Positions 1-64,000 are shown, counted from the first letter of the stretch. The stretch: DNA of 64,000 nucleotides from Candidatus Bipolaricaulis sibiricus (GCA_004102645.1 CP034928.1:1054001-1118000); one strand, 5' to 3'. Notes: generated from the letters alone by a model not told the origin. Numbers and translations: made by a program.

Positions 1-631
1 CGCGGACCATCTCGGGGACCGTCTGGGCATGCAGCCCCCCCTGGGGGAAGTCAAGCAACGGAACCACAGCGGGACGAGGCCACGGGGGTGGCGACAGCTC
101 GGGGATCGCTCGCAGCTGTCCATCCCACAGCAGATCGAAGAACCGTCCGAACGCGTCGCCCAGCTGCTCGTCCTCGACGGCGATATCCAGCTGCACGCTT
201 CGCGTGAGCGCTGACATCGTCCAGTGCGTCGACCCGACGACCACCCAGCGCCGATCGATCACGACGAACTTCGCGTGCAGCGTCACCTCGGGATCATCCC
301 ACCGCACGGCGACCCCCCGCCCCTCGAGGTAGGCGAACGCCGCTCTCTGGTCCGGGCCGGGTCCGGCAGCCCGCGCCTCCCCAAGCACCCGAACGTCGAT
401 CCCCCGCTGCGCAGCAGCGGCGAGCGCACCCAGCAGGTCCGCCGTCGCCCCGTTGCCCGCGTAGGCACGGATGTCCGACAGAGCAGCGAGAACCTCCCGC
501 TCCGCCGACGCGATGAGCTGGGTCACGAACGGGTCGTACATGGGGAGCTCCGGCGTCGTCCCCAGCGGCACCACTGGGATCCCGACCCCTGTCCACGCCA
601 CCGCGAAGACCAGAATGGCAAAGCACTTCAT
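1..631 (-). CDS. Secreted phospholipase D-like protein (3' end cut by window edge)
   Basis: The first 210 codons are present and the gene runs off the left edge. The N-terminus (MKCFAILVFAVAWTG) looks like a signal peptide, so the product is probably exported. A PLD catalytic half-motif is clear: His-Ala-Lys followed by VVID and a Gly-Ser-Thr stretch (HxKx4Dx6GS), roughly residues 120-140. PLD-family proteins hydrolyse phosphodiester bonds in lipids or DNA and need two such motifs, from two domains or a dimer; a second one is not visible before the edge. The start ATG at 629-631 was chosen for the signal peptide and for the TATGAT box 8 nt upstream. It diverges from the Lon-like protease gene. 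The substrate (nucleic acid or lipid) cannot be told. Confidence 0.75.
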   Translation of the reverse strand, partial: MKCFAILVFAVAWTGVGIPVVPLGTTPELPMYDPFVTQLIASAEREVLAALSDIRAYAGNGATADLLGALAAAAQRGIDVRVLGEARAAGPGPDQRAAFAYLEGRGVAVRWDDPEVTLHAKFVVIDRRWVVVGSTHWTMSALTRSVQLDIAVEDEQLGDAFGRFFDLLWDGQLRAIPELSPPPWPRPAVVPLLDFPQGGLHAQTVPEMVR

Positions 632-638
632 CGCTGGT

Positions 639-645
639 TATCATA
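639..645. promoter_or_regulatory. Overlapping divergent -10 boxes
   Basis: TATCAT (639-644, plus) lies 9 nt before the protease ATG at 654. TATGAT (640-645, minus) lies 8 nt before the PLD-like ATG at 631. The two boxes overlap on opposite strands, so the promoters should exclude each other. No good -35 box was seen for either, and neither gene has a Shine-Dalgarno sequence in the short leader. Confidence 0.5.
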
Positions 646-653
646 GCAGACCC

Positions 654-3074
654 ATGAGCCGCGAGCTGGCCCCCCACGAACTCCGCCGGGTGTGCGATCC
701 GCAGACGTTCTCTTTCGCGACCACCGACAGCCTGGAGCCCCTCACGGACATCGTCGGGCAAGCGCGGGCGATGGAAGCCCTCTGGCTCGGGCTCTCGCTT
801 GACGATCCCCAACACCGGTACAACCTCTACGTGTCGGGCGAACCAGGGCTGGGCAAGACCTCCGCCATATCGCGGCTCCTGGCCCAGGTATCCCAGAACA
901 GGCCCGTACCCCCGGACATCTGCTATGTCCACAATTTCCGGGTGCCCCACGTTCCGCGGTACCTCCTCCTGCCCGCAGGACGTGGTCAGGAGCTCAAGCT
1001 CGACATGGAGCGCTGCATCGAGTTCCTGTCCCATGAGCTGCCGCGGGTGCTCGATTCCGACGAGTTCAAGGCCCGGGCGAAAAAGGAGCGCGATCGGTTC
1101 TCCCGCGAGCGCGAGGCCGAGTTCCACGAACTGGAGAGAAAGGCAACCCAGCTGGGGTTCTCCATCCAGCGCACCCCGGTCGGCATCAACACCATCCCTC
1201 TCAAGGAGGACGGGACCCCCTACTCCCAGGAGGAGTACGGATCGCTGTCCGAAGGCGAGCGAAGCGAGATCCTGCGCCGGCAGGAGGAGCTTCAGGGGTT
1301 GATCCGGGATGCGTTTCAGCGTCTGAACCGGCTCGACGAGACTTGGCAGGAGGCTCAGCACCTTCTGACCAAACAGGCGGTCGAGTTCCTCGTCGAGCCG
1401 CGGTTCGCCCAGCTCCGGGACAAGTACAGCGGCCTCGAGCGGGTGCAGACGTTCCTCGCCGAGGTGAAGGCCGACATCCTGGAGAACGTCGAGCAGCTCC
1501 AGGGCGCGAACAAGAAAGCCCCACCCATGCTCCCGATTCCCGTTCCCGACACGGGAGACCGGTTCCTGCGGTATCGGGTCAACGTGGTCGTCGATCGGTC
1601 GGGGTGCACTGGAGCGCCGGTGGTCGTGGAGGGCAACGCCACCTACAGCAACCTGTTCGGGACCATTGAGCGTCGCGTCCAGTTCGGTGCCGTGACCACG
1701 GACTTCACCCAGATTCGAGGAGGGGCCCTTCATCGGGCGAACGGGGGGTACCTCGTCCTCACCGCGACGAACCTCCTCCGGTTTCCCCTGTCCTGGGAGG
1801 CGCTCAAGATCGCGCTCAAGGCCGGGCAGATCCGGATCGAGGACCCCGCGCAAATGCTCGGCTTCGCGTCCACGGAGGGGCTGCGGCCGGAGCCGCTCCC
1901 CCTCGATGTGAAGATCCTCCTTGTGGGGTCTCCGTACCTATACTACCTCCTCCACTACTACGACGAGGACTTCCGGAAGTTCTTCGGAATCCGCGCCGAC
2001 TTCGACACCGAGATGCCCTGGACCGAGGAATCCGTACAGGCCTTGGCCCGGTTCGTGCGAACGTGCCGCGACGACAACCCGGCAGCACTCCCGTTCACAC
2101 CGTCGGGACTGGCGCGGCTCGTCGAGCACGCCGCGGAACTCGCGGGCAGCCAGACGAAGCTCGCCACCCGGTTCGGAGCGCTGGCTTCGCTGGTGGCCGA
2201 GGCCAGCTTCTGGGCACGGGCAGCAGGAGCAACCGCGGTCGACGGGGACCACGTCCGCCAGGCGATCGCCAAGGGGCGGCACCGTCACTCCCTGCTCGCG
2301 GAGCGCGTGCGGGAGTGGATCCGTCGGGGCAAGCTCGTCGTTCGCGTCCACGGAGAGTCGGTGGGCCAGGTCAACGGTCTGGCCGTGATCGACCTGGGGG
2401 ACTTTGCGTTCGGGAAGCCCACGCGGATCACCGCGAACGTGTTCACCGCCAGGAGCGGGGTCGTAGACATCGAACGCGAGGCTGAGCTGGGGGGGAAGCT
2501 GCACACGAAGGGGGTCATGATCCTCAAGGGCTACCTCGCTGCCCAGTTCGGGGGACGCAAGCCCCTCTCCCTCGGGGCCAGCCTCGCCCTCGAGCAATCC
2601 TACTCCGGGGTCGAGGGGGACTCCGCGTCCGCGGCGGAGCTGTTCGCCCTTCTCTCAGCCCTGTCTGGAGTCCCCGCCCGCCAAGGAGTGGCGGTCACGG
2701 GGGCGGTGGACCAGAAGGGCCGGCTCCAGGCGATCGGGGGGATCAACGAGAAGGTCGAGGGCCACTTCCTGGTCTGCCGAGAGCTCGGGCTGGACGGGAA
2801 CCAGGGTGTGATCCTTCCCGCGGCCAACGTGGACGACCTCATGCTCCCCGAGGACGTGGTCCAGGCCGTCGCAGCGAAACGGTTTCACCTCTGGAGCTGC
2901 ACCACCGTCGAAGAAGGGGTCGAGGTGCTGTTCGGGCTCCCCGCTGGGCAACCGGCTGCCGACGGAACCTACCCTCCAGGTACCCTCTTCCACCGTGTGG
3001 AAGAGCGCCTGAACGAGATCCGCGCCCAGCTCCGGGCCGAGCGGCCGGTTCCGGACGACGAGAAGACCGCCTGA
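654..3074 (+). CDS. ATP-dependent Lon-type (LonB-like) protease
   Basis: 806-residue AAA+ protease of the bacterial LonB-like group (AAA_32 plus Lon C-terminal domain). It would unfold and degrade damaged or regulatory proteins. Walker A is GEPGLGKT with Lys68. The central part has long charged helices (about residues 130-270). The C-terminal protease domain carries the Ser-Lys dyad: Ser657 in GDSA and Lys700 in NEKVEG. It lacks the LAN substrate-binding domain of classical Lon and starts directly with a short region before the P-loop. The reading frame stays open upstream to 471, but ATG 654 begins conserved sequence and sits 9 nt after a TATCAT box. Its 3' end faces the glyA-gcvT fusion across about 100 bp with no obvious terminator. 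Confidence 0.9.
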   Translation: MSRELAPHELRRVCDPQTFSFATTDSLEPLTDIVGQARAMEALWLGLSLDDPQHRYNLYVSGEPGLGKTSAISRLLAQVSQNRPVPPDICYVHNFRVPHVPRYLLLPAGRGQELKLDMERCIEFLSHELPRVLDSDEFKARAKKERDRFSREREAEFHELERKATQLGFSIQRTPVGINTIPLKEDGTPYSQEEYGSLSEGERSEILRRQEELQGLIRDAFQRLNRLDETWQEAQHLLTKQAVEFLVEPRFAQLRDKYSGLERVQTFLAEVKADILENVEQLQGANKKAPPMLPIPVPDTGDRFLRYRVNVVVDRSGCTGAPVVVEGNATYSNLFGTIERRVQFGAVTTDFTQIRGGALHRANGGYLVLTATNLLRFPLSWEALKIALKAGQIRIEDPAQMLGFASTEGLRPEPLPLDVKILLVGSPYLYYLLHYYDEDFRKFFGIRADFDTEMPWTEESVQALARFVRTCRDDNPAALPFTPSGLARLVEHAAELAGSQTKLATRFGALASLVAEASFWARAAGATAVDGDHVRQAIAKGRHRHSLLAERVREWIRRGKLVVRVHGESVGQVNGLAVIDLGDFAFGKPTRITANVFTARSGVVDIEREAELGGKLHTKGVMILKGYLAAQFGGRKPLSLGASLALEQSYSGVEGDSASAAELFALLSALSGVPARQGVAVTGAVDQKGRLQAIGGINEKVEGHFLVCRELGLDGNQGVILPAANVDDLMLPEDVVQAVAAKRFHLWSCTTVEEGVEVLFGLPAGQPAADGTYPPGTLFHRVEERLNEIRAQLRAERPVPDDEKTA

Positions 3075-3178
3075 CCGGCACCGCTGGCCACCAACGCCGA
3101 GCCGGCCCGCCGTTTCGGCACCGGCCACGGGAGCCCTGCGGCGTCTGCAGGCGTACGCTCCCGACGAGCGCCCGGCTG

Positions 3179-6100
3179 CTAGTCGTCCCCCGCCTTCGGG
3201 AGGGTGTCCCTCTTGAGGAACCGCGGCACCGTCTCCCCCCACACCACAAGGGGGAACCTCGTCCCCGGTTCGATCTTTGCGGGAAGGCCCCGCTCGGCAC
3301 CGAGGATGAACCCGAGCGCCGTCCCCTCGGGAACCCTTCGCGCGGCGACAACGGCCATCCCCACTTGGCCCCCATCGAGCATGACACAGCTTGTCACCCA
3401 ACCCAGCGCCTGCCCGCCTTTGTCCAGGACCGGGGCGCCCGCCCTCACCGGGCGCTGGCCGGCGGGGATGTGGAACCGCACGATCTCCCGCGTCCAGTGC
3501 TGGAGGGCGTTCTTGTAGGGAGACCTTCCCACGAAGAACGCCTTGTGAAGCTTGACGTAGGGAGCGAACCCCGCTTCGTGGGGCAGGATCCGCTGCGGGC
3601 CTGCGAGTTCGTGGCCGTAGAGGGGGAGCCCAGCTTCGGTTCGCAGCGAGTCCCGGGCAGCGAGCCCGATCGGCTGCACCCCGTGCGGGCGGCCCGCGTC
3701 GAGCAGCGCTTCCCACACCTCCACCGCGCGGCCGGCCGGCACGAGAATCTCGTACCCCACAGGCTCCCCGGTGTACCCGGTGCGGGCACAGAGGGTGGGA
3801 GTCCCACTGAAGACCAGGTCGCAGAACTCCGTCCGCCGCAGCGCAGCCAGGCGGTGCGTGTCCGCTGCCGCGAGCAGCCGCTGGAGGACGGCACGCGAGC
3901 GGGGCCCCTGGAGCGCGAGGTTCACGACCGACTCTGCACCCGTGCCCCGCAGGTCGCGCAGCGTGACCGGACCGTCTGGCTCGATCCACGGGCGCTCTGG
4001 GTCGAGGATCACCTGCCCGGAGTTGACAGCCGAGAGCCACTCCCAGTCCTTCCCTGCATTCGCCGCATTCACCACGAGCAGGAACCGGTCGGGAGACCGG
4101 CGATAGGTCATCAGGTCGTCGATCACGGTCCCGTCCGGCGCAAGAAGAAACGCGTACTGCGACTGACCAGGCCGGAGCCAGCCCGCGTAGTTCGTCGTCA
4201 CAAGGTTGAGGAAGCTCTCGGCGTAGCGCCCCTCCACCTCGAACGCCCCCATGTGCCCGAGGTCGAACAGCCCAGCCCGCTCGCGCACCACGCGGTGCTC
4301 GGCAAGCGCCGACGTGTACCACAGAGGCATCTCGAACCCAGCGAACTCGGCCATGCGCGCCCCTGACCGCCGATGCCAGTCGGCGAGCGGGGTGCGGCCC
4401 GTCTGCGGCGCGGCCGACTCGGGCACGAACGGCTTCTTATCCCCGGCCCCTCGGATGCGGTGGCATCCGACGAAGTAGGGCTTGCGGGGCGCAACCGGCG
4501 CGATGGCCCCCTGGGTGTCCGCGCCGGTCGGCGGGGCGAGCGCGAGCAGGCGTTGTGTCTCTCCAGGCGGCGCATCACCGACCACGACGCGCGTCCCATC
4601 GGCGAGTTCGACCGAGGCTGACCCCGCGAATCGCTCGACAACCGCCGGACCCTGAACCTTGCGGTAGACGTCATTGGGGTCAAACAGCACGTAGCCGTCG
4701 GCAAGACCGGCTAGCCAGCGCTGCACAGCGGGGCCTCGCTCGCTGGGAACGACAACCACGAACTCCGGCCGCCCCCACCGATCGTCGCCCAGCCGCCCCA
4801 CGATTGCGGGAGCAAGGGGCGTCCCCGTCTCGTCGAGGAAGAGGGTCTGCTCGGCCCGGCCGGCCTCCAGCGCAAGCACCGAGGTCGTGCACGCCTCGTG
4901 GAGCAGGAGCGCCGCCCGGCCGCCCCGTACCCGCAGCGTGGTCACGCCACCGGACGCCGGCTGCGGGGCCGACGTCCCCGCCGATCCGCCGAACCGCCTC
5001 GCCAGAGCCTGCACCCGCTCCTGGGCCTCGGTGAGCACGGAGAGGGGAAGCTTGCCGCGGGGAAGGTCCCCCGTCACACCGTGGTAGGAGAACGGGTGGA
5101 TCGCAGTCAGGACGAGACGGGAGATCTCCGCGATCTCCTCCATCTCCCTCTCCCCCATCCCCCGCTGGGTAGCCCATGGGGTTCCGTAGCGAACCCCTCG
5201 TGCGTCCGCGGCCGACAGGTCGCCAGGGATCGTGTTCTTGTTCGCCACCAGCCCCACCAGATCCAGGATCCGCGCCGCGACCTCACCCATCAGTTCACCC
5301 CCGTTCGGCGTCTGCACCGCACGCAGGTCGAGGACGAGGAGGTGAGTGTCGGTCCCCCCGTAGGCGAGGCGGAGCCCACGTCGTTCGAGGGCCGCAGCGA
5401 GCGAACGGGCGTTGGCCACCGTCCGGTGCTGAAGCTCCCGGAAGGACGGGGTTCGAGCCAGGGCGAGGGCGGCGGCGATCCCGGCCCACTTGTTCACGTG
5501 CGGCCCCCCTTGCGCTCCGGGGAACACTGCGGCGTCGATCCGCCCTGCGATCTCCGGGTCGAAGGACAGGACGATCGCGCCCCGCGGGCCGCATAGCGTC
5601 TTGTGGGTCGTGAACATGACCACATCGGCGTACCCGACGGGACTGGGGTAGGCTCCGGCAAGCGCCATTCCCGCCGTGTGGGCGATGTCGGCCATCAGGT
5701 ACGCTCCGCACCCGGACGCGATCTCCCGCCATGCCTTCCAGTCCGGTGCCCATGGGTACGACGTGTACCCGGCGATGATGAGCCGGGGCCGGTGCTCCTT
5801 GGCCAAGTCGGCGATCCGGTCGTAGTCCAGTCGCTCAGTGTGCGGATCGACCCCGTACCGAATCATCCGGTACCGCCGCCCCGACTGGTGGAACGGAGAC
5901 CCGTGCGAGAGGTGTCCTCCCTGGGACAGATCCATCGCCATCAGGGTGTCCCCCGGCGTGAGCAAGGCCTCGTAGATCGCCATGTTCGCCGCCGCACCCG
6001 ACAACGCCTGAACGTTCACGTAGATGTCGTCGGACCGCACGGCCGGAGTGGCAAAGCACTCCGCCGCACGTCGACAGGCCAGGGCCTCCACGAGATCCGC

Positions 6101-6397
6101 GAACTCGACGCCTTTGTAGAACCGCCGATCGCTGTACCGGCGGAAGTAGGCGAGCTGCTCCGCCGTCTCCGCCAGCCGGTCCTCCGGAAGGCGGAGCATC
6201 TCCTCGCGCGGGTACCCCTCGGCGTAGATCGAGGTAAACACCGATCCCATCGCCTCACGAACGGCGTGGGGGGTCAACGACTCGGACGGGATGAGGATGA
6301 TCTTGTCCCGCTGTCGCGCCTCCTCCGCCCGAACGAGCGCCTCCAGCACCGGGTCTGCTGCCGCAAGCTCCACCGTCCACATTCGCGCGTCATCCAT
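3179..6397 (-). CDS. Serine hydroxymethyltransferase / glycine-cleavage T-protein fusion
   Basis: 1072-residue fusion. Residues 1-470 are serine hydroxymethyltransferase (GlyA): the PLP lysine is Lys266 in TTHKT, with the conserved DIAHTAG at about 237-243. It interconverts serine and glycine while loading 5,10-methylene-tetrahydrofolate. Residues about 670-1072 are aminomethyltransferase (GcvT), which produces the same folate from the glycine-cleavage aminomethyl intermediate; its start is marked by WHRRSGARMAEFAGFEMPLW. Residues 485-660 form a linker domain I cannot assign with certainty. Both activities meet at methylene-THF, so the fusion could channel one-carbon units or glycine. GcvP, GcvH and Lpd genes are not in the window. 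It lies 9 bp after the upstream nucleotidyltransferase-like gene, apparently in the rpsF transcription unit. Confidence 0.9.
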   Translation of the reverse strand: MDDARMWTVELAAADPVLEALVRAEEARQRDKIILIPSESLTPHAVREAMGSVFTSIYAEGYPREEMLRLPEDRLAETAEQLAYFRRYSDRRFYKGVEFADLVEALACRRAAECFATPAVRSDDIYVNVQALSGAAANMAIYEALLTPGDTLMAMDLSQGGHLSHGSPFHQSGRRYRMIRYGVDPHTERLDYDRIADLAKEHRPRLIIAGYTSYPWAPDWKAWREIASGCGAYLMADIAHTAGMALAGAYPSPVGYADVVMFTTHKTLCGPRGAIVLSFDPEIAGRIDAAVFPGAQGGPHVNKWAGIAAALALARTPSFRELQHRTVANARSLAAALERRGLRLAYGGTDTHLLVLDLRAVQTPNGGELMGEVAARILDLVGLVANKNTIPGDLSAADARGVRYGTPWATQRGMGEREMEEIAEISRLVLTAIHPFSYHGVTGDLPRGKLPLSVLTEAQERVQALARRFGGSAGTSAPQPASGGVTTLRVRGGRAALLLHEACTTSVLALEAGRAEQTLFLDETGTPLAPAIVGRLGDDRWGRPEFVVVVPSERGPAVQRWLAGLADGYVLFDPNDVYRKVQGPAVVERFAGSASVELADGTRVVVGDAPPGETQRLLALAPPTGADTQGAIAPVAPRKPYFVGCHRIRGAGDKKPFVPESAAPQTGRTPLADWHRRSGARMAEFAGFEMPLWYTSALAEHRVVRERAGLFDLGHMGAFEVEGRYAESFLNLVTTNYAGWLRPGQSQYAFLLAPDGTVIDDLMTYRRSPDRFLLVVNAANAGKDWEWLSAVNSGQVILDPERPWIEPDGPVTLRDLRGTGAESVVNLALQGPRSRAVLQRLLAAADTHRLAALRRTEFCDLVFSGTPTLCARTGYTGEPVGYEILVPAGRAVEVWEALLDAGRPHGVQPIGLAARDSLRTEAGLPLYGHELAGPQRILPHEAGFAPYVKLHKAFFVGRSPYKNALQHWTREIVRFHIPAGQRPVRAGAPVLDKGGQALGWVTSCVMLDGGQVGMAVVAARRVPEGTALGFILGAERGLPAKIEPGTRFPLVVWGETVPRFLKRDTLPKAGDD

Positions 6398-6406
6398 GAT
6401 CGGCTC

Positions 6407-7507
6407 CTAATCGGGCAGCGGCAGGGGACGAAACCGGACCGCCCGGTCCGCGTGCTCCCATGCCAGCTCCACCGCAAGGTACATTCCCCCCGAGACGAGG
6501 GCGTGTCCGCCCAACAGAAACGGCACCGAGGCGCTCCTACACGCGCCAATCAGCTCCCGCAGGACCGGATGCGAGGTACCGGTCTGGTCGAGCAGATCCG
6601 ACGCGAACCGCTCCGCCGGTGTGGGCCAGAACCCCAAGTGCGCCATGAGGACCCGGGTGTCCCACACCACAGCATCGCCGAACTGACTCAGCAGCTCTAC
6701 CAGGTCGACCATCGTCCGGCCGTGGGCGAGCGCTCCGATCAGCGAGCGCACCGCCCCCCGCTCAGCCCGCCCGCTCGATTCCATCCCGCGTTCTTCGGAC
6801 ACGATACGCACCCGGCACGCCGCCTCTCCCTCCAGCCAGCGCGCCAGGTGTCCGCCGACCCGCCCCAGGATCACGAGCTCCCGCTCTGAGTCGACGAGGA
6901 CGTCGAGGACGGCTTGAGCGCGCTCAGTGGGCACGGCTGCGAGGACCTCGCGGAGCTCGGCCCCGAGGGCGGGGTGCAGGGCCAGGATCTGCAGCTCTCC
7001 AGGGGTGTCCACATCGAACTGGGTCCCCGCGGACCGCGGCAGCTCGTAGCAGGCGTACCCCGCGCCCCACAGTCGAGCCCCGATCGGGTTGTCCCGCATC
7101 AGGTCACCCAGCGCGGGCGGGGGGACGATCAGCCCGAAGTCGGTCGAGTAGAAGTTATTGAGCACCGCGTACGCTGACGCGGGAAGACGGGCCGTGATCA
7201 GTCGGTCCAGCAGATCATCCGTGAGGAGGAACCCGCTCCCCGCGGAAAAGTACAGGAGCCGATCGGCCCTGAACTTCCGCGCCAGCTCGGTGAGGCGGGC
7301 GCCGAACCGCCACGGACCCGGCGGGTCTTCCTCGACAACGACCCGTTCACCGCTCCACAGCTGCGGGTAGGGTGTGGCGACGACCACATCGGTGACCTCG
7401 GGGTGCGCGCCGACGCGTCGAGCTACCGCTCGTGCCGCCGCCGTGCGCGTCCGACCCACCAGATCTCCGCCCCCGCTGTCGAACAGGAAGGCGACCGTCC
7501 GGGGCAT
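6407..7507 (-). CDS. Uncharacterised protein with NTP-transferase-like N-terminus
   Basis: 366 residues. The first ~210 resemble MobA/CofC-type nucleotidyltransferases: a hydrophobic first strand with FLFDSGGGD, a central YAVLNNFYSTDFG segment and FDVDTPGEL near residue 190, matching the DxDTPxDL element of phospholactate guanylyltransferase and molybdopterin cytidylyltransferase relatives. The C-terminal ~150 residues are unrecognised. No substrate can be named. It lies between rpsR and the glyA-gcvT fusion, 12 bp and 9 bp away on the same strand, so it is probably co-transcribed with the ribosomal genes. Co-transcription with one-carbon metabolism hints at cofactor or folate chemistry, but that is inference. 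Confidence 0.5.
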   Translation of the reverse strand: MPRTVAFLFDSGGGDLVGRTRTAAARAVARRVGAHPEVTDVVVATPYPQLWSGERVVVEEDPPGPWRFGARLTELARKFRADRLLYFSAGSGFLLTDDLLDRLITARLPASAYAVLNNFYSTDFGLIVPPPALGDLMRDNPIGARLWGAGYACYELPRSAGTQFDVDTPGELQILALHPALGAELREVLAAVPTERAQAVLDVLVDSERELVILGRVGGHLARWLEGEAACRVRIVSEERGMESSGRAERGAVRSLIGALAHGRTMVDLVELLSQFGDAVVWDTRVLMAHLGFWPTPAERFASDLLDQTGTSHPVLRELIGACRSASVPFLLGGHALVSGGMYLAVELAWEHADRAVRFRPLPLPD

Positions 7508-7519
7508 GGAGGGGTCGGA

Positions 7520-7738
7520 CTAGGGCTTGTCCTCGTAGGGGAGCAGGGCGAGCTTGCGTGCGCGATCGATCTCCGTCGCCATCCAGTTCTGGTGTTTGGC
7601 GCACAGCCGGGACACGCGCCGAGACAGGATCTTGCCCCGGCGGTTAACGAACTGACGGAGCGTCTCCGGGTCCGTGTACCGGAGCTTCAGCCCCTGGTCA
7701 CAGACGCGACACACCCTGCGCTGACGTTGCATCATCAA
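7520..7738 (-). CDS. rpsR: 30S ribosomal protein S18
   Basis: 72 residues, normal length for S18, which binds the 30S platform next to S6. The zinc-type CRVC near the N-terminus and the C-terminal Cys in RLCAKHQ are kept, and the core FVNRRGKILSRR is typical. The start offers three consecutive ATG codons; the first (7736-7738) overlaps the ssb stop as ATGA and is preceded by GGAGG about 8 nt away. It is third in the classical rpsF-ssb-rpsR order. Unusually, rplI (L9) does not follow; a nucleotidyltransferase-like gene does. Confidence 0.97.
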   Translation of the reverse strand: MMMQRQRRVCRVCDQGLKLRYTDPETLRQFVNRRGKILSRRVSRLCAKHQNWMATEIDRARKLALLPYEDKP

Positions 7739-8163
7739 AACGGAACCTCCTCTTCCGGTGGAACATCGGCGTGACCGTCACTTCCCTCTTCGCTCTGTGG
7801 CGCCTCGACCGTCGGCTCGTCCGCGGCGGGGCGGCCCCCGAGAAAGTGCACCGTCTGGGCGATCACCTCGGTCGTCCGTCGCCGCTCCCCGTTTTGGTTG
7901 GTGAACGATCGCACCCGAATGCGGCCGTCCACCGCAACCTGTCGCCCCTTGCGCAGATACGCTGCGCAGTTCTCGGCCTGCTTCCCCCACACGAGGATCG
8001 GCAGGAACGTTACCTCTTCCTCCAGCTGGCCGCTCTCCGGGTTGACCCACCGCCGGTTCACCGCGACGTCAAACCGCAGTCTGGCCCGCCCGTTCTGGGT
8101 GTACTTCAGGTCGGGATCCGCGGTGAGACGACCGGTGAGAACGAGCCGGTTGAGATCACTCAT
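7735..8163 (-). CDS. ssb: Single-stranded DNA-binding protein
   Basis: 142 residues with one OB fold (about 1-105), opening MSDLNRLVLTGRLTADP, then a short acidic, low-complexity tail. The tail ends DVPPEEEVPF, the conserved acidic SSB tip that recruits replication and repair partners. It coats single-stranded DNA at the fork. It sits between rpsF and rpsR, overlapping rpsR by 4 nt and starting 2 nt after rpsF, so translation is likely coupled. Confidence 0.96.
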   Translation of the reverse strand: MSDLNRLVLTGRLTADPDLKYTQNGRARLRFDVAVNRRWVNPESGQLEEEVTFLPILVWGKQAENCAAYLRKGRQVAVDGRIRVRSFTNQNGERRRTTEVIAQTVHFLGGRPAADEPTVEAPQSEEGSDGHADVPPEEEVPF

Positions 8164-8165
8164 CT

Positions 8166-8465
8166 CTACTGGGTCACCCGCACGGTCTGATAGCGGAGCA
8201 GCGCGTCGTCCATCGCCAGTCGCTCCTCAACCTTGCGGACGCGGTCCGCCGGAAGGCTGAAGGTGACGAATACGTAGTACCCTTCCCGAAAGTGGTTGAT
8301 CTCATAGGCCAGAATCCGGGTACCCCACTCGTCCGTCGTCTGCACGGTACCCGCCTCGGCCTCGATGATCTGCTGCACCTTGGCAATCTTCGTCCGTCTT
8401 CCCTCTTCGTCGAGGTCGGGACGGAGGATATACACCATCTCGTAGTCGCGTACCTCACCGGCCAC
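8166..8465 (-). CDS. rpsF: 30S ribosomal protein S6
   Basis: 99 residues, the usual S6 length, with the YEMVYILRPDLDEE start and the central FREGYYVF strand. S6 pairs with S18 on the 30S platform. The start is GTG (8463-8465), chosen because AAAGGAGGA lies six bases upstream (8472-8480). It is the first gene of the rpsF-ssb-rpsR unit, which seems to continue into the nucleotidyltransferase-like gene and glyA-gcvT. A strong sigma70-type promoter lies at 8505-8533, divergent from the HU promoter. Confidence 0.96.
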   Translation of the reverse strand: MAGEVRDYEMVYILRPDLDEEGRRTKIAKVQQIIEAEAGTVQTTDEWGTRILAYEINHFREGYYVFVTFSLPADRVRKVEERLAMDDALLRYQTVRVTQ

Positions 8466-8504
8466 CGGCGTTCCTCCTTTGGGAAATAATGCGTGTCACC
8501 CCGA

Positions 8505-8533
8505 ACTCTACCCATGCCATCTTGCCCCGTCAA
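8505..8533 (-). promoter_or_regulatory. Promoter of the rpsF operon
   Basis: On the minus strand: -35 TTGACG (8528-8533), 17-bp spacer, -10 TAGAGT (8505-8510), followed by a leader of about 30 nt with a strong Shine-Dalgarno. It is back to back with the HU promoter, whose -35 starts 42 bp away. Confidence 0.8.
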
Positions 8534-8574
8534 CCGTTCTTCCCCGGAAACGGGCATGGGAAGTACGTTCGCAC

Positions 8575-8603
8575 TTGACAACGCTCGGGAAGCGCTCTAT
8601 ACT
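8575..8603 (+). promoter_or_regulatory. Promoter of the HU gene
   Basis: Perfect -35 TTGACA (8575-8580), 17-bp spacer, -10 TATACT (8598-8603). It is the best sigma70-type promoter in the window, fitting a highly expressed nucleoid protein. The leader contains GGGAGGGGG about 7 nt before the ATG. Confidence 0.9.
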
Positions 8604-8636
8604 AGCGCATCTTTGACCCAGGGAGGGGGTGTTACG

Positions 8637-8960
8637 ATGAACAAGGGAGAACTGGTAGATCGGATTGCACAGCGGACTGGGCTTACGAAAAAGGACGCCC
8701 GGAAGGCGCTCGACGCAACGATTGACATCGTTACGGAGAGCATCGCCGCCAACGAGGAGGTCCTGCTGACGGGGTTCGGGAAGTTCGAGGTGCGCACGAG
8801 GAAGCAGTCTCAGCGCATCAACCCGCAGACCCAGCGGCGGATCATGGTGCCGGCGAAGGTCGTTCCGGCGTTCAAGCCAGGCAAGAACCTGAAGACCCTG
8901 GTCGCAAAGCGCCTCAAGGCAGTGGATCAGCGCGGCCAGCTTACGGTGAAGAAGGGCTGA
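8637..8960 (+). CDS. hup: HU-family nucleoid protein
   Basis: 107 residues: a HU core of about 90 (MNKGELVDRIAQRTG start; LLTGFGKFEVR; the DNA-binding arm with RINPQTQ; PAFKPGKNLK) plus a short basic tail ending TVKKG. HU bends and compacts DNA. ATG 8637 is fixed by the upstream purine-rich ribosome site and by the promoter at 8575-8603. A GC-rich hairpin 22 bp after the stop probably ends the transcript. Confidence 0.95.
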   Translation: MNKGELVDRIAQRTGLTKKDARKALDATIDIVTESIAANEEVLLTGFGKFEVRTRKQSQRINPQTQRRIMVPAKVVPAFKPGKNLKTLVAKRLKAVDQRGQLTVKKG

Positions 8961-8982
8961 CGTTCAGACGTCAGGGGCAGAG

Positions 8983-9011
8983 GTGGGCGGCTGCGCCAAG
9001 CAGCCGCCCAC
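8983..9011 (+). terminator. Hairpin terminator after hup
   Basis: Perfect 11-bp stem, GTGGGCGGCTG (8983-8993) with CAGCCGCCCAC (9001-9011), around a 7-nt loop. No real T-tract follows, so release may be weak or Rho-assisted. Confidence 0.65.
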
Positions 9012-9140
9012 GCTCTTGGGTGCAGCCGTTTCGAGGAGGCGGCTCAACACGAAGCCCATCTGCTGACCACGACCCGAACCCTGTACCTTCAGGTCAGCCC
9101 GGATCCGCGTCCCGCAGTGTAACCCGCGCCACCCTCGAGA

Positions 9141-10436
9141 TCAAGGGTAGAGGCGGTCTAGTGTCCTCGGGAAGGGCACTGCCTCGCGGATGTGGGAGAT
9201 CCCGGCCACCCACTGCACGACCCGCTCCACCCCGAGGCCGAACCCGGAGTGCGGCACGGCACCCCACCGCCGGAGATCGACGTACCACTGGTACGGCTCG
9301 ACGGGCAGCGAGGCCTCGTGGAGCTGGGCCACCAGCTCGTCTTCCGTGTCCACGCGCTGCGACCCACCGATGATCTCCCCATACCCCTCGGGCGCGATGA
9401 GATCCGCACACAGCGCGAGGTCAGGCTGTGCTCGGTCACGCTTCATGTAGAACGGCTTGATCGAGGCCGGAAAACGCTCGACGAACACCGGACGCCCAAA
9501 GTGCTGGGATAGGCAGTCCTCGGCCGGCGCGCCGAAGTCATCCCCGAACTCCATCTCCACACCCGAGGCCTGAACCAGCGACACCGCCTCCCGGTACGTG
9601 ATCCGGGCGAACGGCTCCCCCACTTCGCGGACGAGAACGGCCGTGTCACGCTCAAGCTCAGCGAGCTCGCGCTTGCGCTCCGCAACCACCGCCTCCACGA
9701 CGTAGCGCACAAGGGACTCCTGCAGGGCAAGGTTCCCCTCGTGGTCGAGGAACGCCTGCTCCGCTTCCGCCATCCAGAACTCGATCAAATGCCGTCGGGT
9801 CTTCGACTTCTCTGCCCGGAACACCGGGCCGATCCAGTACACCTTCCCCAACGCCGCGCAGGTCGCCTCGAGGTAGAGCTGTCCAGACTGTGAAAGGAAT
9901 GCCGGGGTCCCGAAGTAGTCCAGAGGGAACAGTGTGGTCGTCCCCTCGACGGACGTCCCCACGAGCACCGGCGCCTCCGTGGCCACGAACCCCCGCTCGT
10001 GGAAAAAGCGCCGAATCGCCCACAGCACCGCGTCGCGAATGCGGAGGATCGGGGTCTGGCGCCGGCTGCGGATCCACAGATGGCGGTGGTCCATCAGGAA
10101 GCCCGTCCCGTGCTCCTTCGGTCCGATCGGAAACGGAGTGGTGGGAACATGCACCGGCTCGAGGCGCGAGACCGCCAGCTCGAATCCGCCCGGGGCCCGT
10201 GGTTCAGCTCGCACCCTCCCCCCTACGCGAAGCGAAGCTTCCTGGGGCAACGAGTCGGCCAGCTCGAACGCAACCGGGTCGGCGTCCGGGGTGACCACAC
10301 CCTGCACGAGGCCGGTCCCGTCGCGGACGACGATGAACCGCACCTTGCCTGACGACCGCTTGTGGTAGAGCCAACCCTGGATCCACACGTCACTCCCGAC
10401 GTGCCGATCGAGCTCCTCGATGTAGACAGGCTTCAT
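9141..10436 (-). CDS. asnS: Asparaginyl-tRNA synthetase
   Basis: 431-residue class IIb aminoacyl-tRNA synthetase charging tRNA-Asn. An N-terminal OB-fold anticodon-binding domain (about 1-110, with VWIQGWLYHKRSSGKVRF) precedes the class II core. Motif 2 reads FRAEKSKTRRHLIEFWM and motif 3 GFGLGVERVVQW, ending REAVPFPRTLDRLYP. The FWMAEAE context after motif 2 favours AsnRS over AspRS. It follows acpP by 24 bp on the same strand and is probably co-transcribed from the acpP promoter. Confidence 0.92.
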   Translation of the reverse strand: MKPVYIEELDRHVGSDVWIQGWLYHKRSSGKVRFIVVRDGTGLVQGVVTPDADPVAFELADSLPQEASLRVGGRVRAEPRAPGGFELAVSRLEPVHVPTTPFPIGPKEHGTGFLMDHRHLWIRSRRQTPILRIRDAVLWAIRRFFHERGFVATEAPVLVGTSVEGTTTLFPLDYFGTPAFLSQSGQLYLEATCAALGKVYWIGPVFRAEKSKTRRHLIEFWMAEAEQAFLDHEGNLALQESLVRYVVEAVVAERKRELAELERDTAVLVREVGEPFARITYREAVSLVQASGVEMEFGDDFGAPAEDCLSQHFGRPVFVERFPASIKPFYMKRDRAQPDLALCADLIAPEGYGEIIGGSQRVDTEDELVAQLHEASLPVEPYQWYVDLRRWGAVPHSGFGLGVERVVQWVAGISHIREAVPFPRTLDRLYP

Positions 10437-10460
10437 GGTGTCTGCGCTACGCGGGGCGCC

Positions 10461-10721
10461 CTACGCCCCCGCCGTTCCTTCCTTCTCGTGGACACGGCTC
10501 TCGATGTACGCGATCGCCTCTCCAACGGTGCTGATGCTCTCCGCCGACTCGTCCGGGATCTCAATGCCGAACTCGTCCTCGAACTCCATGATCAGTTCGA
10601 CTGTGTCGAGGGAGTCCGCACCAAGATCGTTCACAAAGGAAGCTTCATCGGTGATCTCGTCGAGATCCACCATCAGCTGCTCGGCGATGATCTCCCGTAC
10701 CCGATCAGCAATCTCGCTCAT
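10461..10721 (-). CDS. acpP: Acyl carrier protein
   Basis: 86-residue acidic four-helix carrier with the phosphopantetheine serine in [14 protein letters not shown], near residue 37. It shuttles acyl chains in fatty-acid synthesis. The start MSEIADRV is set by strong purine-rich Shine-Dalgarno sequences just upstream; a longer in-frame start would include that site. It lies between plsX, which uses acyl-ACP, and asnS, and has its own promoter in the plsX-acpP gap. Confidence 0.96.
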
Positions 10722-10789
10722 ACCTCCCACACCTCCTCGTGAGCCCACCGGGCCCAGGCACGCGTCGGCACCTGGGGCGGCGTGGGCCA

Positions 10790-10818
10790 GTTATATAGGG
10801 CGTCCGCGAAAACTGCAA
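10790..10818 (-). promoter_or_regulatory. Promoter of acpP-asnS
   Basis: Minus strand: -35 TTGCAG (10813-10818), 17-bp spacer, -10 TATAAC (10790-10795). The AT-rich patch stands out in a GC-rich neighbourhood and gives a leader of about 60 nt. Confidence 0.75.
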
Positions 10819-10837
10819 ACCCCGCTTCCCCGGCCGG

Positions 10838-11881
10838 CTACTGGGCAGACGTCGGGGCGGCGGAGGGTATCCCGGGGTCCCCGGGGTTGGCAAGCCCCGG
10901 GCCGGCCGGCACCGGGGCGAGACGTCCACGGAGCGCGTCCACGATGCAGGCCTTGCTTGCCAGGTAGGTGCGGCGGACCGCGCCCGCGAACGCCCGCGCG
11001 TCCGATCGCCCGTGGGCCACCGTGACCAGGCCGTTCACTCCGAGAAGAGGAGCGGCGTTGCGCTCCTCGTAGCGCATTCGATCGCTCACCGCCCGCAGCG
11101 CACCCCGGGCGAGCCAGGCGCCGAGCTTGGCGCGGCGTGATCTCCGCAGCTCACCACTGAGCATCCCCAACAGCCCCTCCACCCCTCCCTCGACCGCTTT
11201 GAGGAACAGGTTCCCCGCGAACCCCCCCGCCACCACCACGTCCACCGGGCGCTCGGTGAGCACGGTGTGGGGTTCCACATTGCCCACGAACCCGTCCCGA
11301 CCAGCGAGGAGCTCGTGCGCGCTGCGCGCCAGGCGGTCCCCCTTGCCATGCTCTGTGCCGATGTTGAGGAGGCCAATCGCGGGCCTGGCAACGCCCAGCA
11401 CGGCTTGCGCGTAGACGGAACCAAGGTCGGCGAACTGGACAAGACACGCCGGTCTGGGGTCCGCCGTTGCACCGGCATCGATGAGGAGGACTTCTCCGCG
11501 GAGGGTGGGGAGCGACACACACAGCCCCGGGCGGAGCACGCCGGGGAGGCGTCCCAACCGCAGGATCGCCGCACTGACCACGGTGCCCGTGTTCGCCGCC
11601 GACAGGAACGCATCGGCTTCCCCCCGCCCCACCGCATCGAGGCCCCGCGCGATCGATGTCTCGTCGCGCTGCGCCGCGCGGACCGCTGTCTCCTCAGGAA
11701 GGGAGGGGGAAGGGCAGTCGAGGATCTCAACCGTGGACGGGAGACCGGGGAGCGTGGACAGCCCGTGGCCGGCCAGAACAAGGGTCATTGGGAGCCGCTC
11801 TGCGGCGCGGATCGCGCCCGCCGCAAGCTCTGCAGGCGGACGGTCGGCCCCCATCACGTCCACGACGATCCGCGGCTTCAC
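10838..11881 (-). CDS. plsX: Phosphate acyltransferase PlsX
   Basis: 347 residues. PlsX makes acyl-phosphate from acyl-ACP, the first step towards lysophosphatidate with PlsY. The family start is recognisable as VKPRIVVDVMGADRPP (usual form MKIAVDAMGGDNAP), fixing the start at GTG 11879-11881. The frame stays open further upstream, but that would run into the tRNA-Leu gene, whose 3' end is only 6 nt away, so no ribosome-binding leader exists. The C-terminal ~20 residues are Pro/Gly-rich. The neighbouring acpP supplies the substrate carrier. Confidence 0.93.
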   Translation of the reverse strand: MKPRIVVDVMGADRPPAELAAGAIRAAERLPMTLVLAGHGLSTLPGLPSTVEILDCPSPSLPEETAVRAAQRDETSIARGLDAVGRGEADAFLSAANTGTVVSAAILRLGRLPGVLRPGLCVSLPTLRGEVLLIDAGATADPRPACLVQFADLGSVYAQAVLGVARPAIGLLNIGTEHGKGDRLARSAHELLAGRDGFVGNVEPHTVLTERPVDVVVAGGFAGNLFLKAVEGGVEGLLGMLSGELRRSRRAKLGAWLARGALRAVSDRMRYEERNAAPLLGVNGLVTVAHGRSDARAFAGAVRRTYLASKACIVDALRGRLAPVPAGPGLANPGDPGIPSAAPTSAQ

Positions 11882-11887
11882 CGTTCT

Positions 11888-11974
11888 TGGTGCCGAGGGT
11901 GGGATTTGAACCCACACAGGCCGAAGCCCACTGCCCCCTCAAGACAGCGCGTCTGCCAATTCCGCCACCTCGGC
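11888..11974 (-). tRNA. tRNA-Leu (anticodon GAG)
   Basis: 87-nt class II tRNA with the 3' CCA encoded. The acceptor GCCGAGG pairs with CCTCGGC, the anticodon stem CTGTC/GGCAG holds the loop TTGAGGG, the long variable arm is GGGC-TTCG-GCCT, and the T arm contains GGTTCAAATCC. Anticodon GAG reads CUC and CUU leucine codons. It is directly upstream of plsX on the same strand. Confidence 0.96.
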
Positions 11975-11982
11975 GCGGGGGC

Positions 11983-12011
11983 ATGGTAGCCGCGCAGGCC
12001 CGGGAGCTCAA
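11983..12011 (-). promoter_or_regulatory. Promoter of tRNA-Leu-plsX
   Basis: Minus strand: -35 TTGAGC (12006-12011), 17-bp spacer, -10 TACCAT (11983-11988), ending 8 nt before the mature tRNA 5' end. It lies back to back with the holA promoter. Confidence 0.65.
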
Positions 12012-12014
12012 CAT

Positions 12015-12043
12015 TTGTTCCCCCCCGTCCCCCCGGGTAACGT
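12015..12043 (+). promoter_or_regulatory. Promoter of holA
   Basis: -35 TTGTTC (12015-12020), 17-bp spacer, -10 TAACGT (12038-12043). Only six bases separate the -10 box from GTG 12050, implying a leaderless or nearly leaderless mRNA. Confidence 0.5.
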
Positions 12044-12049
12044 TCGCCC

Positions 12050-12949
12050 GTGGCTCGGCCGCGGATCGTTGCCTACTGGGGAGATCCCCTTCTCGTGGAG
12101 CGGGCACTGGCCCGCGCGCTGGAGGGATGGGGTCCGGCGCGACGCGTGGTCCTGTTCGGGGACGAACCGTGCATCGACCGACTCCTCGCAGAGCTCACGA
12201 GCGACGACTTGTTCGGGGAACCGCGTGCGATCGTCGTGCGTCGTGCCGACAAGCTGATGGGCGAGGAGCGGCTGGCGCGGGCCGTGGCGGCCGGCGTGCC
12301 CTCCAACCTCGCGCTGGCTTTCCTGGGCGAGTCCCTGAGCGGGCCGGTGGTCCGAGCTGCCGACGACGCCCTGTTCCTCCCCACGCCGACGGGGCGGGCG
12401 CTGCGCGCCCTGGCCAGCGAGCTTCTGGCCGAGGCCGACCTGCCCCGGTCGGCAGCGGTGGTGGAGATTCTCGTCGAGGCGTCCGGCGGCGACACGCTCC
12501 GCCTCAGCCAAGAGGTGGCCAAGCTGGCGATCTGGCAGAGGACGACCGTTCCCGCACGGGAGCTCGATGACCTCGTGTTTGCCGCGCAGCGTCCTCCCTA
12601 CGCCTACCTCGACGCGGTCGGGGCGAGAGACACCCCCACTGCCCTGGCCGAGCTGCGGCGGCTGCTCACTGCAGGAGGGAACCCGTCCGGCCTGTTCTTC
12701 ACCCTCGTTGCCCACCTGCGGTCCCTGCTCGCAGCGGCTGGGGCGACCGCGGCCGGGCGCACCCCTCCCGGTCCATCGTGGCTCGTGCGCCGGAGACTAG
12801 ATCAGGCGCGCCGCTGGGGGGAGGCAAGGCTGGTGCGCGGCCTCGCCTCCCTGCAGCAGCTCGATGTTCAGATCAAGACCGGGCAGATCTCACCCGAGGC
12901 CGCACTCCACCTCTTCACGCTCGATCTTGCACAGGGCGCGCGGGGATGA
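12050..12949 (+). CDS. holA: DNA polymerase III delta subunit
   Basis: 299 residues with the delta layout: an N-terminal Rossmann-like part without a working P-loop (IVAYWGDPLLVERALARAL; FGEPRAIVVRRADKL), a middle helical region, and a C-terminal collar domain (AELRRLLTAGGNPSGLFFTLVAHLRSLL; QQLDVQIKTGQISPE). Delta opens the sliding clamp in the clamp loader. GTG 12050 was chosen because conserved sequence starts there and no ribosome site is visible. The 3' end overlaps the convergent secD gene by 35 nt. Confidence 0.85.
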   Translation: MARPRIVAYWGDPLLVERALARALEGWGPARRVVLFGDEPCIDRLLAELTSDDLFGEPRAIVVRRADKLMGEERLARAVAAGVPSNLALAFLGESLSGPVVRAADDALFLPTPTGRALRALASELLAEADLPRSAAVVEILVEASGGDTLRLSQEVAKLAIWQRTTVPARELDDLVFAAQRPPYAYLDAVGARDTPTALAELRRLLTAGGNPSGLFFTLVAHLRSLLAAAGATAAGRTPPGPSWLVRRRLDQARRWGEARLVRGLASLQQLDVQIKTGQISPEAALHLFTLDLAQGARG

Positions 12950-14309
12950 ACTCGCCGAGGCCCGTCGTTTCGAGGAGCAGGCGCGACAAGATCAACGCCG
13001 AGAACACCGAAGCGGCGATGCCCAGCCCGAGGGTGATTCCGAACCCTTCCACCGGCCCCGAGCCGAGCAAGAACAGGATGAACGCCACGATGAGCGTGGT
13101 GATGTTCGCGTCGAGCACCGCCGACAGCGACTTCGCGAACCCCGCAGCGATGCAGGCCTTGGGGGCCTTGCCCGTCCGCCGCTCCTCCTTGATCCGCTCG
13201 AAGATGACCACGTTGGCGTCCACCGCCATTCCGATCGTGAGCACGAGCCCCGCGATCCCCGGCAGGGTGAGCGTCGCTCCGAACGCGCGCAGCGCGGCGA
13301 ACACAAGGAGCATCGTCATCACGAGCGCCGCATCGGCGACCAATCCCAGCCAGCGGTAGTAAGCCACCATGAACACGAGGACGAGGACGAAGCTGACGAC
13401 CAGCGCGGTCATCCCCCGCCGCACGTATTCCGCCCCCAGCGTCGGCCCGACCGTCTGCTCCTCGATCACAGCGACCTGCGTCGGCAGCGCGCCCGACCGG
13501 AGAACGACAGACAGCAGCCGCGCCTCCTCCAGGGTGAACCGTCCCGTGATCGTCGTCGAGTCCTGCACCGCCCTCCACCCCTGCTGCGCCGCTTGCTTGA
13601 TCGAAGCCGAGACCTGGGGGGCCGAGTAGACCACGTTGTCCAGGATCACTGCCAGACGATCGTTCACCTGGAGGCGACGCAGCGCGTCCACGAACCGCTC
13701 CGCCCCGTCACGGTTGAACGTCAGGGCGATGAAGAACCCCGGCTGGCGGGGGTCAGTGGAGGTGCGCACCACCGCGTTGTCGAGCACATCCCCCGTGAGC
13801 AGCGGCTCACCCTCGACAAGGTACCACTCCGTCTTGTCGGTGTTGGGCAGGATCTCCTGGATGAGCGTCCGCCGCGCCTCCAGATCGAACCAGCTTGGGG
13901 CCACGTCGATCACCTTGCGGAACTCGAGGAGCGCCGTGCTCCCGAGAAGCTTGCGCGCCTCTTCGGGGTTCTGCACTTTGGGAACCCTCACCTCAACCCG
14001 GTCACGGCCCAACGGCCGGATCTCGGCGTTGACCATCCCGTACTGGTCGACCCGTTCCGAGAAGATCGTCACCAGCTGGTTCACCGCGTCCTCTTGCCTC
14101 GACGGCTCCATCTGCGACTCCCGCAGCGGCACCGGCTGTCCGGTCTCGGGGTCGATGACCTGGGCTTCGATCACCAGCCGCACCCCGCCCTGCAGATCGA
14201 GGCCCAGCTTGATCACTTCCTGGAACGGGAGGAACGGGTACAGAAGGCCAATCGAGGCGAACAGCGCCACGATGACGGAGCCAAACCGAATCCAATCCAA
14301 GCGTCTCAT
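12915..14309 (-). CDS. secD: Protein translocase subunit SecD
   Basis: 464 residues: one N-terminal membrane helix, the signature LGLDLQGG at about 36, a periplasmic P1 region (about 50-290), then five membrane helices starting near residue 305 with IAGLVLTIGMAVDANVVIFERIKEE. SecD works with SecF to pull proteins across the membrane using the proton gradient. The protein stops after the SecD half and no secF gene is nearby. yajC is immediately upstream (8 bp), as in many Sec operons. The 3' end overlaps holA in opposite orientation. Confidence 0.95.
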   Translation of the reverse strand: MRRLDWIRFGSVIVALFASIGLLYPFLPFQEVIKLGLDLQGGVRLVIEAQVIDPETGQPVPLRESQMEPSRQEDAVNQLVTIFSERVDQYGMVNAEIRPLGRDRVEVRVPKVQNPEEARKLLGSTALLEFRKVIDVAPSWFDLEARRTLIQEILPNTDKTEWYLVEGEPLLTGDVLDNAVVRTSTDPRQPGFFIALTFNRDGAERFVDALRRLQVNDRLAVILDNVVYSAPQVSASIKQAAQQGWRAVQDSTTITGRFTLEEARLLSVVLRSGALPTQVAVIEEQTVGPTLGAEYVRRGMTALVVSFVLVLVFMVAYYRWLGLVADAALVMTMLLVFAALRAFGATLTLPGIAGLVLTIGMAVDANVVIFERIKEERRTGKAPKACIAAGFAKSLSAVLDANITTLIVAFILFLLGSGPVEGFGITLGLGIAASVFSALILSRLLLETTGLGEFIPARPVQDRA

Positions 14310-14317
14310 CGCCGCAC

Positions 14318-14596
14318 CTACTTCCGCACCTTGTCCACGATGCTGCCCTTGGACAGCCGCAGCTTGCCTTCCTCCACGGTGAGGGTCACGGAGTCTTCGC
14401 TGATCTCCTCGATCGTGCCGAAGATCCCGCCGGCCGTGATCACCCGGTCACCGCGCTTGAGCGAGCCGAGGAGGTCGCGGTGTTCCTTCTGACGGCGGCG
14501 CTGGGGCCGGATCAGGAGGAAGTAGAAGATGGCGGCGAACGCCACGAGCATCACCACGAGGGTGATCATGGACTGGGACGTCTGGGGGTCATCCAT
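14318..14596 (-). CDS. yajC: Preprotein translocase accessory subunit YajC
   Basis: 92 residues: one N-terminal membrane helix followed by FLLIRPQRRRQKEH, the family hallmark, then a small beta domain (GDRVITAGGIFGTIEEI). It associates with SecDF. The start MDDPQTSQSM is set by GAAAGGAGTG about 10 nt upstream. The gene begins inside the last codons of the preceding membrane-protein gene (8-nt overlap). Confidence 0.94.
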   Translation of the reverse strand: MDDPQTSQSMITLVVMLVAFAAIFYFLLIRPQRRRQKEHRDLLGSLKRGDRVITAGGIFGTIEEISEDSVTLTVEEGKLRLSKGSIVDKVRK

Positions 14597-15080
14597 CTTG
14601 ACACCACTCCTTTCTCTTCCAGAGTCTGCGCGCACCTGCGGCCACGTACAAGACGGCCACCAGCGCAATCCCGCCGCTCCACAACGCGAACGCCAGCCCG
14701 GTCAGGTCGCGGCCCAGCGCCACTACATGGTGCAGCAGGGCGAAAAGATCGAACCAAAGTATAGCGTACAGCACGACGGCAATCGACCGGCTCCGGGCGA
14801 GGTCGAGCGCAATCGTCAAAAGCGGAACCGGAATCCACGCCCAGAACCCCGTCGACGAGCCAACCACCCCCAGCGCGAGGAGCAGGAGGGCGTGCCCTGG
14901 AAGGAGCCGAACCGGGGACGTTGGCCCGAGGGTGCCCCGGCTCTCGCGCCACAGCCCGTACCCCCACACGACGAGAAGCAGAGCTCCGGCCCCCAGCCGC
15001 CACGCCACGGGATAGGGGACGACGGCCAGCGAGAGCCCGATGACCGCCACGCTACCCGCAAGGAACGCGACAGCCCTCAT
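14589..15080 (-). CDS. Small polytopic membrane protein, unknown function
   Basis: 163 residues, largely hydrophobic, with about five predicted membrane helices (segments beginning near residues 3, 28, 65, 85 and 130) and a basic C-terminus (RRLWKRKEW). I do not recognise a family. The start overlaps the mgtE stop as ATGA and the stop overlaps the yajC start, so it belongs to an mgtE-orf-yajC-secD transcription unit. A membrane role near Sec or magnesium transport is only context inference. Confidence 0.6.
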   Translation of the reverse strand: MRAVAFLAGSVAVIGLSLAVVPYPVAWRLGAGALLLVVWGYGLWRESRGTLGPTSPVRLLPGHALLLLALGVVGSSTGFWAWIPVPLLTIALDLARSRSIAVVLYAILWFDLFALLHHVVALGRDLTGLAFALWSGGIALVAVLYVAAGARRLWKRKEWCQDG

Positions 15081-16393
15081 GCCAGGTAGGGAAGAAACGC
15101 CGTCGCCAGGCCGAGGAACAACCCGATCCCAATCAGGTCGCCGATCGTGGTCGCGACCGGTCCGGACATCATCGCCGGATCCAGTCTGAGACGCCGGAAC
15201 AGAAACGGGAGGGCACCGCCGGTCAGGCACGCCGCAATCGTCGTTCCGGCCAGCGCGATTGCGGCCACGGCCCCGAACAACGGCTTCCGCCACAGGAGCG
15301 TGGCAATGAGCCCAATCTGCGCGCCGAGTGCCACGCCCGCGAGCACTCCCACCCGCAGTTCCTTCCACATGATCCACGGCAGATCCGACCAGTGAACCGC
15401 GCCCACCGCGATGCCGCGGATCGCCACCGCCAGGGCCTGCGCCGCGGCGTTCCCGCTCATGTCGGCGATGAGAGGCATGAGCGAAGCCACGAACGCGATC
15501 TCGGCGATCGTGGCCTCGAACCGGCTGATCACCCCGGCCACCGTGAGGTTGAGCAGGACGAGCCCCATCAACCACGGGAGGCGCTTCCGCACCGACACCT
15601 GGGGCGGATCGAGGGGGTGGTCCTCACCCGCCGGAATGCCGCCCAGCTTGAGGGCGTCCTCGGTCGCCTCCTCACGGATCACGTCGATCACGTCGTCGAT
15701 CGTGACGATCCCAAGGAGTCGCTGGTTCTCGTCCACCACCGGGAGGGCGAGGAAGTTGTACTTGTCGAACGTGCGGGCGACCTCCTCCTTGTCCATCGTC
15801 ACCGGCAGCGTGACCGGGTCGGAGCGCATGATCCGGTGGAGCGGCGTGTCAGGGCGGGCGAGCACCAGGTCGCGCAGCGACAGGACGCCCAGCAGCTTGC
15901 CTCCTCCGTTCACCACGTACGCGTAGTAGACCGTCTCCGCGTCCTCGGCCCGTGCCCGCAGCTCCTGGATCGCCCGTTCCGCCGTCATGTCCGCCGGCAG
16001 GGCCACGACCTCGGTCGACATGAGGCCACCCGCGCTGTCCGGGGGATAGGCGAGGAGCTCCCCCAGCTGCTTCGCCTCCCGCACCTCGAGGCGGGACAGG
16101 ATGTCCTGCACCGTCTCCGGGGGGAGCTCGGCGAGGAGGTCCACCGCGTCGTCCGGCTCCATGTGGGACAAGATGTGCGCCGCGTCCTCGCGGTTGAGTT
16201 CGGCCAGCAGCCGCGCCGCCTCGTCGGGCTCCATCTCCCCCAGCGGTTCCGCCGCCGCCCGCCGCCGGTACAGGCGGTGGAGGAGGTCCACCGCCTCGTC
16301 CTCGTTCAGCGCGGCCAGGATCTCCGCAATTTCGGCGGGATGGCGGCGAAGGAGCGCCGAGACATCAAGACGGGGGGTCGGTTCCTCAGCCAT
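15077..16393 (-). CDS. mgtE: Magnesium transporter MgtE
   Basis: 438 residues in MgtE order: an N-domain of charged helical repeats (HPAEIAEILAALNEDEAVDLL, residues 20-130), two CBS domains (about 135-260, with MSTEVVALP and LLGIVTIDDVIDVI), a connecting helix, and five membrane helices from about 280 including the pore-type SGNAAAQ and a conserved MMSGPVATTIGD. It is a Mg2+-gated Mg2+ channel. A TATAGT box lies 8 nt before the ATG, so the mRNA may be nearly leaderless. It is first in the run leading to yajC-secD. Confidence 0.95.
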   Translation of the reverse strand: MAEEPTPRLDVSALLRRHPAEIAEILAALNEDEAVDLLHRLYRRRAAAEPLGEMEPDEAARLLAELNREDAAHILSHMEPDDAVDLLAELPPETVQDILSRLEVREAKQLGELLAYPPDSAGGLMSTEVVALPADMTAERAIQELRARAEDAETVYYAYVVNGGGKLLGVLSLRDLVLARPDTPLHRIMRSDPVTLPVTMDKEEVARTFDKYNFLALPVVDENQRLLGIVTIDDVIDVIREEATEDALKLGGIPAGEDHPLDPPQVSVRKRLPWLMGLVLLNLTVAGVISRFEATIAEIAFVASLMPLIADMSGNAAAQALAVAIRGIAVGAVHWSDLPWIMWKELRVGVLAGVALGAQIGLIATLLWRKPLFGAVAAIALAGTTIAACLTGGALPFLFRRLRLDPAMMSGPVATTIGDLIGIGLFLGLATAFLPYLA

Positions 16394-16401
16394 GACAGCC
16401 G

Positions 16402-16407
16402 ACTATA
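16402..16407 (-). promoter_or_regulatory. -10 box of mgtE
   Basis: TATAGT on the minus strand ending 8 nt before the mgtE ATG; no clear -35 and no Shine-Dalgarno. Confidence 0.45.
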
Positions 16408-16444
16408 CCCGCCACCCCCGGTCCCGCCCACACGACGGAACGGG

Positions 16445-16906
16445 CTACAGAACGGCGATCAGTCCGAGCGAGGCGGCGAGCACGATCCCGCCCGCGAGGA
16501 GGACTCCAAGGGCGATCCGGGGGAGCGACCGCCGGAGGGGGATCCCGAGGAGAAACGCGGCGAGGCATCCCGTCCAGGCGCCGGTCATCGGGAGCGGTAT
16601 CGCCACAAACAGCACGAGCGCCCACGGTCCCCACCGCCGGAAGCGGGCGTGGTGGCGCTCCTGTTGCCAGGCCAGGTACCACCGCCCCGCCCGCCCGAGC
16701 GGCCCCGGGAGGACGCGAACGAGGCGCACGATCCGGTCCAGGCCAAGAAGGAGGAACGGCACCGGGAGAAGATTCCCCCCCACGGCGAGGGCGTACGCGG
16801 CGGCCGGGGAGAACCCGAGGGCGAGGGCCAGCGGGAGCCCGCCCCGCAGCTCCGCGATCGGGAGCGCCGAGACGAGCAGCACCTGGCCCACCCCGCCCCA
16901 GTCCAT
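16445..16906 (-). CDS. Small multi-drug export-family membrane protein
   Basis: 153 residues, matching in general layout the PF06695 'small multi-drug export' family: an N-terminal segment with SALPIAELRGGLPLALALG, a GNLLPVPFLLL stretch, a basic cytoplasmic linker (about 70-92), WGPWALVLFVAIPLPMTGAWTG, and a final hydrophobic helix. The family name rests on thin functional evidence; only membrane location is secure. ATG 16904-16906 follows a CATAAT box by 6 nt. It diverges from cysS. Confidence 0.75.
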   Translation of the reverse strand: MDWGGVGQVLLVSALPIAELRGGLPLALALGFSPAAAYALAVGGNLLPVPFLLLGLDRIVRLVRVLPGPLGRAGRWYLAWQQERHHARFRRWGPWALVLFVAIPLPMTGAWTGCLAAFLLGIPLRRSLPRIALGVLLAGGIVLAASLGLIAVL

Positions 16907-16912
16907 GCGCGG

Positions 16913-16918
16913 ATTATG
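16913..16918 (-). promoter_or_regulatory. -10 box of the small export-protein gene
   Basis: CATAAT on the minus strand, 6 nt before ATG 16904-16906. It is back to back with the cysS promoter. Confidence 0.4.
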
Positions 16919-16930
16919 CCCGGCCCGGCC

Positions 16931-16959
16931 TTGGGCGGGGCCCCGCTCCCGCGTACGAT
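16931..16959 (+). promoter_or_regulatory. Promoter of cysS
   Basis: -35 TTGGGC (16931-16936), 17-bp spacer, -10 TACGAT (16954-16959). Seven bases then lead to GTG 16967, so transcription should begin at or next to the start codon. Confidence 0.55.
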
Positions 16960-16966
16960 TGCCGGC

Positions 16967-18403
16967 GTGACCACGGACAGACAGCCGATCCGCCTGCACA
17001 ACACGCTGACTCGGAAGCTCGAGGACCTCGTCGTTCCGGACCGCACGGTGCGGATGTACGTCTGCGGCCCGACCGTGTACGACCTCATCCACATCGGGAA
17101 CGCCCGGCCGATGATCGTGTTCGACGCCCTGCGCCGGTACCTCGAGTCACGCGGGTACACCGTGATCTACGTTCAGAACGTGACCGACATCGAGGACAAG
17201 ATCATCCGCCGGGCACAGGAGGAGGGGCGCACCGCCGACGAGGTCGCCGCCCACTACACCGAGGAGTATTTCCGCGACCTGGCCGCGCTGGGGGTGGCGC
17301 GGCCCACCCACTCCCCCCGGGCCACGGCCTACGTCCCGCAGATGATCGCGTTTGTGGAGAAGCTCGTCGCCTCCGGCCACGCCTACGTTGTGGACGGCGA
17401 CGTGTACTTTTCCGTGGAGAGCTTCCCCGAGTACGGCAAGCTTTCCGGGCGGGCCCGCGACGACCAGGAGGCCGGGGCACGGGTCGAGGTCGACGACAAG
17501 AAGCGCCACCCCGCCGACTTTGCCCTGTGGAAGAGGAGCAAGCCCGGCGAGCCCTCCTGGCCCTCCCCGTGGGGGGAGGGGCGGCCCGGCTGGCACACGG
17601 AGTGCGTGGTGATGTCCCGCGACCTCCTTGGGGAGACGGTGGACATCCACGCCGGGGGGAGCGACCTCATCTTCCCCCACCACGAGAACGAGCTGGCCCA
17701 AGCCGAGGCCGCGACCGGGAAGCCCTTCGTCCGCATTTGGCTCCACAACGGGCTTCTCACCGTGCGCGGCGAGCGGATGGGCAAGTCTGTGGGGAACTTT
17801 GAGTACGCCCGCGACGTTGTGGCCAAGCACGGCGGCGAGGCGGTGCGCTACTTCTACCTCTCCCGCGACTGGCGCAAACCCCTCGACTTCTCCGACGACG
17901 CCGTGGCCGAGGCGGGGCGAGCCGTGAACCGGGTGTACGACTTCCTGTGGGGAGCGGAGGCCCTCCCCGTGGAGGCCCCGACGGAACCGAGCCCCGAGCT
18001 TCAGGAGCTCGAGGCGAGGTTCCACGGCGTGCTCGAGGAGGATTTCACCACCCCCGGGGCGCTGGGCGTGCTCCAGGAGATCGTGGGGGTGGGGCACGGG
18101 CGCCGCCAGGCCGGGGACCTTGGGGGGGCGAAGGCTGCGGCGGCCCTTATCCGGCGGCTGGGGGGGAGCCTGGGGCTGTTCCAGGCCCCTCGACCGGCCA
18201 CGAGCGCTCTTGCCGATGACCTGATTCAGCTCCTTGTCGAGCTGCGCGCCGAGTTGCGGGCGGCCAAGCAGTTCGCCCTCGCTGACCGGGTGCGGGAGAG
18301 GCTTTTCGCGCTCGGGGTCGAGCTCCGCGACGGGCCCGAGGGCACCCGCTGGGCCCTTCGCCCCCCGTCTCCCGAGCCGGGCGCGCGGGCCGGGGAGGGC
18401 TGA
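16967..18403 (+). CDS. cysS: Cysteinyl-tRNA synthetase
   Basis: 478-residue class I synthetase. The HIGH-type motif is HIGNAR, the zinc-site cysteine is in MYVCGPTVYD, the zinc-ligand region GWHTECV and HAGGSDLIFPHHENE are present, and KMSKS appears as RMGKSVGN. The C-terminal helical domain ends in a short Pro/Gly-rich tail. The frame is open for over 500 codons upstream, but homology starts at GTG 16967, immediately after a TACGAT -10 box. It is the last core gene before the defence island. Confidence 0.94.
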   Translation: MTTDRQPIRLHNTLTRKLEDLVVPDRTVRMYVCGPTVYDLIHIGNARPMIVFDALRRYLESRGYTVIYVQNVTDIEDKIIRRAQEEGRTADEVAAHYTEEYFRDLAALGVARPTHSPRATAYVPQMIAFVEKLVASGHAYVVDGDVYFSVESFPEYGKLSGRARDDQEAGARVEVDDKKRHPADFALWKRSKPGEPSWPSPWGEGRPGWHTECVVMSRDLLGETVDIHAGGSDLIFPHHENELAQAEAATGKPFVRIWLHNGLLTVRGERMGKSVGNFEYARDVVAKHGGEAVRYFYLSRDWRKPLDFSDDAVAEAGRAVNRVYDFLWGAEALPVEAPTEPSPELQELEARFHGVLEEDFTTPGALGVLQEIVGVGHGRRQAGDLGGAKAAAALIRRLGGSLGLFQAPRPATSALADDLIQLLVELRAELRAAKQFALADRVRERLFALGVELRDGPEGTRWALRPPSPEPGARAGEG

Positions 18404-18480
18404 TCGAGAGCGCCGGCGTTCGCCGGTAGGCGGGTGTTGTCCGATCTGGGCCCGATCGCTACCATCCTCGGCGTGGGACC

Positions 18481-18951
18481 ATGCCCAGGGCGAGGAAGGG
18501 GGGAGGGCGGACGAACCCCACCGGCGGGGACCTAGGCTTCGGGGCCGAGCTGTGGCGCATGGCCGATGCGCTGCGCGGGTCGATGGACGCCGCCGACTAC
18601 AAGCACGTGGTGCTCGGCCTGATTTTCCTCAAGTACATCTCCGACGCCTTCGAGGAGCAGCATGCCAGGCTCGTCGCCGAGCAGACAGAGGGCGCCGACC
18701 CCGAGGACCCCGATGAATACCGCGCCCATGCCACTGGCAACGGCAACGGTGGCCGTGCCCGCGCCGACATTTGGATCTACGGCCAGGAGTCAAACTACGC
18801 TACCTGGCGGCTTGCCAAGATGAACCTGGCCACCCGCGGGAGCGACGGGCGGGTCGAGCAGCCTGTTGTGTGCCGTGTCGCTCCGCGTCATGGCACGAAG
18901 TGCATCGCTCAAGAAGAATGGAAAGGAGGATGGAACCATGCCTATTCCTGA
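18481..18951 (+). pseudogene. hsdM: hsdM remnant 1 (type I DNA methylase, internally deleted)
   Basis: The open frame encodes the HsdM N-terminal helical domain (FGAELWRMADALRGSMDAADYK, then LIFLKYISDAFEE) and then jumps, at about residue 82, to a segment normally found some 150 residues later (RARADIWIYGQESNYATW, then RLAKMNLATRG). The deleted part would contain SAM-binding motif I. After residue ~120 the sequence leaves the HsdM pattern. The next recognisable HsdM piece, with the NPPF-type catalytic motif, lies beyond the mrr gene at 19854-20003. The gene cannot make an active methylase. No hsdS or hsdR is left. Confidence 0.85.
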
Positions 18952-19846
18952 TTATCAGTCACTGATGCTGCCCTTACTCAGGCGCCTCGGAGACGGCGCG
19001 GAGCAAAACATACGCGATTTGATTACCCAGCTGGCTGAGGAATTCGCTCTCACCGACGCCGAACGCAAGGAGCTTTTGCCGAGTGGCCAGCAACCTGTCT
19101 TCGACAACCGCGTGGGCTGGGCGAGAACCTACATGAAAAAAGCCGGCCTGCTGGAAAGTTCTCGCCGGGGCTGGGTACGCATTAGCCAGCGAGGGCTCAA
19201 CGTGCTCAAGGAGCAACCCGAGCGTATCGACGATCACTTCCTCGAACGCTTCGAGGAGTTCCGCGCCTTCCGCGCGCTGAGAAAAACTACTGCACCGACA
19301 GATCAGGCTTTAGCAACAGGCGACGAGCCATCGCCAGAAGAGTCGCTTGCACGGGCGTACGAGACCCTTAAGCAAGGTGTGTTGGACGAGCTCTTGGAGC
19401 GGGTGAGTCAGGTCTCGTTCGAGTTTTTCGAACGCCTGGTCGTAGAGTTGCTGGTGCGCATGGGTTACGGCGGTTCATTTCAGGAAGCCGCCCGTGCCGT
19501 GGGGCGCAGTGGCGACGAAGGAATCGACGGCATCATCAAGGAGGACCGACTTGGGCTCGATGTCGTCTACATTCAGGCCAAGCGTTGGACAAACCTCGTC
19601 AGTAGACCAGAAATCCAAAAGTTTGCTGGTGCACTTCAGGGTCATCGCGCCCGCAAAGGCGTGTTCATTACCACCTCCAGCTTCAGCAAGGAAGCTTGGG
19701 AGTACGTCGAGAAAATCGACAGCAAGATCGTGCTCATTGACGGTGAGCAGCTTGCGAACCTCATGTTTGAGAACGGCGTGGGTGTATCTCCCGTTGGAAC
19801 CTACTCGGTCAAGAAGGTGGATAACGATTTCTTCCTCGAGGAGTGA
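18938..19846 (+). CDS. mrr: Mrr-type restriction endonuclease
   Basis: 302 residues. The N-terminal winged-helix Mrr_N domain (residues 1-100: [43 protein letters not shown]) is followed by a PD-(D/E)XK nuclease domain (about 150-280) with Asp197 in DEGIDG and Gln213-Ala-Lys215 as the QxK form. Mrr enzymes cut DNA carrying methylated or otherwise modified bases. The start is fixed by AAAGGAGG (18922-18929) 9 nt upstream. The gene sits between two remnants of hsdM and shows AT-richer stretches than flanking core genes, suggesting transfer. It may police foreign methylation patterns, complementing the DUF1156 methylase downstream. Confidence 0.92.
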
Positions 19847-19853
19847 ACAGTCC

Positions 19854-20003
19854 ATGACCCCCGGCACCATCTCCGCCAAACCGCCCTTCAACGTCTCTGA
19901 CTGGGGCGGCGAGCGGTTGCGCGACGACAAGCGCTGGCAGTACGGCGTGCCGATCCGGCGTGCGGGGGGCACAGATTGCGGATGGGGATGGCCTCATGAG
20001 TGA
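19854..20003 (+). pseudogene. hsdM: hsdM remnant 2 (catalytic-motif fragment)
   Basis: A 49-residue open frame whose residues 7-33 ([18 protein letters not shown], then KRWQYGVP) match the methylase motif IV region of HsdM (usually ANPPFNxSDWGGE). The Asn of NPPF is Lys here, which would abolish catalysis. The frame ends within 16 codons and overlaps the start of the helicase gene by 8 nt. Together with remnant 1 it shows one hsdM gene broken around the mrr gene. Confidence 0.8.
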
Positions 20004-23000
20004 GAAGCAGATCCTCCACCAAGGACAGATTCTCACTGGCTCGCTCTTTAATGAGCCGATGCGCGTGGAGACGGTACATGACAACGGGAACGGAACGTGG
20101 GTTCTCGGTCTCGTGGGTACTCAGAGCGAGCGATTCCGCAAGGTGACGTTATCTGGCCAGGACCTTGCTGGCCTCACCATCCTTGATGCGGGTTTCAGCT
20201 ACGACGGAGACGGACGCCTCCTTCGCCTGGGCCTTCAGGCGTATTCGCTTGGCATCGCCTGGGAGTTCGACCCTTACTTCGGCCTCTCCATCTCACGTGT
20301 TGACCCGTTGCCCCACCAGCTTGAGGCCGTCTACGACTACATCTTGAAGCTGCCCCGAGTCCACTTTCTCCTCGCCGACGACGCCGGAGCCGGCAAGACC
20401 ATCATGGCCGGGTTGCTGATCCGAGAGCTTCAATTGCGCGGTCTGGCAGAGCGGATTCTTGTGGCCTGCCCGGCGAACCTCTCCTTCCAGTGGCAGCGCG
20501 AACTCAAGGAGAAGTTCGACGAGAAGTTCCTTGTCCTCAAGGGCGACGACATCCGCGACCAGTTTGGTGTCAACCAATGGCTGGAGCAGAAGAAGGTCAT
20601 CACATCCCTGGACCTCGCCAAGCGGACCGAGATCCTGCCCGGCTTGAGGCAGGTTCACTGGGACCTGGCCATCGTGGACGAGGCGCATCGCATGTCGGCC
20701 GCCGACGAGAGCCACAAGAGCCTGCGGTACAAGCTGGGCGAGCTGCTGCGCGACACGTCGGATCACCTGCTCCTCCTTACGGCCACGCCGCACAAGGGCG
20801 ATCCGGAAAACTTTAGCCTGTTCCTCCAGCTTCTAGATGCGGACGCCTATGCGGACGTCCGCTCCATCCGCGAGGCGATGGACCGCCGCCGCGCGCCGTT
20901 CTATCTCCGCCGCACCAAAGAGGCCATGGTCTACTTCCCTGAGCGCAGGCCCGATGGCACCTGGGTGGCGGAGAAGATTTTCACCAAGCGCATCCCGCAC
21001 ACCGTGGAATTCCAGATCGACGGACCCGAGTTCGACCTCTACCGCGACATCACGCGATTCGTGAAACAGCAGAGCACGAAGGCTGCGGCCCAAGGCGACG
21101 ATCCCCGTGCGCGTGCTGTGGGCTTCCTGATGTCCCTCTACCAGCGCCGGCTGGCCTCCAGCACCTATTCGATGCGCCACAGCCTTGAGAATCGCGCTCG
21201 GAGGCTCGAAGGGGGCCTGAAGAAGGCTCAGGAACTCGTCAGACTTGTTCCACCCGACCTTCCCGACCCGGAAGAGATCGAGGAGATGGAGGAGAGTGAG
21301 CGCGAGCGTCTGGAAGAGATGCTCGAAGCCATCACGCTCGCCGGCAACGCCGAGCAGGTGCGCGAGGAGATTGTCGAACTCCGTCAACTTGCCGAACAGG
21401 CACAAGCCGTCGAAAGCACCGACTCGGAGGCCAAGCTGTCGAAGCTCAAGGACCTGCTCCACAGGGAGGGTTTCTTCGACCACCCGGACAAGCGCCTGCT
21501 GATCTTCACCGAGTTCAAGGACACGCTCGACTACCTCGTCGCGAAACTCAAAGGCTGGGGATTCCGCGTCGGCTGCATCCACGGCGGGATGAAGTCCGGC
21601 TCCCGCGACGAGCCGGGCACGCGCCTGCATTCCGAGCAGCAGTTCCGCGAGGGCGCAATTCAAATCCTCTTAGCCACAGAGGCGGCAGGTGAGGGTATCA
21701 ATCTCCAGGTCTGCAATGTCCTTTTCAACTACGACATCCCGTGGAACCCGAACCGCCTTGAACAGCGCATGGGCCGCATCCACCGCTACGGCCAGCGCAA
21801 GGACTGCCTGATCTTCAACTTCGTGGCCACGAACACCATCGAGGGCCGCGTGCTCCAGCGGCTGCTGGAGAAGCTCCAGGAAATCCGCAATGCGCTCGAC
21901 GACGATGCGGTCTTCAACGTCGTCGGTGAAATCCTGCCGGCGGCCCACGTGGAGCGCATTCTGCGGGACTACTACGCAGGGAAGCTGGGCGACGCCGACC
22001 TCGAGGAGCGCCTGCTTCAGAACGTTGACGAGGGACGCTTCCGCGCCATCTGCCAGAACGCTCTCGAGGGCCTAGCCACTAAGAGACTCAACTTGGAGAT
22101 GCTCATCGAGCGCCGGGCGCGGGCCCAGGAACGTCGTGTCGTGCCGGAAACGGTCGCGCGTTTCCTCTGCGAGGCCGCCGAGTATGTTCCGCTCAAGCTC
22201 AAGGTCGTCGAGACCATGCCTCACACCTTCGAGCCCGCTCGGACGCCGTCGGTGCTTCAGCGGTATGAGCGCGACTCGGACTGGAAGCTTCCGCCCCTGG
22301 CGGCAAAGTACCCGCGCTGCTCGACCGACCGCGATACCGCCGAAAAAAACAACCTCGAATGGGTCACGCCCGGCCATCCACTTTTCGAAGCTATCCGCAG
22401 ACACACCTGCTCCCAGGCCACTGAAGCCTTCAGCAAGGGAGCCTGCTTTCACTCTCTGCAGCACGAGGCGCCTGCGCGGATTGATTTTTATCGCGCCCGG
22501 GTAGTGGACGGCCTGGGGCATGTGGTCCGCGAGCGGCTCTTCGCGGTGGAACTCACCGGCAACGGCGACCCGTGCCTGCGCGAGCCGAACGCACTCAATA
22601 ACTTCATGCCTGCCCATGCGCCTGGGGAACTGCCACCGGTCGCGTTGCTGCCCGAGGCGTCGGCGTGGTTGCATGAGAACGCCCTCCAGCCCTTTCTGGA
22701 GGAGACTCGCAAGGAACGCCTGGCCGAGGTCGCGCGGATCGCCGAGCACGTGGAACTGTCACTCACCGAACTGCTTCAGCGGGCGGACGAAGAGATCGGC
22801 AAGGCCAACGAGGACAAGGAGAAGGGCGTGGCCGGTGCGGACGGCCGACTGGCCCAGGCCGAGAACCGCCACGCCGAACTTTTGGCCCGGCGCGAGCGCC
22901 GCCGCAAGGAACTCCAGCAGCAGCGCTCGCTGACGCTCCAAGCCGTCGAGCGCATCGCCAGCGTCCTTGTCCTGCCGCATCCCGACCGCCAGTCGCCGGA

Positions 23001-23442
23001 ATTGCAGCGACTCCAGCCCAGTGCCGAGACCGAGGCCGCGGCCATGCGGGTAGTCATCGAATACGAGAAGGCCCAGGGACGCCAGGTCTATGATGTCCAC
23101 GACAGGAATCTTGGTTACGATTTGACGAGCCTGGACATCAACTCCGGCGAACTGCGCCTGATCGAGGTCAAGGGCTTGGCCGACGCGACGGGGACGATCC
23201 TGCTGACGCCGAACGAGCGCCGCGTGGCCGAAGACCGACGCGACTGCTACTGGCTCTACGTCGTCACCGGCTGCGCCACCAAGCCCGTGATGCAGGAACC
23301 CATCCGCGACCCCGCCCGCTTCCCGTGGCACGAGGTTTCCAAGGTGGCGCACTACTGGCTGGAAGTGAACGCCATGACGCAGCCAATGCAGGTGCGGGAA
23401 GATTCGCCCCCGTATGGATCGTCACCCAGGGAGGCCCGATAG
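19996..23442 (+). CDS. SNF2-family helicase with C-terminal DUF3883 domain
   Basis: 1148 residues. Helicase lobe 1 has DDAGAGKT (Lys134), DEAH (Asp228) and [10 protein letters not shown]; lobe 2 has [14 protein letters not shown] and the [10 protein letters not shown] motif VI. SNF2-type enzymes move along double-stranded DNA without unwinding it. A coiled region (about 930-1000) leads to a C-terminal DUF3883 domain, GYDLTSLD followed by LIEVKG (Glu1057, Lys1059), which resembles a PD-(D/E)XK nuclease core. ATG 19996 (MSEKQILHQ) was chosen over an upstream in-frame ATG because family similarity begins here. It overlaps hsdM remnant 2 and ends 2 nt before rmuC. It is similar in type to the SNF2 helicase DrmD of class 1 DISARM. 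Confidence 0.9.
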
Positions 23443-23444
23443 AG

Positions 23445-24860
23445 ATGGAATACGCCCTTTGTGTCCTGGCTGGTTTGCTCGTAGGTGGCCTTGTGGCTTG
23501 GCTGCTCGCATCCATTCGTGTCACGAAGTCCCTTGCCACAAGGATAGAGGACTCTGATCGCCGGGCCAATACGGCCGAAGGTCGGGCGTCCGCGCTGGAC
23601 GGGACGCTTGCGGAATTGCGCTCACAGAACCAGAAGGTCTCCGAGGACCTTGCGAAGGTCAGGGAGCAACTGGCCAGTGAGAACAGCACCAGGGTGAAGG
23701 CTGAAACCCAACTGGCGGAAACCGTACAGCGACTCGAAGAAGAGAAGAGCCTGCTTGCTGAAGCCAAGTCCACACTCACGGACACCTTCAAGGCCCTGGC
23801 CGGCGACACCCTCAGCAGCAGCACGACCGCATTTCTGCAACTGGCCAAGGAAACGCTGGACAAGGTGCTGACGGACGCACGTGGAGATCTTGGGAAGCGC
23901 CAGGAGGCAATTCAAGGCCTGGTCAAACCCCTCGCGGAGTCGCTGGCAAAGTTCGAGGAGCATGTCCGCACGATTGAGAAGGACAGGCAGGAGGCATATT
24001 CGGGGCTCACCGAGCACCTGAAGCTCCTAGCCACGAGTCACCAGCAGTTGCAGAAGGAGACTGCGAATCTGGTCACGGCTCTCCGCAAGCCGCAGGTGCG
24101 CGGCCGCTGGGGTGAGATGACCTTGCGCCGGGTCGCGGAGCTGGCGGGGATGTCCGAGCACTGCGATTTTGCCGAACAGGTGAGCGCCAACACCGAGGAC
24201 GGCCGACTGCGCCCCGACCTCGTCGTGCGGTTGCCCGCAGGGCGCGAAATCGTGGTTGACGCCAAGGTCTCTCTGGAAGCATACCTCGATGCCATCGCGG
24301 CGGAGTCGGAAGAAGACCGCAAGGCGGCCCTGGCGAGGCATGCCGCCCAGGTGCGGAATCACATGAACACCCTGGCCGACAAGCGATACTGGCGGCAGTC
24401 CACGAGAACACCAGAGTTTGTCGTGATGTTCATTCCCGGCGAGTCATTCTTCGGCGCGGCGGTGGATGCGGACCACAGCCTCATCGAGGACGGACTGAAG
24501 CAGTGCGTAGTCCTGGCGACCCCGACAACGCTCATCGCCCTGCTTCGCGCCGTGGCCTACGGATGGCGACAGGAACAGATCGCGAAGAACGCCCAGGAAA
24601 TCAGCGACCTCGGCAAACAGCTCTACGAGCGGATGAGAACCATGGCCGAGCACGTCGGTGACATCGGAAAGGGCTTGGAGAAGGCCAACGCCGCCTACAA
24701 CAGCGCCGTCGGTTCCATGGAAGCCCGAGTCCTGCCCGCGGCCCGCAAGTTCAGGGACCTGGGGGCCGCAACCGGCAGCGAGATACCTCCTCTGTCACCT
24801 GTCGAGACCTCGCCTCGTGCGCTCGCCGCGCCAGAGGCGAAGGAGGATGACCATGCTTGA
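23445..24860 (+). CDS. rmuC: RmuC-family DNA recombination protein
   Basis: 471 residues: an N-terminal membrane helix (residues 3-22), a long coiled coil (about 30-120), and the RmuC domain (about 215-430) with [28 protein letters not shown] and [13 protein letters not shown]. RmuC proteins have a predicted PD-(D/E)XK nuclease fold and limit DNA inversions in E. coli; their biochemical activity is poorly known. Here the gene is placed 2 nt after the helicase and overlaps the next ATPase gene by 8 nt, so it is an integral member of the island operon rather than a housekeeping neighbour. Confidence 0.9.
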
Positions 24861-27138
24861 GAAGACCGTCCAAATCAAGAGCATCGGTCGCTTTCGGGAC
24901 TACGCCGCCAGCGGGGACGTGACATTCCGTAAACTAACGCTCGTCTATGCAGAAAACGGTCGCGGCAAGACCACCCTCTGCGCGATACTCCGTTCCCTGC
25001 AAAGCGGCCAGCCGGAGTTCATCGCGGAGCGGAAGACTCTGGGGGCCGCTGACGCACCGTTTGTCCACATCCGGCTCAACAGCGCCGACTATCAGTTCAC
25101 CAACGGTGCGTGGACCGTAACGCATCCCGACATCCTCATCTTCGACCCGGTGTTCGTGAACGACAACGTTTACTCGGGGGACTACGTCGAGCACGAGCAC
25201 AAGAAGAACCTATACCGGGTCATCGTCGGGGCTCAGGGCGTCCAGCTCGCCGAGCAGATTGAAGAACTGGACGGCCAGATGCGAGATGCAAGCGCCGATC
25301 TGCGGACCAAGAAGGATGCCGTCTCCAAGTACGTGCCGCCCGGCGTTGCGCTCGACGATTATCTGCAATGGCAGCCCCTTGCCGATGTCGACGCGCAGAT
25401 ACAGCAAAAGACAGAGGAATTGGACAGTCGCCAGCGTGCCGCTGCGAAGTCCGGCGAAATCCAGACCAGGGGACTGCTCGTCAAAGTCCAGCTTCCTTCC
25501 CTGTCGCCTGACTTAGCCACGGTCCTTGCGAAGCAACTGACGGATATCGTTGCTGATGCGGAGACGAAGGTCCGCCAACAGATTTCCCAACACCAGATGG
25601 GGCATCAGGGTGAACCTTGGCTGTCTCAGGGTTTGGCCTACGTCAAAAACAACCGGTGTCCCTTCTGCGGGCAAGGCGTGCAGGCGAACGACCTGATTGC
25701 GGCGTATCGTTCTCACTTCAGCGCTGCGTATGCGAACCTCAAGCAGGAGGTCGCCCAGTTGGGACAGCGGGTCAACGGCGCGATTGGCGAAACGGCTCTT
25801 GGCTCCGCCCAGCAGGCAATTGCGGGCAACGCTGCTCTTGCGGAGTTCTGGAGGCAGTTCACCCCAGTTGACCTGCCAGCCATCTCCTTCCCGGACATCC
25901 AGCAGAAGTACGCCACGCTCCGTGAGAAGTGTCTGACACTCGCCAGGAGAAAACAGGACAGCCCGACCAAAGCGGTCACGCCGGGTGCCGACTTTGCCGC
26001 CGCCCTTGCAGAAGTGGACGCCCTGCGAACGCTTGTCGCCTCGTACAACGCGGCCGTGGATGGCGCGAATGCCCGGGTCAACGAGCAGAAGGCCGCCGCG
26101 AGCTCGCCGAGCGATCTCCCGGCGCTCAGGAATGAATTGGCCCAACTGGAGGCCCGGAAGAAACGGTTCGAGCCAGAGGTGGCTGCGGCTTGCCAAGCTT
26201 ATCAGGACGCACTAACCGCCAAGGCAGGTCTGGAACGGAGGAAGGAAGCCGCCCGCCAGCAACTCGATCAGTATTGCGGTAACCTTCTCCACACCTACGA
26301 GCAGTCCATCAACGAGTACCTGGACCAATTCAATGCGGGGTTCCGCATCACGAACACGCGACATCTCTACACTGGCGGCACGCCGAGTTGTCATTACCAA
26401 ATCGAGATCAACAGCACTGCCCTGGACCTCGGGGATGCCCGAACCTCGGCGGGAACCCCGTGCTTCAAGACATCCCTGAGTTCCGGGGACCGCAGCGCCC
26501 TGGCCTTGGCCTTCTTCCTTGCCGTGCTCAAGCAGGACGCAGACATTGGCCAGAAAATCGTCGTGTTCGACGACCCATTCACCAGCATGGATTGTTTCCG
26601 CCGAACGTGGACGGAGCAGAGCATTCGGCGCGTCCTTCAGTCTGCCCAACAAGTCATCGTCTTCTCACATGAAGCCGCTTTCCTGAGAGGTATTCGCATG
26701 GGCGTGCCTGACGGGGAGGTCAAGGCCCTGCAGATGCGCCCAGCCGGGCAGGACAATACGGTCATCACCGAGTGGGACATGGATGCTGCCACGCGGAGCG
26801 CCTACGAGGCCCACTTCCGTGCCCTTCTCGCTTATCGCGATACAACGACTGGCGTGCCGCTCGATGTGGCCAAGGCAATACGTCCTTTTCTGGAAGAGTT
26901 GTACCGCGTTCGTTTCCCGGGCATCTTTTTGCCAGCGGATACCTTGGGAGATTTCATCGTCAAAGCGCGGCGGGCTGTACGCAACGGCACGCTTCAATTG
27001 GGCCAAACTGAACTGGACGAGTTGGCAGCCATCAATCAGTACGCCAGGCAATTCCAGCACGGTCAAAGCCCATCGATTTCGCCGACTGAGCTCCGCGGCT
27101 TCGTGAGGCGCGCACTGAAATTGGCTGGAGGGTGTTGA
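24853..27138 (+). CDS. AAA_13-type SMC-like ATPase with zinc-hook motif
   Basis: 761 residues. Walker A ENGRGKTT (Lys39), a signature motif near Ser543 ([16 protein letters not shown]), and Walker [12 protein letters not shown] (Asp573) define a Rad50/SMC-like head split by coiled coil. CPFCGQG at 269-275 is placed like a Rad50/RloC zinc hook. The C-terminal tail (about 660-761) contains Arg677-x3-Glu681 and a later FQHGQ, a layout seen in AAA_13 relatives of the PrrC and RloC anticodon nucleases, but the catalytic His spacing does not match what I know for either. RNA cleavage is therefore only possible. The start has GGAGGATGACC just upstream and overlaps rmuC. Confidence 0.8.
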
Positions 27139-27170
27139 CACTTGACAAACAACAAGACGAGGATAGCCGA

Positions 27171-30119
27171 ATGATCCCTAAGAACTGCAAACGCTTGGCC
27201 GAGGTGGATTTTCCCCTGTCCGCCGTCAACGACGCCTGCGTCGAGGAGAACAACCGCAAGACGCGGGTGGATAGCGGCCATATATCCCTGCTTCACGCGT
27301 GGTGGGCGCGGCGTCCGCTGGCTTCCTGCCGGTCGCTCCTCCTGACGCTGCTTCTCCCTGACCCGTGCGACCCGCTCTGCCCGGCGGAGTTCAAGGCGGC
27401 GGCGCGCAAGGCGCTTCAGCAACACAGAAAGGTCGGGCTAAAGGACGCTGACCTTCAGAAGGCGCTTCTGGCCTTTGTGGCCGACATCGCCAACTGGGAC
27501 ATCGTGCGCGTGGCGGGCTATGTCTCCACGGCTCGCGAGCTGGTGAAGGCCGCGCACGGCGCGATTCCGCACGTCCTGGACCCGTTCTCCGGCGGCGGCT
27601 CGATTCCGCTGGAAGCCCAGCGCCTCGGCTGCGAGGTGACCGCCTCGGACGTGAACCCGGTCGCGTGGCTTCTCTTGAAGATCGCTCTCGAATGGTGCGG
27701 TCGCAAGGGGCCGGAACTGGCCGACCTCTTCGAGGAATGGGCTGAGTGGACGCTAAAGGAAGCCGAGAAGCGGCTTGCCGAATACTACCCGGCCGACGCG
27801 CAAAGACGGAAGCCGCTCGCCTACCTCTGGGCGCGAACCGTGCGGTGCGAGGCCGCCGGGTGCGGGGCGCGGATTCCGCTTGTCCGCAATCTGGTGCTCT
27901 CCACATCAAAGGGCCGGAAGAAGGCCCTTCGGATCGTTTATCCGAAGGGCTCACTTGAACCACGCATCGAGGTCTTTGCCCCAGTAAGCGACAGAGAAGT
28001 CGAGCGCGGCACGGTTGCCGGGAACAACGCTACCTGCCTAAAATGCCACATGGTCACGCCGCGCGAACGGGTTCAGGCACAGCTACGTGAGAAGCACGGC
28101 GGAGCGGATGACGCGATTCTGTTAGCGGTGGTTCGCGGAAACACGAGCGGACGCGGGAAGGATTACGAACCGCCTAACCGCCAGGACATGGAAGCCTTCT
28201 CCAAGGCGGCCACAAAGTCCAAGTCCATCAAGATCGAAATGCCACCGGCTCCGCCAGAGGGCGATACGGGTTTCCGTCCGCGTCCATACGGCATCACCAA
28301 CTGGGCCGACGTCCTCGCTCCGCGCCAGCGGTTCTCACGCTGGGTACTCCATGAAGTCATCGAGGATGCGCTCAAGGAGGCGGCGAAGAAGACCAAGGAT
28401 AAGGACCTTCTCGACGCCCTCGCTGCATGCCTCTACGCGGCCTACTCGGACAACGGGCAGTACCACACCTCGCTCTGCGTGTGGCTCTCGGAAGGTGTAA
28501 CGTCCATCTTCATACAGGGTTCCGGCGTTCCCATGCGCGCCGACTTCGTGGAAGGCAACCCCTTGAGCCCGAACTGCGAGGGGCTGGGCTACTCCATTCG
28601 CAGCGTCCAGAGCACCCTTCGAAACCTCTCCGCCGTCCGCTACCAGCCGTCGTCGCCGCTTCTGGCGAACGTGCTGGACGCGGTCCTGCCGGAGGAGTCC
28701 GTGGACGTGGTCTTCACCGACCCGCCTTATGCCAACCAGATTCCCTACGCGCACCTCTCTGATTTCTTCTACGGTTGGCTCCGGCTGGGCATGAGAAGCC
28801 GCCTGCCGCAGGCATTCACGGACCCCGAGACCGAGAAGGCCCGTGAACTCACCGAGAACCGCGCCGTCAAGGACGGCGGCGTGCATGACCGCCAGTGGTA
28901 CGAGAGCCACATGTATGAGGCCTTTGCCCAGATGAAGCGGGTCATCCGCGAGGACGGCGTGGCCTCCGTGGTCTTCGCCCACAAGGACACCGACCGCTGG
29001 GAGGCGCTCATCTCGGCGCTGGTGCAGGCGGGCTGGCGCACGACCGGTTCATGGCCTATCGCCACCGAACGTAGACAGCGCATGCGCGGTCAAGGCTACG
29101 CGGCGCTTGAAACGAGCGTCCACCTCGTCTGCCGTCCGCGGCCCGACGATGCGCCGGTCGGCGACTGGGGCGAAGTCCTGCGGGAACTCCCCAAGCGCGT
29201 TGGCGACTGGATGGAACGACTTCAGGGCGAGGGCATTCGCGGCGCAGACCTCGTCTTCGCCTGCATCGGCCCGGCGCTCGAGATCTTCAGCCGCTACGCG
29301 AAGGTCGAGACCGCCGATGGCCGTGAGGTGAAACTGGCAGAGTTTCTGGAGAAGGTCTGGGAAGTCGTCGGCCGCGCGGCCTTGGAGCAGGTGCTCAGCA
29401 CCGCCGAGGCCAAGGCCCGCAACGGCGCGGCCGGGGCGTTGGAAGAAGATGCCCGCCTGACGGCCCTTTTCCTCTGGACGCTCCAGTCCACCAATGGCCA
29501 GAACGGCCCGGGCGGGAAGTCAGACGAGGAGGCCGAGGACGGGGCCGGCGGCGACGAGGATGAGGAGGAAGCCGCCCCAAGGGGCAAGGCAAAGGGCTAC
29601 AGCCTGGTCTTCGACGTGGTCCGGCGTTTCGCCCAGCCCCTCGGTATCGAGCTTCCGAAATGGGAGGGACGTATCATCGAAACGCAGAAGGGAATCGTGC
29701 GTCTGCTGGCGGTCAAGGAGCGAGCTGAGCAACTCTTCGGTGAAGACGGGGCCGAGGCCGTCGCGCACCAGCTTGAGCGTGACCCGATGCAGGACCTTCA
29801 GCAGGTCCTGTTCCCTGAGCTCCTATCGGAGAGGCCTCCGAAGATTCGCGGAAGGAAGCAGGGGCGCATCGTTTCCGCCGGCAACTCGGCGGACCCTGAA
29901 CTCAAGAAGGATCGTGAGGCGACGACGCTGGACCGGGTTCACGCGGCCATGCTTCTGCAGGCCGGCGGCCAGTCCAACGCGCTGCGGGCACTGCTCAAGG
30001 CGGAGCAGGAGCGCGGGCCGGACTTCCTGCGTCTTGCCAACGCGCTCTCCGCCCTCTACCCGAAGGGCAGCGAGGAGAAGCGCCTGCTCGACGCGATGCT
30101 CCTTGCGGTCCCGAGATGA
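27171..30119 (+). CDS. DUF1156-family adenine-specific DNA methylase
   Basis: 982 residues. The family opening is clear: KRLAEVDFPLSAVND, then HAWWARRPLASCRSLLL. SAM-binding motif I is LDPFSGGGSIPLEAQRLG (Asp137). A zinc-ribbon-like pair (CEAAGCG near 228 and CLKC near 288) lies in a large insertion, and motif IV is FTDPPYANQIPY (Asp517). It probably methylates adenine (N6) to mark self DNA. ATG 27171 was chosen because conservation starts at MIPKNCKRL, although GTG 27132 is in frame. An acidic Gly-rich segment (about 790-815) looks like a flexible linker. It follows the ATPase gene closely and overlaps the next gene as ATGA. Confidence 0.9.
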   Translation: MIPKNCKRLAEVDFPLSAVNDACVEENNRKTRVDSGHISLLHAWWARRPLASCRSLLLTLLLPDPCDPLCPAEFKAAARKALQQHRKVGLKDADLQKALLAFVADIANWDIVRVAGYVSTARELVKAAHGAIPHVLDPFSGGGSIPLEAQRLGCEVTASDVNPVAWLLLKIALEWCGRKGPELADLFEEWAEWTLKEAEKRLAEYYPADAQRRKPLAYLWARTVRCEAAGCGARIPLVRNLVLSTSKGRKKALRIVYPKGSLEPRIEVFAPVSDREVERGTVAGNNATCLKCHMVTPRERVQAQLREKHGGADDAILLAVVRGNTSGRGKDYEPPNRQDMEAFSKAATKSKSIKIEMPPAPPEGDTGFRPRPYGITNWADVLAPRQRFSRWVLHEVIEDALKEAAKKTKDKDLLDALAACLYAAYSDNGQYHTSLCVWLSEGVTSIFIQGSGVPMRADFVEGNPLSPNCEGLGYSIRSVQSTLRNLSAVRYQPSSPLLANVLDAVLPEESVDVVFTDPPYANQIPYAHLSDFFYGWLRLGMRSRLPQAFTDPETEKARELTENRAVKDGGVHDRQWYESHMYEAFAQMKRVIREDGVASVVFAHKDTDRWEALISALVQAGWRTTGSWPIATERRQRMRGQGYAALETSVHLVCRPRPDDAPVGDWGEVLRELPKRVGDWMERLQGEGIRGADLVFACIGPALEIFSRYAKVETADGREVKLAEFLEKVWEVVGRAALEQVLSTAEAKARNGAAGALEEDARLTALFLWTLQSTNGQNGPGGKSDEEAEDGAGGDEDEEEAAPRGKAKGYSLVFDVVRRFAQPLGIELPKWEGRIIETQKGIVRLLAVKERAEQLFGEDGAEAVAHQLERDPMQDLQQVLFPELLSERPPKIRGRKQGRIVSAGNSADPELKKDREATTLDRVHAAMLLQAGGQSNALRALLKAEQERGPDFLRLANALSALYPKGSEEKRLLDAMLLAVPR

Positions 30120-31090
30120 TGGCGATGAACGCGAAGACGTCCTCACGAGGTGTCTGGCAACTAGCGGCCGGCCAAGCGTCGCGGCGGTATGCAGACGTCT
30201 TCTTGAGGTACGGCGTCGGCCTCATCGGTCCCGGAGACGCGGGCCCGTGGAAGCCCGAACGCGACGATGACGAGTTCGAGGGCGGCTTCGTGCGCCGGTT
30301 CGCCAGCGAGGTCCAGGTTGGGGACGTCTTCCTGCTGCGCACGGGGATCTCGAAGATCAGCGCGGTCGGGATCGTGGCCAGCGACTACCTGTACCTGAAT
30401 CAGTTCGACGACGTGAGCGGGTGGGACCTCCAGCACGCACGCCGGGTGCGCTGGTGCAGCCTCCCCGACGAGTACAGCTTCAATGGCCCTGTGTTCGGGG
30501 CCAACCCACCGAGGTTGTCGCGTACTCAAAGTGAGGAGGTCCTGGATTACGTTGACCGCTTTCTCAATTCGCCGCCGACGCACTGGCAGACGGGAGCGCT
30601 GCCGGCCCTGCCGGCGGAGGAACCGCCCCTTGAGGAGGTGCCGACGGCCCTCCAGGGCCTCGTGGCAGTCGCGAACGACTTCCTCCTGCTCCTGCGGGAT
30701 CGGCAGGCCTTCGGCGAGCACCCGAGCGAGGACGAGATGATCGCTCACTTCGTGGTTCCGTTTCTGGGTGCGTTGGGCTGGCCGCCGGAGCGCATCGCCG
30801 TCAAGTGGCGGCACATCGACGTCGCGGTCTTCCGGGCTCTCCCCCGGACCCCGGAGAACTGCCACCTGGTGATCGAAGCGAAGCGCCTGGGTGCGGGTGT
30901 GGAAGGGGCGCTGGAACAGGCGAAGGGCTACGTGAAGGCGCTCGGGCAGCCCAGGGACGTGGTCGTAACCGACGGCATCCGCTACCGGATGTATTCCTGC
31001 CAGAGCGACTTCGAACCGATTGCCTACGCGAACCTCGCCCGCCTGAAGAGATCTGCGGCCCAGTTGTTCGAGAGCATGAAGAGATCATAG
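30116..31090 (+). CDS. EVE-like domain fused to PD-(D/E)XK nuclease domain
   Basis: 324 residues. The N-terminal ~125 resemble an EVE/PUA-like fold (VGLIGPGDAG; EVQVGDVFLLR; ISAVGIVASDYLY; WDLQHARRVRW); EVE/YTH domains bind modified bases in DNA or RNA. The C-terminal half resembles the nuclease domain at the N-terminus of type I HsdR subunits: SEDEMIAHFVVPFLGALGWP, Asp235 in HIDVAV, and Glu254-Ala-Lys256 in VIEAKR. It would be a modification-sensing nuclease. It is translationally coupled to the methylase (ATGA) and followed 10 nt later by the DUF499 ATPase. Confidence 0.75.
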   Translation: MMAMNAKTSSRGVWQLAAGQASRRYADVFLRYGVGLIGPGDAGPWKPERDDDEFEGGFVRRFASEVQVGDVFLLRTGISKISAVGIVASDYLYLNQFDDVSGWDLQHARRVRWCSLPDEYSFNGPVFGANPPRLSRTQSEEVLDYVDRFLNSPPTHWQTGALPALPAEEPPLEEVPTALQGLVAVANDFLLLLRDRQAFGEHPSEDEMIAHFVVPFLGALGWPPERIAVKWRHIDVAVFRALPRTPENCHLVIEAKRLGAGVEGALEQAKGYVKALGQPRDVVVTDGIRYRMYSCQSDFEPIAYANLARLKRSAAQLFESMKRS

Positions 31091-31100
31091 GAGGACCGTC

Positions 31101-33863
31101 ATGGAACCTTGGTACAAGGTCGCCACACCGCGGAAGGAGGTCCGGGAGGGACGCTCCTTCAACCCCGACGAATTCGCCATCGCCCTCGAACAGGTCGTGG
31201 GTGGCACGGCTCCCGAGGACTATCGGGACCCGGCTCAGTTTTTCTCTCGCACGTGCTGGACCCGGGCGTTGCGCGAGCACGCGGGGATGGTGTTGCGGCG
31301 GCTCTCGGGCAGGACCGACAGCACCGCCCCGGTACTGACCCTGATCACCCAGTTCGGCGGCGGCAAGACGCATACCCTCACCGCCCTCTACCACCTCGGC
31401 ACGAGCGGCGACGAGGCGGTCGGCTACTCGGGGGTCTCCGACCTGTTGCGCCACGCCGGCCTCTCCTCCGTGCCGCAGGCCCGGGTGGGCGTGTTCGTGG
31501 GGAACGCCTGGGACCCGCAGGACGGTCGGGAGACCCCCTGGATTGACATCGCCCGCCAGCTTGCGGGCGACAAGGGCGTCGAGGTGCTGGGCACGGCCGC
31601 GAAGACGACCCCGCCGGGGACGGAGTCCATCGCGCGCGTCTTCAGGGCGGCGGACGCGCCCGTGCTCCTCCTCTTCGACGAGGTCCTCAACTTCCTCAAC
31701 CGGCATCGCGGCATGGCGGAGTCGTTCCACGCCTTCATCCAGAACCTGACGGTCGCGATGACAGGAACGACGCACGGCGCGGCGGTGATCAGCCTTCCGC
31801 GCAGCCAGGTGGAGATGACCGACTGGGACATGCAGTGGCAGGAGAAGATCACCAAAGTTGTCCGGCGTGTCGCCAAGGACCTCATTGCCAACGACGAGAA
31901 GGAGATCAGCGAGGTCGTCCGGCGGCGGCTCTTTGAGGATCTGGGAAGCGAGCGCACCAGGAGGAACGTGGCGAAGGCCTTCGCGGACTGGTGCTTCGAA
32001 CGGCGGGCGCAACTGCCACCGGAATGGACGGCCGTGGACACGGCGGCGACGGAAGCCAAGGCGAGGGAGTTCCTCCGCGCTCGGTTCGAGGCATGCTATC
32101 CCTTTCACCCGGCAACCCTCTCGGTCTTCCAGCGGAAGTGGCAGACGCTGCCGCAGTACCAGCAGACGCGGGGGACGCTGGCCATGCTGGCGCAGTGGAT
32201 CGCCTGGGCGTATCGCGAGGGCTTTACCACGGCGCGGCGAGAACCTCTAATCACTCTGGGGTCTGCGCCTCTGCACGACCCCGGGTTTCTCAGCACGATC
32301 CTCGGCCAGCTGGGTGAGCCCCGGCTCGATGCAGCTATAAGGTCGGATATCGCCGGCGAGCATTCGCACGCGGAAGCGCTGGACGCCGACACAAAGGGCC
32401 CGCTCCGTGACATCCACCGCCGCGTCGGAACGGCAATCCTCTTTGAGTCGTCAGGTGGCCAGGCCGACAAGGTCGCGCACCTGCCGGAACTGCGCTTCGC
32501 CCTCGGCGAGCCCCAGGTGGACACCACGTCCGTGGACAATGCTGCCTTCGCACTGGAAGCCAAGGCCTACTACATCCAGCGAGTCGGCTCCGATGGTTTC
32601 AAGGTCTACCACAAGGCCACGATCCGAAAAGCGGTCAACGACCGGAGGGCTTCCCTGGATGAAGAGAGCGAGATCAAGCCCGCCATGCGCAAACTCGTCG
32701 AGGAGGAGTTTCGCCGCGGGGCCAGCATCCCAGTTGTGCCGTTCCCGGAGGACAGCGCTGAAGTCCCCGACGCGCCAAAGCTCACGCTGGTGATCCTCGA
32801 GCCGGAATCCGAGTGGACGGGCGGCGGTTCGCTAAAGAGCCAGCTTGCGGAATGGACCAAGCAGCGCGGCAGATCCCCGCGCCTCTACCCGGGATCGCTC
32901 GTGTGGTGCATCAAGAAGCCGGGGCGGGAGCTGCGGGAGAAGGTGGAGCTGTGGCTCGCCTGGAAGCGGGTGGCCCGGGAAGTGGTCGACGGCACGCTGG
33001 GGGGTGATTTCGACCGGACGGATCGCGCCGATCTCCAGTCGAAGGTCGCCGCCGCAGGAGAGGCCGCCAAGGACGAGGTCTGGGGGGGCTACTGCTTCGT
33101 CGTAATTGCCGACTATCAGGAGGGTGATGGCCTCAAGGCCATCGATCTCGGAGCCGGCCACTCCTCGAGCGGTGAGACCTTGTGCGGCAGGGTCATTGAC
33201 GCGCTCAAGTCCGCGGCACTTCTCAACGAATCCGTCGGCGCGGGTTATATCGAGCGGAACTGGCCGCCCGCGCTGAAGGAGTCCGGCGCGTGGCCGCTCG
33301 CCAGCCTGCGGCAGAGCTTCCTGAACGGGTCGCTGACGAGGCTCTTTGATCCCGAGACTACTCTGCGGAGGAAGATCGTCGAGTTCGCCGCGAATGGCGA
33401 CTTTGGCCTCGCCTGGGGTCAGAAACCAGACGGGACCTACGAGCGGGTCTGGTTCGAGGAGACCGTTACCGCGGACGAAGTCGCTTTTGAATCAGACGTG
33501 TTCTTGCTCACGAAGGCCAAGGCGCAAGCGCTCAAAGCCGGTAAGCCGGAGCCTGCTCCGGGCCCCGAACCGGTGCCCCCCATACCGGAGCCCGAACCTG
33601 GTCCCGGCCCTGAGCCAGGCCCAGAGCCTCCACCTGGGGTCCAGACGAGAACCATTCGCCTCGTCGGGGCTGTCCCCCCCGAGCTGTGGAATCGGCTGGG
33701 AACGAAGGTCCTACCGAAGCTCAGGTCGGGCTCCGACCTCAAGGTTGGGGTCGATTTCTCTGTCACGATCAACCGTGACGCATTCGCAAGTCTGAAGTCG
33801 GACCTCCTTCAGATCCTGGATGAGCTGGGATTAGCGGGCACGGTGGAGATCCGCGAAGCGTGA
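31101..33863 (+). CDS. DUF499-family ATPase
   Basis: 920 residues. It starts MEPWYKVATPRKEVREGRSF, a DUF499 opening. Walker A is FGGGKTHT (Lys89), a Walker-B-like VLLLFDEVLNFLN lies near 198, and AVISLPRSQVEM follows. DUF499 proteins occur in phage-defence operons, often with DUF1156 methylases; PglY-type ATPases of Pgl/BREX are related as far as I recall. Residues about 815-848 form a Pro-Glu-Pro-Gly-rich linker before a small C-terminal domain. The ribosome site AGGAGG is just upstream. It is the last island gene before the IS110 element. Confidence 0.88.
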   Translation: MEPWYKVATPRKEVREGRSFNPDEFAIALEQVVGGTAPEDYRDPAQFFSRTCWTRALREHAGMVLRRLSGRTDSTAPVLTLITQFGGGKTHTLTALYHLGTSGDEAVGYSGVSDLLRHAGLSSVPQARVGVFVGNAWDPQDGRETPWIDIARQLAGDKGVEVLGTAAKTTPPGTESIARVFRAADAPVLLLFDEVLNFLNRHRGMAESFHAFIQNLTVAMTGTTHGAAVISLPRSQVEMTDWDMQWQEKITKVVRRVAKDLIANDEKEISEVVRRRLFEDLGSERTRRNVAKAFADWCFERRAQLPPEWTAVDTAATEAKAREFLRARFEACYPFHPATLSVFQRKWQTLPQYQQTRGTLAMLAQWIAWAYREGFTTARREPLITLGSAPLHDPGFLSTILGQLGEPRLDAAIRSDIAGEHSHAEALDADTKGPLRDIHRRVGTAILFESSGGQADKVAHLPELRFALGEPQVDTTSVDNAAFALEAKAYYIQRVGSDGFKVYHKATIRKAVNDRRASLDEESEIKPAMRKLVEEEFRRGASIPVVPFPEDSAEVPDAPKLTLVILEPESEWTGGGSLKSQLAEWTKQRGRSPRLYPGSLVWCIKKPGRELREKVELWLAWKRVAREVVDGTLGGDFDRTDRADLQSKVAAAGEAAKDEVWGGYCFVVIADYQEGDGLKAIDLGAGHSSSGETLCGRVIDALKSAALLNESVGAGYIERNWPPALKESGAWPLASLRQSFLNGSLTRLFDPETTLRRKIVEFAANGDFGLAWGQKPDGTYERVWFEETVTADEVAFESDVFLLTKAKAQALKAGKPEPAPGPEPVPPIPEPEPGPGPEPGPEPPPGVQTRTIRLVGAVPPELWNRLGTKVLPKLRSGSDLKVGVDFSVTINRDAFASLKSDLLQILDELGLAGTVEIREA

Positions 33864-33947
33864 CATGAAAGTCAGAGGGGGGACTGTGGGGTCTACCATC
33901 GGATTCTGTGACCTGTGAGTGCAGGAGTTTCGAGGTAGGATGAGGTG

Positions 33948-34070
33948 GAGGCAAGGGTGTGGCTGGTGGGGTCGGCAGCCTTTCGGGGACCTGCTCGGCT
34001 CTGAAATGCTGCCCTTGCCTCTTTGTTCATCCAGGGGCGTCCACCGGGATGATGCCGGCCCACGGGGCAT
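33948..34070 (+). ncRNA. Candidate IS110 bridge RNA
   Basis: Three stem-loops follow each other upstream of the transposase. (1) A perfect 10-bp stem, GAGGCAAGGG (33948-33957) with CCCTTGCCTC (34012-34021), encloses 54 nt. (2) TCATCC (34027-34032) pairs with GGATGA (34047-34052) around 14 nt. (3) ATGCC (34052-34056) pairs with GGCAT (34066-34070) around 9 nt. IS110 transposases are known to use a bridge RNA from this leader, with one loop pairing to target and one to donor DNA. GTGGGGTC in loop 1 (33966-33973) recurs at 33886-33893 in the left flank. CCACCGGGA (34041-34049) nearly matches CCAGCGGGA (35339-35347) on the right. Confidence 0.5.
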
Positions 34071-34130
34071 GTGGCTCTGTTCGGTAGACGAGATGGCCTG
34101 GGTGAGTTCATCCTGCAAGGAGGTGCAGCG

Positions 34131-35333
34131 ATGGGGCCCCATCTTCGTGTAGGCGTGGATGTAGGCGCGAAGTCTCACCATGTGGGGATCGCGGATCGGG
34201 AAGGGCGGATCCTGGAGAACTTCGTCATCCCCCACTCCCAGGAGGGCTTTGCCCGGTTCTTCTCACGGGTGGAGAAGCACTCCTCGAAGCTGGGCGTTCC
34301 TGTGGTGGTGGCGATGGAGGGTCTCAACGGGTGGAGCCGTCCGTTGGATCAGATGATCCTTGCGCGCGGGTACCGGCTGTACAACGTGAACAACCTGAAG
34401 CTGGCCCGGTTCCGAGAGATCTTCCCGGGAGGGGCGAAGACCGATGCCTTGGATGTGCGCAAGATCCTGGAGCTGTGGCACCTCCAGGACCATCTTCCCG
34501 TGGCCAAGGACGTTCTTCAGGAGGTGCCCGAGGCGCCTCCCGAGAACCAGAAGCTGAAGCGGCTCACCCGTCGCCGCCGGCAGCTCGTGAACGAGAAGGT
34601 GCGCGTGGTGAACCGGATGCAGAGCGATCTTCTGGCGGTGTGCCCGGAGCTACTGGCGATCACCGGCGACGCGACCAACCTGTGGTTCCTGCGGTTTGTC
34701 GCCAGCCGGGACGACCTGCGGGAGCTCCGTCAGACGCCCAGGAACGAGGTGCTGGCGATCCGGGGGATCGGGAAGAAGTACGCCGGGGTCATCGCCCAGT
34801 GGCAGAAGAAGGCGCGGTTCTCAGCGGAGGCAGAGTACGTGGGGCCGATGATCGTCGCGGATGCGCGGAGGTTGCTGGAGGTGCTCCGGGAGATCGCGAC
34901 GTTGGAGGAGGCGATCGAGGGCCTCGTCGCGAGCTCTCCCCTGGCCCAGCGGATCGACTCGATCCCCGGGTTCGGTGCGATCTCGAGCGGGGAGCTGGCA
35001 GGGGAGATCGGGACGATGGATCGGTTCCACTCGGAGCGGAGCCTGGCCCTGTACCTGGGGATGTGCCCGCTTGACCACCAGTCGGGGGAGCACAAAGGGA
35101 GCAAGCGGCCGCGGCAGGTGAACCGGCGGGCGAAGGCAACGATGATGACGGCGGTGGCCCGGCACATGGCAAAGGTGCCTCAGTCACGCGCCTACTACGA
35201 GAAGAAGCGAGCAGAGGGGAAGAAGCACAACCAGGCGGTGCGAGCGCTGGGCCGGCACCTGGTGCGGGTGATGTGGGCGATGCTGACGCAGGGTCGTGAC
35301 TACGAGCTCCGGGAGGACTCATGCCCCGGTTGA
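34131..35333 (+). CDS. IS110-family transposase (DEDD recombinase)
   Basis: 400 residues. The N-terminal RuvC-like DEDD domain shows Asp10 (GVDVGAK), Glu63 (AMEGLNGW), Asp105 and Asp108 (GAKTDALDVRK). A coiled coil (about 150-260) links to the C-terminal Tnp20 domain with IPGFGAISSGELAGEIG and LYLGMCPLDHQSG, which carries the catalytic serine in this family. It appears full length and intact. AAGGAGGTG (34118-34126) fixes ATG 34131; the frame is open further upstream but would run into the structured leader. Confidence 0.93.
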   Translation: MGPHLRVGVDVGAKSHHVGIADREGRILENFVIPHSQEGFARFFSRVEKHSSKLGVPVVVAMEGLNGWSRPLDQMILARGYRLYNVNNLKLARFREIFPGGAKTDALDVRKILELWHLQDHLPVAKDVLQEVPEAPPENQKLKRLTRRRRQLVNEKVRVVNRMQSDLLAVCPELLAITGDATNLWFLRFVASRDDLRELRQTPRNEVLAIRGIGKKYAGVIAQWQKKARFSAEAEYVGPMIVADARRLLEVLREIATLEEAIEGLVASSPLAQRIDSIPGFGAISSGELAGEIGTMDRFHSERSLALYLGMCPLDHQSGEHKGSKRPRQVNRRAKATMMTAVARHMAKVPQSRAYYEKKRAEGKKHNQAVRALGRHLVRVMWAMLTQGRDYELREDSCPG

Positions 35334-35510
35334 GAAAACCAGCGGGACGTTCAGGTCTTGCAATCCAACAGCTCCCGCTCGTATCCTGAGTCCGCGCCGA
35401 GTCCGCGGCTTGATCGAGGGCGAAGGGGGCGGTACGCTGAATCGGGACCATCCTCGCACGCCGCAGATCCACGGCGCGCTAACCCCAGGACCCCCAGGAG
35501 GTGACCGGCG

Positions 35511-37685
35511 GTGGGCAGGACGATCATCGTCTCCAACCGGCTTCCGGTGACGGCCAAGCAGGAGGAAGGAAGCGTTCAGTTCGTCCCCAGCGTGGGGGGA
35601 CTCGCCACCGGGCTCCGGTCGGTCCACGCCTCGGGGGAGGGCCGGTGGGTGGGCTGGCCGGGGATCGCCGCGGAGGCCCTGCGGGGGAAAGAGGGGACCG
35701 TTTGCCGGAACCTGGCGGAGCTCAACTGCGTGCCCGTGTCCCTCACCCCGCGCGACGTGCGCGACTACTATGGCGGGTTCAGCAACCGCACGATCTGGCC
35801 CCTGTTCCACTACTTCACCCAGCACGCCACCTACGACCGCGACCACTGGGCCGCCTACCGCCGGGTGAACGAGCGGTTCGCCGCCGCCACGGCCGAGATC
35901 GCCGAGCCGGGAGACACGGTCTGGGTGCAAGACTACCACTTGATGCTCGTCCCGGCGCTCGTCCGCGCTCGCCTCCCCGCGGTCCGGATCGGGTTCTTCC
36001 TCCACATTCCGTTTCCCTCCTACGAGGTGTTCCGGCTGCTGCCGTGGCGGAAGGAGATCCTGGAGGGGCTGCTGGGGGCCGACCTCGTGGGGTTCCACAC
36101 CCACGACTACGTCGGGCACTTCCTCGACGCGGTCCACGCGATCCTCGGCCGCGGGCACGCCGCGGGGAACGTGGAGGGGGGCGAGCGGCCGGTGCGGGCA
36201 GACGCGTTCCCGATGGGGATCGACTACGACCGGTTCCGGACGGCGGCCGAGGCGCCGGCGGTCCGGCGCGAGGTGGGGCGGATCGAGCGCCACATGGGCG
36301 ACCGCCAGGTCATCCTCTCTGTGGACCGCCTCGACTACACGAAGGGCGTCCTGGAACGGCTGGAAGCGTTCGACCTCTTCCTCACGGAAAACCCGTCGTG
36401 GCGGGAACGGGTCACGCTCGTCCTGCTCCTCGTCCCGTCCCGGACCCGGGTCGAGGAGTACCGGGACCTCAAGCGGAAAATCGATGAGCGGGTCGGGCGG
36501 ATCAACGGCCGGCACGGGTCGGTGGGCTGGATCCCCATCGGGTACCTGTACCGCAGCGTGCCGTTCGAGCGGCTGGTCGCCTTGTACCGGGCGGCAGACG
36601 TGGCGTTGGTGACCCCGCTCCGCGACGGGATGAACCTCGTCGCCAAGGAGTACGTGGCGTGCCAGGTCGACGGGGACGGGGTGCTCGTCCTGAGCGAGTT
36701 CGCCGGGGCAGCGCAGGAGCTGGGGGAGGCGCTCCTCGTCAACCCCAACGACGTCCCGGGGATGGCGCGGGCGATCGGGGAGGCGCTGCAGATGCCGAGA
36801 CGGGAGCGGGCGGAGCGGATGAGGCGGATGGCGGAATGGGTGGCCGACCACACGGTGGAGGGGTGGGCCGCGGACTTCCTGGCCGAGCTCGCCGCGCACC
36901 GTCTCCCGGACCGCGCGCCCCAACCCCTCGGCGGCGACGGGGTCGCACGCCTGGACGCCAAGTACGCGGCGGCGGAGGCGCGGTTGCTGTTCCTGGACTA
37001 CGACGGGACCCTCGTCCCGTTCGCCGCGATCCCGGGGAGGGCGAAGCCGGACCGGGAGCTGCGAGGGCTCCTCGCGCGGCTGGCGCAGGACGCCCGGAAC
37101 GAGGTCGTGATCGTGAGCGGGCGCGACCGGGAAACGCTCACGGCGTGGCTGGGGGACCTCGACCTGGCGCTCGTCGCCGAGCACGGGGCGTGGGTCCGGG
37201 AGCGGGGGGGCGCGTGGCGGGCCACAGTCGCCCGCGATGGGGCGTGGAAGCAGCGGGTACGGCCCCTCCTTGACCGGTACGTCCGGCGCACGCCGGGGGC
37301 GTGCGTGGAGGAGAAGTCGTTCTCGCTGGCGTGGCACTATCGCCGGGCGGAGCCCTACGCGTCGCAGCTGCGCGCCCCCGAGCTGCGGGCGGCGTTGCGC
37401 GACCTCGCCGCAGAGCTCGACCTCCACGTGCTCGAGGGCGACCACGTGCTCGAGGTCAAGGCGGGACCGTTCCACAAGGGCCACGCTGCCGCACACTGGC
37501 TGGACAAGCCGTGGGGGTTCGTCCTCGCTGCGGGGGACGATCGGACGGACGAGGACCTGTTCGGTGCCCTGCCCCGTGGGTCGTGGACGATCAAGGTCGG
37601 GGGCGGCCCGTCGCGGGCCGAGTACAGCGTTCCGTCCCCGCGCGAGGTGCGGGCGCTCCTGGCACGCCTCGCTGGTCGGCGCTGA
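35511..37685 (+). CDS. otsAB: Trehalose-6-phosphate synthase / phosphatase fusion
   Basis: 724 residues. Residues 1-470 are a GT20 trehalose-6-phosphate synthase (IIVSNRLPVTAK; VWVQDYHLMLVPALVRARLP; FFLHIPFPSYEVFRLLPW; VDRLDYTKGVLERL; TPLRDGMNLVAKEYV). Residues about 485-724 are a HAD trehalose-phosphatase (LFLDYDGTLVPF; IVSGRDRETL; DDRTDEDLF). Together they turn UDP- or ADP-glucose plus glucose-6-phosphate into trehalose, a compatible solute for osmotic and heat stress. The start is GTG 35511, with AGGAGGTG about 10 nt upstream. The gene stands alone between the IS110 element and a convergent ABC transporter operon. Confidence 0.95.
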   Translation: MGRTIIVSNRLPVTAKQEEGSVQFVPSVGGLATGLRSVHASGEGRWVGWPGIAAEALRGKEGTVCRNLAELNCVPVSLTPRDVRDYYGGFSNRTIWPLFHYFTQHATYDRDHWAAYRRVNERFAAATAEIAEPGDTVWVQDYHLMLVPALVRARLPAVRIGFFLHIPFPSYEVFRLLPWRKEILEGLLGADLVGFHTHDYVGHFLDAVHAILGRGHAAGNVEGGERPVRADAFPMGIDYDRFRTAAEAPAVRREVGRIERHMGDRQVILSVDRLDYTKGVLERLEAFDLFLTENPSWRERVTLVLLLVPSRTRVEEYRDLKRKIDERVGRINGRHGSVGWIPIGYLYRSVPFERLVALYRAADVALVTPLRDGMNLVAKEYVACQVDGDGVLVLSEFAGAAQELGEALLVNPNDVPGMARAIGEALQMPRRERAERMRRMAEWVADHTVEGWAADFLAELAAHRLPDRAPQPLGGDGVARLDAKYAAAEARLLFLDYDGTLVPFAAIPGRAKPDRELRGLLARLAQDARNEVVIVSGRDRETLTAWLGDLDLALVAEHGAWVRERGGAWRATVARDGAWKQRVRPLLDRYVRRTPGACVEEKSFSLAWHYRRAEPYASQLRAPELRAALRDLAAELDLHVLEGDHVLEVKAGPFHKGHAAAHWLDKPWGFVLAAGDDRTDEDLFGALPRGSWTIKVGGGPSRAEYSVPSPREVRALLARLAGRR

Positions 37686-37691
37686 GCTCGT

Positions 37692-39767
37692 CTACGGTTC
37701 GGAGCGCGCCTCGCCGCCCGCGAACTGGAGCTGCCACAGGGCCCAGAACAGGCCCTTCTTGGCGAGAAGCTCCTCCACCGGGCCCTGCTCGACGAGCTTC
37801 CCGTCGTGGATCACGAGGACGCGATCGGCGTTGCGGATCGTGCTCAACCGGTGGGCGATCGCAATCGAGGTTCGCCCCGCCAGCACCCGCTCCAACGCCC
37901 CCTGCACCTGGGCCTCGGTCTGGGAGTCGATGTTCGCCGTCGCCTCGTCGAGAACGATGAACTTGGGGTCGGCGGCCACCGCCCGGGCAAGGGACAACAG
38001 CTGCCGCTCTCCGACCGACAGCCGCACTCCACGCTCCTTGACCTGGGTCCCGTACCCCTCGGGAAGCTGGGCGAGGTGGTCGTGGACCCCAACCGCCTTC
38101 GCCGCCTCCTGGGCCACGTCGGCGGGGACAACTCCGTCCCACATCCGAATGTTCTCCGCCACGTCGCCGGAGAACAGGAACACCTCCTGTGGGACGAGGG
38201 CAAGCTTGCGGCGGTAGTCGGAGAGGTCGAGCTCGGTCAGGTCGACCCCGTCCACGAGCACGCGCCCCTTCTGCGGCCGGTAGAACCCGAGCGTGAGCCC
38301 GACGATCGTCGTCTTCCCCGACCCCGTGGGGCCAACGATCGCCACCCGCTCGCCCGGGGTGACCTTGAACGACACGTCCTTCAGCACCCAGTCCTCGTCG
38401 TTGTAGGCGAACCACACGTTCTGGAACTCGATTTCGCCGCGGAGGGTGGGCAGGGCCCGGCTCCCGGTCGGTTCCGGCTTCTCGTCGAGGATTCCGAAGA
38501 TCCGCTCCGCGGCGACCATCGCCGCCTGGAGGATGTTGTACTGCTCGGACAGGTTCACCATCGGCTGGAACAGCATGCGGATGTAGCTCGTGAACGCGAC
38601 GAGCGCCCCCAGGGTGAACACCCCGGACAGGACCCCCCGGCCCCCGTACCAGATGAGGAGGGCCAGGGCGATGTTCTGCATCACGGAGATCACCGGCCCA
38701 AACACCCCGTACACGGTGATCGACCGCATCTGGGCGCGGAAGAAGCGCTGGTTGATCTCGGCGAACGCGTCCATGCTCCGCTTCTCCTGGCGGAAGAGCT
38801 GGATGATCCCCATCCCGGACAGGGACTCGGCGATGTAGGCGTTGATCCGGGCCAGCACCCGCCGCGCCGCGCTGTACGCCTCGCGGGCCCGCTTGCGGAA
38901 CCAGAACGCGAGCACAAGGATGAACGGGGTGAACGCGAGCAGGATCAGGGTCAGCCGCACGTTGAGGTGGAACATGATCCCCAATACCCCGGCGATCATC
39001 AGCAGGTCCTGCAGCAGGCGCACGAGAACCTGGGTGAACATCTCGTTGATCGCCGCCACGTCGTTCGTGGCCCGGGTGACAAGCCGCCCCACCGGCTGGC
39101 GATCGAGGTAGCTCATCGGCAGCCGCAGGAGGTGGCCGAACACCGCCCGCCGCATGTCGAAGAGAATCCGCTGCCCGGCGTACTGGAGCGTGTACACCTG
39201 GCCGTAGGAGAGGAGGAACCGCACGACGAGGAACCCGAGGTAGGCGAGGGCGAGGATGCCCAGCACCTGGACCGCCGACAGGCGCAGCCGGAGGAGGTCG
39301 CCGGCGGGAATGGCCCGCAGCGCCTCCTCGGGGGCCGCGAGGCCGGCCGCGGTGACGCGGAACGCCTCTGGGTACCGGCGGGCGAGCTCGGCCTCCGCGG
39401 TGCCGGGGGGAACGACGAGGAACCGCCGGAGGACGCGGCCGTCCTCCTCCAGGGCCTGCCGCACCGGCTCGGGGAGGGTCCGCCCGTCGACGAGGAACGT
39501 TCCCGGCTCGTAGGGAACCGCGCCCGCGACCGGCGGGGCGTCGGCCCGGACCTCGAGCCACGGCAGGACGAGGACCGAGTCGACGGCTGTCTTCACGAGG
39601 TACGGCATCGCGAGCTCGATCACGGTGATCCCGCCCGCGAGAAGGAACGCCAGCACGAATAGAAGCCGGTACGGCCGCGCGAACCGGATCATCCGCCGCA
39701 GGAGGCGGAAGTCGATCGCCTTGCCGAACTGCTCCTCGTCGTGGTCGTGGTGGTGGTGTCCGTTCAT
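37692..39767 (-). CDS. Heterodimeric ABC exporter, subunit 2 (with extracytoplasmic insert)
   Basis: 691 residues: six membrane helices then an ABC ATPase domain (VGPTGSGKTTIVGL, LSVGERQ signature, FIVLDEATANIDS with catalytic Glu). Two oddities: a His/Asp-rich N-terminus (HHHHDHDEEQ), which may bind metal, and about 100 extra residues between helices 1 and 2 (65-165) that should lie outside the membrane. The signature is LSVGE instead of LSGGQ. With the partner's Asp at the catalytic Glu position this makes one degenerate ATP site, as in TM287/288-type exporters. It overlaps the partner gene as ATGA. The cargo (lipid, drug or peptide) is unknown. Confidence 0.9.
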   Translation of the reverse strand: MNGHHHHDHDEEQFGKAIDFRLLRRMIRFARPYRLLFVLAFLLAGGITVIELAMPYLVKTAVDSVLVLPWLEVRADAPPVAGAVPYEPGTFLVDGRTLPEPVRQALEEDGRVLRRFLVVPPGTAEAELARRYPEAFRVTAAGLAAPEEALRAIPAGDLLRLRLSAVQVLGILALAYLGFLVVRFLLSYGQVYTLQYAGQRILFDMRRAVFGHLLRLPMSYLDRQPVGRLVTRATNDVAAINEMFTQVLVRLLQDLLMIAGVLGIMFHLNVRLTLILLAFTPFILVLAFWFRKRAREAYSAARRVLARINAYIAESLSGMGIIQLFRQEKRSMDAFAEINQRFFRAQMRSITVYGVFGPVISVMQNIALALLIWYGGRGVLSGVFTLGALVAFTSYIRMLFQPMVNLSEQYNILQAAMVAAERIFGILDEKPEPTGSRALPTLRGEIEFQNVWFAYNDEDWVLKDVSFKVTPGERVAIVGPTGSGKTTIVGLTLGFYRPQKGRVLVDGVDLTELDLSDYRRKLALVPQEVFLFSGDVAENIRMWDGVVPADVAQEAAKAVGVHDHLAQLPEGYGTQVKERGVRLSVGERQLLSLARAVAADPKFIVLDEATANIDSQTEAQVQGALERVLAGRTSIAIAHRLSTIRNADRVLVIHDGKLVEQGPVEELLAKKGLFWALWQLQFAGGEARSEP

Positions 39768-41479
39768 CGCACCAGGGCTTGCTGAAGCTCGTTCAGCCGG
39801 GCGTAGAGGCCGCCCTGCCGGACGAGGTGGGCGTGGTCGCCTTCCTCGACGATCCGCCCGCCGTCGAGGACGATGATGTGATCGGCGTCGCGCACCGCGG
39901 TGATCCGGTGGGCGACGACGATCGCCGTCCGTCGGGTCAGGACGCGGCGCAGGTGGCCGAGGATCGCCTCCTCGACCTGGGCGTCGACCGACGACAGCAC
40001 ATCGTCGAGGATGAGGATCGGCGCATCGAGGAGGAGCGCGCGGGCGATCCCCACCCGCTGCCGCTGCCCGCCGGACAGGGTCACCCCCCGCTCACCGACG
40101 AGCGTGTCCAGGCCGTCGGGGAAGGCGGCGATCTCCTCCTCCAGGCCCGCGAGGCGCGCTGCTTCGCGCACGGCGTCGTCGTTCGCGTCGGGGCGGCCGT
40201 AGGCGATGTTCTCGCGCAGGGTGGCCGAGAACAGGAACACGTCCTGGGGGGCCATCGCGATCTGGGCCCGGAGCTCGCCCAGGTCGAGCTGCCGAACGTC
40301 GACTCCCCCAAGGAGCACCGTCCCCGGCGGAGGATCGTAGAGCCGCGGCAGGAGCCGGACGAGGGTCGACTTCCCCGACCCGGTGAGGCCGACCACCCCG
40401 AGGGTCATCCCTTCCTCGACCACGAGCTTCAGGTCGCGCAGGGCCGGCCGGTCCGTGCCCGGGTAGGCGAAGGTGAGGTTCTGAAACTCGATCCGCCGCG
40501 AGGGGGGAAGGGGAACGGGCCGCGCCGGGCTCGTGATCTCGGGCCGCTCGGCGAAGATCTTGTCCAACCGCTTCATCGACGCCGCGCCCTGCTGGAGGGT
40601 GTTCACGATCCAGCCGATCGCCATCATCGGCCACACCATCATCCCGAGGTAGCTCGTGAACGCGACGAGTCCGCCCAGGCTCAGCGTGCCCCCCAGCACG
40701 CCCCGCCCGCCGAACCAAACGATGATCGCCGTGCCGAGGCCGGCCAGCAGCCCCACCATCGGCTCGAACACCCCCCACGCCCGGGTGAGGGACAGGTTCG
40801 CCTCCACGTTCTCGCGGTTCGTCTGGGCGAACGCCCCCTCGATCCCCCCCTCGCGGGCGAACGCCCGCAGGAGGCGGATCCCCGACAGGGCCTCCCGCAC
40901 GCGCTCGGTGAGGGCCGAGAACGCGGCTTGGGCCCGCTCGAACCGGCGGTGGATGAGCTTCCCGAACCCCATCACCGCCACGGTGATGAACGGGAGCGGG
41001 ATGAACGCGTACAGGGTGAGGAGCGGCGAGATCCCGACCATCGCCGCGAGCGAGAACGAGATCATGATCACCGCGTCGGAGGCCATGAGCACGCCCATGC
41101 TGCACGAGCGGCGGACCGCCTCGAGGTCGTTCGTGGCGTGGGCCATCAGATCGCCGGTGGAGTGCTCAACGTAGTACGCGGGGGACAGGGTGAGGAGGTG
41201 GGCGTAGAGGCGGTTGCGCATGTCCCGCTCGATCAGGCGCCCCGCACCGAACAGGAGGATCCGCCACACGAACCGGAACCCGAACACGACGACGGCGATC
41301 GCGGTGAGGTACAGGGCGTACCGAACAAGACCAGCGCCCGTCCCTGCCACGAGGTCGTCCACCGCGCTGCGCACGATGAGCGGGGCGATGAGCTGGAGGG
41401 CGTCGACCACGAACAAAGCAAGAACGCCTGCGAGCAGGCGCCACCGGTACCGCCACAGCTCTCGGAAGATGCCGCGCAT
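39764..41479 (-). CDS. Heterodimeric ABC exporter, subunit 1 (degenerate catalytic site)
   Basis: 571 residues: six membrane helices (about 12-300) and a nucleotide-binding domain with Walker A GLTGSGKST (Lys370), a canonical LSGGQ (468-472), and Walker B ILILDD in which Asp493 replaces the catalytic Glu. Such Asp-for-Glu subunits pair with a partner having a deviant signature, which the next gene has. The ATG follows a TATAAT box by 11 nt, and no Shine-Dalgarno is seen. It is first of the two-gene operon and diverges from the DUF3467 gene. Confidence 0.9.
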   Translation of the reverse strand: MRGIFRELWRYRWRLLAGVLALFVVDALQLIAPLIVRSAVDDLVAGTGAGLVRYALYLTAIAVVVFGFRFVWRILLFGAGRLIERDMRNRLYAHLLTLSPAYYVEHSTGDLMAHATNDLEAVRRSCSMGVLMASDAVIMISFSLAAMVGISPLLTLYAFIPLPFITVAVMGFGKLIHRRFERAQAAFSALTERVREALSGIRLLRAFAREGGIEGAFAQTNRENVEANLSLTRAWGVFEPMVGLLAGLGTAIIVWFGGRGVLGGTLSLGGLVAFTSYLGMMVWPMMAIGWIVNTLQQGAASMKRLDKIFAERPEITSPARPVPLPPSRRIEFQNLTFAYPGTDRPALRDLKLVVEEGMTLGVVGLTGSGKSTLVRLLPRLYDPPPGTVLLGGVDVRQLDLGELRAQIAMAPQDVFLFSATLRENIAYGRPDANDDAVREAARLAGLEEEIAAFPDGLDTLVGERGVTLSGGQRQRVGIARALLLDAPILILDDVLSSVDAQVEEAILGHLRRVLTRRTAIVVAHRITAVRDADHIIVLDGGRIVEEGDHAHLVRQGGLYARLNELQQALVR

Positions 41480-41490
41480 GAAGACCGGGG

Positions 41491-41496
41491 ATTATA
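41491..41496 (-). promoter_or_regulatory. -10 box of the ABC exporter operon
   Basis: TATAAT on the minus strand, 11 nt before ATG 41477-41479, with a weak -35 (TTTCGC) 17 bp further upstream. Confidence 0.5.
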
Positions 41497-41582
41497 CGGG
41501 TTGGCGACCCTCCGCGAAACCTGAACACGGTTGGAGCTTGCCGGGCTGCACGGCGAGGGCTAGGATGCTCGGTGGAGGTGCC

Positions 41583-41864
41583 ATGGTCGCAGAACGAGAA
41601 ATGCAGGTTGGAGCGGAGATGGAGACGCGGAAGGGGGTCTACTCGAACCTCGCCGTGATCTCCCATCAGCCGGACGAGTTCTTCATCGACTTCCTGCTCG
41701 TGGATCCCCAGGCCCAGACTCCGGAGCGGGGGCAGGCGATCCTCGTGTCACGGGTCATCCTCTCCCCCCGCCACATGAAGCGCCTGTACGAGGCGATCGG
41801 GGAGAACATCGAGAAGTACGAGAAGAACCTCGGGAAGATCGTCATCCCCCCGAAGCTCGGCTAG
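41583..41864 (+). CDS. DUF3467 family protein
   Basis: 93 residues matching the DUF3467 pattern: YSNLAVISHQPDEFFIDFLLVDP, then ILVSRVILSPRHMKRLYEAIGENIEKYEKNLG. The family is widespread in bacteria and some archaea with no assigned function. GGTGGAGGTG lies just before ATG 41583; the frame is open further upstream without conservation. An 11-bp hairpin 21 bp after the stop probably ends the transcript. Confidence 0.85.
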   Translation: MVAEREMQVGAEMETRKGVYSNLAVISHQPDEFFIDFLLVDPQAQTPERGQAILVSRVILSPRHMKRLYEAIGENIEKYEKNLGKIVIPPKLG

Positions 41865-41885
41865 CCGGGCCGGCCTGTTCCTGAC

Positions 41886-41912
41886 GGGCCGTCTCCGCCG
41901 TGGAGACGGCCC
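41886..41912 (+). terminator. Strong hairpin between DUF3467 gene and dppA
   Basis: Perfect 11-bp stem, GGGCCGTCTCC (41886-41896) with GGAGACGGCCC (41902-41912), around a 5-nt loop. There is no T-tract. It should isolate the DUF3467 gene from the peptide transporter operon. Confidence 0.65.
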
Positions 41913-41917
41913 CCGCC

Positions 41918-41946
41918 TTGCGGACGGGGCCATCCGTCGGTACGCT
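41918..41946 (+). promoter_or_regulatory. Possible promoter of the dpp-type operon
   Basis: -35-like TTGCGG (41918-41923), 17-bp spacer, -10-like TACGCT (41941-41946). The match is modest; the leader would be about 80 nt and ends with AAAAGGAGG before the ATG. Confidence 0.3.
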
Positions 41947-42034
41947 CTCTGGCACCCCCGCATACATCACGACTGGATCGCCGTCTACATCGTTGCACCC
42001 GAAGTCCAGAACCCTGCAGCAAAAGGAGGGAAAC

Positions 42035-43567
42035 ATGCACCGCACGCAGGTACAGTTTGTCGCGTTGGCCTTGGTGGCCGCGCTATCCGTTGGGGGCCTT
42101 GCCCAGCAGGCGAGGACCCTCGTGGTGGGAATCGAGTCCGACGCGCTTACCCTGGATCCGGGCAACTTCCGGCACCGGGAGACGGAGACGATTCTCCGGA
42201 ACATGTTCGACGGGTTGGTCACGCGAACGCCGGACGGAAGGATCGTCCCCGAGCTCGCGGAGTCGTGGGAGCGGATCTCGCCCACGGAGTGGGTGTTCTA
42301 CCTGCGCGACGGCGTGACCTGGCACGACGGGACCCCGTTCACTGCAGCCGACGTGGTGTTCACGGTCGAGCGGACGGTGAAGGAGGGGCGCATCGCTGGC
42401 CTCACCTCGCCCCGCAAGGGGCTTCTCGATCCGGTGACGGACGCGGTGGCCCTCGACCGGCTGACGGTCAAGCTCATCACCTCGGTTCCGTTCGCCGCGC
42501 TTCCCTCGTTCCTCCCCCACACGCTCATCGTCCCCCAGCACTACGTAGAGGCCGTCGGCGACGAACGGTTCGCGGCGAACCCGATCGGCACAGGGCCGTT
42601 CCGGTTCGTGCGCTGGGACCGGGGCCAGCAGGTGGTGATGGAGCGGTACGACGCCTACTACGGCGGGGCCACGGACCTGCCGCCCGTGGGGCCGGCGCCT
42701 CTGGACCGGGTCATCTTCCGCGTCCTTCCCGAGACCTCGACCCGCATCGCCGCGCTCCGCGCCGGAGACATTCACATCGCGACCCGGATCCCGGTGGACC
42801 TGATCCCCGAGATCGAGGCCGATCCGAACCTGACCGTGATGAGCGTGCGTGGCACCCGCAGCGCGTTCCTGGAGATGAACGTGAACCAGCCCCCGTTCGA
42901 CGACGTGCGCGTGCGGCGGGCGATCAACTACGCGATCGACGTGGACACGATCGTCAAGTTCATCCTCAATGGGTTGGCGACCCCCATCCCGACGATCATG
43001 TCGCCGGATTCGCCGTTCTACGCGCCCCTCACGCCCTACGGGTACGATCCGGGGAAGGCGCGGGCGCTCCTCGCGGCGGCAGGCTACGGGGCGGGGTTCT
43101 CGGTCACGATTGACACGCAACCCCACTTCCGGGACGTGGCGCTCGTCATCGCCGAGATGCTGCGCGACGTGGGGATCGACGCCAAGGTCCAGGAGTGGGA
43201 CTGGGGGCTTCTCCAGGCCGAGCTCCTCGCCGGGCGGCGAATGATGCACCTCGGCGACTGGGGCAACTCGACCCTCGAGCCGAACGACATCATGATCCCC
43301 AAGCTCGTGACGGGGGAGCGCGGGAACTTCAGCGGCTACTCGAGCCGCGTCCTGGAGGCGCTGATCGACCTCGCCGAGCGCGGGACGGTCGACCCCGAGG
43401 TCCGCCGGCAGGCGTACCAGATCGCCCAGCAGGTGATCTTCGACGACGCCCCGATGGCGTTCCTGTGGGTGGCTCAGGAGAGCTACGGCGTGAGCCGGAG
43501 GGTCGTGGGGTGGACGCCGAGCCCGGACAGCCGGATCAACCTCCACGACGTGGATCTACTCCCGTAG
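42035..43567 (+). CDS. ABC peptide-transporter substrate-binding protein
   Basis: 510 residues, SBP_bac_5 family. The signal peptide MHRTQVQFVALALVAALSVG ends near GLAQQAR, with no lipobox Cys, so the protein may be free or held by another anchor. Family landmarks are RNMFDGLVTR, LRDGVTWHDGTPFTAADVVF, NPIGTGPFRFVRWD and the repeated lobe-2 strands ending NLHDVDLL. It captures oligopeptides or related solutes outside the membrane. AAAAGGAGG before ATG 42035 fixes the start. Two permease genes follow, but no ATPase genes. Confidence 0.92.
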   Translation: MHRTQVQFVALALVAALSVGGLAQQARTLVVGIESDALTLDPGNFRHRETETILRNMFDGLVTRTPDGRIVPELAESWERISPTEWVFYLRDGVTWHDGTPFTAADVVFTVERTVKEGRIAGLTSPRKGLLDPVTDAVALDRLTVKLITSVPFAALPSFLPHTLIVPQHYVEAVGDERFAANPIGTGPFRFVRWDRGQQVVMERYDAYYGGATDLPPVGPAPLDRVIFRVLPETSTRIAALRAGDIHIATRIPVDLIPEIEADPNLTVMSVRGTRSAFLEMNVNQPPFDDVRVRRAINYAIDVDTIVKFILNGLATPIPTIMSPDSPFYAPLTPYGYDPGKARALLAAAGYGAGFSVTIDTQPHFRDVALVIAEMLRDVGIDAKVQEWDWGLLQAELLAGRRMMHLGDWGNSTLEPNDIMIPKLVTGERGNFSGYSSRVLEALIDLAERGTVDPEVRRQAYQIAQQVIFDDAPMAFLWVAQESYGVSRRVVGWTPSPDSRINLHDVDLLP

Positions 43568-43574
43568 GGGCATT

Positions 43575-43603
43575 CGGGGAGGGGCGGAGGCCGCCCCTCC
43601 CCG
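43575..43603 (+). promoter_or_regulatory. Intercistronic hairpin after the binding-protein gene
   Basis: Perfect 13-bp stem, CGGGGAGGGGCGG (43575-43587) with CCGCCCCTCCCCG (43591-43603), around a 3-nt loop, 7 bp after the stop and 16 bp before the permease start. Such hairpins commonly stabilise binding-protein mRNA or partly terminate transcription, giving more binding protein than permease. Confidence 0.65.
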
Positions 43604-43619
43604 ATCCTGATCACCGCGC

Positions 43620-44639
43620 GTGCTCGGCTACATCCTGCGGCGGATCGCTCAGGCCGTGCCGGTCTTCCTCGGGGTGACGTTCGTGGTGTTCCTCCTCCTG
43701 TACATCACCCCCGGGGACCCGGTGGAGCTGTACATGGGCCAGGCCGGGACCGTGTCCCCGGAGGAGATCGCCCGCATCCGCCACGAGTTCGGGCTGGACC
43801 GGCCGTTCCTCGAGCAGTACGGGCGGTTCGTGTGGGGGATCGCGCGGGGGGACCTCGGGCGGTCCATCGTCCACCGCCGCCCGGTGGCCGAGCTGATCGG
43901 CGAACGGATCCCGGCGACGCTGGAGCTGTCCCTGTTCGCGGCCTTGATCGCCCTGCTGGTGGCGATCCCCGCCGGGGTGATCGCGGCGGTCCGCCGCTAC
44001 TCGCTGCTCGACAGCGTGGGGACCCTGCTGTCCCTGGTCGGGGTGTCGATGCCCGGGTTCTGGCTGGGGCTGATCCTGATGATCCTGTTTTCGATCACGC
44101 TGCGGGTCCTTCCCGTGGCGGGGCGGATGTCCTACGGAACGGGCTTGGAACCTCGAACGGGCTTCCTCCTTCTCGACGCCGTTCTCCAGGGAAACGGGCA
44201 GGCGGCCCTCGACGTCCTGCGCCACCTCGTGATGCCGGCGCTGGCGATGTCGGCGGGGATGATGGCAATGACGATGCGCATCACGCGGTCGAGCCTCCTC
44301 GAGACGATCCGCCAGGACTACGTGCGCACGGCGCGGGCCAAGGGCGTTCCCGAGGGCTGGGTCGTCCTCCGCCACGCGCTACGGAACGCCCTGCTCCCGG
44401 TGGTGACCTCGGTCGCGCTCAACTTGGGGGCGCTGCTGGGGGGGAACATGGTCGTGGAAACGGTGTTCGCGTGGCCTGGTCTCGGGCAGCGGGTCGTGGA
44501 CGCGGTGAAGACGCGCGACTTTCCGCTCGTCCAGGGGTGCGTCCTCGTCTACGCGCTGATCTACGTCGTGCTCAACCTGGCCGCGGACCTGTCCTACGCG
44601 TTTCTCAACCCGCGGATCTCCCACGGGAAGGAGGGCTAG
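43620..44639 (+). CDS. dppB: ABC peptide-transporter permease 1
   Basis: 339 residues, DppB/OppB type: an N-terminal helix opening LGYILRRIAQAVPVFLGVTFVVFLLL, the GDP motif (ITPGDPVELYMGQ), an extracytoplasmic loop, and a C-terminal membrane domain with the ATPase-contacting EAA loop (YVRTARAKGVPEGWVVLRHALRNALLP). The start is GTG 43620. It forms the transmembrane channel with the next gene product and lies directly against it (no gap). Confidence 0.92.
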   Translation: MLGYILRRIAQAVPVFLGVTFVVFLLLYITPGDPVELYMGQAGTVSPEEIARIRHEFGLDRPFLEQYGRFVWGIARGDLGRSIVHRRPVAELIGERIPATLELSLFAALIALLVAIPAGVIAAVRRYSLLDSVGTLLSLVGVSMPGFWLGLILMILFSITLRVLPVAGRMSYGTGLEPRTGFLLLDAVLQGNGQAALDVLRHLVMPALAMSAGMMAMTMRITRSSLLETIRQDYVRTARAKGVPEGWVVLRHALRNALLPVVTSVALNLGALLGGNMVVETVFAWPGLGQRVVDAVKTRDFPLVQGCVLVYALIYVVLNLAADLSYAFLNPRISHGKEG

Positions 44640-45506
44640 GTGGGATCGCGGGCGTGGCGGGCGTTTCGCCGGAACCGGCTGGCTGTGGGCGGGGGCGTGC
44701 TGGTGGTGCTGTTCGGGCTATCCGCCCTCCTCGCCCCGTGGATCGCCCCCCACGATCCGTTGCGGGGGCGGCTCACGGACCGGCTGCGTCCCCCGAGCCT
44801 CGCCGCTGCGAGCGGAAAGCCGTACCTCCTCGGAACGGACAACCTGGGGCGGGACATCCTGAGCCGCGTCCTTCACGGAGGGCGCGTGTCGATCTCGCTC
44901 GGGCTCCTCGTGGTCGGGGTGAGCATCGTGCTGGGGGTGGTCCTCGGGCTCGTCTCGGCGTACGCCGGGGGATGGGTGGACACGGTCGTCCAGCGGGTGG
45001 TCGACGTCCTGCTTGCTTTCCCGTACCTCGTGCTGGCGATCGCGCTCATGGGCCTGTTCGGACCGGGGTTCCTCAACCTCGTCGTGGCCCTCGCGTTCAA
45101 GGAGTGGGTCATGGCGTGCCGGATCGTGCGTAGCGAGGCCCTGGCCCTGAAGACAGCCGCGTTCGTAGAGGCCTCCCGGGCTGCCGGCGCGGGAACGCCG
45201 CGCATCCTTCTCCGCCACCTCCTCCCCAACGTCATCCCGGGGGCGGTGGTCGTCGCCACGCTCCGCGTGGGGTGGGTGGTGTTGATGGAGGCCTCGCTGT
45301 CGTTCCTCGGGCTGGGGATCCAACCCCCCCAGCCGAGCTGGGGCGTGATCATCGCCGACGGCCGGGACTACCTGTTCCGCGCCCCGTGGATCTCCACCGC
45401 CCCGGGGATCGCGATCCTCCTGTTCGTCCTCGGCGTGAACCTTCTCGGCGAGGGGCTGCGCGACGCGCTCGATCCGCGGCTGGCGAGCGAGCGCCTGTCG
45501 GAGTGA
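44640..45506 (+). CDS. dppC: ABC peptide-transporter permease 2
   Basis: 288 residues, DppC/OppC type: a short cytoplasmic N-terminus, first helix, LLGTDNLGRDILSRVLHGGRVS, and the EAA loop FVEASRAAGAGTPRILLRHLLPN, ending LRDALDPRL. The GTG start abuts the dppB stop. The two ATPase subunits (DppD/F) are not downstream: the gene ends exactly where the convergent mnmA ends. They must be encoded elsewhere or shared. Confidence 0.92.
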   Translation: MGSRAWRAFRRNRLAVGGGVLVVLFGLSALLAPWIAPHDPLRGRLTDRLRPPSLAAASGKPYLLGTDNLGRDILSRVLHGGRVSISLGLLVVGVSIVLGVVLGLVSAYAGGWVDTVVQRVVDVLLAFPYLVLAIALMGLFGPGFLNLVVALAFKEWVMACRIVRSEALALKTAAFVEASRAAGAGTPRILLRHLLPNVIPGAVVVATLRVGWVVLMEASLSFLGLGIQPPQPSWGVIIADGRDYLFRAPWISTAPGIAILLFVLGVNLLGEGLRDALDPRLASERLSE

Positions 45507-46544
45507 CTACTGAGCGCGGGCGATGATCCCCCCGCCCAGAACCTCCTCTCCCCGGTAGAACACCGCGGCCTGGCCGGGGGTCACCGCGCGAACCGGCTGC
45601 GCGAACCGGACCGACGCCTCGCTTCCCACCACCGCGACCTCCGCCGGGACCGCCCGACTCCGGTACCGTACCTGGACCTCGCACGAGAACCTGGACCGCG
45701 GCGGGGACCCCGCGATCCAGTGCAAGTGCTCGGCCACGAGGCCGGACGCGTACAGGGCCGACTCCGGCCCCACGACGACGGTGTTCCGCTCCCCGTCGAG
45801 GGCCACCACGTACAGGGGGTCGGGGGAAGAGATCCCGAGTCCTTTGCGCTGGCCCACGGTGTAGTGGGGCAGCCCGCGGTGCTCCCCGAGGACCCGACCC
45901 CGGAGGTCGACGAGCGGTCCGGGAGGGGCCTCCGGGATCAGCCTCGGAACCCCGTCCGGAGCAAAGCACAGGTCCTGACTCTCCCGGAGCCGCGCTGCGG
46001 TGAGGCCGAGGGAGGTTGCGAGGGACTTGATCTCCGGCTTCGTCTTCTCCCCCACCGGAAACCGCGCGCGGGCGAGCTCCTCCTGCCCTAGGCCGTACAA
46101 GAAGTAGGACTGGTCCTTGGTCGAGTCGCGTCCGCGCAGAAGGCAGACCGTGCCCTCCGTGCGCCGGACCCGGGCGTGGTGGCCCGTGGCCACGAGCGGG
46201 ACGCCCCGCCGGTCAGCCTCCCGGAGGAGCAGCGCGAACCGGACCTCCTGGTTGCACACCGCGCATGGGTTGGGGGTGAGGCCTGCCCGATAGGCGCGGA
46301 GTGTGGGGTCGACGACGAGCTCGCGAAACTCCTCCTGCGCCTGAACGACCTCGTGGGGGATCCCCAGTTCGCGGGCGGCCAACGCAGCCACATCCACCGA
46401 ACAGCACGGGTTCTTGAGTGGTCCGTCAGGTGCCCACAGCCAGAGCGTGATCCCCTGGACCTCGTGCCCCGCCTCGCGGAGGAGGTACGCGGCGACGGTC
46501 GAGTCCACCCCCCCCGACAGCCCGACGAGCACCGGCCCCGCCAT
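45507..46544 (-). CDS. mnmA: tRNA-specific 2-thiouridylase MnmA
   Basis: 345 residues. The ATP-pyrophosphatase P-loop is SGGVDSTVAAYLL near the start, the catalytic cysteines are in NPCAVCN and SQDLCF, and the C-terminal beta-barrel contains VGQRKGLGI and the final strand RGEEVLGGGIIARAQ. It makes 2-thiouridine at position 34 of Lys, Glu and Gln tRNAs. 2-thiouridine also matters for tRNA stability in thermophiles. It follows the cupin gene by 6 bp on the same strand. Confidence 0.95.
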   Translation of the reverse strand: MAGPVLVGLSGGVDSTVAAYLLREAGHEVQGITLWLWAPDGPLKNPCCSVDVAALAARELGIPHEVVQAQEEFRELVVDPTLRAYRAGLTPNPCAVCNQEVRFALLLREADRRGVPLVATGHHARVRRTEGTVCLLRGRDSTKDQSYFLYGLGQEELARARFPVGEKTKPEIKSLATSLGLTAARLRESQDLCFAPDGVPRLIPEAPPGPLVDLRGRVLGEHRGLPHYTVGQRKGLGISSPDPLYVVALDGERNTVVVGPESALYASGLVAEHLHWIAGSPPRSRFSCEVQVRYRSRAVPAEVAVVGSEASVRFAQPVRAVTPGQAAVFYRGEEVLGGGIIARAQ

Positions 46545-46550
46545 CCACGA

Positions 46551-46904
46551 TCACGTCTCGTACTGAACGGGGATCACACACAGGAACTCAAGGGGTTCGG
46601 ACCCGGCGCAGCGGAACTGGTGGTAGTCGCCGGGGGGGACGAACACCACGGACCCCGCTTGGATGGGAACGAGGCCGGCTGTCGTGAGCACGGTCCCCCG
46701 ACCGCGGAGGACGACCACCCCGTGCTCGAAGGGGTGGGTGTGGGCGGGAGTGTGGCCCCCAGGGGAGAGGGTGAACAGGCGCACCGCGAACGTGGGGGCG
46801 CCGTCCGCTGGACCGATCAGGACTCGCTTGAAAACGCCTACGATCTCGTCGGCGTTCGACAGGTCGGTGCCCTTGACCGCGGCCGTCTCTTTCACGATCA
46901 CCAT
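46551..46904 (-). CDS. Cupin-domain protein
   Basis: 117 residues, a single small beta-barrel cupin: LFTLSPGGHTPAHTHPFEHGVVVLRG supplies three His and a Glu for metal binding (cupin motif 1), and VFVPPGDYHQFRCAG supplies motif 2. The function is unknown; similar proteins bind a metal and often isomerise or sense small molecules. The start has GAGGAGGC upstream. It lies between the phosphodiesterase and mnmA genes with gaps of 11 and 6 bp, so it is probably co-transcribed. Confidence 0.85.
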   Translation of the reverse strand: MVIVKETAAVKGTDLSNADEIVGVFKRVLIGPADGAPTFAVRLFTLSPGGHTPAHTHPFEHGVVVLRGRGTVLTTAGLVPIQAGSVVFVPPGDYHQFRCAGSEPLEFLCVIPVQYET

Positions 46905-46915
46905 GGATGCCTCCT

Positions 46916-48136
46916 CTACACGGTTCTTGCCAGGAGTGGGACGTACAGCTCGCCCGGGGTCAGGGCCCCGTGGAGCCCCCGCAGCTTGAACTCCTCGGTC
47001 GGCCAGAGGAGGAACTTCCGCCTCTGGGAGAGGACGAGGTAGTCTCCGAGGAGCCGCCGCACCTCGGGCCGCGCGGGTTCCAGCCCCCACAGCTTGCGTG
47101 CCAGCGCTTCCTCGATCGGGAGCACGGTGAAGTCCTCGGGAAAGTTCTCGGCGAAGAACCCCCGGACCCGCTCGTCGTGGCCCCGGCGGACGAACAGGTA
47201 CGACGCCCGTGGGTCGCCCACCGGCGGGACGAGGAGCCCGTCGCGCAGCGCTACGTGGGCCGGACAGGACACCATGTCCGCCACCGGGTCGGCCTCGTAG
47301 AACCCGTGGTCGGCCGTGACGAGGACCGTCGCCCCGGTCGGCAGGAGCTCGATCGCCTGGGCGAGAACGCTGAACACGTGGGCGGCCTCGAGCTCGAACG
47401 CGCGGGTGGTGGGGCCATAGACGTGGCCCAGGCTGTCCGTCGAGGGCAGGTACACGGCAAGGAGCACCGGCCGCGGCCCGCGGAGGGCCTGCCCGAGGTG
47501 CATGAGGAGGTCCGAGGCGGTCAGGTAGGGGACCGTCTGCCCCGCTCCCTGGTACAGGATCCGGGACAGGCCGGACTCGGCGATGAACTTGGGGAGGAAC
47601 AGGGTCGTCGCCACGCCGGCAGCGGCGAGGCGGCTGTACAGGGTGGACACGGTGAGAAGGTTCTGGGGCTGGATCCCAAGTTTGTCGAGCGTGTTCTCCC
47701 GCGCCCCGGGGGTGGCGAGGCGGATCATGTCGACCACGGACCCCACCTCGGTTCGGAACAGCTTGTACCCGAGCACTCCGTGGGCGACCGGGCTCAGCCC
47801 GGTCGAGAGCGTGGCCAGGGCCGCGGTCGTCGTCGAGGGAAAGACCGACGTGAGCGGAATGTAGGCCCCATCGCCGACCACGGGGGCCACGTCCACGATC
47901 CGCCGCGCGCGGAGGTCCTCCAGGCTGTGGTAGCCCAGGCCGTCCACGATCACGCTCACGACGACGTCCGATTGCCGCAGTCCAAGCTCGTCCTTGAGGC
48001 TGGCCCCGGTCGGCGGGAGGCCAAACAGGCTCTCGATCGTCGCCGGAACGGCCGGGAGGGCGTACCGCTCGTAGTGGGGGCGCTGCCCGCCTGTGTCGTC
48101 CAGAATGCGCTTGAGCACGTGTTGCCCTGGGTTCAT
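46916..48136 (-). CDS. Type I phosphodiesterase / nucleotide pyrophosphatase family protein
   Basis: 406 residues of the alkaline-phosphatase superfamily. VSVIVDGLGYHS carries the first metal Asp, PLTSVFPSTTTAALATLSTG the nucleophilic Ser/Thr and the helix after it, LAVYLPSTDSLGHVYGP the Asp/His pair, and LVTADHGFYEAD the second Asp-His pair. Substrates in the family range from nucleotides to phosphonates and phospholipids. No signal peptide is seen. ATG 48134-48136 (MNPGQHVLKR) was chosen since TATAAT lies exactly 10 nt upstream and a second ATG (48148) would overlap that box. Confidence 0.88.
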   Translation of the reverse strand: MNPGQHVLKRILDDTGGQRPHYERYALPAVPATIESLFGLPPTGASLKDELGLRQSDVVVSVIVDGLGYHSLEDLRARRIVDVAPVVGDGAYIPLTSVFPSTTTAALATLSTGLSPVAHGVLGYKLFRTEVGSVVDMIRLATPGARENTLDKLGIQPQNLLTVSTLYSRLAAAGVATTLFLPKFIAESGLSRILYQGAGQTVPYLTASDLLMHLGQALRGPRPVLLAVYLPSTDSLGHVYGPTTRAFELEAAHVFSVLAQAIELLPTGATVLVTADHGFYEADPVADMVSCPAHVALRDGLLVPPVGDPRASYLFVRRGHDERVRGFFAENFPEDFTVLPIEEALARKLWGLEPARPEVRRLLGDYLVLSQRRKFLLWPTEEFKLRGLHGALTPGELYVPLLARTV

Positions 48137-48146
48137 GGCTTCGGGC

Positions 48147-48152
48147 ATTATA
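48147..48152 (-). promoter_or_regulatory. -10 box of the phosphodiesterase-cupin-mnmA operon
   Basis: Consensus TATAAT on the minus strand, 10 nt before ATG 48134-48136, the same spacing as at pheS and pdaD. No -35 consensus was seen. Confidence 0.55.
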
Positions 48153-48185
48153 GCCGTCGGCCCGCAGCGGCCGGAAAGGAGGACC

Positions 48186-48383
48186 ATGGCGACGTGCCCA
48201 CAATCGAAGGCGAACCTCGCGCGCTGCACCTGCACCTGGCCCACCTGCCCGCGCAAGGGGAACTGCTGCGCCTGCCTCGCCTACCATCTTGCCCAGGACG
48301 AACTGCCTGCATGCTGCTTCCCGCCTGAGGTCGAGCGCACCTACGACCGTTCGTTCCGCCGGTTCGCCACGCTCCACCGATGA
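48186..48383 (+). CDS. Small cysteine-rich protein (DUF6485-like)
   Basis: 65 residues with nine cysteines: CPQS...CTCTWPTCPRKGNCCACLAYH, then LPACCF. This pattern resembles a small bacterial family annotated as DUF6485 and suggests a zinc or iron-sulfur site. GGAAAGGAGGACC precedes the ATG, a textbook ribosome site. The stop overlaps the polX start as ATGA, so the two are translated together, which may point to a role near DNA repair. Confidence 0.8.
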   Translation: MATCPQSKANLARCTCTWPTCPRKGNCCACLAYHLAQDELPACCFPPEVERTYDRSFRRFATLHR

Positions 48384-50092
48384 AGAACGCCCTCGTGGCG
48401 AGGATCCTCGACGAGATCGCCGATCTCCTCGAGCTGGAAGGTGTTCCGTTCAAGCCCCGCGCGTACCGCCGCGCGGCGCGCGCAATCGCGGACACCCCGA
48501 CCCCGATCGAGGAGCTCGTGGCCGACGGGCGGGTCCGCGACCTGCCGGGGGTGGGAGAAGCGATCGCCGAGAAGGTGACGGAGATCGTCCACACCGGGAA
48601 GCTCCGCTACCACGAGGAGCTCAAGGCAAAGCTTCCCGTGGACCTCCACGCGCTGACCCAGGTCGACGGGGTGGGCCCGAAGACGGCGAAGCTCCTGTTC
48701 GAAGCCCTCGGGGTGCGAACCCTGGACGACCTCGCCCAGGCGGCGCAGGCGGGCCGGATTCGCACCGTGAAGGGCCTCGGGGACAAGGTCGAGGAGAAGA
48801 TCGTCCGCGGACTGGCCGAGGTCCGGCGCACGGAGCGGCGGATCCTGCTCGGTCGCGCGCTCCCACTGGCCCGCGAGCTGTGCCGACAGCTCCTCGGGAC
48901 CGGGCTGTTCCACCGCGTCGAGCCCGCCGGCTCGCTCCGTCGGGGCAAGGAGACGGTGGGCGACCTCGACCTCCTCGCCGTCTCGGATCGGGCGGAGGAA
49001 GCGGCAGCCGCGTTCTGTGCGCTGCCCGCGGTCGAGGAGGTCCTCGCCCAGGGGCCCAAGCGGGCCTCGGTGCGCCTGGCGGACGGCGTCCAGTGCGATC
49101 TGCGGATCGTCCCGCACGCCTCGTTCGGGGCGGCGCTCCAGTACTTCACGGGCTCGAAGGAGCACAACATCCGCCTCCGGGAGCGGGCGGTGGGCCGCGG
49201 CCTCAAGCTCTCGGAGTACGGGCTGTTCCAGGCCGATGGGTCGGTGGTGGCCGGCGAGGACGAGGCCGGGGTCTACGCCGCCCTCGGTCTGCCCTTCATC
49301 CCTCCTGAGCTGCGGGAGGACCGGGGCGAGATCGCCGCTGCCGAGACGGGGTCCCTCCCCACGCTCGTCGAGGTCGACGCGGTGACGTGCGATCTCCACG
49401 TCCACACCGACGCCTCCGACGGCGAGATGTCGCTCGAGGAAGCCGTCGAGGCAGCGCGGGCGCGGGGGATCACCTGCATCGCGATCACGGACCACCTCAA
49501 GTTCGCCGCGGCCATTCCCGGGCTCTCTCCCGACGACCTGCGACGCCAGATCGAGGCGGTGCGCCGGTTGGAGGAACGGATCCCTGGGTTCACGATCCTG
49601 ACCGGAGTCGAGGCGAACATCGCCCGGGACGGGACGGTGGACGTCCCCCGCGACCTCCTCCCCGAGCTGGACCTTGTGATCGCCTCGGTCCACACCCATC
49701 TACGCCTGGGGCGGGCGGAGATGACGGAGCGCCTGGCCCGCGCCGTGGAGGACGAGGGGGTGGATGTGCTTGGCCACCCCACGGGCCGCCTCATCGGAGA
49801 ACGCCCACCCTACGATGCTGACTGGGACGAGGTGTTCCGGCGAGCGGCCAAGTCCGGGACTGCGCTCGAGGTCAATGCCCACCCGCAGCGGCTCGATCTG
49901 TCGGGGGAACTCGTGCGCCGGGCGCTCGGGTTCGGGGTCAAGGTGGCCATCGGAACGGATGCCCACGTTGCAGGCCAGTTCGCCCACCTCGAGCTGGGGG
50001 TCGTCACGGCACGCCGCGGGTGGGCGGCGGAGGGAGATGTGCTCAACACGCTGCCCCCGACGGCGCTGCGGGCGGCGCTCAAGCGGGGGTGA
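48380..50092 (+). CDS. polX: DNA polymerase X family protein with PHP domain
   Basis: 570 residues. An N-terminal helix-hairpin-helix 8-kDa-type domain (RAYRRAARAI; LPGVGEAIAEKV; VDGVGPKTAKLL) and a Pol beta-type nucleotidyltransferase core (AGSLRRGKETVGDLDLL with two catalytic Asp, and VQCDLRIV the third; YFTGSKEHN) are followed by a C-terminal PHP domain (CDLHVHTDASDG; ITDHLKF; HPTGR; GTDAHV) giving metal-dependent 3'-5' exonuclease or AP-endonuclease activity. It serves gap-filling base excision repair. It is coupled to the Cys-rich small protein upstream. Confidence 0.95.
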   Translation: MKNALVARILDEIADLLELEGVPFKPRAYRRAARAIADTPTPIEELVADGRVRDLPGVGEAIAEKVTEIVHTGKLRYHEELKAKLPVDLHALTQVDGVGPKTAKLLFEALGVRTLDDLAQAAQAGRIRTVKGLGDKVEEKIVRGLAEVRRTERRILLGRALPLARELCRQLLGTGLFHRVEPAGSLRRGKETVGDLDLLAVSDRAEEAAAAFCALPAVEEVLAQGPKRASVRLADGVQCDLRIVPHASFGAALQYFTGSKEHNIRLRERAVGRGLKLSEYGLFQADGSVVAGEDEAGVYAALGLPFIPPELREDRGEIAAAETGSLPTLVEVDAVTCDLHVHTDASDGEMSLEEAVEAARARGITCIAITDHLKFAAAIPGLSPDDLRRQIEAVRRLEERIPGFTILTGVEANIARDGTVDVPRDLLPELDLVIASVHTHLRLGRAEMTERLARAVEDEGVDVLGHPTGRLIGERPPYDADWDEVFRRAAKSGTALEVNAHPQRLDLSGELVRRALGFGVKVAIGTDAHVAGQFAHLELGVVTARRGWAAEGDVLNTLPPTALRAALKRG

Positions 50093-50149
50093 CCCGCCGC
50101 TGGCCCCGCCTCCCCGTCAGGAGTACGCTCACCCCTTGGAGGTGGCGCG

Positions 50150-50740
50150 ATGAGGGTCCTCGGGATCGTCGGTTCGATGCGGAAGGAAGGGAACACCGGC
50201 CGGCTCGTGCAGGCTGTCCTCGACGGGGCCAAGGACGCGGAGCCGAAGGTGCGGGCACAGGTCGTGCAGCTGGCCGACCTCGAGATCGGCCCGTGCCAGA
50301 GCTGCTACGACGTCTGCGCGAAGACGCCCTACAAGTGCGTGGTCAAGGACAGCTTCCAGGGCCTCCTCCAAAAGATGGAGGATGCGGACGGGATCGTCGT
50401 TGGCTCTCCGCTCTACTTCCCCGTCCCGTCACGGATGGTCGCCCTCTGCGAACGGCTGGTGGCCCTGGCGTTCTTCCACGACATGCGCAAGCACAAGGCG
50501 GCCCACCTGCTGGAGGACAAGCCGTGCGCGCTGGTCGCCGCGACCGGTGGGGGCGACGCCACAGAGGTGTTCCGCTACCTGTACCACTTCGCGGTATCCG
50601 TGCGGATGGATCCGCTCACGGTGAAGCACTACCCCTACTACGGGGTCGACGGTCGGGGAGACCTCGCCGCGGACCCCGGCACAGCGCTCGACAGGGCGCG
50701 GGCGCTGGGTCGTCAGCTCGCGGACGCCCTCGACGGGTAG
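50150..50740 (+). CDS. Iron-sulfur flavoprotein-like NAD(P)H oxidoreductase
   Basis: 196 residues with a flavodoxin-like fold of the NADPH-dependent FMN reductase family (LGIVGSMRKEGNTGRL binds FMN phosphate; GIVVGSPLYFPVPSRM). A compact cysteine motif CQSCYDVCAKTPYKC at about 45-59 (Cx2Cx3Cx6C) resembles the [4Fe-4S] site of archaeal-type iron-sulfur flavoproteins (Isf), which carry electrons and reduce O2 or peroxide. ATG 50150 follows GGAGGTGGCGCG. The amidotransferase gene starts 4 nt later. Confidence 0.85.
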   Translation: MRVLGIVGSMRKEGNTGRLVQAVLDGAKDAEPKVRAQVVQLADLEIGPCQSCYDVCAKTPYKCVVKDSFQGLLQKMEDADGIVVGSPLYFPVPSRMVALCERLVALAFFHDMRKHKAAHLLEDKPCALVAATGGGDATEVFRYLYHFAVSVRMDPLTVKHYPYYGVDGRGDLAADPGTALDRARALGRQLADALDG

Positions 50741-50744
50741 CCCC

Positions 50745-51497
50745 GTGTGCCGGCTGCTAGGCGCAGTCGGGCGCGATCCGTTTCCTGTTCGCTCGTACCT
50801 TCTCGACGCCCCGCACGGCCTTCAGGCGATGAGCGTGGGCGGGAGGCATGCCCCGCATCGGGATGGAGTGGGCTGGGCGTACCGCGACGGATTGGGCCGA
50901 ATGAGGCTCCACCGCTGGGGAGCGGCCGCCCTGGCGCGGGCGGAGACACTGCCCGGTGCTCCCTCCGGGGAGACGACCCTCCTCCTCGCCCACGCGCGGA
51001 AGGCGTCGCCTGAGTACCGAGCCGTGCGGGGCGCACTTCAGGCGCAGCCCATGGTGCAGGACGGGCTCTTCCTCGCCCACAACGGGACGATTCGCGACGT
51101 GGCGGCGCTCGGGGCGGGCCCGGGGACGGATTCCCAGCGCCTTCTCGCCTGGCTCGTCCGCGCCTGGAGCCCGCGCACCGCAGACGGGCTCCTCGTTGCG
51201 CTGCGCGACCTCGCAGGACGGATCCACGACTTCACGGCCGTCAACCTCGTCCTGAGCGACGGGAGCGGGCTCTACGCGCTGTGCCTGTACACGCGCGAAC
51301 CCGACTACTACACGCTCCACTGGCGCGAGGGGAACGGCGTGATCGTCGTCGCCTCGGAGCCGAGCGACAGCGGACCGGGGTGGAACGTGCTCCGCAACGG
51401 GGACCTCCTCTCCGTGGGGCCCGACCTGTCGCCGCGCGTCGTCCGCGCGAGCCCTATGCCGACAGCGAACGGCGGGCCGGGTCAGAGCCCGAGGTAG
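50745..51497 (+). CDS. Class II glutamine amidotransferase domain protein
   Basis: 250 residues. The N-terminal nucleophile Cys2 is present (MCRLLG, from GTG 50745), with the oxyanion and glutamine-binding pieces HRDGVGWAYRD, LLLAHARKAS and FLAHNGTI. This is a stand-alone glutaminase-type domain of the YafJ group; the ammonia acceptor is unknown. It follows the flavoprotein gene by 4 nt and its 3' end overlaps the convergent msrC gene by 16 nt. Confidence 0.85.
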   Translation: MCRLLGAVGRDPFPVRSYLLDAPHGLQAMSVGGRHAPHRDGVGWAYRDGLGRMRLHRWGAAALARAETLPGAPSGETTLLLAHARKASPEYRAVRGALQAQPMVQDGLFLAHNGTIRDVAALGAGPGTDSQRLLAWLVRAWSPRTADGLLVALRDLAGRIHDFTAVNLVLSDGSGLYALCLYTREPDYYTLHWREGNGVIVVASEPSDSGPGWNVLRNGDLLSVGPDLSPRVVRASPMPTANGGPGQSPR

Positions 51498-51964
51498 GGG
51501 TCGAGGAGGGTGAGCATCCGGGCGAGGGGGGGGACGTCCGCCTCGCTGAACTGGGCCGGCAGGTGGGAGTCCACGTCGAGAACGGCCACCACCCGGCCCC
51601 CACTGAGGACCGGAACGGCGATCTCGCTCTGCGAACGGGGATCGCAGGCGATGTGGCCGGGGAAGGCGTGCACGTCGGGAACCACGACTGGCTGGGCGGT
51701 TCGGAGGCAGGTGATGCACACCCCGGTCTCCCGCAAGACCTGGCACGCCACCGGACCCTGGTAGGGTCCCACGTGGAGCTCGTCCCCCGCCGCGAGGTAG
51801 AACCCGGTCCACGAGTGGTGGGGCATCTTCGCGTGGAGCACGGCACACATCGTGGCCATCGCTGCGGTGAGGTTGGGAGACCTCCCGGTGATCAACGTGT
51901 CGAGCTGTTCGTAGATCCGCGCGTACCGTGCCGCGCGTCCGCTGGCTGCGTCAGCGTTGGCCAT
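51482..51964 (-). CDS. msrC: Free methionine-(R)-sulfoxide reductase (GAF domain)
   Basis: 160 residues, one GAF domain. SWTGFYLAAGDELHVGPYQGP, then TGVCITCLRTAQPVVVPDVH, AFPGHIACDPRSQSEIAVPV and VLDVDS match fRMsr (MsrC). All three redox cysteines are present (two in VCITC, one in IAC). It repairs free Met-R-sulfoxide. Its start overlaps the upstream lipocalin gene by 14 nt on the same strand, so the two form a small stress-type operon. Confidence 0.9.
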   Translation of the reverse strand: MANADAASGRAARYARIYEQLDTLITGRSPNLTAAMATMCAVLHAKMPHHSWTGFYLAAGDELHVGPYQGPVACQVLRETGVCITCLRTAQPVVVPDVHAFPGHIACDPRSQSEIAVPVLSGGRVVAVLDVDSHLPAQFSEADVPPLARMLTLLDPYLGL

Positions 51965-52514
51965 GGATCGTCTGGTCGATGGTCCGGAACCTGGACCCGT
52001 CGTACCCCTGGGCGACGAGGCGCTCCCAGATCCCGGCCAGAACCTCGGGGGGAAGGCCCGGCGTGCGTGACAGGATCCACCCGTAGTTCCGGCTGGGGTG
52101 GCCGACCACGGCGTACGCGTAGTCCGGGGCGAGGTCGATCACCCAGTAGTCGGCGGGGAAGAACCGCAGCCCCCAGAGGTTCAGGAAGCTCACCTTGAGC
52201 TTGGCAGGAGCTTTGGGGTCGGGGACCCACGCCCGGCCCCGGGCCTCGATCCGCCGTCCATCCGCGGAGAAACAGACGTTGACGACCTCGATCTGCCCGT
52301 TGGGGAGGAGGGTGTAGGTGGCGGTCGTCCCCTGGGCGCAGCTCCGCTCAAACGGGGTGGGGATGCTCGCCACCGCGTACCACGTCCCCAGGTAGCGGGT
52401 GAGGTCGAGTTCGTCGACCACCCGGAGCGGCGGCTTCTCCCCCACGATCCCCGTTACGACAAGCCCCACCGCGAGGGCGGCTACGATCCAGAACACCAGG
52501 GTGCCGTGTCCCAT
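51951..52514 (-). CDS. blc: Bacterial lipocalin (Blc-like)
   Basis: 187 residues: an N-terminal membrane helix or uncleaved signal (GTLVFWIVAALAVGLVVTGIV), then the lipocalin barrel with YLGTWYAVASIPTPFER, YTLLPNGQIEVVNVC and the C-terminal YGWILSRTPGLP. Bacterial lipocalins bind lysophospholipids or fatty acids in the envelope. No lipobox Cys is seen, so it is probably anchored by the helix. ATG 52512-52514 follows a TACGAT box by only 6 nt. Confidence 0.9.
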   Translation of the reverse strand: MGHGTLVFWIVAALAVGLVVTGIVGEKPPLRVVDELDLTRYLGTWYAVASIPTPFERSCAQGTTATYTLLPNGQIEVVNVCFSADGRRIEARGRAWVPDPKAPAKLKVSFLNLWGLRFFPADYWVIDLAPDYAYAVVGHPSRNYGWILSRTPGLPPEVLAGIWERLVAQGYDGSRFRTIDQTIHGQR

Positions 52515-52520
52515 GGCGCG

Positions 52521-52526
52521 ATCGTA
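52521..52526 (-). promoter_or_regulatory. -10 box of blc-msrC
   Basis: TACGAT on the minus strand, 6 nt before the ATG; the mRNA would be leaderless or nearly so. No clear -35. Confidence 0.4.
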
Positions 52527-52675
52527 CCCAATCCACCGCCCGTTCACCGCCGAGGTCGCGGGGCGGGCAGAGCAAACCTGTACCGGCATTGAACCATGGT
52601 TACGGGTTGCTCGGAAGTCCCCGCCCGCATTCCTCGGCGATCTCGGCGTGCTTGGCGGTAGACCGCCGGCCGGCC

Positions 52676-53518
52676 TCAGGAACCAAGACTTCGTGCGGGG
52701 CCGAAGGTTCCGGGGGCGAGTTCAGGCTCGGCCGCGGGCTTGCGGACGCGGACATGAAGGAAGTAGGGGACGACCTGGGCGTCCTGGACGTGGGGACAGA
52801 CGCGGACCGTCTCGTCGCTCGGACAGGGCTCGGCAAGCCGCTCGATCGTAAACCCCGCGTCGAGGAGAGCGTTGAGCCAGGCGCTCACCGGGCGGGTGAA
52901 CCGCGGGGTCCTGAACTTCGGGAACGGGGCTTTGGCCGCGGCGGGAGCAGTGCTGAAGCTCCACTCCGCTACGTCGCCGGCCAGCCGGCGGAAGTACCCG
53001 CCGACCTCGTAGGCGTACGTCCGCCCGTCGGGACCCCGCAGGTTGCGGTGGTGCGGCACGCCGAGGAACGGGTGGGTGATCGAGAACTGGAAGAACCCCC
53101 CTGGGACGAGGGCCCGGTGGACCTCCGCCAGCGCGCGCTCTACCTCCGGCATGTCCATCAGGCTCATGAACGCGACGGCGAAGTCGAACGACCGGTCGGG
53201 GAACGGGAGCGCCAAGGCACTCCCCTCCACGTAGACGATGCCCAACGGATCGCGCTCCTCCACCTCCCGGGCATGGCGAAGGAAGGTGGGGGCGAGGTCG
53301 AGCCCGGTCATCCGCGCCCCGCGCTGCGCCACGAGGCGCGTGTTGTGGCCCTCTCCACACCCCACGTCGAGCCCACGCCGTCCAGCGACGTCCGGCAGCA
53401 GTGCCAGAAACGCGGGCGTGTTCAGGTAGTCGCGGTACACGTCGTACCCGGCACGGGACAGGCTCGTCCACGCCTCGGCGTTTCCCTCCCAGAACCTCCC
53501 CACCTCCCGATCGTCCAT
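52676..53518 (-). CDS. SAM-dependent methyltransferase
   Basis: 280 residues, Methyltransf_11-type: a lead-in helix with FWEGNAEAW, SAM motif I GLDVGCGEGHNTRLVAQRG, motif II MTGLDLAPTFL, an ALPFPDRSFDFAVAFMSLMD segment and the post-motif PGGFFQFSITHPFLG. The substrate is unknown (ubiquinone or small-molecule C/O-methylation are typical). It diverges from the nucleotidyltransferase gene; a TACGAT box lies 7 nt before the ATG. It has no same-strand partner downstream within 160 bp. Confidence 0.88.
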   Translation of the reverse strand: MDDREVGRFWEGNAEAWTSLSRAGYDVYRDYLNTPAFLALLPDVAGRRGLDVGCGEGHNTRLVAQRGARMTGLDLAPTFLRHAREVEERDPLGIVYVEGSALALPFPDRSFDFAVAFMSLMDMPEVERALAEVHRALVPGGFFQFSITHPFLGVPHHRNLRGPDGRTYAYEVGGYFRRLAGDVAEWSFSTAPAAAKAPFPKFRTPRFTRPVSAWLNALLDAGFTIERLAEPCPSDETVRVCPHVQDAQVVPYFLHVRVRKPAAEPELAPGTFGPARSLGS

Positions 53519-53525
53519 GGTGGAG

Positions 53526-53531
53526 ATCGTA
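53526..53531 (-). promoter_or_regulatory. -10 box of the methyltransferase gene
   Basis: TACGAT on the minus strand, 7 nt before ATG 53516-53518; no Shine-Dalgarno in the leader. Confidence 0.4.
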
Positions 53532-53545
53532 TCCGCTCCCTGGGG

Positions 53546-53551
53546 TAGGAT
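53546..53551 (+). promoter_or_regulatory. -10 box of the nucleotidyltransferase gene
   Basis: TAGGAT, 6 nt before ATG 53558, 14 bp from the opposing TACGAT box of the divergent methyltransferase gene. Confidence 0.35.
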
Positions 53552-53557
53552 CCCGCC

Positions 53558-54331
53558 ATGGAGCGGGCTCGGGAGTTGGCGAAGCGGTACGTGGGAAGGC
53601 CAGGGGTGGTGGGGATCTACCTCGTCGGGTCGGCGAGCCGGCCGTTCCGGGATCGGATCTCGGACTACGACATCGAGGTCGCGCTTGACGATGCTGCGTA
53701 CGAGACGACCCCGCTCGAGGAGCGCCACGTGTTCGCGATCGATGAAGGGCCCCCGCGGCGGGTGGACCACGAGTTCTACCTCCGGCCGTGGAGCGAGCTT
53801 CGGGCGATGGAGGGCTCGACCCACGACCTCGACCACTACCCGTTTCGGCACGCGGTGATCCTCTACGATCCTCAGGAGGAGCTCTCCACGCTGTTCCCGC
53901 GGTTGGCCCTCCTTCCGCCCGCGGTGCGGGAGACGCGGATCAAGGTTCACTACGCGGAGACGGCGTTTTCCCTCGGACGCGCGACGAAGTGCCTCGACCG
54001 GGGAAACGCGTTCGCGGCGCGGCTCGTCCTCGGAGACGGGGCGCTGGCCCTGGTGAAGCTCCTCGCCGTCGTCCGTGGGTCGTGGGCCCCGACCCGCCAC
54101 TGGGCTGCGGAAGAGCTCGCCATCCTTGGCGTTCCCGAGGACCTCCTTGCCCAGGCGTCGGGCGTCCTCAGCCGGCCCTCCCCAGAGGGGATCAAGGGGC
54201 TGCGGAACACACTCCATGCCTGGCTGGATGTTCAAGGGGTCACGGTTCACCGTGACGGGATGGCGCTCATCCGCTGGGCGTTCCTCACTCCGGAGGGGAA
54301 AGCCGCGTTCCGGACCTGGGGCGCCCGTTGA
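53558..54331 (+). CDS. Nucleotidyltransferase-fold protein, substrate unknown
   Basis: 257 residues. The N-terminal part has the polymerase-beta-like nucleotidyltransferase signature GSASRPFRDRISDYDIEV (GSx8-10DxD) with a third carboxylate in RRVDHEFYL. The C-terminal half is helical (HYAETAFSLGRATKCLDRG; LVKLLAVVRGSW), as in kanamycin-type and DUF4037-like proteins. It might adenylylate a small molecule, tRNA or protein. No toxin-antitoxin partner of MNT/HEPN type adjoins it. Convergent with pheS. Confidence 0.7.
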   Translation: MERARELAKRYVGRPGVVGIYLVGSASRPFRDRISDYDIEVALDDAAYETTPLEERHVFAIDEGPPRRVDHEFYLRPWSELRAMEGSTHDLDHYPFRHAVILYDPQEELSTLFPRLALLPPAVRETRIKVHYAETAFSLGRATKCLDRGNAFAARLVLGDGALALVKLLAVVRGSWAPTRHWAAEELAILGVPEDLLAQASGVLSRPSPEGIKGLRNTLHAWLDVQGVTVHRDGMALIRWAFLTPEGKAAFRTWGAR

Positions 54332-54379
54332 GGACGGACAGGTGACGAGGGCGTGGGGTCTGCCCCGACCGCGTGTCGT

Positions 54380-55381
54380 CTAGAACTGCGACAGGAAGCG
54401 GACGTCGTTCCCGTAGAACAGCCGAATGTCGTCGATTCCCCAGCGGAGCATCGCCATGCGCTCGACCCCAAGACCGAACGCGAACCCGGTGACCTCCTCG
54501 GGGTCATAGCCGACCTCGGTGAGCACGGCGGGGTCGACCATCCCCGCGCCCATGATCTCCAGCCACTTCCCCGGGGGCTTGCGGATGTGGACCTGGGCCG
54601 AGGGCTCGGTGAACGGGAAGAAGTCGGCCGAGATCCGCATCTCGTAGCCCGGGCCGAAGAACGCCTGGACGAACTCCCCAAGGATCCACTTCAGGTGGGC
54701 CATCGTGAGGCCCTTGTCCACCCACAGAAGCTCGATCTGGTGGAACACCGGGGAGTGGGTCGCGTCAGGGTTGTCGCGTCGGTAGCAGCGGCCCGGGCAC
54801 ACGATGCGCACCGGCGGGCGGCGGGATTTCATGACCCGAATCTGGACAGGTGAGGTGTGGGTGCGCAGGAGCCGCCCCTCCTCGATGTAGAATGAATCCC
54901 AATCATCCCGAGCCGGGTGGTCGGCCCCGATGGCGAGCGCCTCGAAGTTGTAGTAGTCCGTCTCGACCTCCGGACCGCTCGCCACGTCGAACCCGAGCTT
55001 CAAGAAGATGTCCTCGATCTCCCGCCGGACCTGGGTCAAGGGGTGGAGCCGTCCCACCGGACGCCACTTCCCAGGCAGGGTGAAGTCGTACCGCTCCGCG
55101 GCGAGCCGCGCACCCACGGCTTCCCGTTCCACTTCGGCCTGGCGCACCTCGAGAGCAGCGGCGATCTCCCCCTTGAGCGCGTTCAAGAGCTTCCCGGCCG
55201 CGGCCCGAGCATCGGGAGGGAGGGTCCGCAGGGCGTCGAACACCGCGGTGACAGAACCCTTGCGGCCAAGGAACCGCACGCGAAGGGCTTCGACCGCCGC
55301 TGGATCGTGGGCGGAAGCGCTCGCCTGCGCCCACTCCTTCCGCACCTCCTCGCACCGCGCCTGAAGCTCGTCCAAGGTCAT
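54380..55381 (-). CDS. pheS: Phenylalanyl-tRNA synthetase alpha subunit
   Basis: 333-residue class II synthetase alpha chain. It has an N-terminal coiled coil (about 1-85), motif 1 within LHPLTQVRREIEDIFLKLGF, motif 2 RIVCPGRCYRRDNPDATHSPVFHQ, and motif 3 GLGVERMAMLRWGIDD. It needs PheT (beta) to charge tRNA-Phe, but pheT is not downstream; the gene ends against the convergent nucleotidyltransferase. ATG 55379-55381 lies 10 nt after a consensus TATAAT, again with no ribosome site. Confidence 0.95.
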   Translation of the reverse strand: MTLDELQARCEEVRKEWAQASASAHDPAAVEALRVRFLGRKGSVTAVFDALRTLPPDARAAAGKLLNALKGEIAAALEVRQAEVEREAVGARLAAERYDFTLPGKWRPVGRLHPLTQVRREIEDIFLKLGFDVASGPEVETDYYNFEALAIGADHPARDDWDSFYIEEGRLLRTHTSPVQIRVMKSRRPPVRIVCPGRCYRRDNPDATHSPVFHQIELLWVDKGLTMAHLKWILGEFVQAFFGPGYEMRISADFFPFTEPSAQVHIRKPPGKWLEIMGAGMVDPAVLTEVGYDPEEVTGFAFGLGVERMAMLRWGIDDIRLFYGNDVRFLSQF

Positions 55382-55391
55382 CGTGGGCCTG

Positions 55392-55397
55392 ATTATA
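55392..55397 (-). promoter_or_regulatory. -10 box of pheS
   Basis: Consensus TATAAT on the minus strand, 10 nt before the pheS ATG; a weak -35 (TGTCCA) lies 17 bp further upstream. Confidence 0.55.
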
Positions 55398-55496
55398 CGT
55401 GCCGGAGCGCGCTCTGGACACACGCCAACCCTCCTCTACAATGGCCTGTGTCGGGTCGCCCCGAGAGGCCATCCCGACGCTCGGGAGGAGGGTGCG

Positions 55497-56585
55497 GTGG
55501 ACTACGCAGCGCGGCGGGACGAACTGTGGCGGCGGGCCCAGGAGCGCGGGCTCGATGCGTTCCTGGTGATCAACGTGGAGCATTCCGACGGCGCGAACCT
55601 GCGCTATCTCACCGGGTTCAGCGGGTCGGCGGGGAGCCTGATCGTCGGCACGCAGTCCTTGTTCGTCACGGATTCCCGCTACACCGAGCAGGCGGGCCAC
55701 GAGGTCGTCGGACTCCCCACTGAGGAGACAGGGCCCCGCTGGCTGGCCTGGCTCGCCGACAAGCTGGGGTCGCTCGGGGTGAAGCGAGTGGGGATCGGTG
55801 CCCACCGCACAAGCGTGTACGTGTTCCAGGAGCTCGCCCGGCTCGCCCCGGGGATCGAGTTCATCCCCCAGGCGGGGATGGTCGAGGATCTGCGGCGGGT
55901 CAAGTCAGGGGAGGAGATTGAGCGGATTGCCGCGGCAGCGAGGCTCACCGACGAGGGCCTGCGCTGGGTCGTGGACCGGCTCGCCCCCGGAAGGCGCGAG
56001 CGGGACGTGGCGCTCGACCTCGAGGTCTGGTTCCGCCGGAACGGGGCGGAGGCCGTGGCGTTTGACCTGATCGTGGCGAGCGGCCCGGGAAGCGCGATGC
56101 CCCACTACCGACCGGGCGGCCGGAAGATCGCTCAGGGCGACGTCGTCCTGTTCGACATCGGCGTGCAGGTCGATGGGTACTGCTCGGACTTGACCCGGGT
56201 CGTGGCGGTGGGAGCCCCGGCGGCGGAAGTGCGCGAGGTCTACTCCCTCGTGCTCGACGCAAACAAGGCCGGCCTGGCGGCCGTGCGGGCGGGAAGGCCG
56301 GGGAAGGACGTCGATGCTGCCGCCCGTGACCGGATCGCCAGGGCGGGTTACGGGGATCGGTTCGGCCACGGGCTGGGCCACGGGGTGGGGCTCGAGGTCC
56401 ACGAGGCGCCGGGCGTGGGTCCGGTCTCGGAGGAGGCGCTCGCCGTGGGGAACGTGGTCACGATCGAGCCGGGGGTCTACCTGCCCGGGCGGTTCGGGGT
56501 TCGGATCGAAGACCTCGTCGCCGTGACCGAAGACGGGTGCCGGGTCCTGTCCTCCTTCCCCAAGGACGAGCTCCTCGTCGTGTAG
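55497..56585 (+). CDS. Xaa-Pro aminopeptidase (M24 family)
   Basis: 362 residues: a creatinase-like N-domain (about 1-125; NLRYLTGFSGSAG, LFVTDSRYTEQA) and a pita-bread metallopeptidase domain with all five metal ligands, Asp/Asp in FDIGVQVDGYCSDLTR, His in FGHGLGHGVGLEVHE, Glu in IEPGVYLPG and Glu in VRIEDLV. It removes N-terminal residues before proline. The GTG at 55497 was chosen as start because GGGAGGAGGG is just upstream and conservation begins at DYAARRDELW. It leads into the polyamine cluster 14 bp later, though the link may be only positional. Confidence 0.9.
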   Translation: MDYAARRDELWRRAQERGLDAFLVINVEHSDGANLRYLTGFSGSAGSLIVGTQSLFVTDSRYTEQAGHEVVGLPTEETGPRWLAWLADKLGSLGVKRVGIGAHRTSVYVFQELARLAPGIEFIPQAGMVEDLRRVKSGEEIERIAAAARLTDEGLRWVVDRLAPGRRERDVALDLEVWFRRNGAEAVAFDLIVASGPGSAMPHYRPGGRKIAQGDVVLFDIGVQVDGYCSDLTRVVAVGAPAAEVREVYSLVLDANKAGLAAVRAGRPGKDVDAAARDRIARAGYGDRFGHGLGHGVGLEVHEAPGVGPVSEEALAVGNVVTIEPGVYLPGRFGVRIEDLVAVTEDGCRVLSSFPKDELLVV

Positions 56586-56599
56586 CGGTGGGGCTGGGG

Positions 56600-57655
56600 A
56601 TGGACCTCGCGCATCTCGCGGCGCGTGTAGAGCGGGAGACCCGGATCGCGATCTCGCCGCGGGACATCGAGCGGATCTTGGTTGCCCTCCTCTCCACGGA
56701 GGACATGTGGCGGATCGCGGAGCTCGCACGGATCCCGCTCCTCGCCCTGTGCGCGGGCCTCCGGGCGCTCGCCGCCGAGGGATGGGTGAGATGGGACGTG
56801 GGCCTCGTCCGCTTGACCGACGCGGGGACCGAGCTCTGTGCGCGACGGGGCCTCTCTCCGGTCCCCGCCCTCGACTGCCCGCGGTGTGGGGGCCGGGGGA
56901 TCGAGCCCAGGCCCCTCGCTTCCCTCACCGAGGCGTTTCACCGCGTGGCGGCTGATCGGCCCGAGGCCGCTCAGGAGTTCGACCAGGGGTACGTGACCGA
57001 GGACACAACGATCGCCCGGGTCGCCCAGATGTGGCGCCACGGCGATCTGGCGGGGAAGGACCTCCTCGTCGTGGGGGACGACGACCTCGTCTCGGTCGCC
57101 GCCGCCTTGACGCGCCTCCCGCGGCGGGTGACAGTCCTCGACATCGACCCCCGAATCACGTCGTTCATCGCCCGGATCGCCAGAGAGGAGTCGCTCGCGA
57201 TCGATGTCCTGTCCCACGACCTTCGTCGCCCGCTTCCCCCTTCGCTTGCGCGCGCGTTCGACACGTTCGCCTGTGACCCCACCGAGAGCCTGGACGGGTT
57301 CCTCCTGTTTGCGGGCCGCGGGCTGACCGCGCTCCGCGGACGCGGTGGGGCGGGGTACCTCGGGCTCACCCACGCCGAGGCGTCGCTCGCCAAGTGGAGG
57401 GCGATCCAGGGGAGGATCGTGGCATGGGGGGCAGCGATCACCGACCTCCGCGATGGCTTCCACGCGTACGTGAACTGGCCGTATGTGGAGACGATGCGCG
57501 GTTGGGAACACCTTCCGGTGCGGCGAGTTCCGGGGCGGCTCGAACCGTGGTACCGGTCCGCTCTCGTTCGGGTTGAGCTCGTCACGGAGGCGACGGTCGA
57601 CCTGGGAACGATTGACGGAAACATCTTCCTCGACGACGAGGCGGCAACGACGTGA
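56600..57655 (+). CDS. bpsA: Branched-chain polyamine synthase (N4-bis(aminopropyl)spermidine synthase)
   Basis: 351 residues. An N-terminal winged-helix-like domain (1-95) and a CPRCGGRG zinc-type element (about 93-100) precede an aminopropyltransferase Rossmann domain with LLVVGDDDLVSVAAAL (the GDDD motif typical of BpsA) and FACDPTESLDGF, a variant of the usual DPPE-type motif. BpsA adds two aminopropyl groups from decarboxylated SAM to spermidine, making a quaternary or branched polyamine found in thermophiles. It sits with the genes supplying spermidine and decarboxylated SAM. ATG 56600 is 14 bp after the peptidase stop; a GTG 12 nt upstream is an alternative. Confidence 0.88.
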   Translation: MDLAHLAARVERETRIAISPRDIERILVALLSTEDMWRIAELARIPLLALCAGLRALAAEGWVRWDVGLVRLTDAGTELCARRGLSPVPALDCPRCGGRGIEPRPLASLTEAFHRVAADRPEAAQEFDQGYVTEDTTIARVAQMWRHGDLAGKDLLVVGDDDLVSVAAALTRLPRRVTVLDIDPRITSFIARIAREESLAIDVLSHDLRRPLPPSLARAFDTFACDPTESLDGFLLFAGRGLTALRGRGGAGYLGLTHAEASLAKWRAIQGRIVAWGAAITDLRDGFHAYVNWPYVETMRGWEHLPVRRVPGRLEPWYRSALVRVELVTEATVDLGTIDGNIFLDDEAATT

Positions 57656-57730
57656 GTGCGCACGGAGACGTTCGCCCCATCCTATCTGGATGCGGCGCGA
57701 GGCGCGCCAACCATGCGCCAGGCTTTGCCC

Positions 57731-57736
57731 TATAAT
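57731..57736 (+). promoter_or_regulatory. -10 box of pdaD
   Basis: Consensus TATAAT, 10 nt before ATG 57747, the same arrangement as at pheS and the phosphodiesterase gene. The -35 region is weak. It shows that pdaD-dhs can be transcribed separately from bpsA. Confidence 0.5.
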
Positions 57737-57746
57737 GCCCCCGAAA

Positions 57747-58352
57747 ATGGCACGACAGACAGGACAGACGAGAGGAAGAGCGGAACGCGAGCCGGGAATG
57801 GGGATGGTGCCCATCATCCCCCGCCGGGTGTTCTTCACACGGGGGGTGGGCCGCCACAAGGAGGAGCTCCGCTCGTTCGAGCTCGCCCTCCGCGACGCGG
57901 GGATCGAGAAGTTGAACCTGGTACACGTTTCGAGCATCTTGCCGCCGGCGTGCAAGGTCGTCTCGCGCACCGAGGGCCTGAAGTCCCTCGCGTCGGGTCA
58001 GGTGGTGTTCTGTGTGTTTTCGCGCTGTGCCTCGAACGAACCGCATCGGTTGATTGCGGCGTCGGTGGGATGCGCGATTCCCGCCGACCGCGAAGCCTAC
58101 GGCTACCTCTCCGAGTACACCTCGTTTGGGAAGAAGGAGAAGCAGGCCGGGGATCATGCCGAGGATCTCGCCGCCTCGATGCTCGCCTCGACGTTGGGAA
58201 TTGAGTTCGACGACGAGCTTGTGTGGGACGCGAAGAAGGAGATCTGGAAGATCTCCGGGAAGATCGTCCGCACGATGAACATCACCCAGTCGGCGGTCGT
58301 GGACAGCAAGGGGTACACGACGGTCATCGCCGCGGCTGTGTTCCTTCCGTAA
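57747..58352 (+). CDS. pdaD: Pyruvoyl-dependent arginine decarboxylase
   Basis: 201 residues from ATG 57747, or 184 from ATG 57798 where family conservation begins (VPIIPRRVFFTRGVGRHKEELRSFE). The self-cleavage site VSSILPP yields the pyruvoyl group on the second Ser; CASNEPHRLIAASVG and EDLAASMLAST are typical of the family. The enzyme makes agmatine from arginine. The longer start is favoured by the TATAAT box 10 nt upstream and lacks a ribosome site; the Arg-rich extra 17 residues are not conserved, so the start is open. Confidence 0.9.
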   Translation: MARQTGQTRGRAEREPGMGMVPIIPRRVFFTRGVGRHKEELRSFELALRDAGIEKLNLVHVSSILPPACKVVSRTEGLKSLASGQVVFCVFSRCASNEPHRLIAASVGCAIPADREAYGYLSEYTSFGKKEKQAGDHAEDLAASMLASTLGIEFDDELVWDAKKEIWKISGKIVRTMNITQSAVVDSKGYTTVIAAAVFLP

Positions 58353-58357
58353 CCGTG

Positions 58358-59401
58358 ATGAACGAACAGGACAAGCGTCGCTACTTGCGGGTGCCGGTTG
58401 TGCCCATCGACCCCACGGCGTTCAACACCGTTCCCCTCGTTGAGGCGATGGGGAAGACCGCGTTCCAGGCTCGAAACCTCGCTCGTGCGGCCGAGATCTA
58501 CAACGAGATGCTCGCCGATCGAGCGTGCACGATCATCCTCTGCCTCGCGGGGTCACTGGTCAGCGCAGGGTTGGGTCGGGCCATTGCGGTGCTCCTCGAG
58601 CATGGGATGGCCGATGCCGTGGTCGCCACCGGGGCGAACATCGTTGACCAGGACTTCTTCGAGGCCCTCGGGTTCCACCACTACGTGGGCAGTCCGGCCG
58701 TGGACGACAACGTCCTGCGCGAGCTCCACATCGACCGGATCTACGACACGTTCATCGACGAGGACGAACTGCGGATCTGCGACCACACGACAGCAGAGAT
58801 CGCCGATGGGCTTCCCCCGCGGCCGTACTCGTCGCGGGAGTTCATCCGCGAGATGGGACGGTGGCTCGTCGAGCGGGGGAAGGGCCACGGATCGATCACC
58901 CGTGTCGCCTACGAGAAGGGAATTCCCATCTTCTGCCCTGCGTTCTCCGACTCCAGCGCCGGGTTCGGCCTCGTCTACCACCAGTGGCAGAGGCCCGACC
59001 GGCACGTGGCAATCGACTCGGTGAAGGACTTCCTCGAGCTAACGAAGATCAAGATCGCCGCCCGGGAGACCGGCCTGGTGATGGTCGGGGGAGGCGTGCC
59101 GAAGAACTTCGCCCAGGACGTGGTGGTGGCCGCGGACGTGCTCGGCGTGGATGCCCCCATGCACCGGTACGCGATCCAGATCACGGTTGCCGATGAGCGG
59201 GACGGCGGTCTGTCGGGCTCGACCCTCAAGGAGGCGAGCTCGTGGGGCAAGGTGGCCCAGGGCCTCGAACAGATGGTGTTCGCCGAGGCAACGCTCGCCC
59301 TTCCCCTCCTCGTGAGCTACGTGTACCACAAGGGCGTGTGGCGAGAACGCGCCGCGAAGCGGTGGAGCGACGCGCTCGACGCCGCCCCGGTGAGGGCCTA
59401 G
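58358..59401 (+). CDS. Deoxyhypusine synthase-family protein
   Basis: 347 residues, full length for the family: TAFQARNLARAAEIYNEML, IILCLAGSLVSAGLG, FCPAFSDSSAGFG, VMVGGGVPKN and the active-site lysine in EASSWGKV (about 304). In archaea and eukaryotes this NAD-dependent enzyme moves an aminobutyl group from spermidine to eIF5A, but bacteria use EF-P and lack eIF5A. Bacterial homologues have been linked to homospermidine-type polyamine synthesis. Placement 5 nt after pdaD and before speD supports a polyamine product rather than protein modification. ATG 58358. Confidence 0.88.
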   Translation: MNEQDKRRYLRVPVVPIDPTAFNTVPLVEAMGKTAFQARNLARAAEIYNEMLADRACTIILCLAGSLVSAGLGRAIAVLLEHGMADAVVATGANIVDQDFFEALGFHHYVGSPAVDDNVLRELHIDRIYDTFIDEDELRICDHTTAEIADGLPPRPYSSREFIREMGRWLVERGKGHGSITRVAYEKGIPIFCPAFSDSSAGFGLVYHQWQRPDRHVAIDSVKDFLELTKIKIAARETGLVMVGGGVPKNFAQDVVVAADVLGVDAPMHRYAIQITVADERDGGLSGSTLKEASSWGKVAQGLEQMVFAEATLALPLLVSYVYHKGVWRERAAKRWSDALDAAPVRA

Positions 59402-59416
59402 GGCTCGTCCTCCCCG

Positions 59417-59445
59417 TTGGAACGGGCGGATCGCCCCACTACAAT
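59417..59445 (+). promoter_or_regulatory. Promoter of speD-speE-speB
   Basis: -35 TTGGAA (59417-59422), 17-bp spacer, -10 TACAAT (59440-59445), leaving a leader of about 67 nt before speD with GGTGAGGTGAG as ribosome site. Confidence 0.65.
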
Positions 59446-59450
59446 CCGCC
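59425..59450. repeat. Inverted repeat over the speD promoter (possible operator)
   Basis: GGCGGAT (59425-59431) and ATCCGCC (59444-59450) form a perfect 7-bp inverted repeat with 12 bp between. It covers the spacer and the -10 box, where a repressor would block polymerase. It could equally be an RNA hairpin only if transcription starts upstream. Confidence 0.4.
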
Positions 59451-59518
59451 ACGGAAGCCCGGGCTCCCGCCTCGATCCACACCGGAGGATCGCGGAGCCC
59501 CTGTCGGTGAGGTGAGTG

Positions 59519-59866
59519 ATGCGCGAACTGGGGAGGCAGCTCGTCGTCGAGTTGTGGGAGTGCGAGGGTAGCACAAACGATCCCGACGCCATCCGTCACG
59601 CGCTGGTTCGAGCGGTGGAGCAGTCCGGGGCAACGCTGATCGAGGCCCAGGTCCACCCGTTCAACCCCCATGGCGTGTCAGGGATGGCGCTGCTCGCTGA
59701 GTCTCACGTCTCGGTGCACACCTGGCCGGAGGTGGGGTACGTCGCCGTGGACGTGTTCACCTGTGGAGACGATGTGGCCCCGGAGAAGGCCGTCGAGGTC
59801 CTGTGCGACCTGTTCCGCCCCCGCCACACGAGCGTGGTCGAGATTCGACGAGGCGTCCGGCCGTGA
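59519..59866 (+). CDS. speD: S-adenosylmethionine decarboxylase proenzyme (class 1b)
   Basis: 115 residues, the short prokaryotic form. The self-cleavage site is at LAESHVSVHTWPE, giving a pyruvoyl group on Ser; VDVFTCGD holds the catalytic Cys. It makes decarboxylated SAM, the aminopropyl donor for SpeE and BpsA. A GTG directly before ATG 59519 is an alternative start. It overlaps speE as GTGA. Confidence 0.95.
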   Translation: MRELGRQLVVELWECEGSTNDPDAIRHALVRAVEQSGATLIEAQVHPFNPHGVSGMALLAESHVSVHTWPEVGYVAVDVFTCGDDVAPEKAVEVLCDLFRPRHTSVVEIRRGVRP

Positions 59867-60723
59867 CCGAAGGTTGGATCTGCGAAGAGCAATCCCCGGG
59901 AGTCCGATTGTGCCTGGAGGTGGAGGAGCCCCTCCTCCACCTGCGCACGACGTGCCAAGACCTTGCCCTCACCCGCACACGGGCGTTTGGGCGACTCCTC
60001 GCCCTCGACGGGCGGTACATGGTCACCGAACGCGACTGGCCCTTCTACCACGAGATGCTCGTCCATCCCGCCTTGCTCTCCCACGCGCGGCCGGAGCGGG
60101 TACTCGTCGTGGGCGGGGGCGACGGGGGCGCCGCGCGGTTGGCGCTCGAACACCCCTCGGTGTCCACGGTGACCCTGGTGGAGATCGACCCCGGGGTCAT
60201 CTCCGTGGCGCGGGCCCACCTCGCGTCCGTCCACGGTGGCGCCCTTGACGATCCCCGCCTCCAGGTCGTGATCGCGCCCGCCGAGGAGTTCGTGCCCGCG
60301 CGGACCCGGGAGTTCGATGCGATTCTCGTCGACTCCACGGATCCCGTCGGACCGGGGGAAGCGCTGTTTCGGCGCGCGTTCTGGACGGGGTGTGCCGCCG
60401 CTCTGCGGCCGGGGGGCATCCTCTCCCTCCAGGCCGGCGACCCGTTCTACCATCCCGAGGTCCTCGCCGGAGCGATGGCCGGCCTGCGGGAGGTCTTCCC
60501 CGTGGTCATCCCCCACCTCGGGTTCGTCCCCAGCTACCCGTCCGGCCTGTGGGCGTACGTCTTGGCCGGGGATCGCTCCCTCGATGTGAAGGAATCCGTA
60601 CTCGAGAAGAGGTTCCACAGCCGGCGGCTCACCACCCGGTACTACACCCCACAACTCCACCGGGCGGCGGCGGTCCTTCCCCGGTTCGTGGACGAGATTG
60701 TGCGAAGCGAGGAGGCACGATGA
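59863..60723 (+). CDS. speE: Spermidine-synthase-family aminopropyltransferase
   Basis: 286 residues. The dcSAM-binding motif VLVVGGGDGGAAR, VTLVEIDPGVI, the catalytic AILVDSTDPVGPGEALF and the gate-loop region QAGDPFYHPE are present. With PdaD and the SpeB homologue beside it, the likely acceptor is agmatine (giving N1-aminopropylagmatine, as in Thermus and Thermococcus) rather than putrescine, but the acceptor cannot be fixed by reading alone. The GTG start overlaps the speD stop and its stop overlaps speB. Confidence 0.92.
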   Translation: MTEGWICEEQSPGVRLCLEVEEPLLHLRTTCQDLALTRTRAFGRLLALDGRYMVTERDWPFYHEMLVHPALLSHARPERVLVVGGGDGGAARLALEHPSVSTVTLVEIDPGVISVARAHLASVHGGALDDPRLQVVIAPAEEFVPARTREFDAILVDSTDPVGPGEALFRRAFWTGCAAALRPGGILSLQAGDPFYHPEVLAGAMAGLREVFPVVIPHLGFVPSYPSGLWAYVLAGDRSLDVKESVLEKRFHSRRLTTRYYTPQLHRAAAVLPRFVDEIVRSEEAR

Positions 60724-61541
60724 TCGGACCCCTGCGGTTCCTCGGATTGGACACTCCGTTCGCGGAGGCACGGGTGGTGCTCCTGGGCGTTCCCCTCGAG
60801 CGCACCGTGTCCTACCGCGGCGGCCCCGCTCAGGCTCCGACCGCCATTCGGGCGGCGTCGGACTCGATCGAGCTCTACTCCCACTTGTTCCGGTGCGACC
60901 TGAGCCGCATCGGGATCTGCGACCTGGGGGATGTCGACCCCCACCTCTCCATGGCGGAGATGCTGCGCGCCACGGAACAGGAGGTGCGGCTTGCCCTCGA
61001 TGCGGGGAAGGGGGTCGTTGTGCTCGGGGGGGAGCACACTGTGGCGCTGCCGGCCGTCCGGGCCGCAGCTCAGCCGGGCCCCATCCAGGTCGTTGCTCTC
61101 GACGCCCACACCGACCTCCGCAGGACGTACGGAGGGGAGCAGGTGGCGCACGCGACCGTGCTGCGGAGGGTTAGCGAGCTGGCGGAACGCCTTGTCATCG
61201 TGGGGGCGCGTTCGTTCGTTGGAGATGAGGTGGACGAGCCGTTCTTCGCCCGGCCTGAGGACGTCGCGCGCCGCCTCGATCCAGGGGTCCCCGTTTGGCT
61301 GACCCTCGACCTCGATGCGGTCGATCCCTCGCTCTGTGCTGGCGTGACCAACCCCGAACCGGGCGGGCTCACCTACGCAGAGGTGATCGCGATCTTCCGC
61401 GATCTGGCACGGTTCAGGGTCGTGGGCATGGATCTTGTGGAGCTCGCCCCGCCGTTCGACCCGTCCGGGGTGTCGGCCGTTACCGCGGCCAAACTCGTGC
61501 TAGAGGCGATCGCCGCGTTCTGGGGTCCCGCGCCGAGATGA
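60720..61541 (+). CDS. speB: Agmatinase / aminopropylagmatine ureohydrolase
   Basis: 273-residue ureohydrolase with the dimanganese ligands in GGEHTVALP (His), VVALDAHTDLRR (DAHxD) and WLTLDLDAVDPS (DxD). It removes urea from agmatine or aminopropylagmatine. In this cluster the second is more likely, giving spermidine directly without putrescine. It starts at ATG 60720, overlapping the speE stop (ATGA), and ends the speD-speE-speB run. Confidence 0.92.
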   Translation: MIGPLRFLGLDTPFAEARVVLLGVPLERTVSYRGGPAQAPTAIRAASDSIELYSHLFRCDLSRIGICDLGDVDPHLSMAEMLRATEQEVRLALDAGKGVVVLGGEHTVALPAVRAAAQPGPIQVVALDAHTDLRRTYGGEQVAHATVLRRVSELAERLVIVGARSFVGDEVDEPFFARPEDVARRLDPGVPVWLTLDLDAVDPSLCAGVTNPEPGGLTYAEVIAIFRDLARFRVVGMDLVELAPPFDPSGVSAVTAAKLVLEAIAAFWGPAPR

Positions 61542-61573
61542 TGGGGCTACCCGACCCGGAGAGGTGACCGACC

Positions 61574-61753
61574 ATGGATCAGACTCCGGCGAGCCCGGAG
61601 TCGCAGCCCCAGCGGGCAAGGCCGCTCCAGCAGCGCCACCGGGGGCAGACCGTGGTCCGCGAACCGCCCGGACAGAACTCGATCGGCCACCTACGACAAT
61701 CCGCAGTTCGTGTGGGTTCGGTCGGCTCCCCCAAGACCGGCAGCGCCGCGTGA
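61574..61753 (+). CDS. Possible 59-residue protein, unknown
   Basis: An open frame from ATG 61574 with GGAGAGGTG about 8 nt upstream. The product is hydrophilic, rich in Gln, Arg, Pro and Ser (MDQTPASPESQPQRARP start), with no motif I know. It lies 32 bp after speB on the same strand, and a 5-bp CCCCC/GGGGG hairpin (61756-61769) follows the stop. It could be chance in GC-rich DNA. Confidence 0.25.
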   Translation: MDQTPASPESQPQRARPLQQRHRGQTVVREPPGQNSIGHLRQSAVRVGSVGSPKTGSAA

Positions 61754-61813
61754 CTCCCCCCAGTGGGGGTTCAGCCGTTCCCACCCGCGGCCGGAGGCCC
61801 TCGTGGTCCGTCC

Positions 61814-62749
61814 TCACCCCGGCTGCGAGGGTGAGGACGCGCGGGACAGCAGCGCCTGAACGTCCGCGGAAGCCGGCAGGGAGGCGATCCCTCCCCGTCG
61901 CGAGGCGGCCACGGCCGCGGCTGCGGTGGCGTAGCCCAGCGCTTCGTATGGGCCCCTCCCCGCAGCGAGCTTCACGGCCAACGCTGCGCAGAACGTCTCG
62001 GTGGCCCCGGTGGCGTCCACGACGGGAACCGCGCGAGGCGGGAACCGTGTGACCCCTGCCTGCTCCACGAGGTAAGCCCCCTCGATGCCGAGGGTGATCA
62101 CCACGTTCCGCACCCCACGGTCGAGAAACGCCTGGCTCACCCGCGCTGCGTCCTCCGTCGTCCCACTTGTCCACCCGGCCTGGACCTCCAACTCGTCGCG
62201 GCTCCCGACCGCGAAGTCGACCCGCTCCCACGTCAGGGGCGACGGAGGGCGCGCCGCGATGGGATGGAGAACCACGACCGGTCGCTCCCGCGGCAGGGCG
62301 CTCAACACGGCCTGCAACGTCGCCAGGGGAGCAGCGAGGTCGAGGAGGACTGCGTCTGCATCCCGGATGCGACTGATGTGCCGGGTGACGTACTCCCCGT
62401 CGAGCATCGCGTTCGCCCCCGGCGCGTGCGCCGCCAACTGGTGCCGGTTGGGGCCCACGAACACGAGGGACGCCCCCGTCGGGGCGGCGGCAGAACGCTC
62501 CACGGCACTGGGGTTGACCCCCGCCGCGGACAGGGCGGCCACGACCTCGTCGCCAAATGGATCCGCGCCGACACAGCCGTACATGCTCACCTCGGCTCCC
62601 AGGCGCGCCGCTGCAATCGCCTGCAAGGTGCCTGCCCCGCCGGGTTCGCGAACGAGACCGCGGCTGGAGACCGTCTCGCCCGGTCGAGGAAGCCGGTCCA
62701 CCTCGGCACGGAGGTGGACATCGAGGGTCCCCAGCACCGCGACCCTCAT
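61814..62749 (-). CDS. PfkB-family carbohydrate/nucleoside kinase
   Basis: 311 residues with the ribokinase fold: VAVLGTLDVHLRAEVDRLPRPGE start, GGAGTLQAIAAARLGAEVSMYGCVG, and the C-terminal region TLGIEGAYLVEQAG then VDATGATETFCAAL. The second signature is normally DTTGAGD, whose Asp is the catalytic base; here it reads DATGATE with Glu. Activity may be altered. The substrate (ribose, fructose, adenosine or another sugar) is unknown. ATG 62749 overlaps the stop of the upstream metallo-beta-lactamase gene. Confidence 0.85.
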   Translation of the reverse strand: MRVAVLGTLDVHLRAEVDRLPRPGETVSSRGLVREPGGAGTLQAIAAARLGAEVSMYGCVGADPFGDEVVAALSAAGVNPSAVERSAAAPTGASLVFVGPNRHQLAAHAPGANAMLDGEYVTRHISRIRDADAVLLDLAAPLATLQAVLSALPRERPVVVLHPIAARPPSPLTWERVDFAVGSRDELEVQAGWTSGTTEDAARVSQAFLDRGVRNVVITLGIEGAYLVEQAGVTRFPPRAVPVVDATGATETFCAALAVKLAAGRGPYEALGYATAAAAVAASRRGGIASLPASADVQALLSRASSPSQPG

Positions 62750-64000
62750 AGCGTCACGGCCTCGTACCACTCAGCGACATGGGGCCGGAGGCGGTGGGAC
62801 GCGAGCCGCTGCGCGAGCGACCCAAACGCTGGGGGCTCGCCGTGGACGAGGAACACCTCGCTCGGATCGGCGTGAAGCGTCCAGTCTACGAGAATCGGGA
62901 GGTCGGCGTGAGCCGAGAGGCCCTCGATCTTGTGAACCGAGGCACGTACTGGAACGATCGAGCCCAGCACCTCAACCCGCGACGCCCCGTCCTCGATCTC
63001 CCGGCCGAGCGTTCCCACGGCCTGGTAGCCGACGAATACCAACGCCGACTCCGGCCGGGGGAGGTTGTCGCGGAGGTGGTAGAGAATCCGCCCTCCTGTG
63101 CACATCCCAGAACCCGCGATGATGATCGCCCCCGAGTTCTCCCCGATCTTCTTCGAAGCCTGCCGGGTGAGGGTGTACTCCAAGAGCTCGAAATCGAACG
63201 GGTCCTCGCGCTTCTGGAACAGACGGCGTGCCGGTGCCGGAAACCGCTCCGTGTACCGCTCGAAGATCCGCGTCGCCTGAGTCGCGAGCGGGGAGTCGAG
63301 GAAGATGCGGCACGCGGGAATGGACCGCTCGCGCCACATCCGGAACAGGAGGTACAGGACCTCCTGGGTCCGCTCGAGGGCAAACGAGGGGATGACCACG
63401 TTGCCACCGGCGTCCAACGTGTCGACGATCACGTTGCGGAGCTGGGTGACGGACTCCTCCACCGGAGGGTGCTCGCGGTCCCCGTAGGTGGACTCGAGAA
63501 CAACCACGTCCGCCTTGGGCGGGTACGACGGATCCTCCACCAGCGGCTTCCCGCGGTTCCCGAGGTCGCCGGAAAACACGACGGTCTTCCCCTCCGCACG
63601 CAGCTCCACGGACGCCGCTCCGAGGATGTGGCCCGCATCGTGGAACCGGACCCGCACATCCCCGCCCAGCCGCAGCTCCTCCCCGTATTCGAGGGGCGTC
63701 TGGAACAGGTCGACGGCGGCCACCGCATCGGCAGCCGTGTACAGAGCGGCCTCGCCTTCCTCCTCCTGAATCCGCGCCGCATCCATGAGCATCACGTGAG
63801 CGATGTCCCGCGTCGGAGGCGTGCATGCCCCTCGCCCGCGGAATCCCTCCCGCACCAGGCGGGGGATCAGGCCGAGGTGGTCGAGATGGCCGTGGGTGAG
63901 CAAGACCCAGTCCACCTCTTTGGGGTCGAACGGAAACGGGGCGCAGTTGCGCTCCTCGAGCTCCGGCAGGCCCTGGAACATCCCGCAGTCGACGAGGATC
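62746..64000 (-). CDS. Beta-CASP metallo-beta-lactamase RNase (5' end outside window)
   Basis: 418 codons are present; the N-terminus lies beyond the right edge. Motif 2 of the metallo-beta-lactamase fold is LLTHGHLDHLGLIPRL, further ligands are in HDAGHILGAA and VFSGDLGNR, and beta-CASP motifs A, B and C appear in LESTYGDREH, IAGSGMCTGGRI and GLSAHADLP. This is the CPSF/Ysh1-like group (COG1236) of RNA endo- or exonucleases found in archaea and some bacteria. It overlaps the kinase gene by 4 nt. Confidence 0.9.
   Translation of the reverse strand, partial: ILVDCGMFQGLPELEERNCAPFPFDPKEVDWVLLTHGHLDHLGLIPRLVREGFRGRGACTPPTRDIAHVMLMDAARIQEEEGEAALYTAADAVAAVDLFQTPLEYGEELRLGGDVRVRFHDAGHILGAASVELRAEGKTVVFSGDLGNRGKPLVEDPSYPPKADVVVLESTYGDREHPPVEESVTQLRNVIVDTLDAGGNVVIPSFALERTQEVLYLLFRMWRERSIPACRIFLDSPLATQATRIFERYTERFPAPARRLFQKREDPFDFELLEYTLTRQASKKIGENSGAIIIAGSGMCTGGRILYHLRDNLPRPESALVFVGYQAVGTLGREIEDGASRVEVLGSIVPVRASVHKIEGLSAHADLPILVDWTLHADPSEVFLVHGEPPAFGSLAQRLASHRLRPHVAEWYEAVTL

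Follow-up and report, generated by a model that had tools for sequence, protein, structure and literature searches.

What does a homologue of deoxyhypusine synthase (DHS) do in a bacterium, in the midst of genes for polyamine synthesis? The question is raised by the window, a stretch of 64,000 nucleotides from Candidatus Bipolaricaulis sibiricus (GCA_004102645.1 CP034928.1:1054001-1118000), in which six intact genes, bpsA, pdaD, the DHS homologue, speD, speE and speB, follow one another on the + strand from 56600 to 61541. We are highly confident that together they serve an agmatine-centred pathway of two branches, with the DHS homologue as a caldomycin synthase (CdmS).

The consecutive set that an earlier note had described from the sequence is all there: the six frames are open and pass their Pfam cut-offs (22-27 bits) widely, with 277, 201, 327, 131, 168 and 206 bits in order from bpsA to speB. 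The first gene, bpsA (56600..57655, +, 351 aa; PF01861, 277 bits), encodes a branched-chain polyamine synthase. It is followed by pdaD (57804..58352, +, 182 aa), with a possible alternative start at 57798, for a pyruvoyl-dependent arginine decarboxylase of the PRK12398 type (NF009064, 219.7 bits, cut-off 207), and by the DHS homologue (58358..59401, +, 347 aa), which is of the cdmS type. Next come speD (59519..59866, +, 115 aa; TIGR03330, 136.7 bits, cut-off 75.65), encoding S-adenosylmethionine decarboxylase, speE (59863..60723, +, 286 aa; NF002010, 299.4 bits, cut-off 260), encoding an aminopropyltransferase (spermidine / N1-aminopropylagmatine synthase), and speB (60720..61541, +, 273 aa; TIGR01230, 202.9 bits, cut-off 174.3), encoding an agmatinase-family ureohydrolase. 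Only 5 bp separate pdaD from the DHS gene, and speD–speE and speE–speB are joined by 4-base stop/start overlaps. A gap of about 145 bases lies upstream of pdaD and one of 117 bases upstream of speD, the latter with a predicted sigma-70-like site (TTGGAA-N17-TACAAT, 59417..59445, +; 9/12 in a consensus scan); two such sites were found in the 8.5 kb scanned, against 0.3 expected. These gaps and this site suggest that the six genes may be transcribed as two or three units. Upstream, the cluster is flanked by an M24 peptidase gene, also on the + strand, and by pheS, which runs the other way.

Another 18 genomes of Bipolaricaulota family f1 have the same gene order, each on a single contig, and the cluster genes are under purifying selection (dN/dS, window against genomes G013 and G005), which excludes chance as the source of the arrangement. 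Against either genome, pdaD has a ratio of about 0.03 and the DHS homologue one of 0.12. The latter value is lower than that of speE (about 0.20 and 0.28 against G013 and G005) and of the other cluster genes, with the exception of pdaD, speD and, in one of the two comparisons, speB. A remnant that had decayed or lost its activity and was held in place by linkage would not be expected to show such constraint, nor the invariant active-site residues described below; beyond the missing eIF5A substrate we found nothing in its favour, and we regard it as extremely improbable. Judged by its sequence, the pdaD–cdmS pair is functional and conserved.

NF002699 (caldomycin synthase) is the sole DHS-family model that the homologue passes, with 564.8 bits against a cut-off of 500; a Thermus homologue, run as a control, scored 545 bits. 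Five DHS equivalog models failed, with 321.8, 244.9, 240.4, 157.1 and 156.5 bits against cut-offs of 434, 304, 364, 380 and 350, respectively. CdmS was described in 2024 from Thermus thermophilus (TTHA1570) as an enzyme that couples two agmatines, and it shares just 27-33% identity with other DHS, HSS and SpeY enzymes (PMC10981699). With Thermus homologues the window protein shares 68-70% identity; its nearest named relatives, from Acetothermia/Candidatus Bipolaricaulota MAGs, are 77-85% identical.

The active site points the same way. Ser67, Glu136, Asp143, Phe204, Leu286, Glu293 and Lys299 of CdmS correspond to S66, E135, D142, F203, L285, E292 and K298 here, in a register taken from the Thermus relatives, which have the same letter at each of the seven positions. 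Lys298 is the catalytic Lys of the SWGK motif, retained as the earlier note had observed. Among 110 ORFs of CdmS type, a set that includes duplicate copies of one genome, six of the seven residues are invariant; the exception is Leu286, which varies in two. E135, D142, L285, E292 and K298 are common to a distant second DHS subtype, so that only S66 and F203 discriminate. By score and active-site residues, the DHS homologue is thus most likely of the CdmS type (PMC10981699), and not an orphan.

The DHS fold and the catalytic Lys would also suit a deoxyhypusine synthase in the strict sense, one that modifies a protein, be it EF-P or an unknown one. However, every DHS model stays below its cut-off, and Phe203 occupies the position of human DHS Asp243, a residue that lines the spermidine site. 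The expected substrate is missing too. No match to PF01287 or PF21485, the C-terminal and N-terminal models of eIF5A, was obtained in this 99.8% complete genome, as the earlier note had presumed; the N-terminal model gave matches in 4/4 archaea used as a control. EF-P was the only eIF5A relative found (L082, G000:C1:428049-428201, outside the window), and its tip, KLGRGGAF, has an Arg at what we take to be the position of the modified Lys in E. coli EF-P. With eIF5A not found and Arg at the EF-P tip, a known kind of DHS protein substrate is, as far as these searches indicate, absent from the genome. A protein-modifying role is accordingly given very little probability, and the "unknown target" once proposed is unlikely. 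An EF-P with Arg at the tip of domain I may itself undergo EarP-type rhamnosylation, or may carry no modification.

Another reading, which underlies the assay of the earlier note, is that the homologue is a homospermidine synthase of the SpeY type and takes putrescine as a substrate, paired with either putrescine or spermidine. DHS-like SpeY enzymes do form homospermidine in bacteria (PMC9992855, PMC10407285), and putrescine could come from agmatine via SpeB. Yet the protein reaches only 204.1 bits on the PRK00770 homospermidine model, whose cut-off is 450, against 565 bits and a cut-off of 500 for the caldomycin synthase model. The protein groups with Thermus homologues at 68-70% identity, and the characterised Thermus enzyme is inactive on this reading's substrates: purified T. 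thermophilus CdmS consumed agmatine only and left putrescine and spermidine untouched (PMC10981699). We therefore consider a SpeY-type activity quite unlikely. As a caldomycin synthase, the DHS homologue probably has agmatine as its substrate, the evidence for the agmatine specificity of CdmS coming from a single enzyme so far characterised and from a modelled complex. In T. thermophilus, deletion of CdmS gave a strain without homospermidine and homospermine, and TtSpeB converts caldomycin to homospermidine with high efficiency (PMC10981699). Because the Thermus enzyme consumed neither spermidine nor putrescine, the assay proposed in the earlier note (spermidine plus putrescine and NAD) would likely read negative and wrongly suggest an inactive enzyme.

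The rest of the genome provides what such an enzyme would need. The genome belongs to Ca. Bipolaricaulota and is a single contig of 1,701,655 bases, 99.83% complete. Its host is confirmed as bacterial, and the PheS encoded upstream of the cluster is of bacterial type by model scores. Family-model searches, on which all absence claims for the genome rest, returned no PLP-dependent arginine or ornithine decarboxylase of either fold (PF02784, PF01276), which answers the search for SpeA and ornithine decarboxylase that had been proposed. PdaD is the only agmatine-producing decarboxylase found with these and the PRK12398 models. It contains Ser43-Ser44 within HVSSILPP, presumably the self-cleavage site. 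DHS, SpeD, the arginase-family PF00491 protein (SpeB) and PRK12398-type PdaD are each present in one copy. An agmatine source and a ureohydrolase are thus found in the same genome, with pdaD adjoining the DHS gene and the single speB within the cluster. BpsA has N4-bis(aminopropyl)spermidine synthases as its best PDB matches, 6j28 (E 8e-93) and 5xnc, full-length with E values of 7e-82 to 8e-93, and keeps the catalytic GDDDL motif and an acidic C-terminal tail (FLDDEAATT); it is a member from a bacterial phylum that goes unnamed in a 2026 review. The best PDB match of SpeE is B. subtilis 1iy9. Since 17/18 bacterial spermidine synthases tested also aminopropylate agmatine (PMC11107197), spermidine is likely made here without putrescine. 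In the literature searched, we found nothing on the polyamines of Bipolaricaulota.

In the pathway that we propose, PdaD would convert arginine to agmatine, from which two branches would depart. In the first, SpeD would supply decarboxylated SAM, SpeE would put its aminopropyl group on agmatine, and SpeB would remove urea from the resulting aminopropylagmatine to leave spermidine, to which BpsA would add one or two aminopropyl groups, giving a branched polyamine. This is the agmatine/aminopropylagmatine route that the earlier note had predicted, and it is supported here. In the second, CdmS with NAD would oxidise one agmatine, hold its aminobutyl-guanidine part as an imine on Lys298 and pass it to a second agmatine, forming 1,9-bis(guanidino)-5-azanonane (caldomycin). 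The SpeB of the first branch would then remove both guanidino groups to leave homospermidine, and the idea of a free polyamine whose final form is homospermidine also holds up. We infer the substrate and product of the DHS homologue, as well as the sharing of SpeB, from the characterised Thermus enzymes.

The gene pair is one of two states of its slot in the cluster across the family. Within the frame pheS / M24-bpsA-...-speD-speE-speB, the slot between bpsA and speD in 40 family f1 genomes corresponds to PRK12398-type pdaD plus cdmS in 20, a short pdaD alone in 17, both in 1 and neither in 2 (G003 and G006). PRK12398-type pdaD and cdmS are found in exactly the same 21/40 genomes, and the short pdaD in 18/40. 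Genera g1, g4 and g6 carry the pair, and the other genera a single short pdaD of ~153 aa, which scores 133-140 bits on TIGR00286 (cut-off 107) and just 51-61 bits on PRK12398; its alignment with the window PdaD is poor. The only genome with both, G001, is a MAG in which the slot is occupied by the short pdaD and the pdaD–cdmS pair lies on another contig (L128, G001:C19), beside CorA-like and TrmH-like genes; this pair, to which we gave no weight, may be an intermediate state or lie on a mis-binned contig. The two slot states call for at least two changes on the PheS+M24 and five-gene trees, and a single change is not rejected (AU p 0.122).

The other families bear on which state may be the older one. 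In the 100 phylum genomes searched, PRK12398-type pdaD is also present in families f3, f4, f5 and f7, where its usual neighbour is speB and pheS is often close by; in the PdaD tree, the f1 copies fall together with those of these families (support 94/91, with several long branches). As it is widespread in other families and the f1 copies group there, the PRK12398-type decarboxylase may have been in the phylum for longer than the short pdaD, which would then be the later arrival. For the same reason, we gave up our first reading of the direction of the swap, in which a pdaD–cdmS cassette of foreign origin had taken the place of a resident pdaD. In a DHS tree of 93 sequences, all copies of family f1 fall in one clade next to Thermus, and the clade of f1 and Thermus falls within a large bacterial group that reaches DPANN archaea (L012, L060). 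The earlier note's "recruits" implies recent capture, which does not suit one old clade within the family f1 genomes. It is conceivable, if doubtful, that BpsA or SpeE, whose genes share a cluster and one SpeB with cdmS, also accepts homospermidine or the guanidino compounds that precede it, with branched or longer polyamines built on homospermidine, as yet undescribed in bacteria, as the products, and that the bpsA–speD slot is a lineage switch between spermidine only (short pdaD) and spermidine plus homospermidine (PRK12398-type pdaD with cdmS).

The second DHS subtype occurs in Bipolaricaulota families f3, f4 and f7 (L104-L111, L137, L146). It is very distant (~100 bits, on a long branch), carries A at position 66 and L at 203, and passes no NCBIfam cut-off, the closest being PRK00770 with at best 302 bits against 450 (L108). 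Given its score, its location away from spe genes and its different residues 66 and 203, we set this subtype (L104-L111) aside as evidence on the window gene. Families f4 and f7 also show bpsA directly adjoining speD (L137, L141-L143, L145, L146) and a separate speB–pdaD cluster, often with pheS (L162-L173). Two further arrangements were seen elsewhere. At L013, L023 and L063, cdmS-type genes come immediately after speB and a speD-like gene that is divergent (it scores 32-42 bits against the window SpeD); this resembles the SpeDA-SpeB-SpeY clusters (PMC10407285), whose "SpeY" may couple agmatine. At L012 (Micrarchaeota MAG) and L016 (Ca. Erginobacter), cdmS adjoins a PRK12398-type pdaD, with speB as well in L012, an independent instance of the pairing.

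What is new here is the setting, that is, the phylum, the complete cluster and the exact co-occurrence with one decarboxylase type; the enzyme type was already described. With this assignment, a puzzling DHS homologue from an uncultivated phylum of bacteria acquires a definite substrate that can be tested, agmatine, and the range of CdmS-type enzymes comes to include a cluster that unites decarboxylase, coupling enzyme and ureohydrolase. Co-occurrence of PRK12398-type pdaD and cdmS (21/40) could serve as a genomic marker for homospermidine production. In other phyla too, cdmS-type genes have speB and divergent genes resembling speD or pdaD as neighbours, so that some clustered "SpeY" may merit a test with agmatine.

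Comparison with known systems places the window protein closest to T. thermophilus CdmS, with which it shares the NCBIfam equivalog model and all named active-site residues, and SpeD, SpeE, SpeB and BpsA accompany it in Thermus as in the window genome. The settings differ: at the Thermus loci examined, no other polyamine gene of the window type lies ≤6 kb from cdmS, whereas here cdmS is inside a full cluster, and the agmatine source in Thermus is TtspeA (PMC10981699), whereas here cdmS is directly behind the gene for a pyruvoyl-dependent decarboxylase. The BpsA of the window shows no notable difference from those of Thermococcus kodakarensis and Thermus (5xnc, 6j28). With SpeY of cyanobacteria and others, the window protein shares the DHS fold and, by prediction, the NAD and Lys chemistry and homospermidine as end product, and SpeY genes, like the window gene, are often clustered with arginine decarboxylase and speB (PMC9992855, PMC10407285). 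Unlike SpeY, it fails the PRK00770 model; the reported SpeY substrate is putrescine, unlike that of CdmS, and the SpeY compared in PMC10981699 is ~30% identical to CdmS. It resembles eukaryotic and archaeal DHS (human 1rlz, Pyrococcus-type 7cmc) in fold, catalytic Lys and the Glu before SWGK, but differs in the lack of a protein substrate in the genome, the replacement of Asp243 by Phe and the failure at all DHS cut-offs. The saccharopine-dehydrogenase-like HSS, in contrast to the DHS fold of the window protein, has a different fold and no catalytic Lys.
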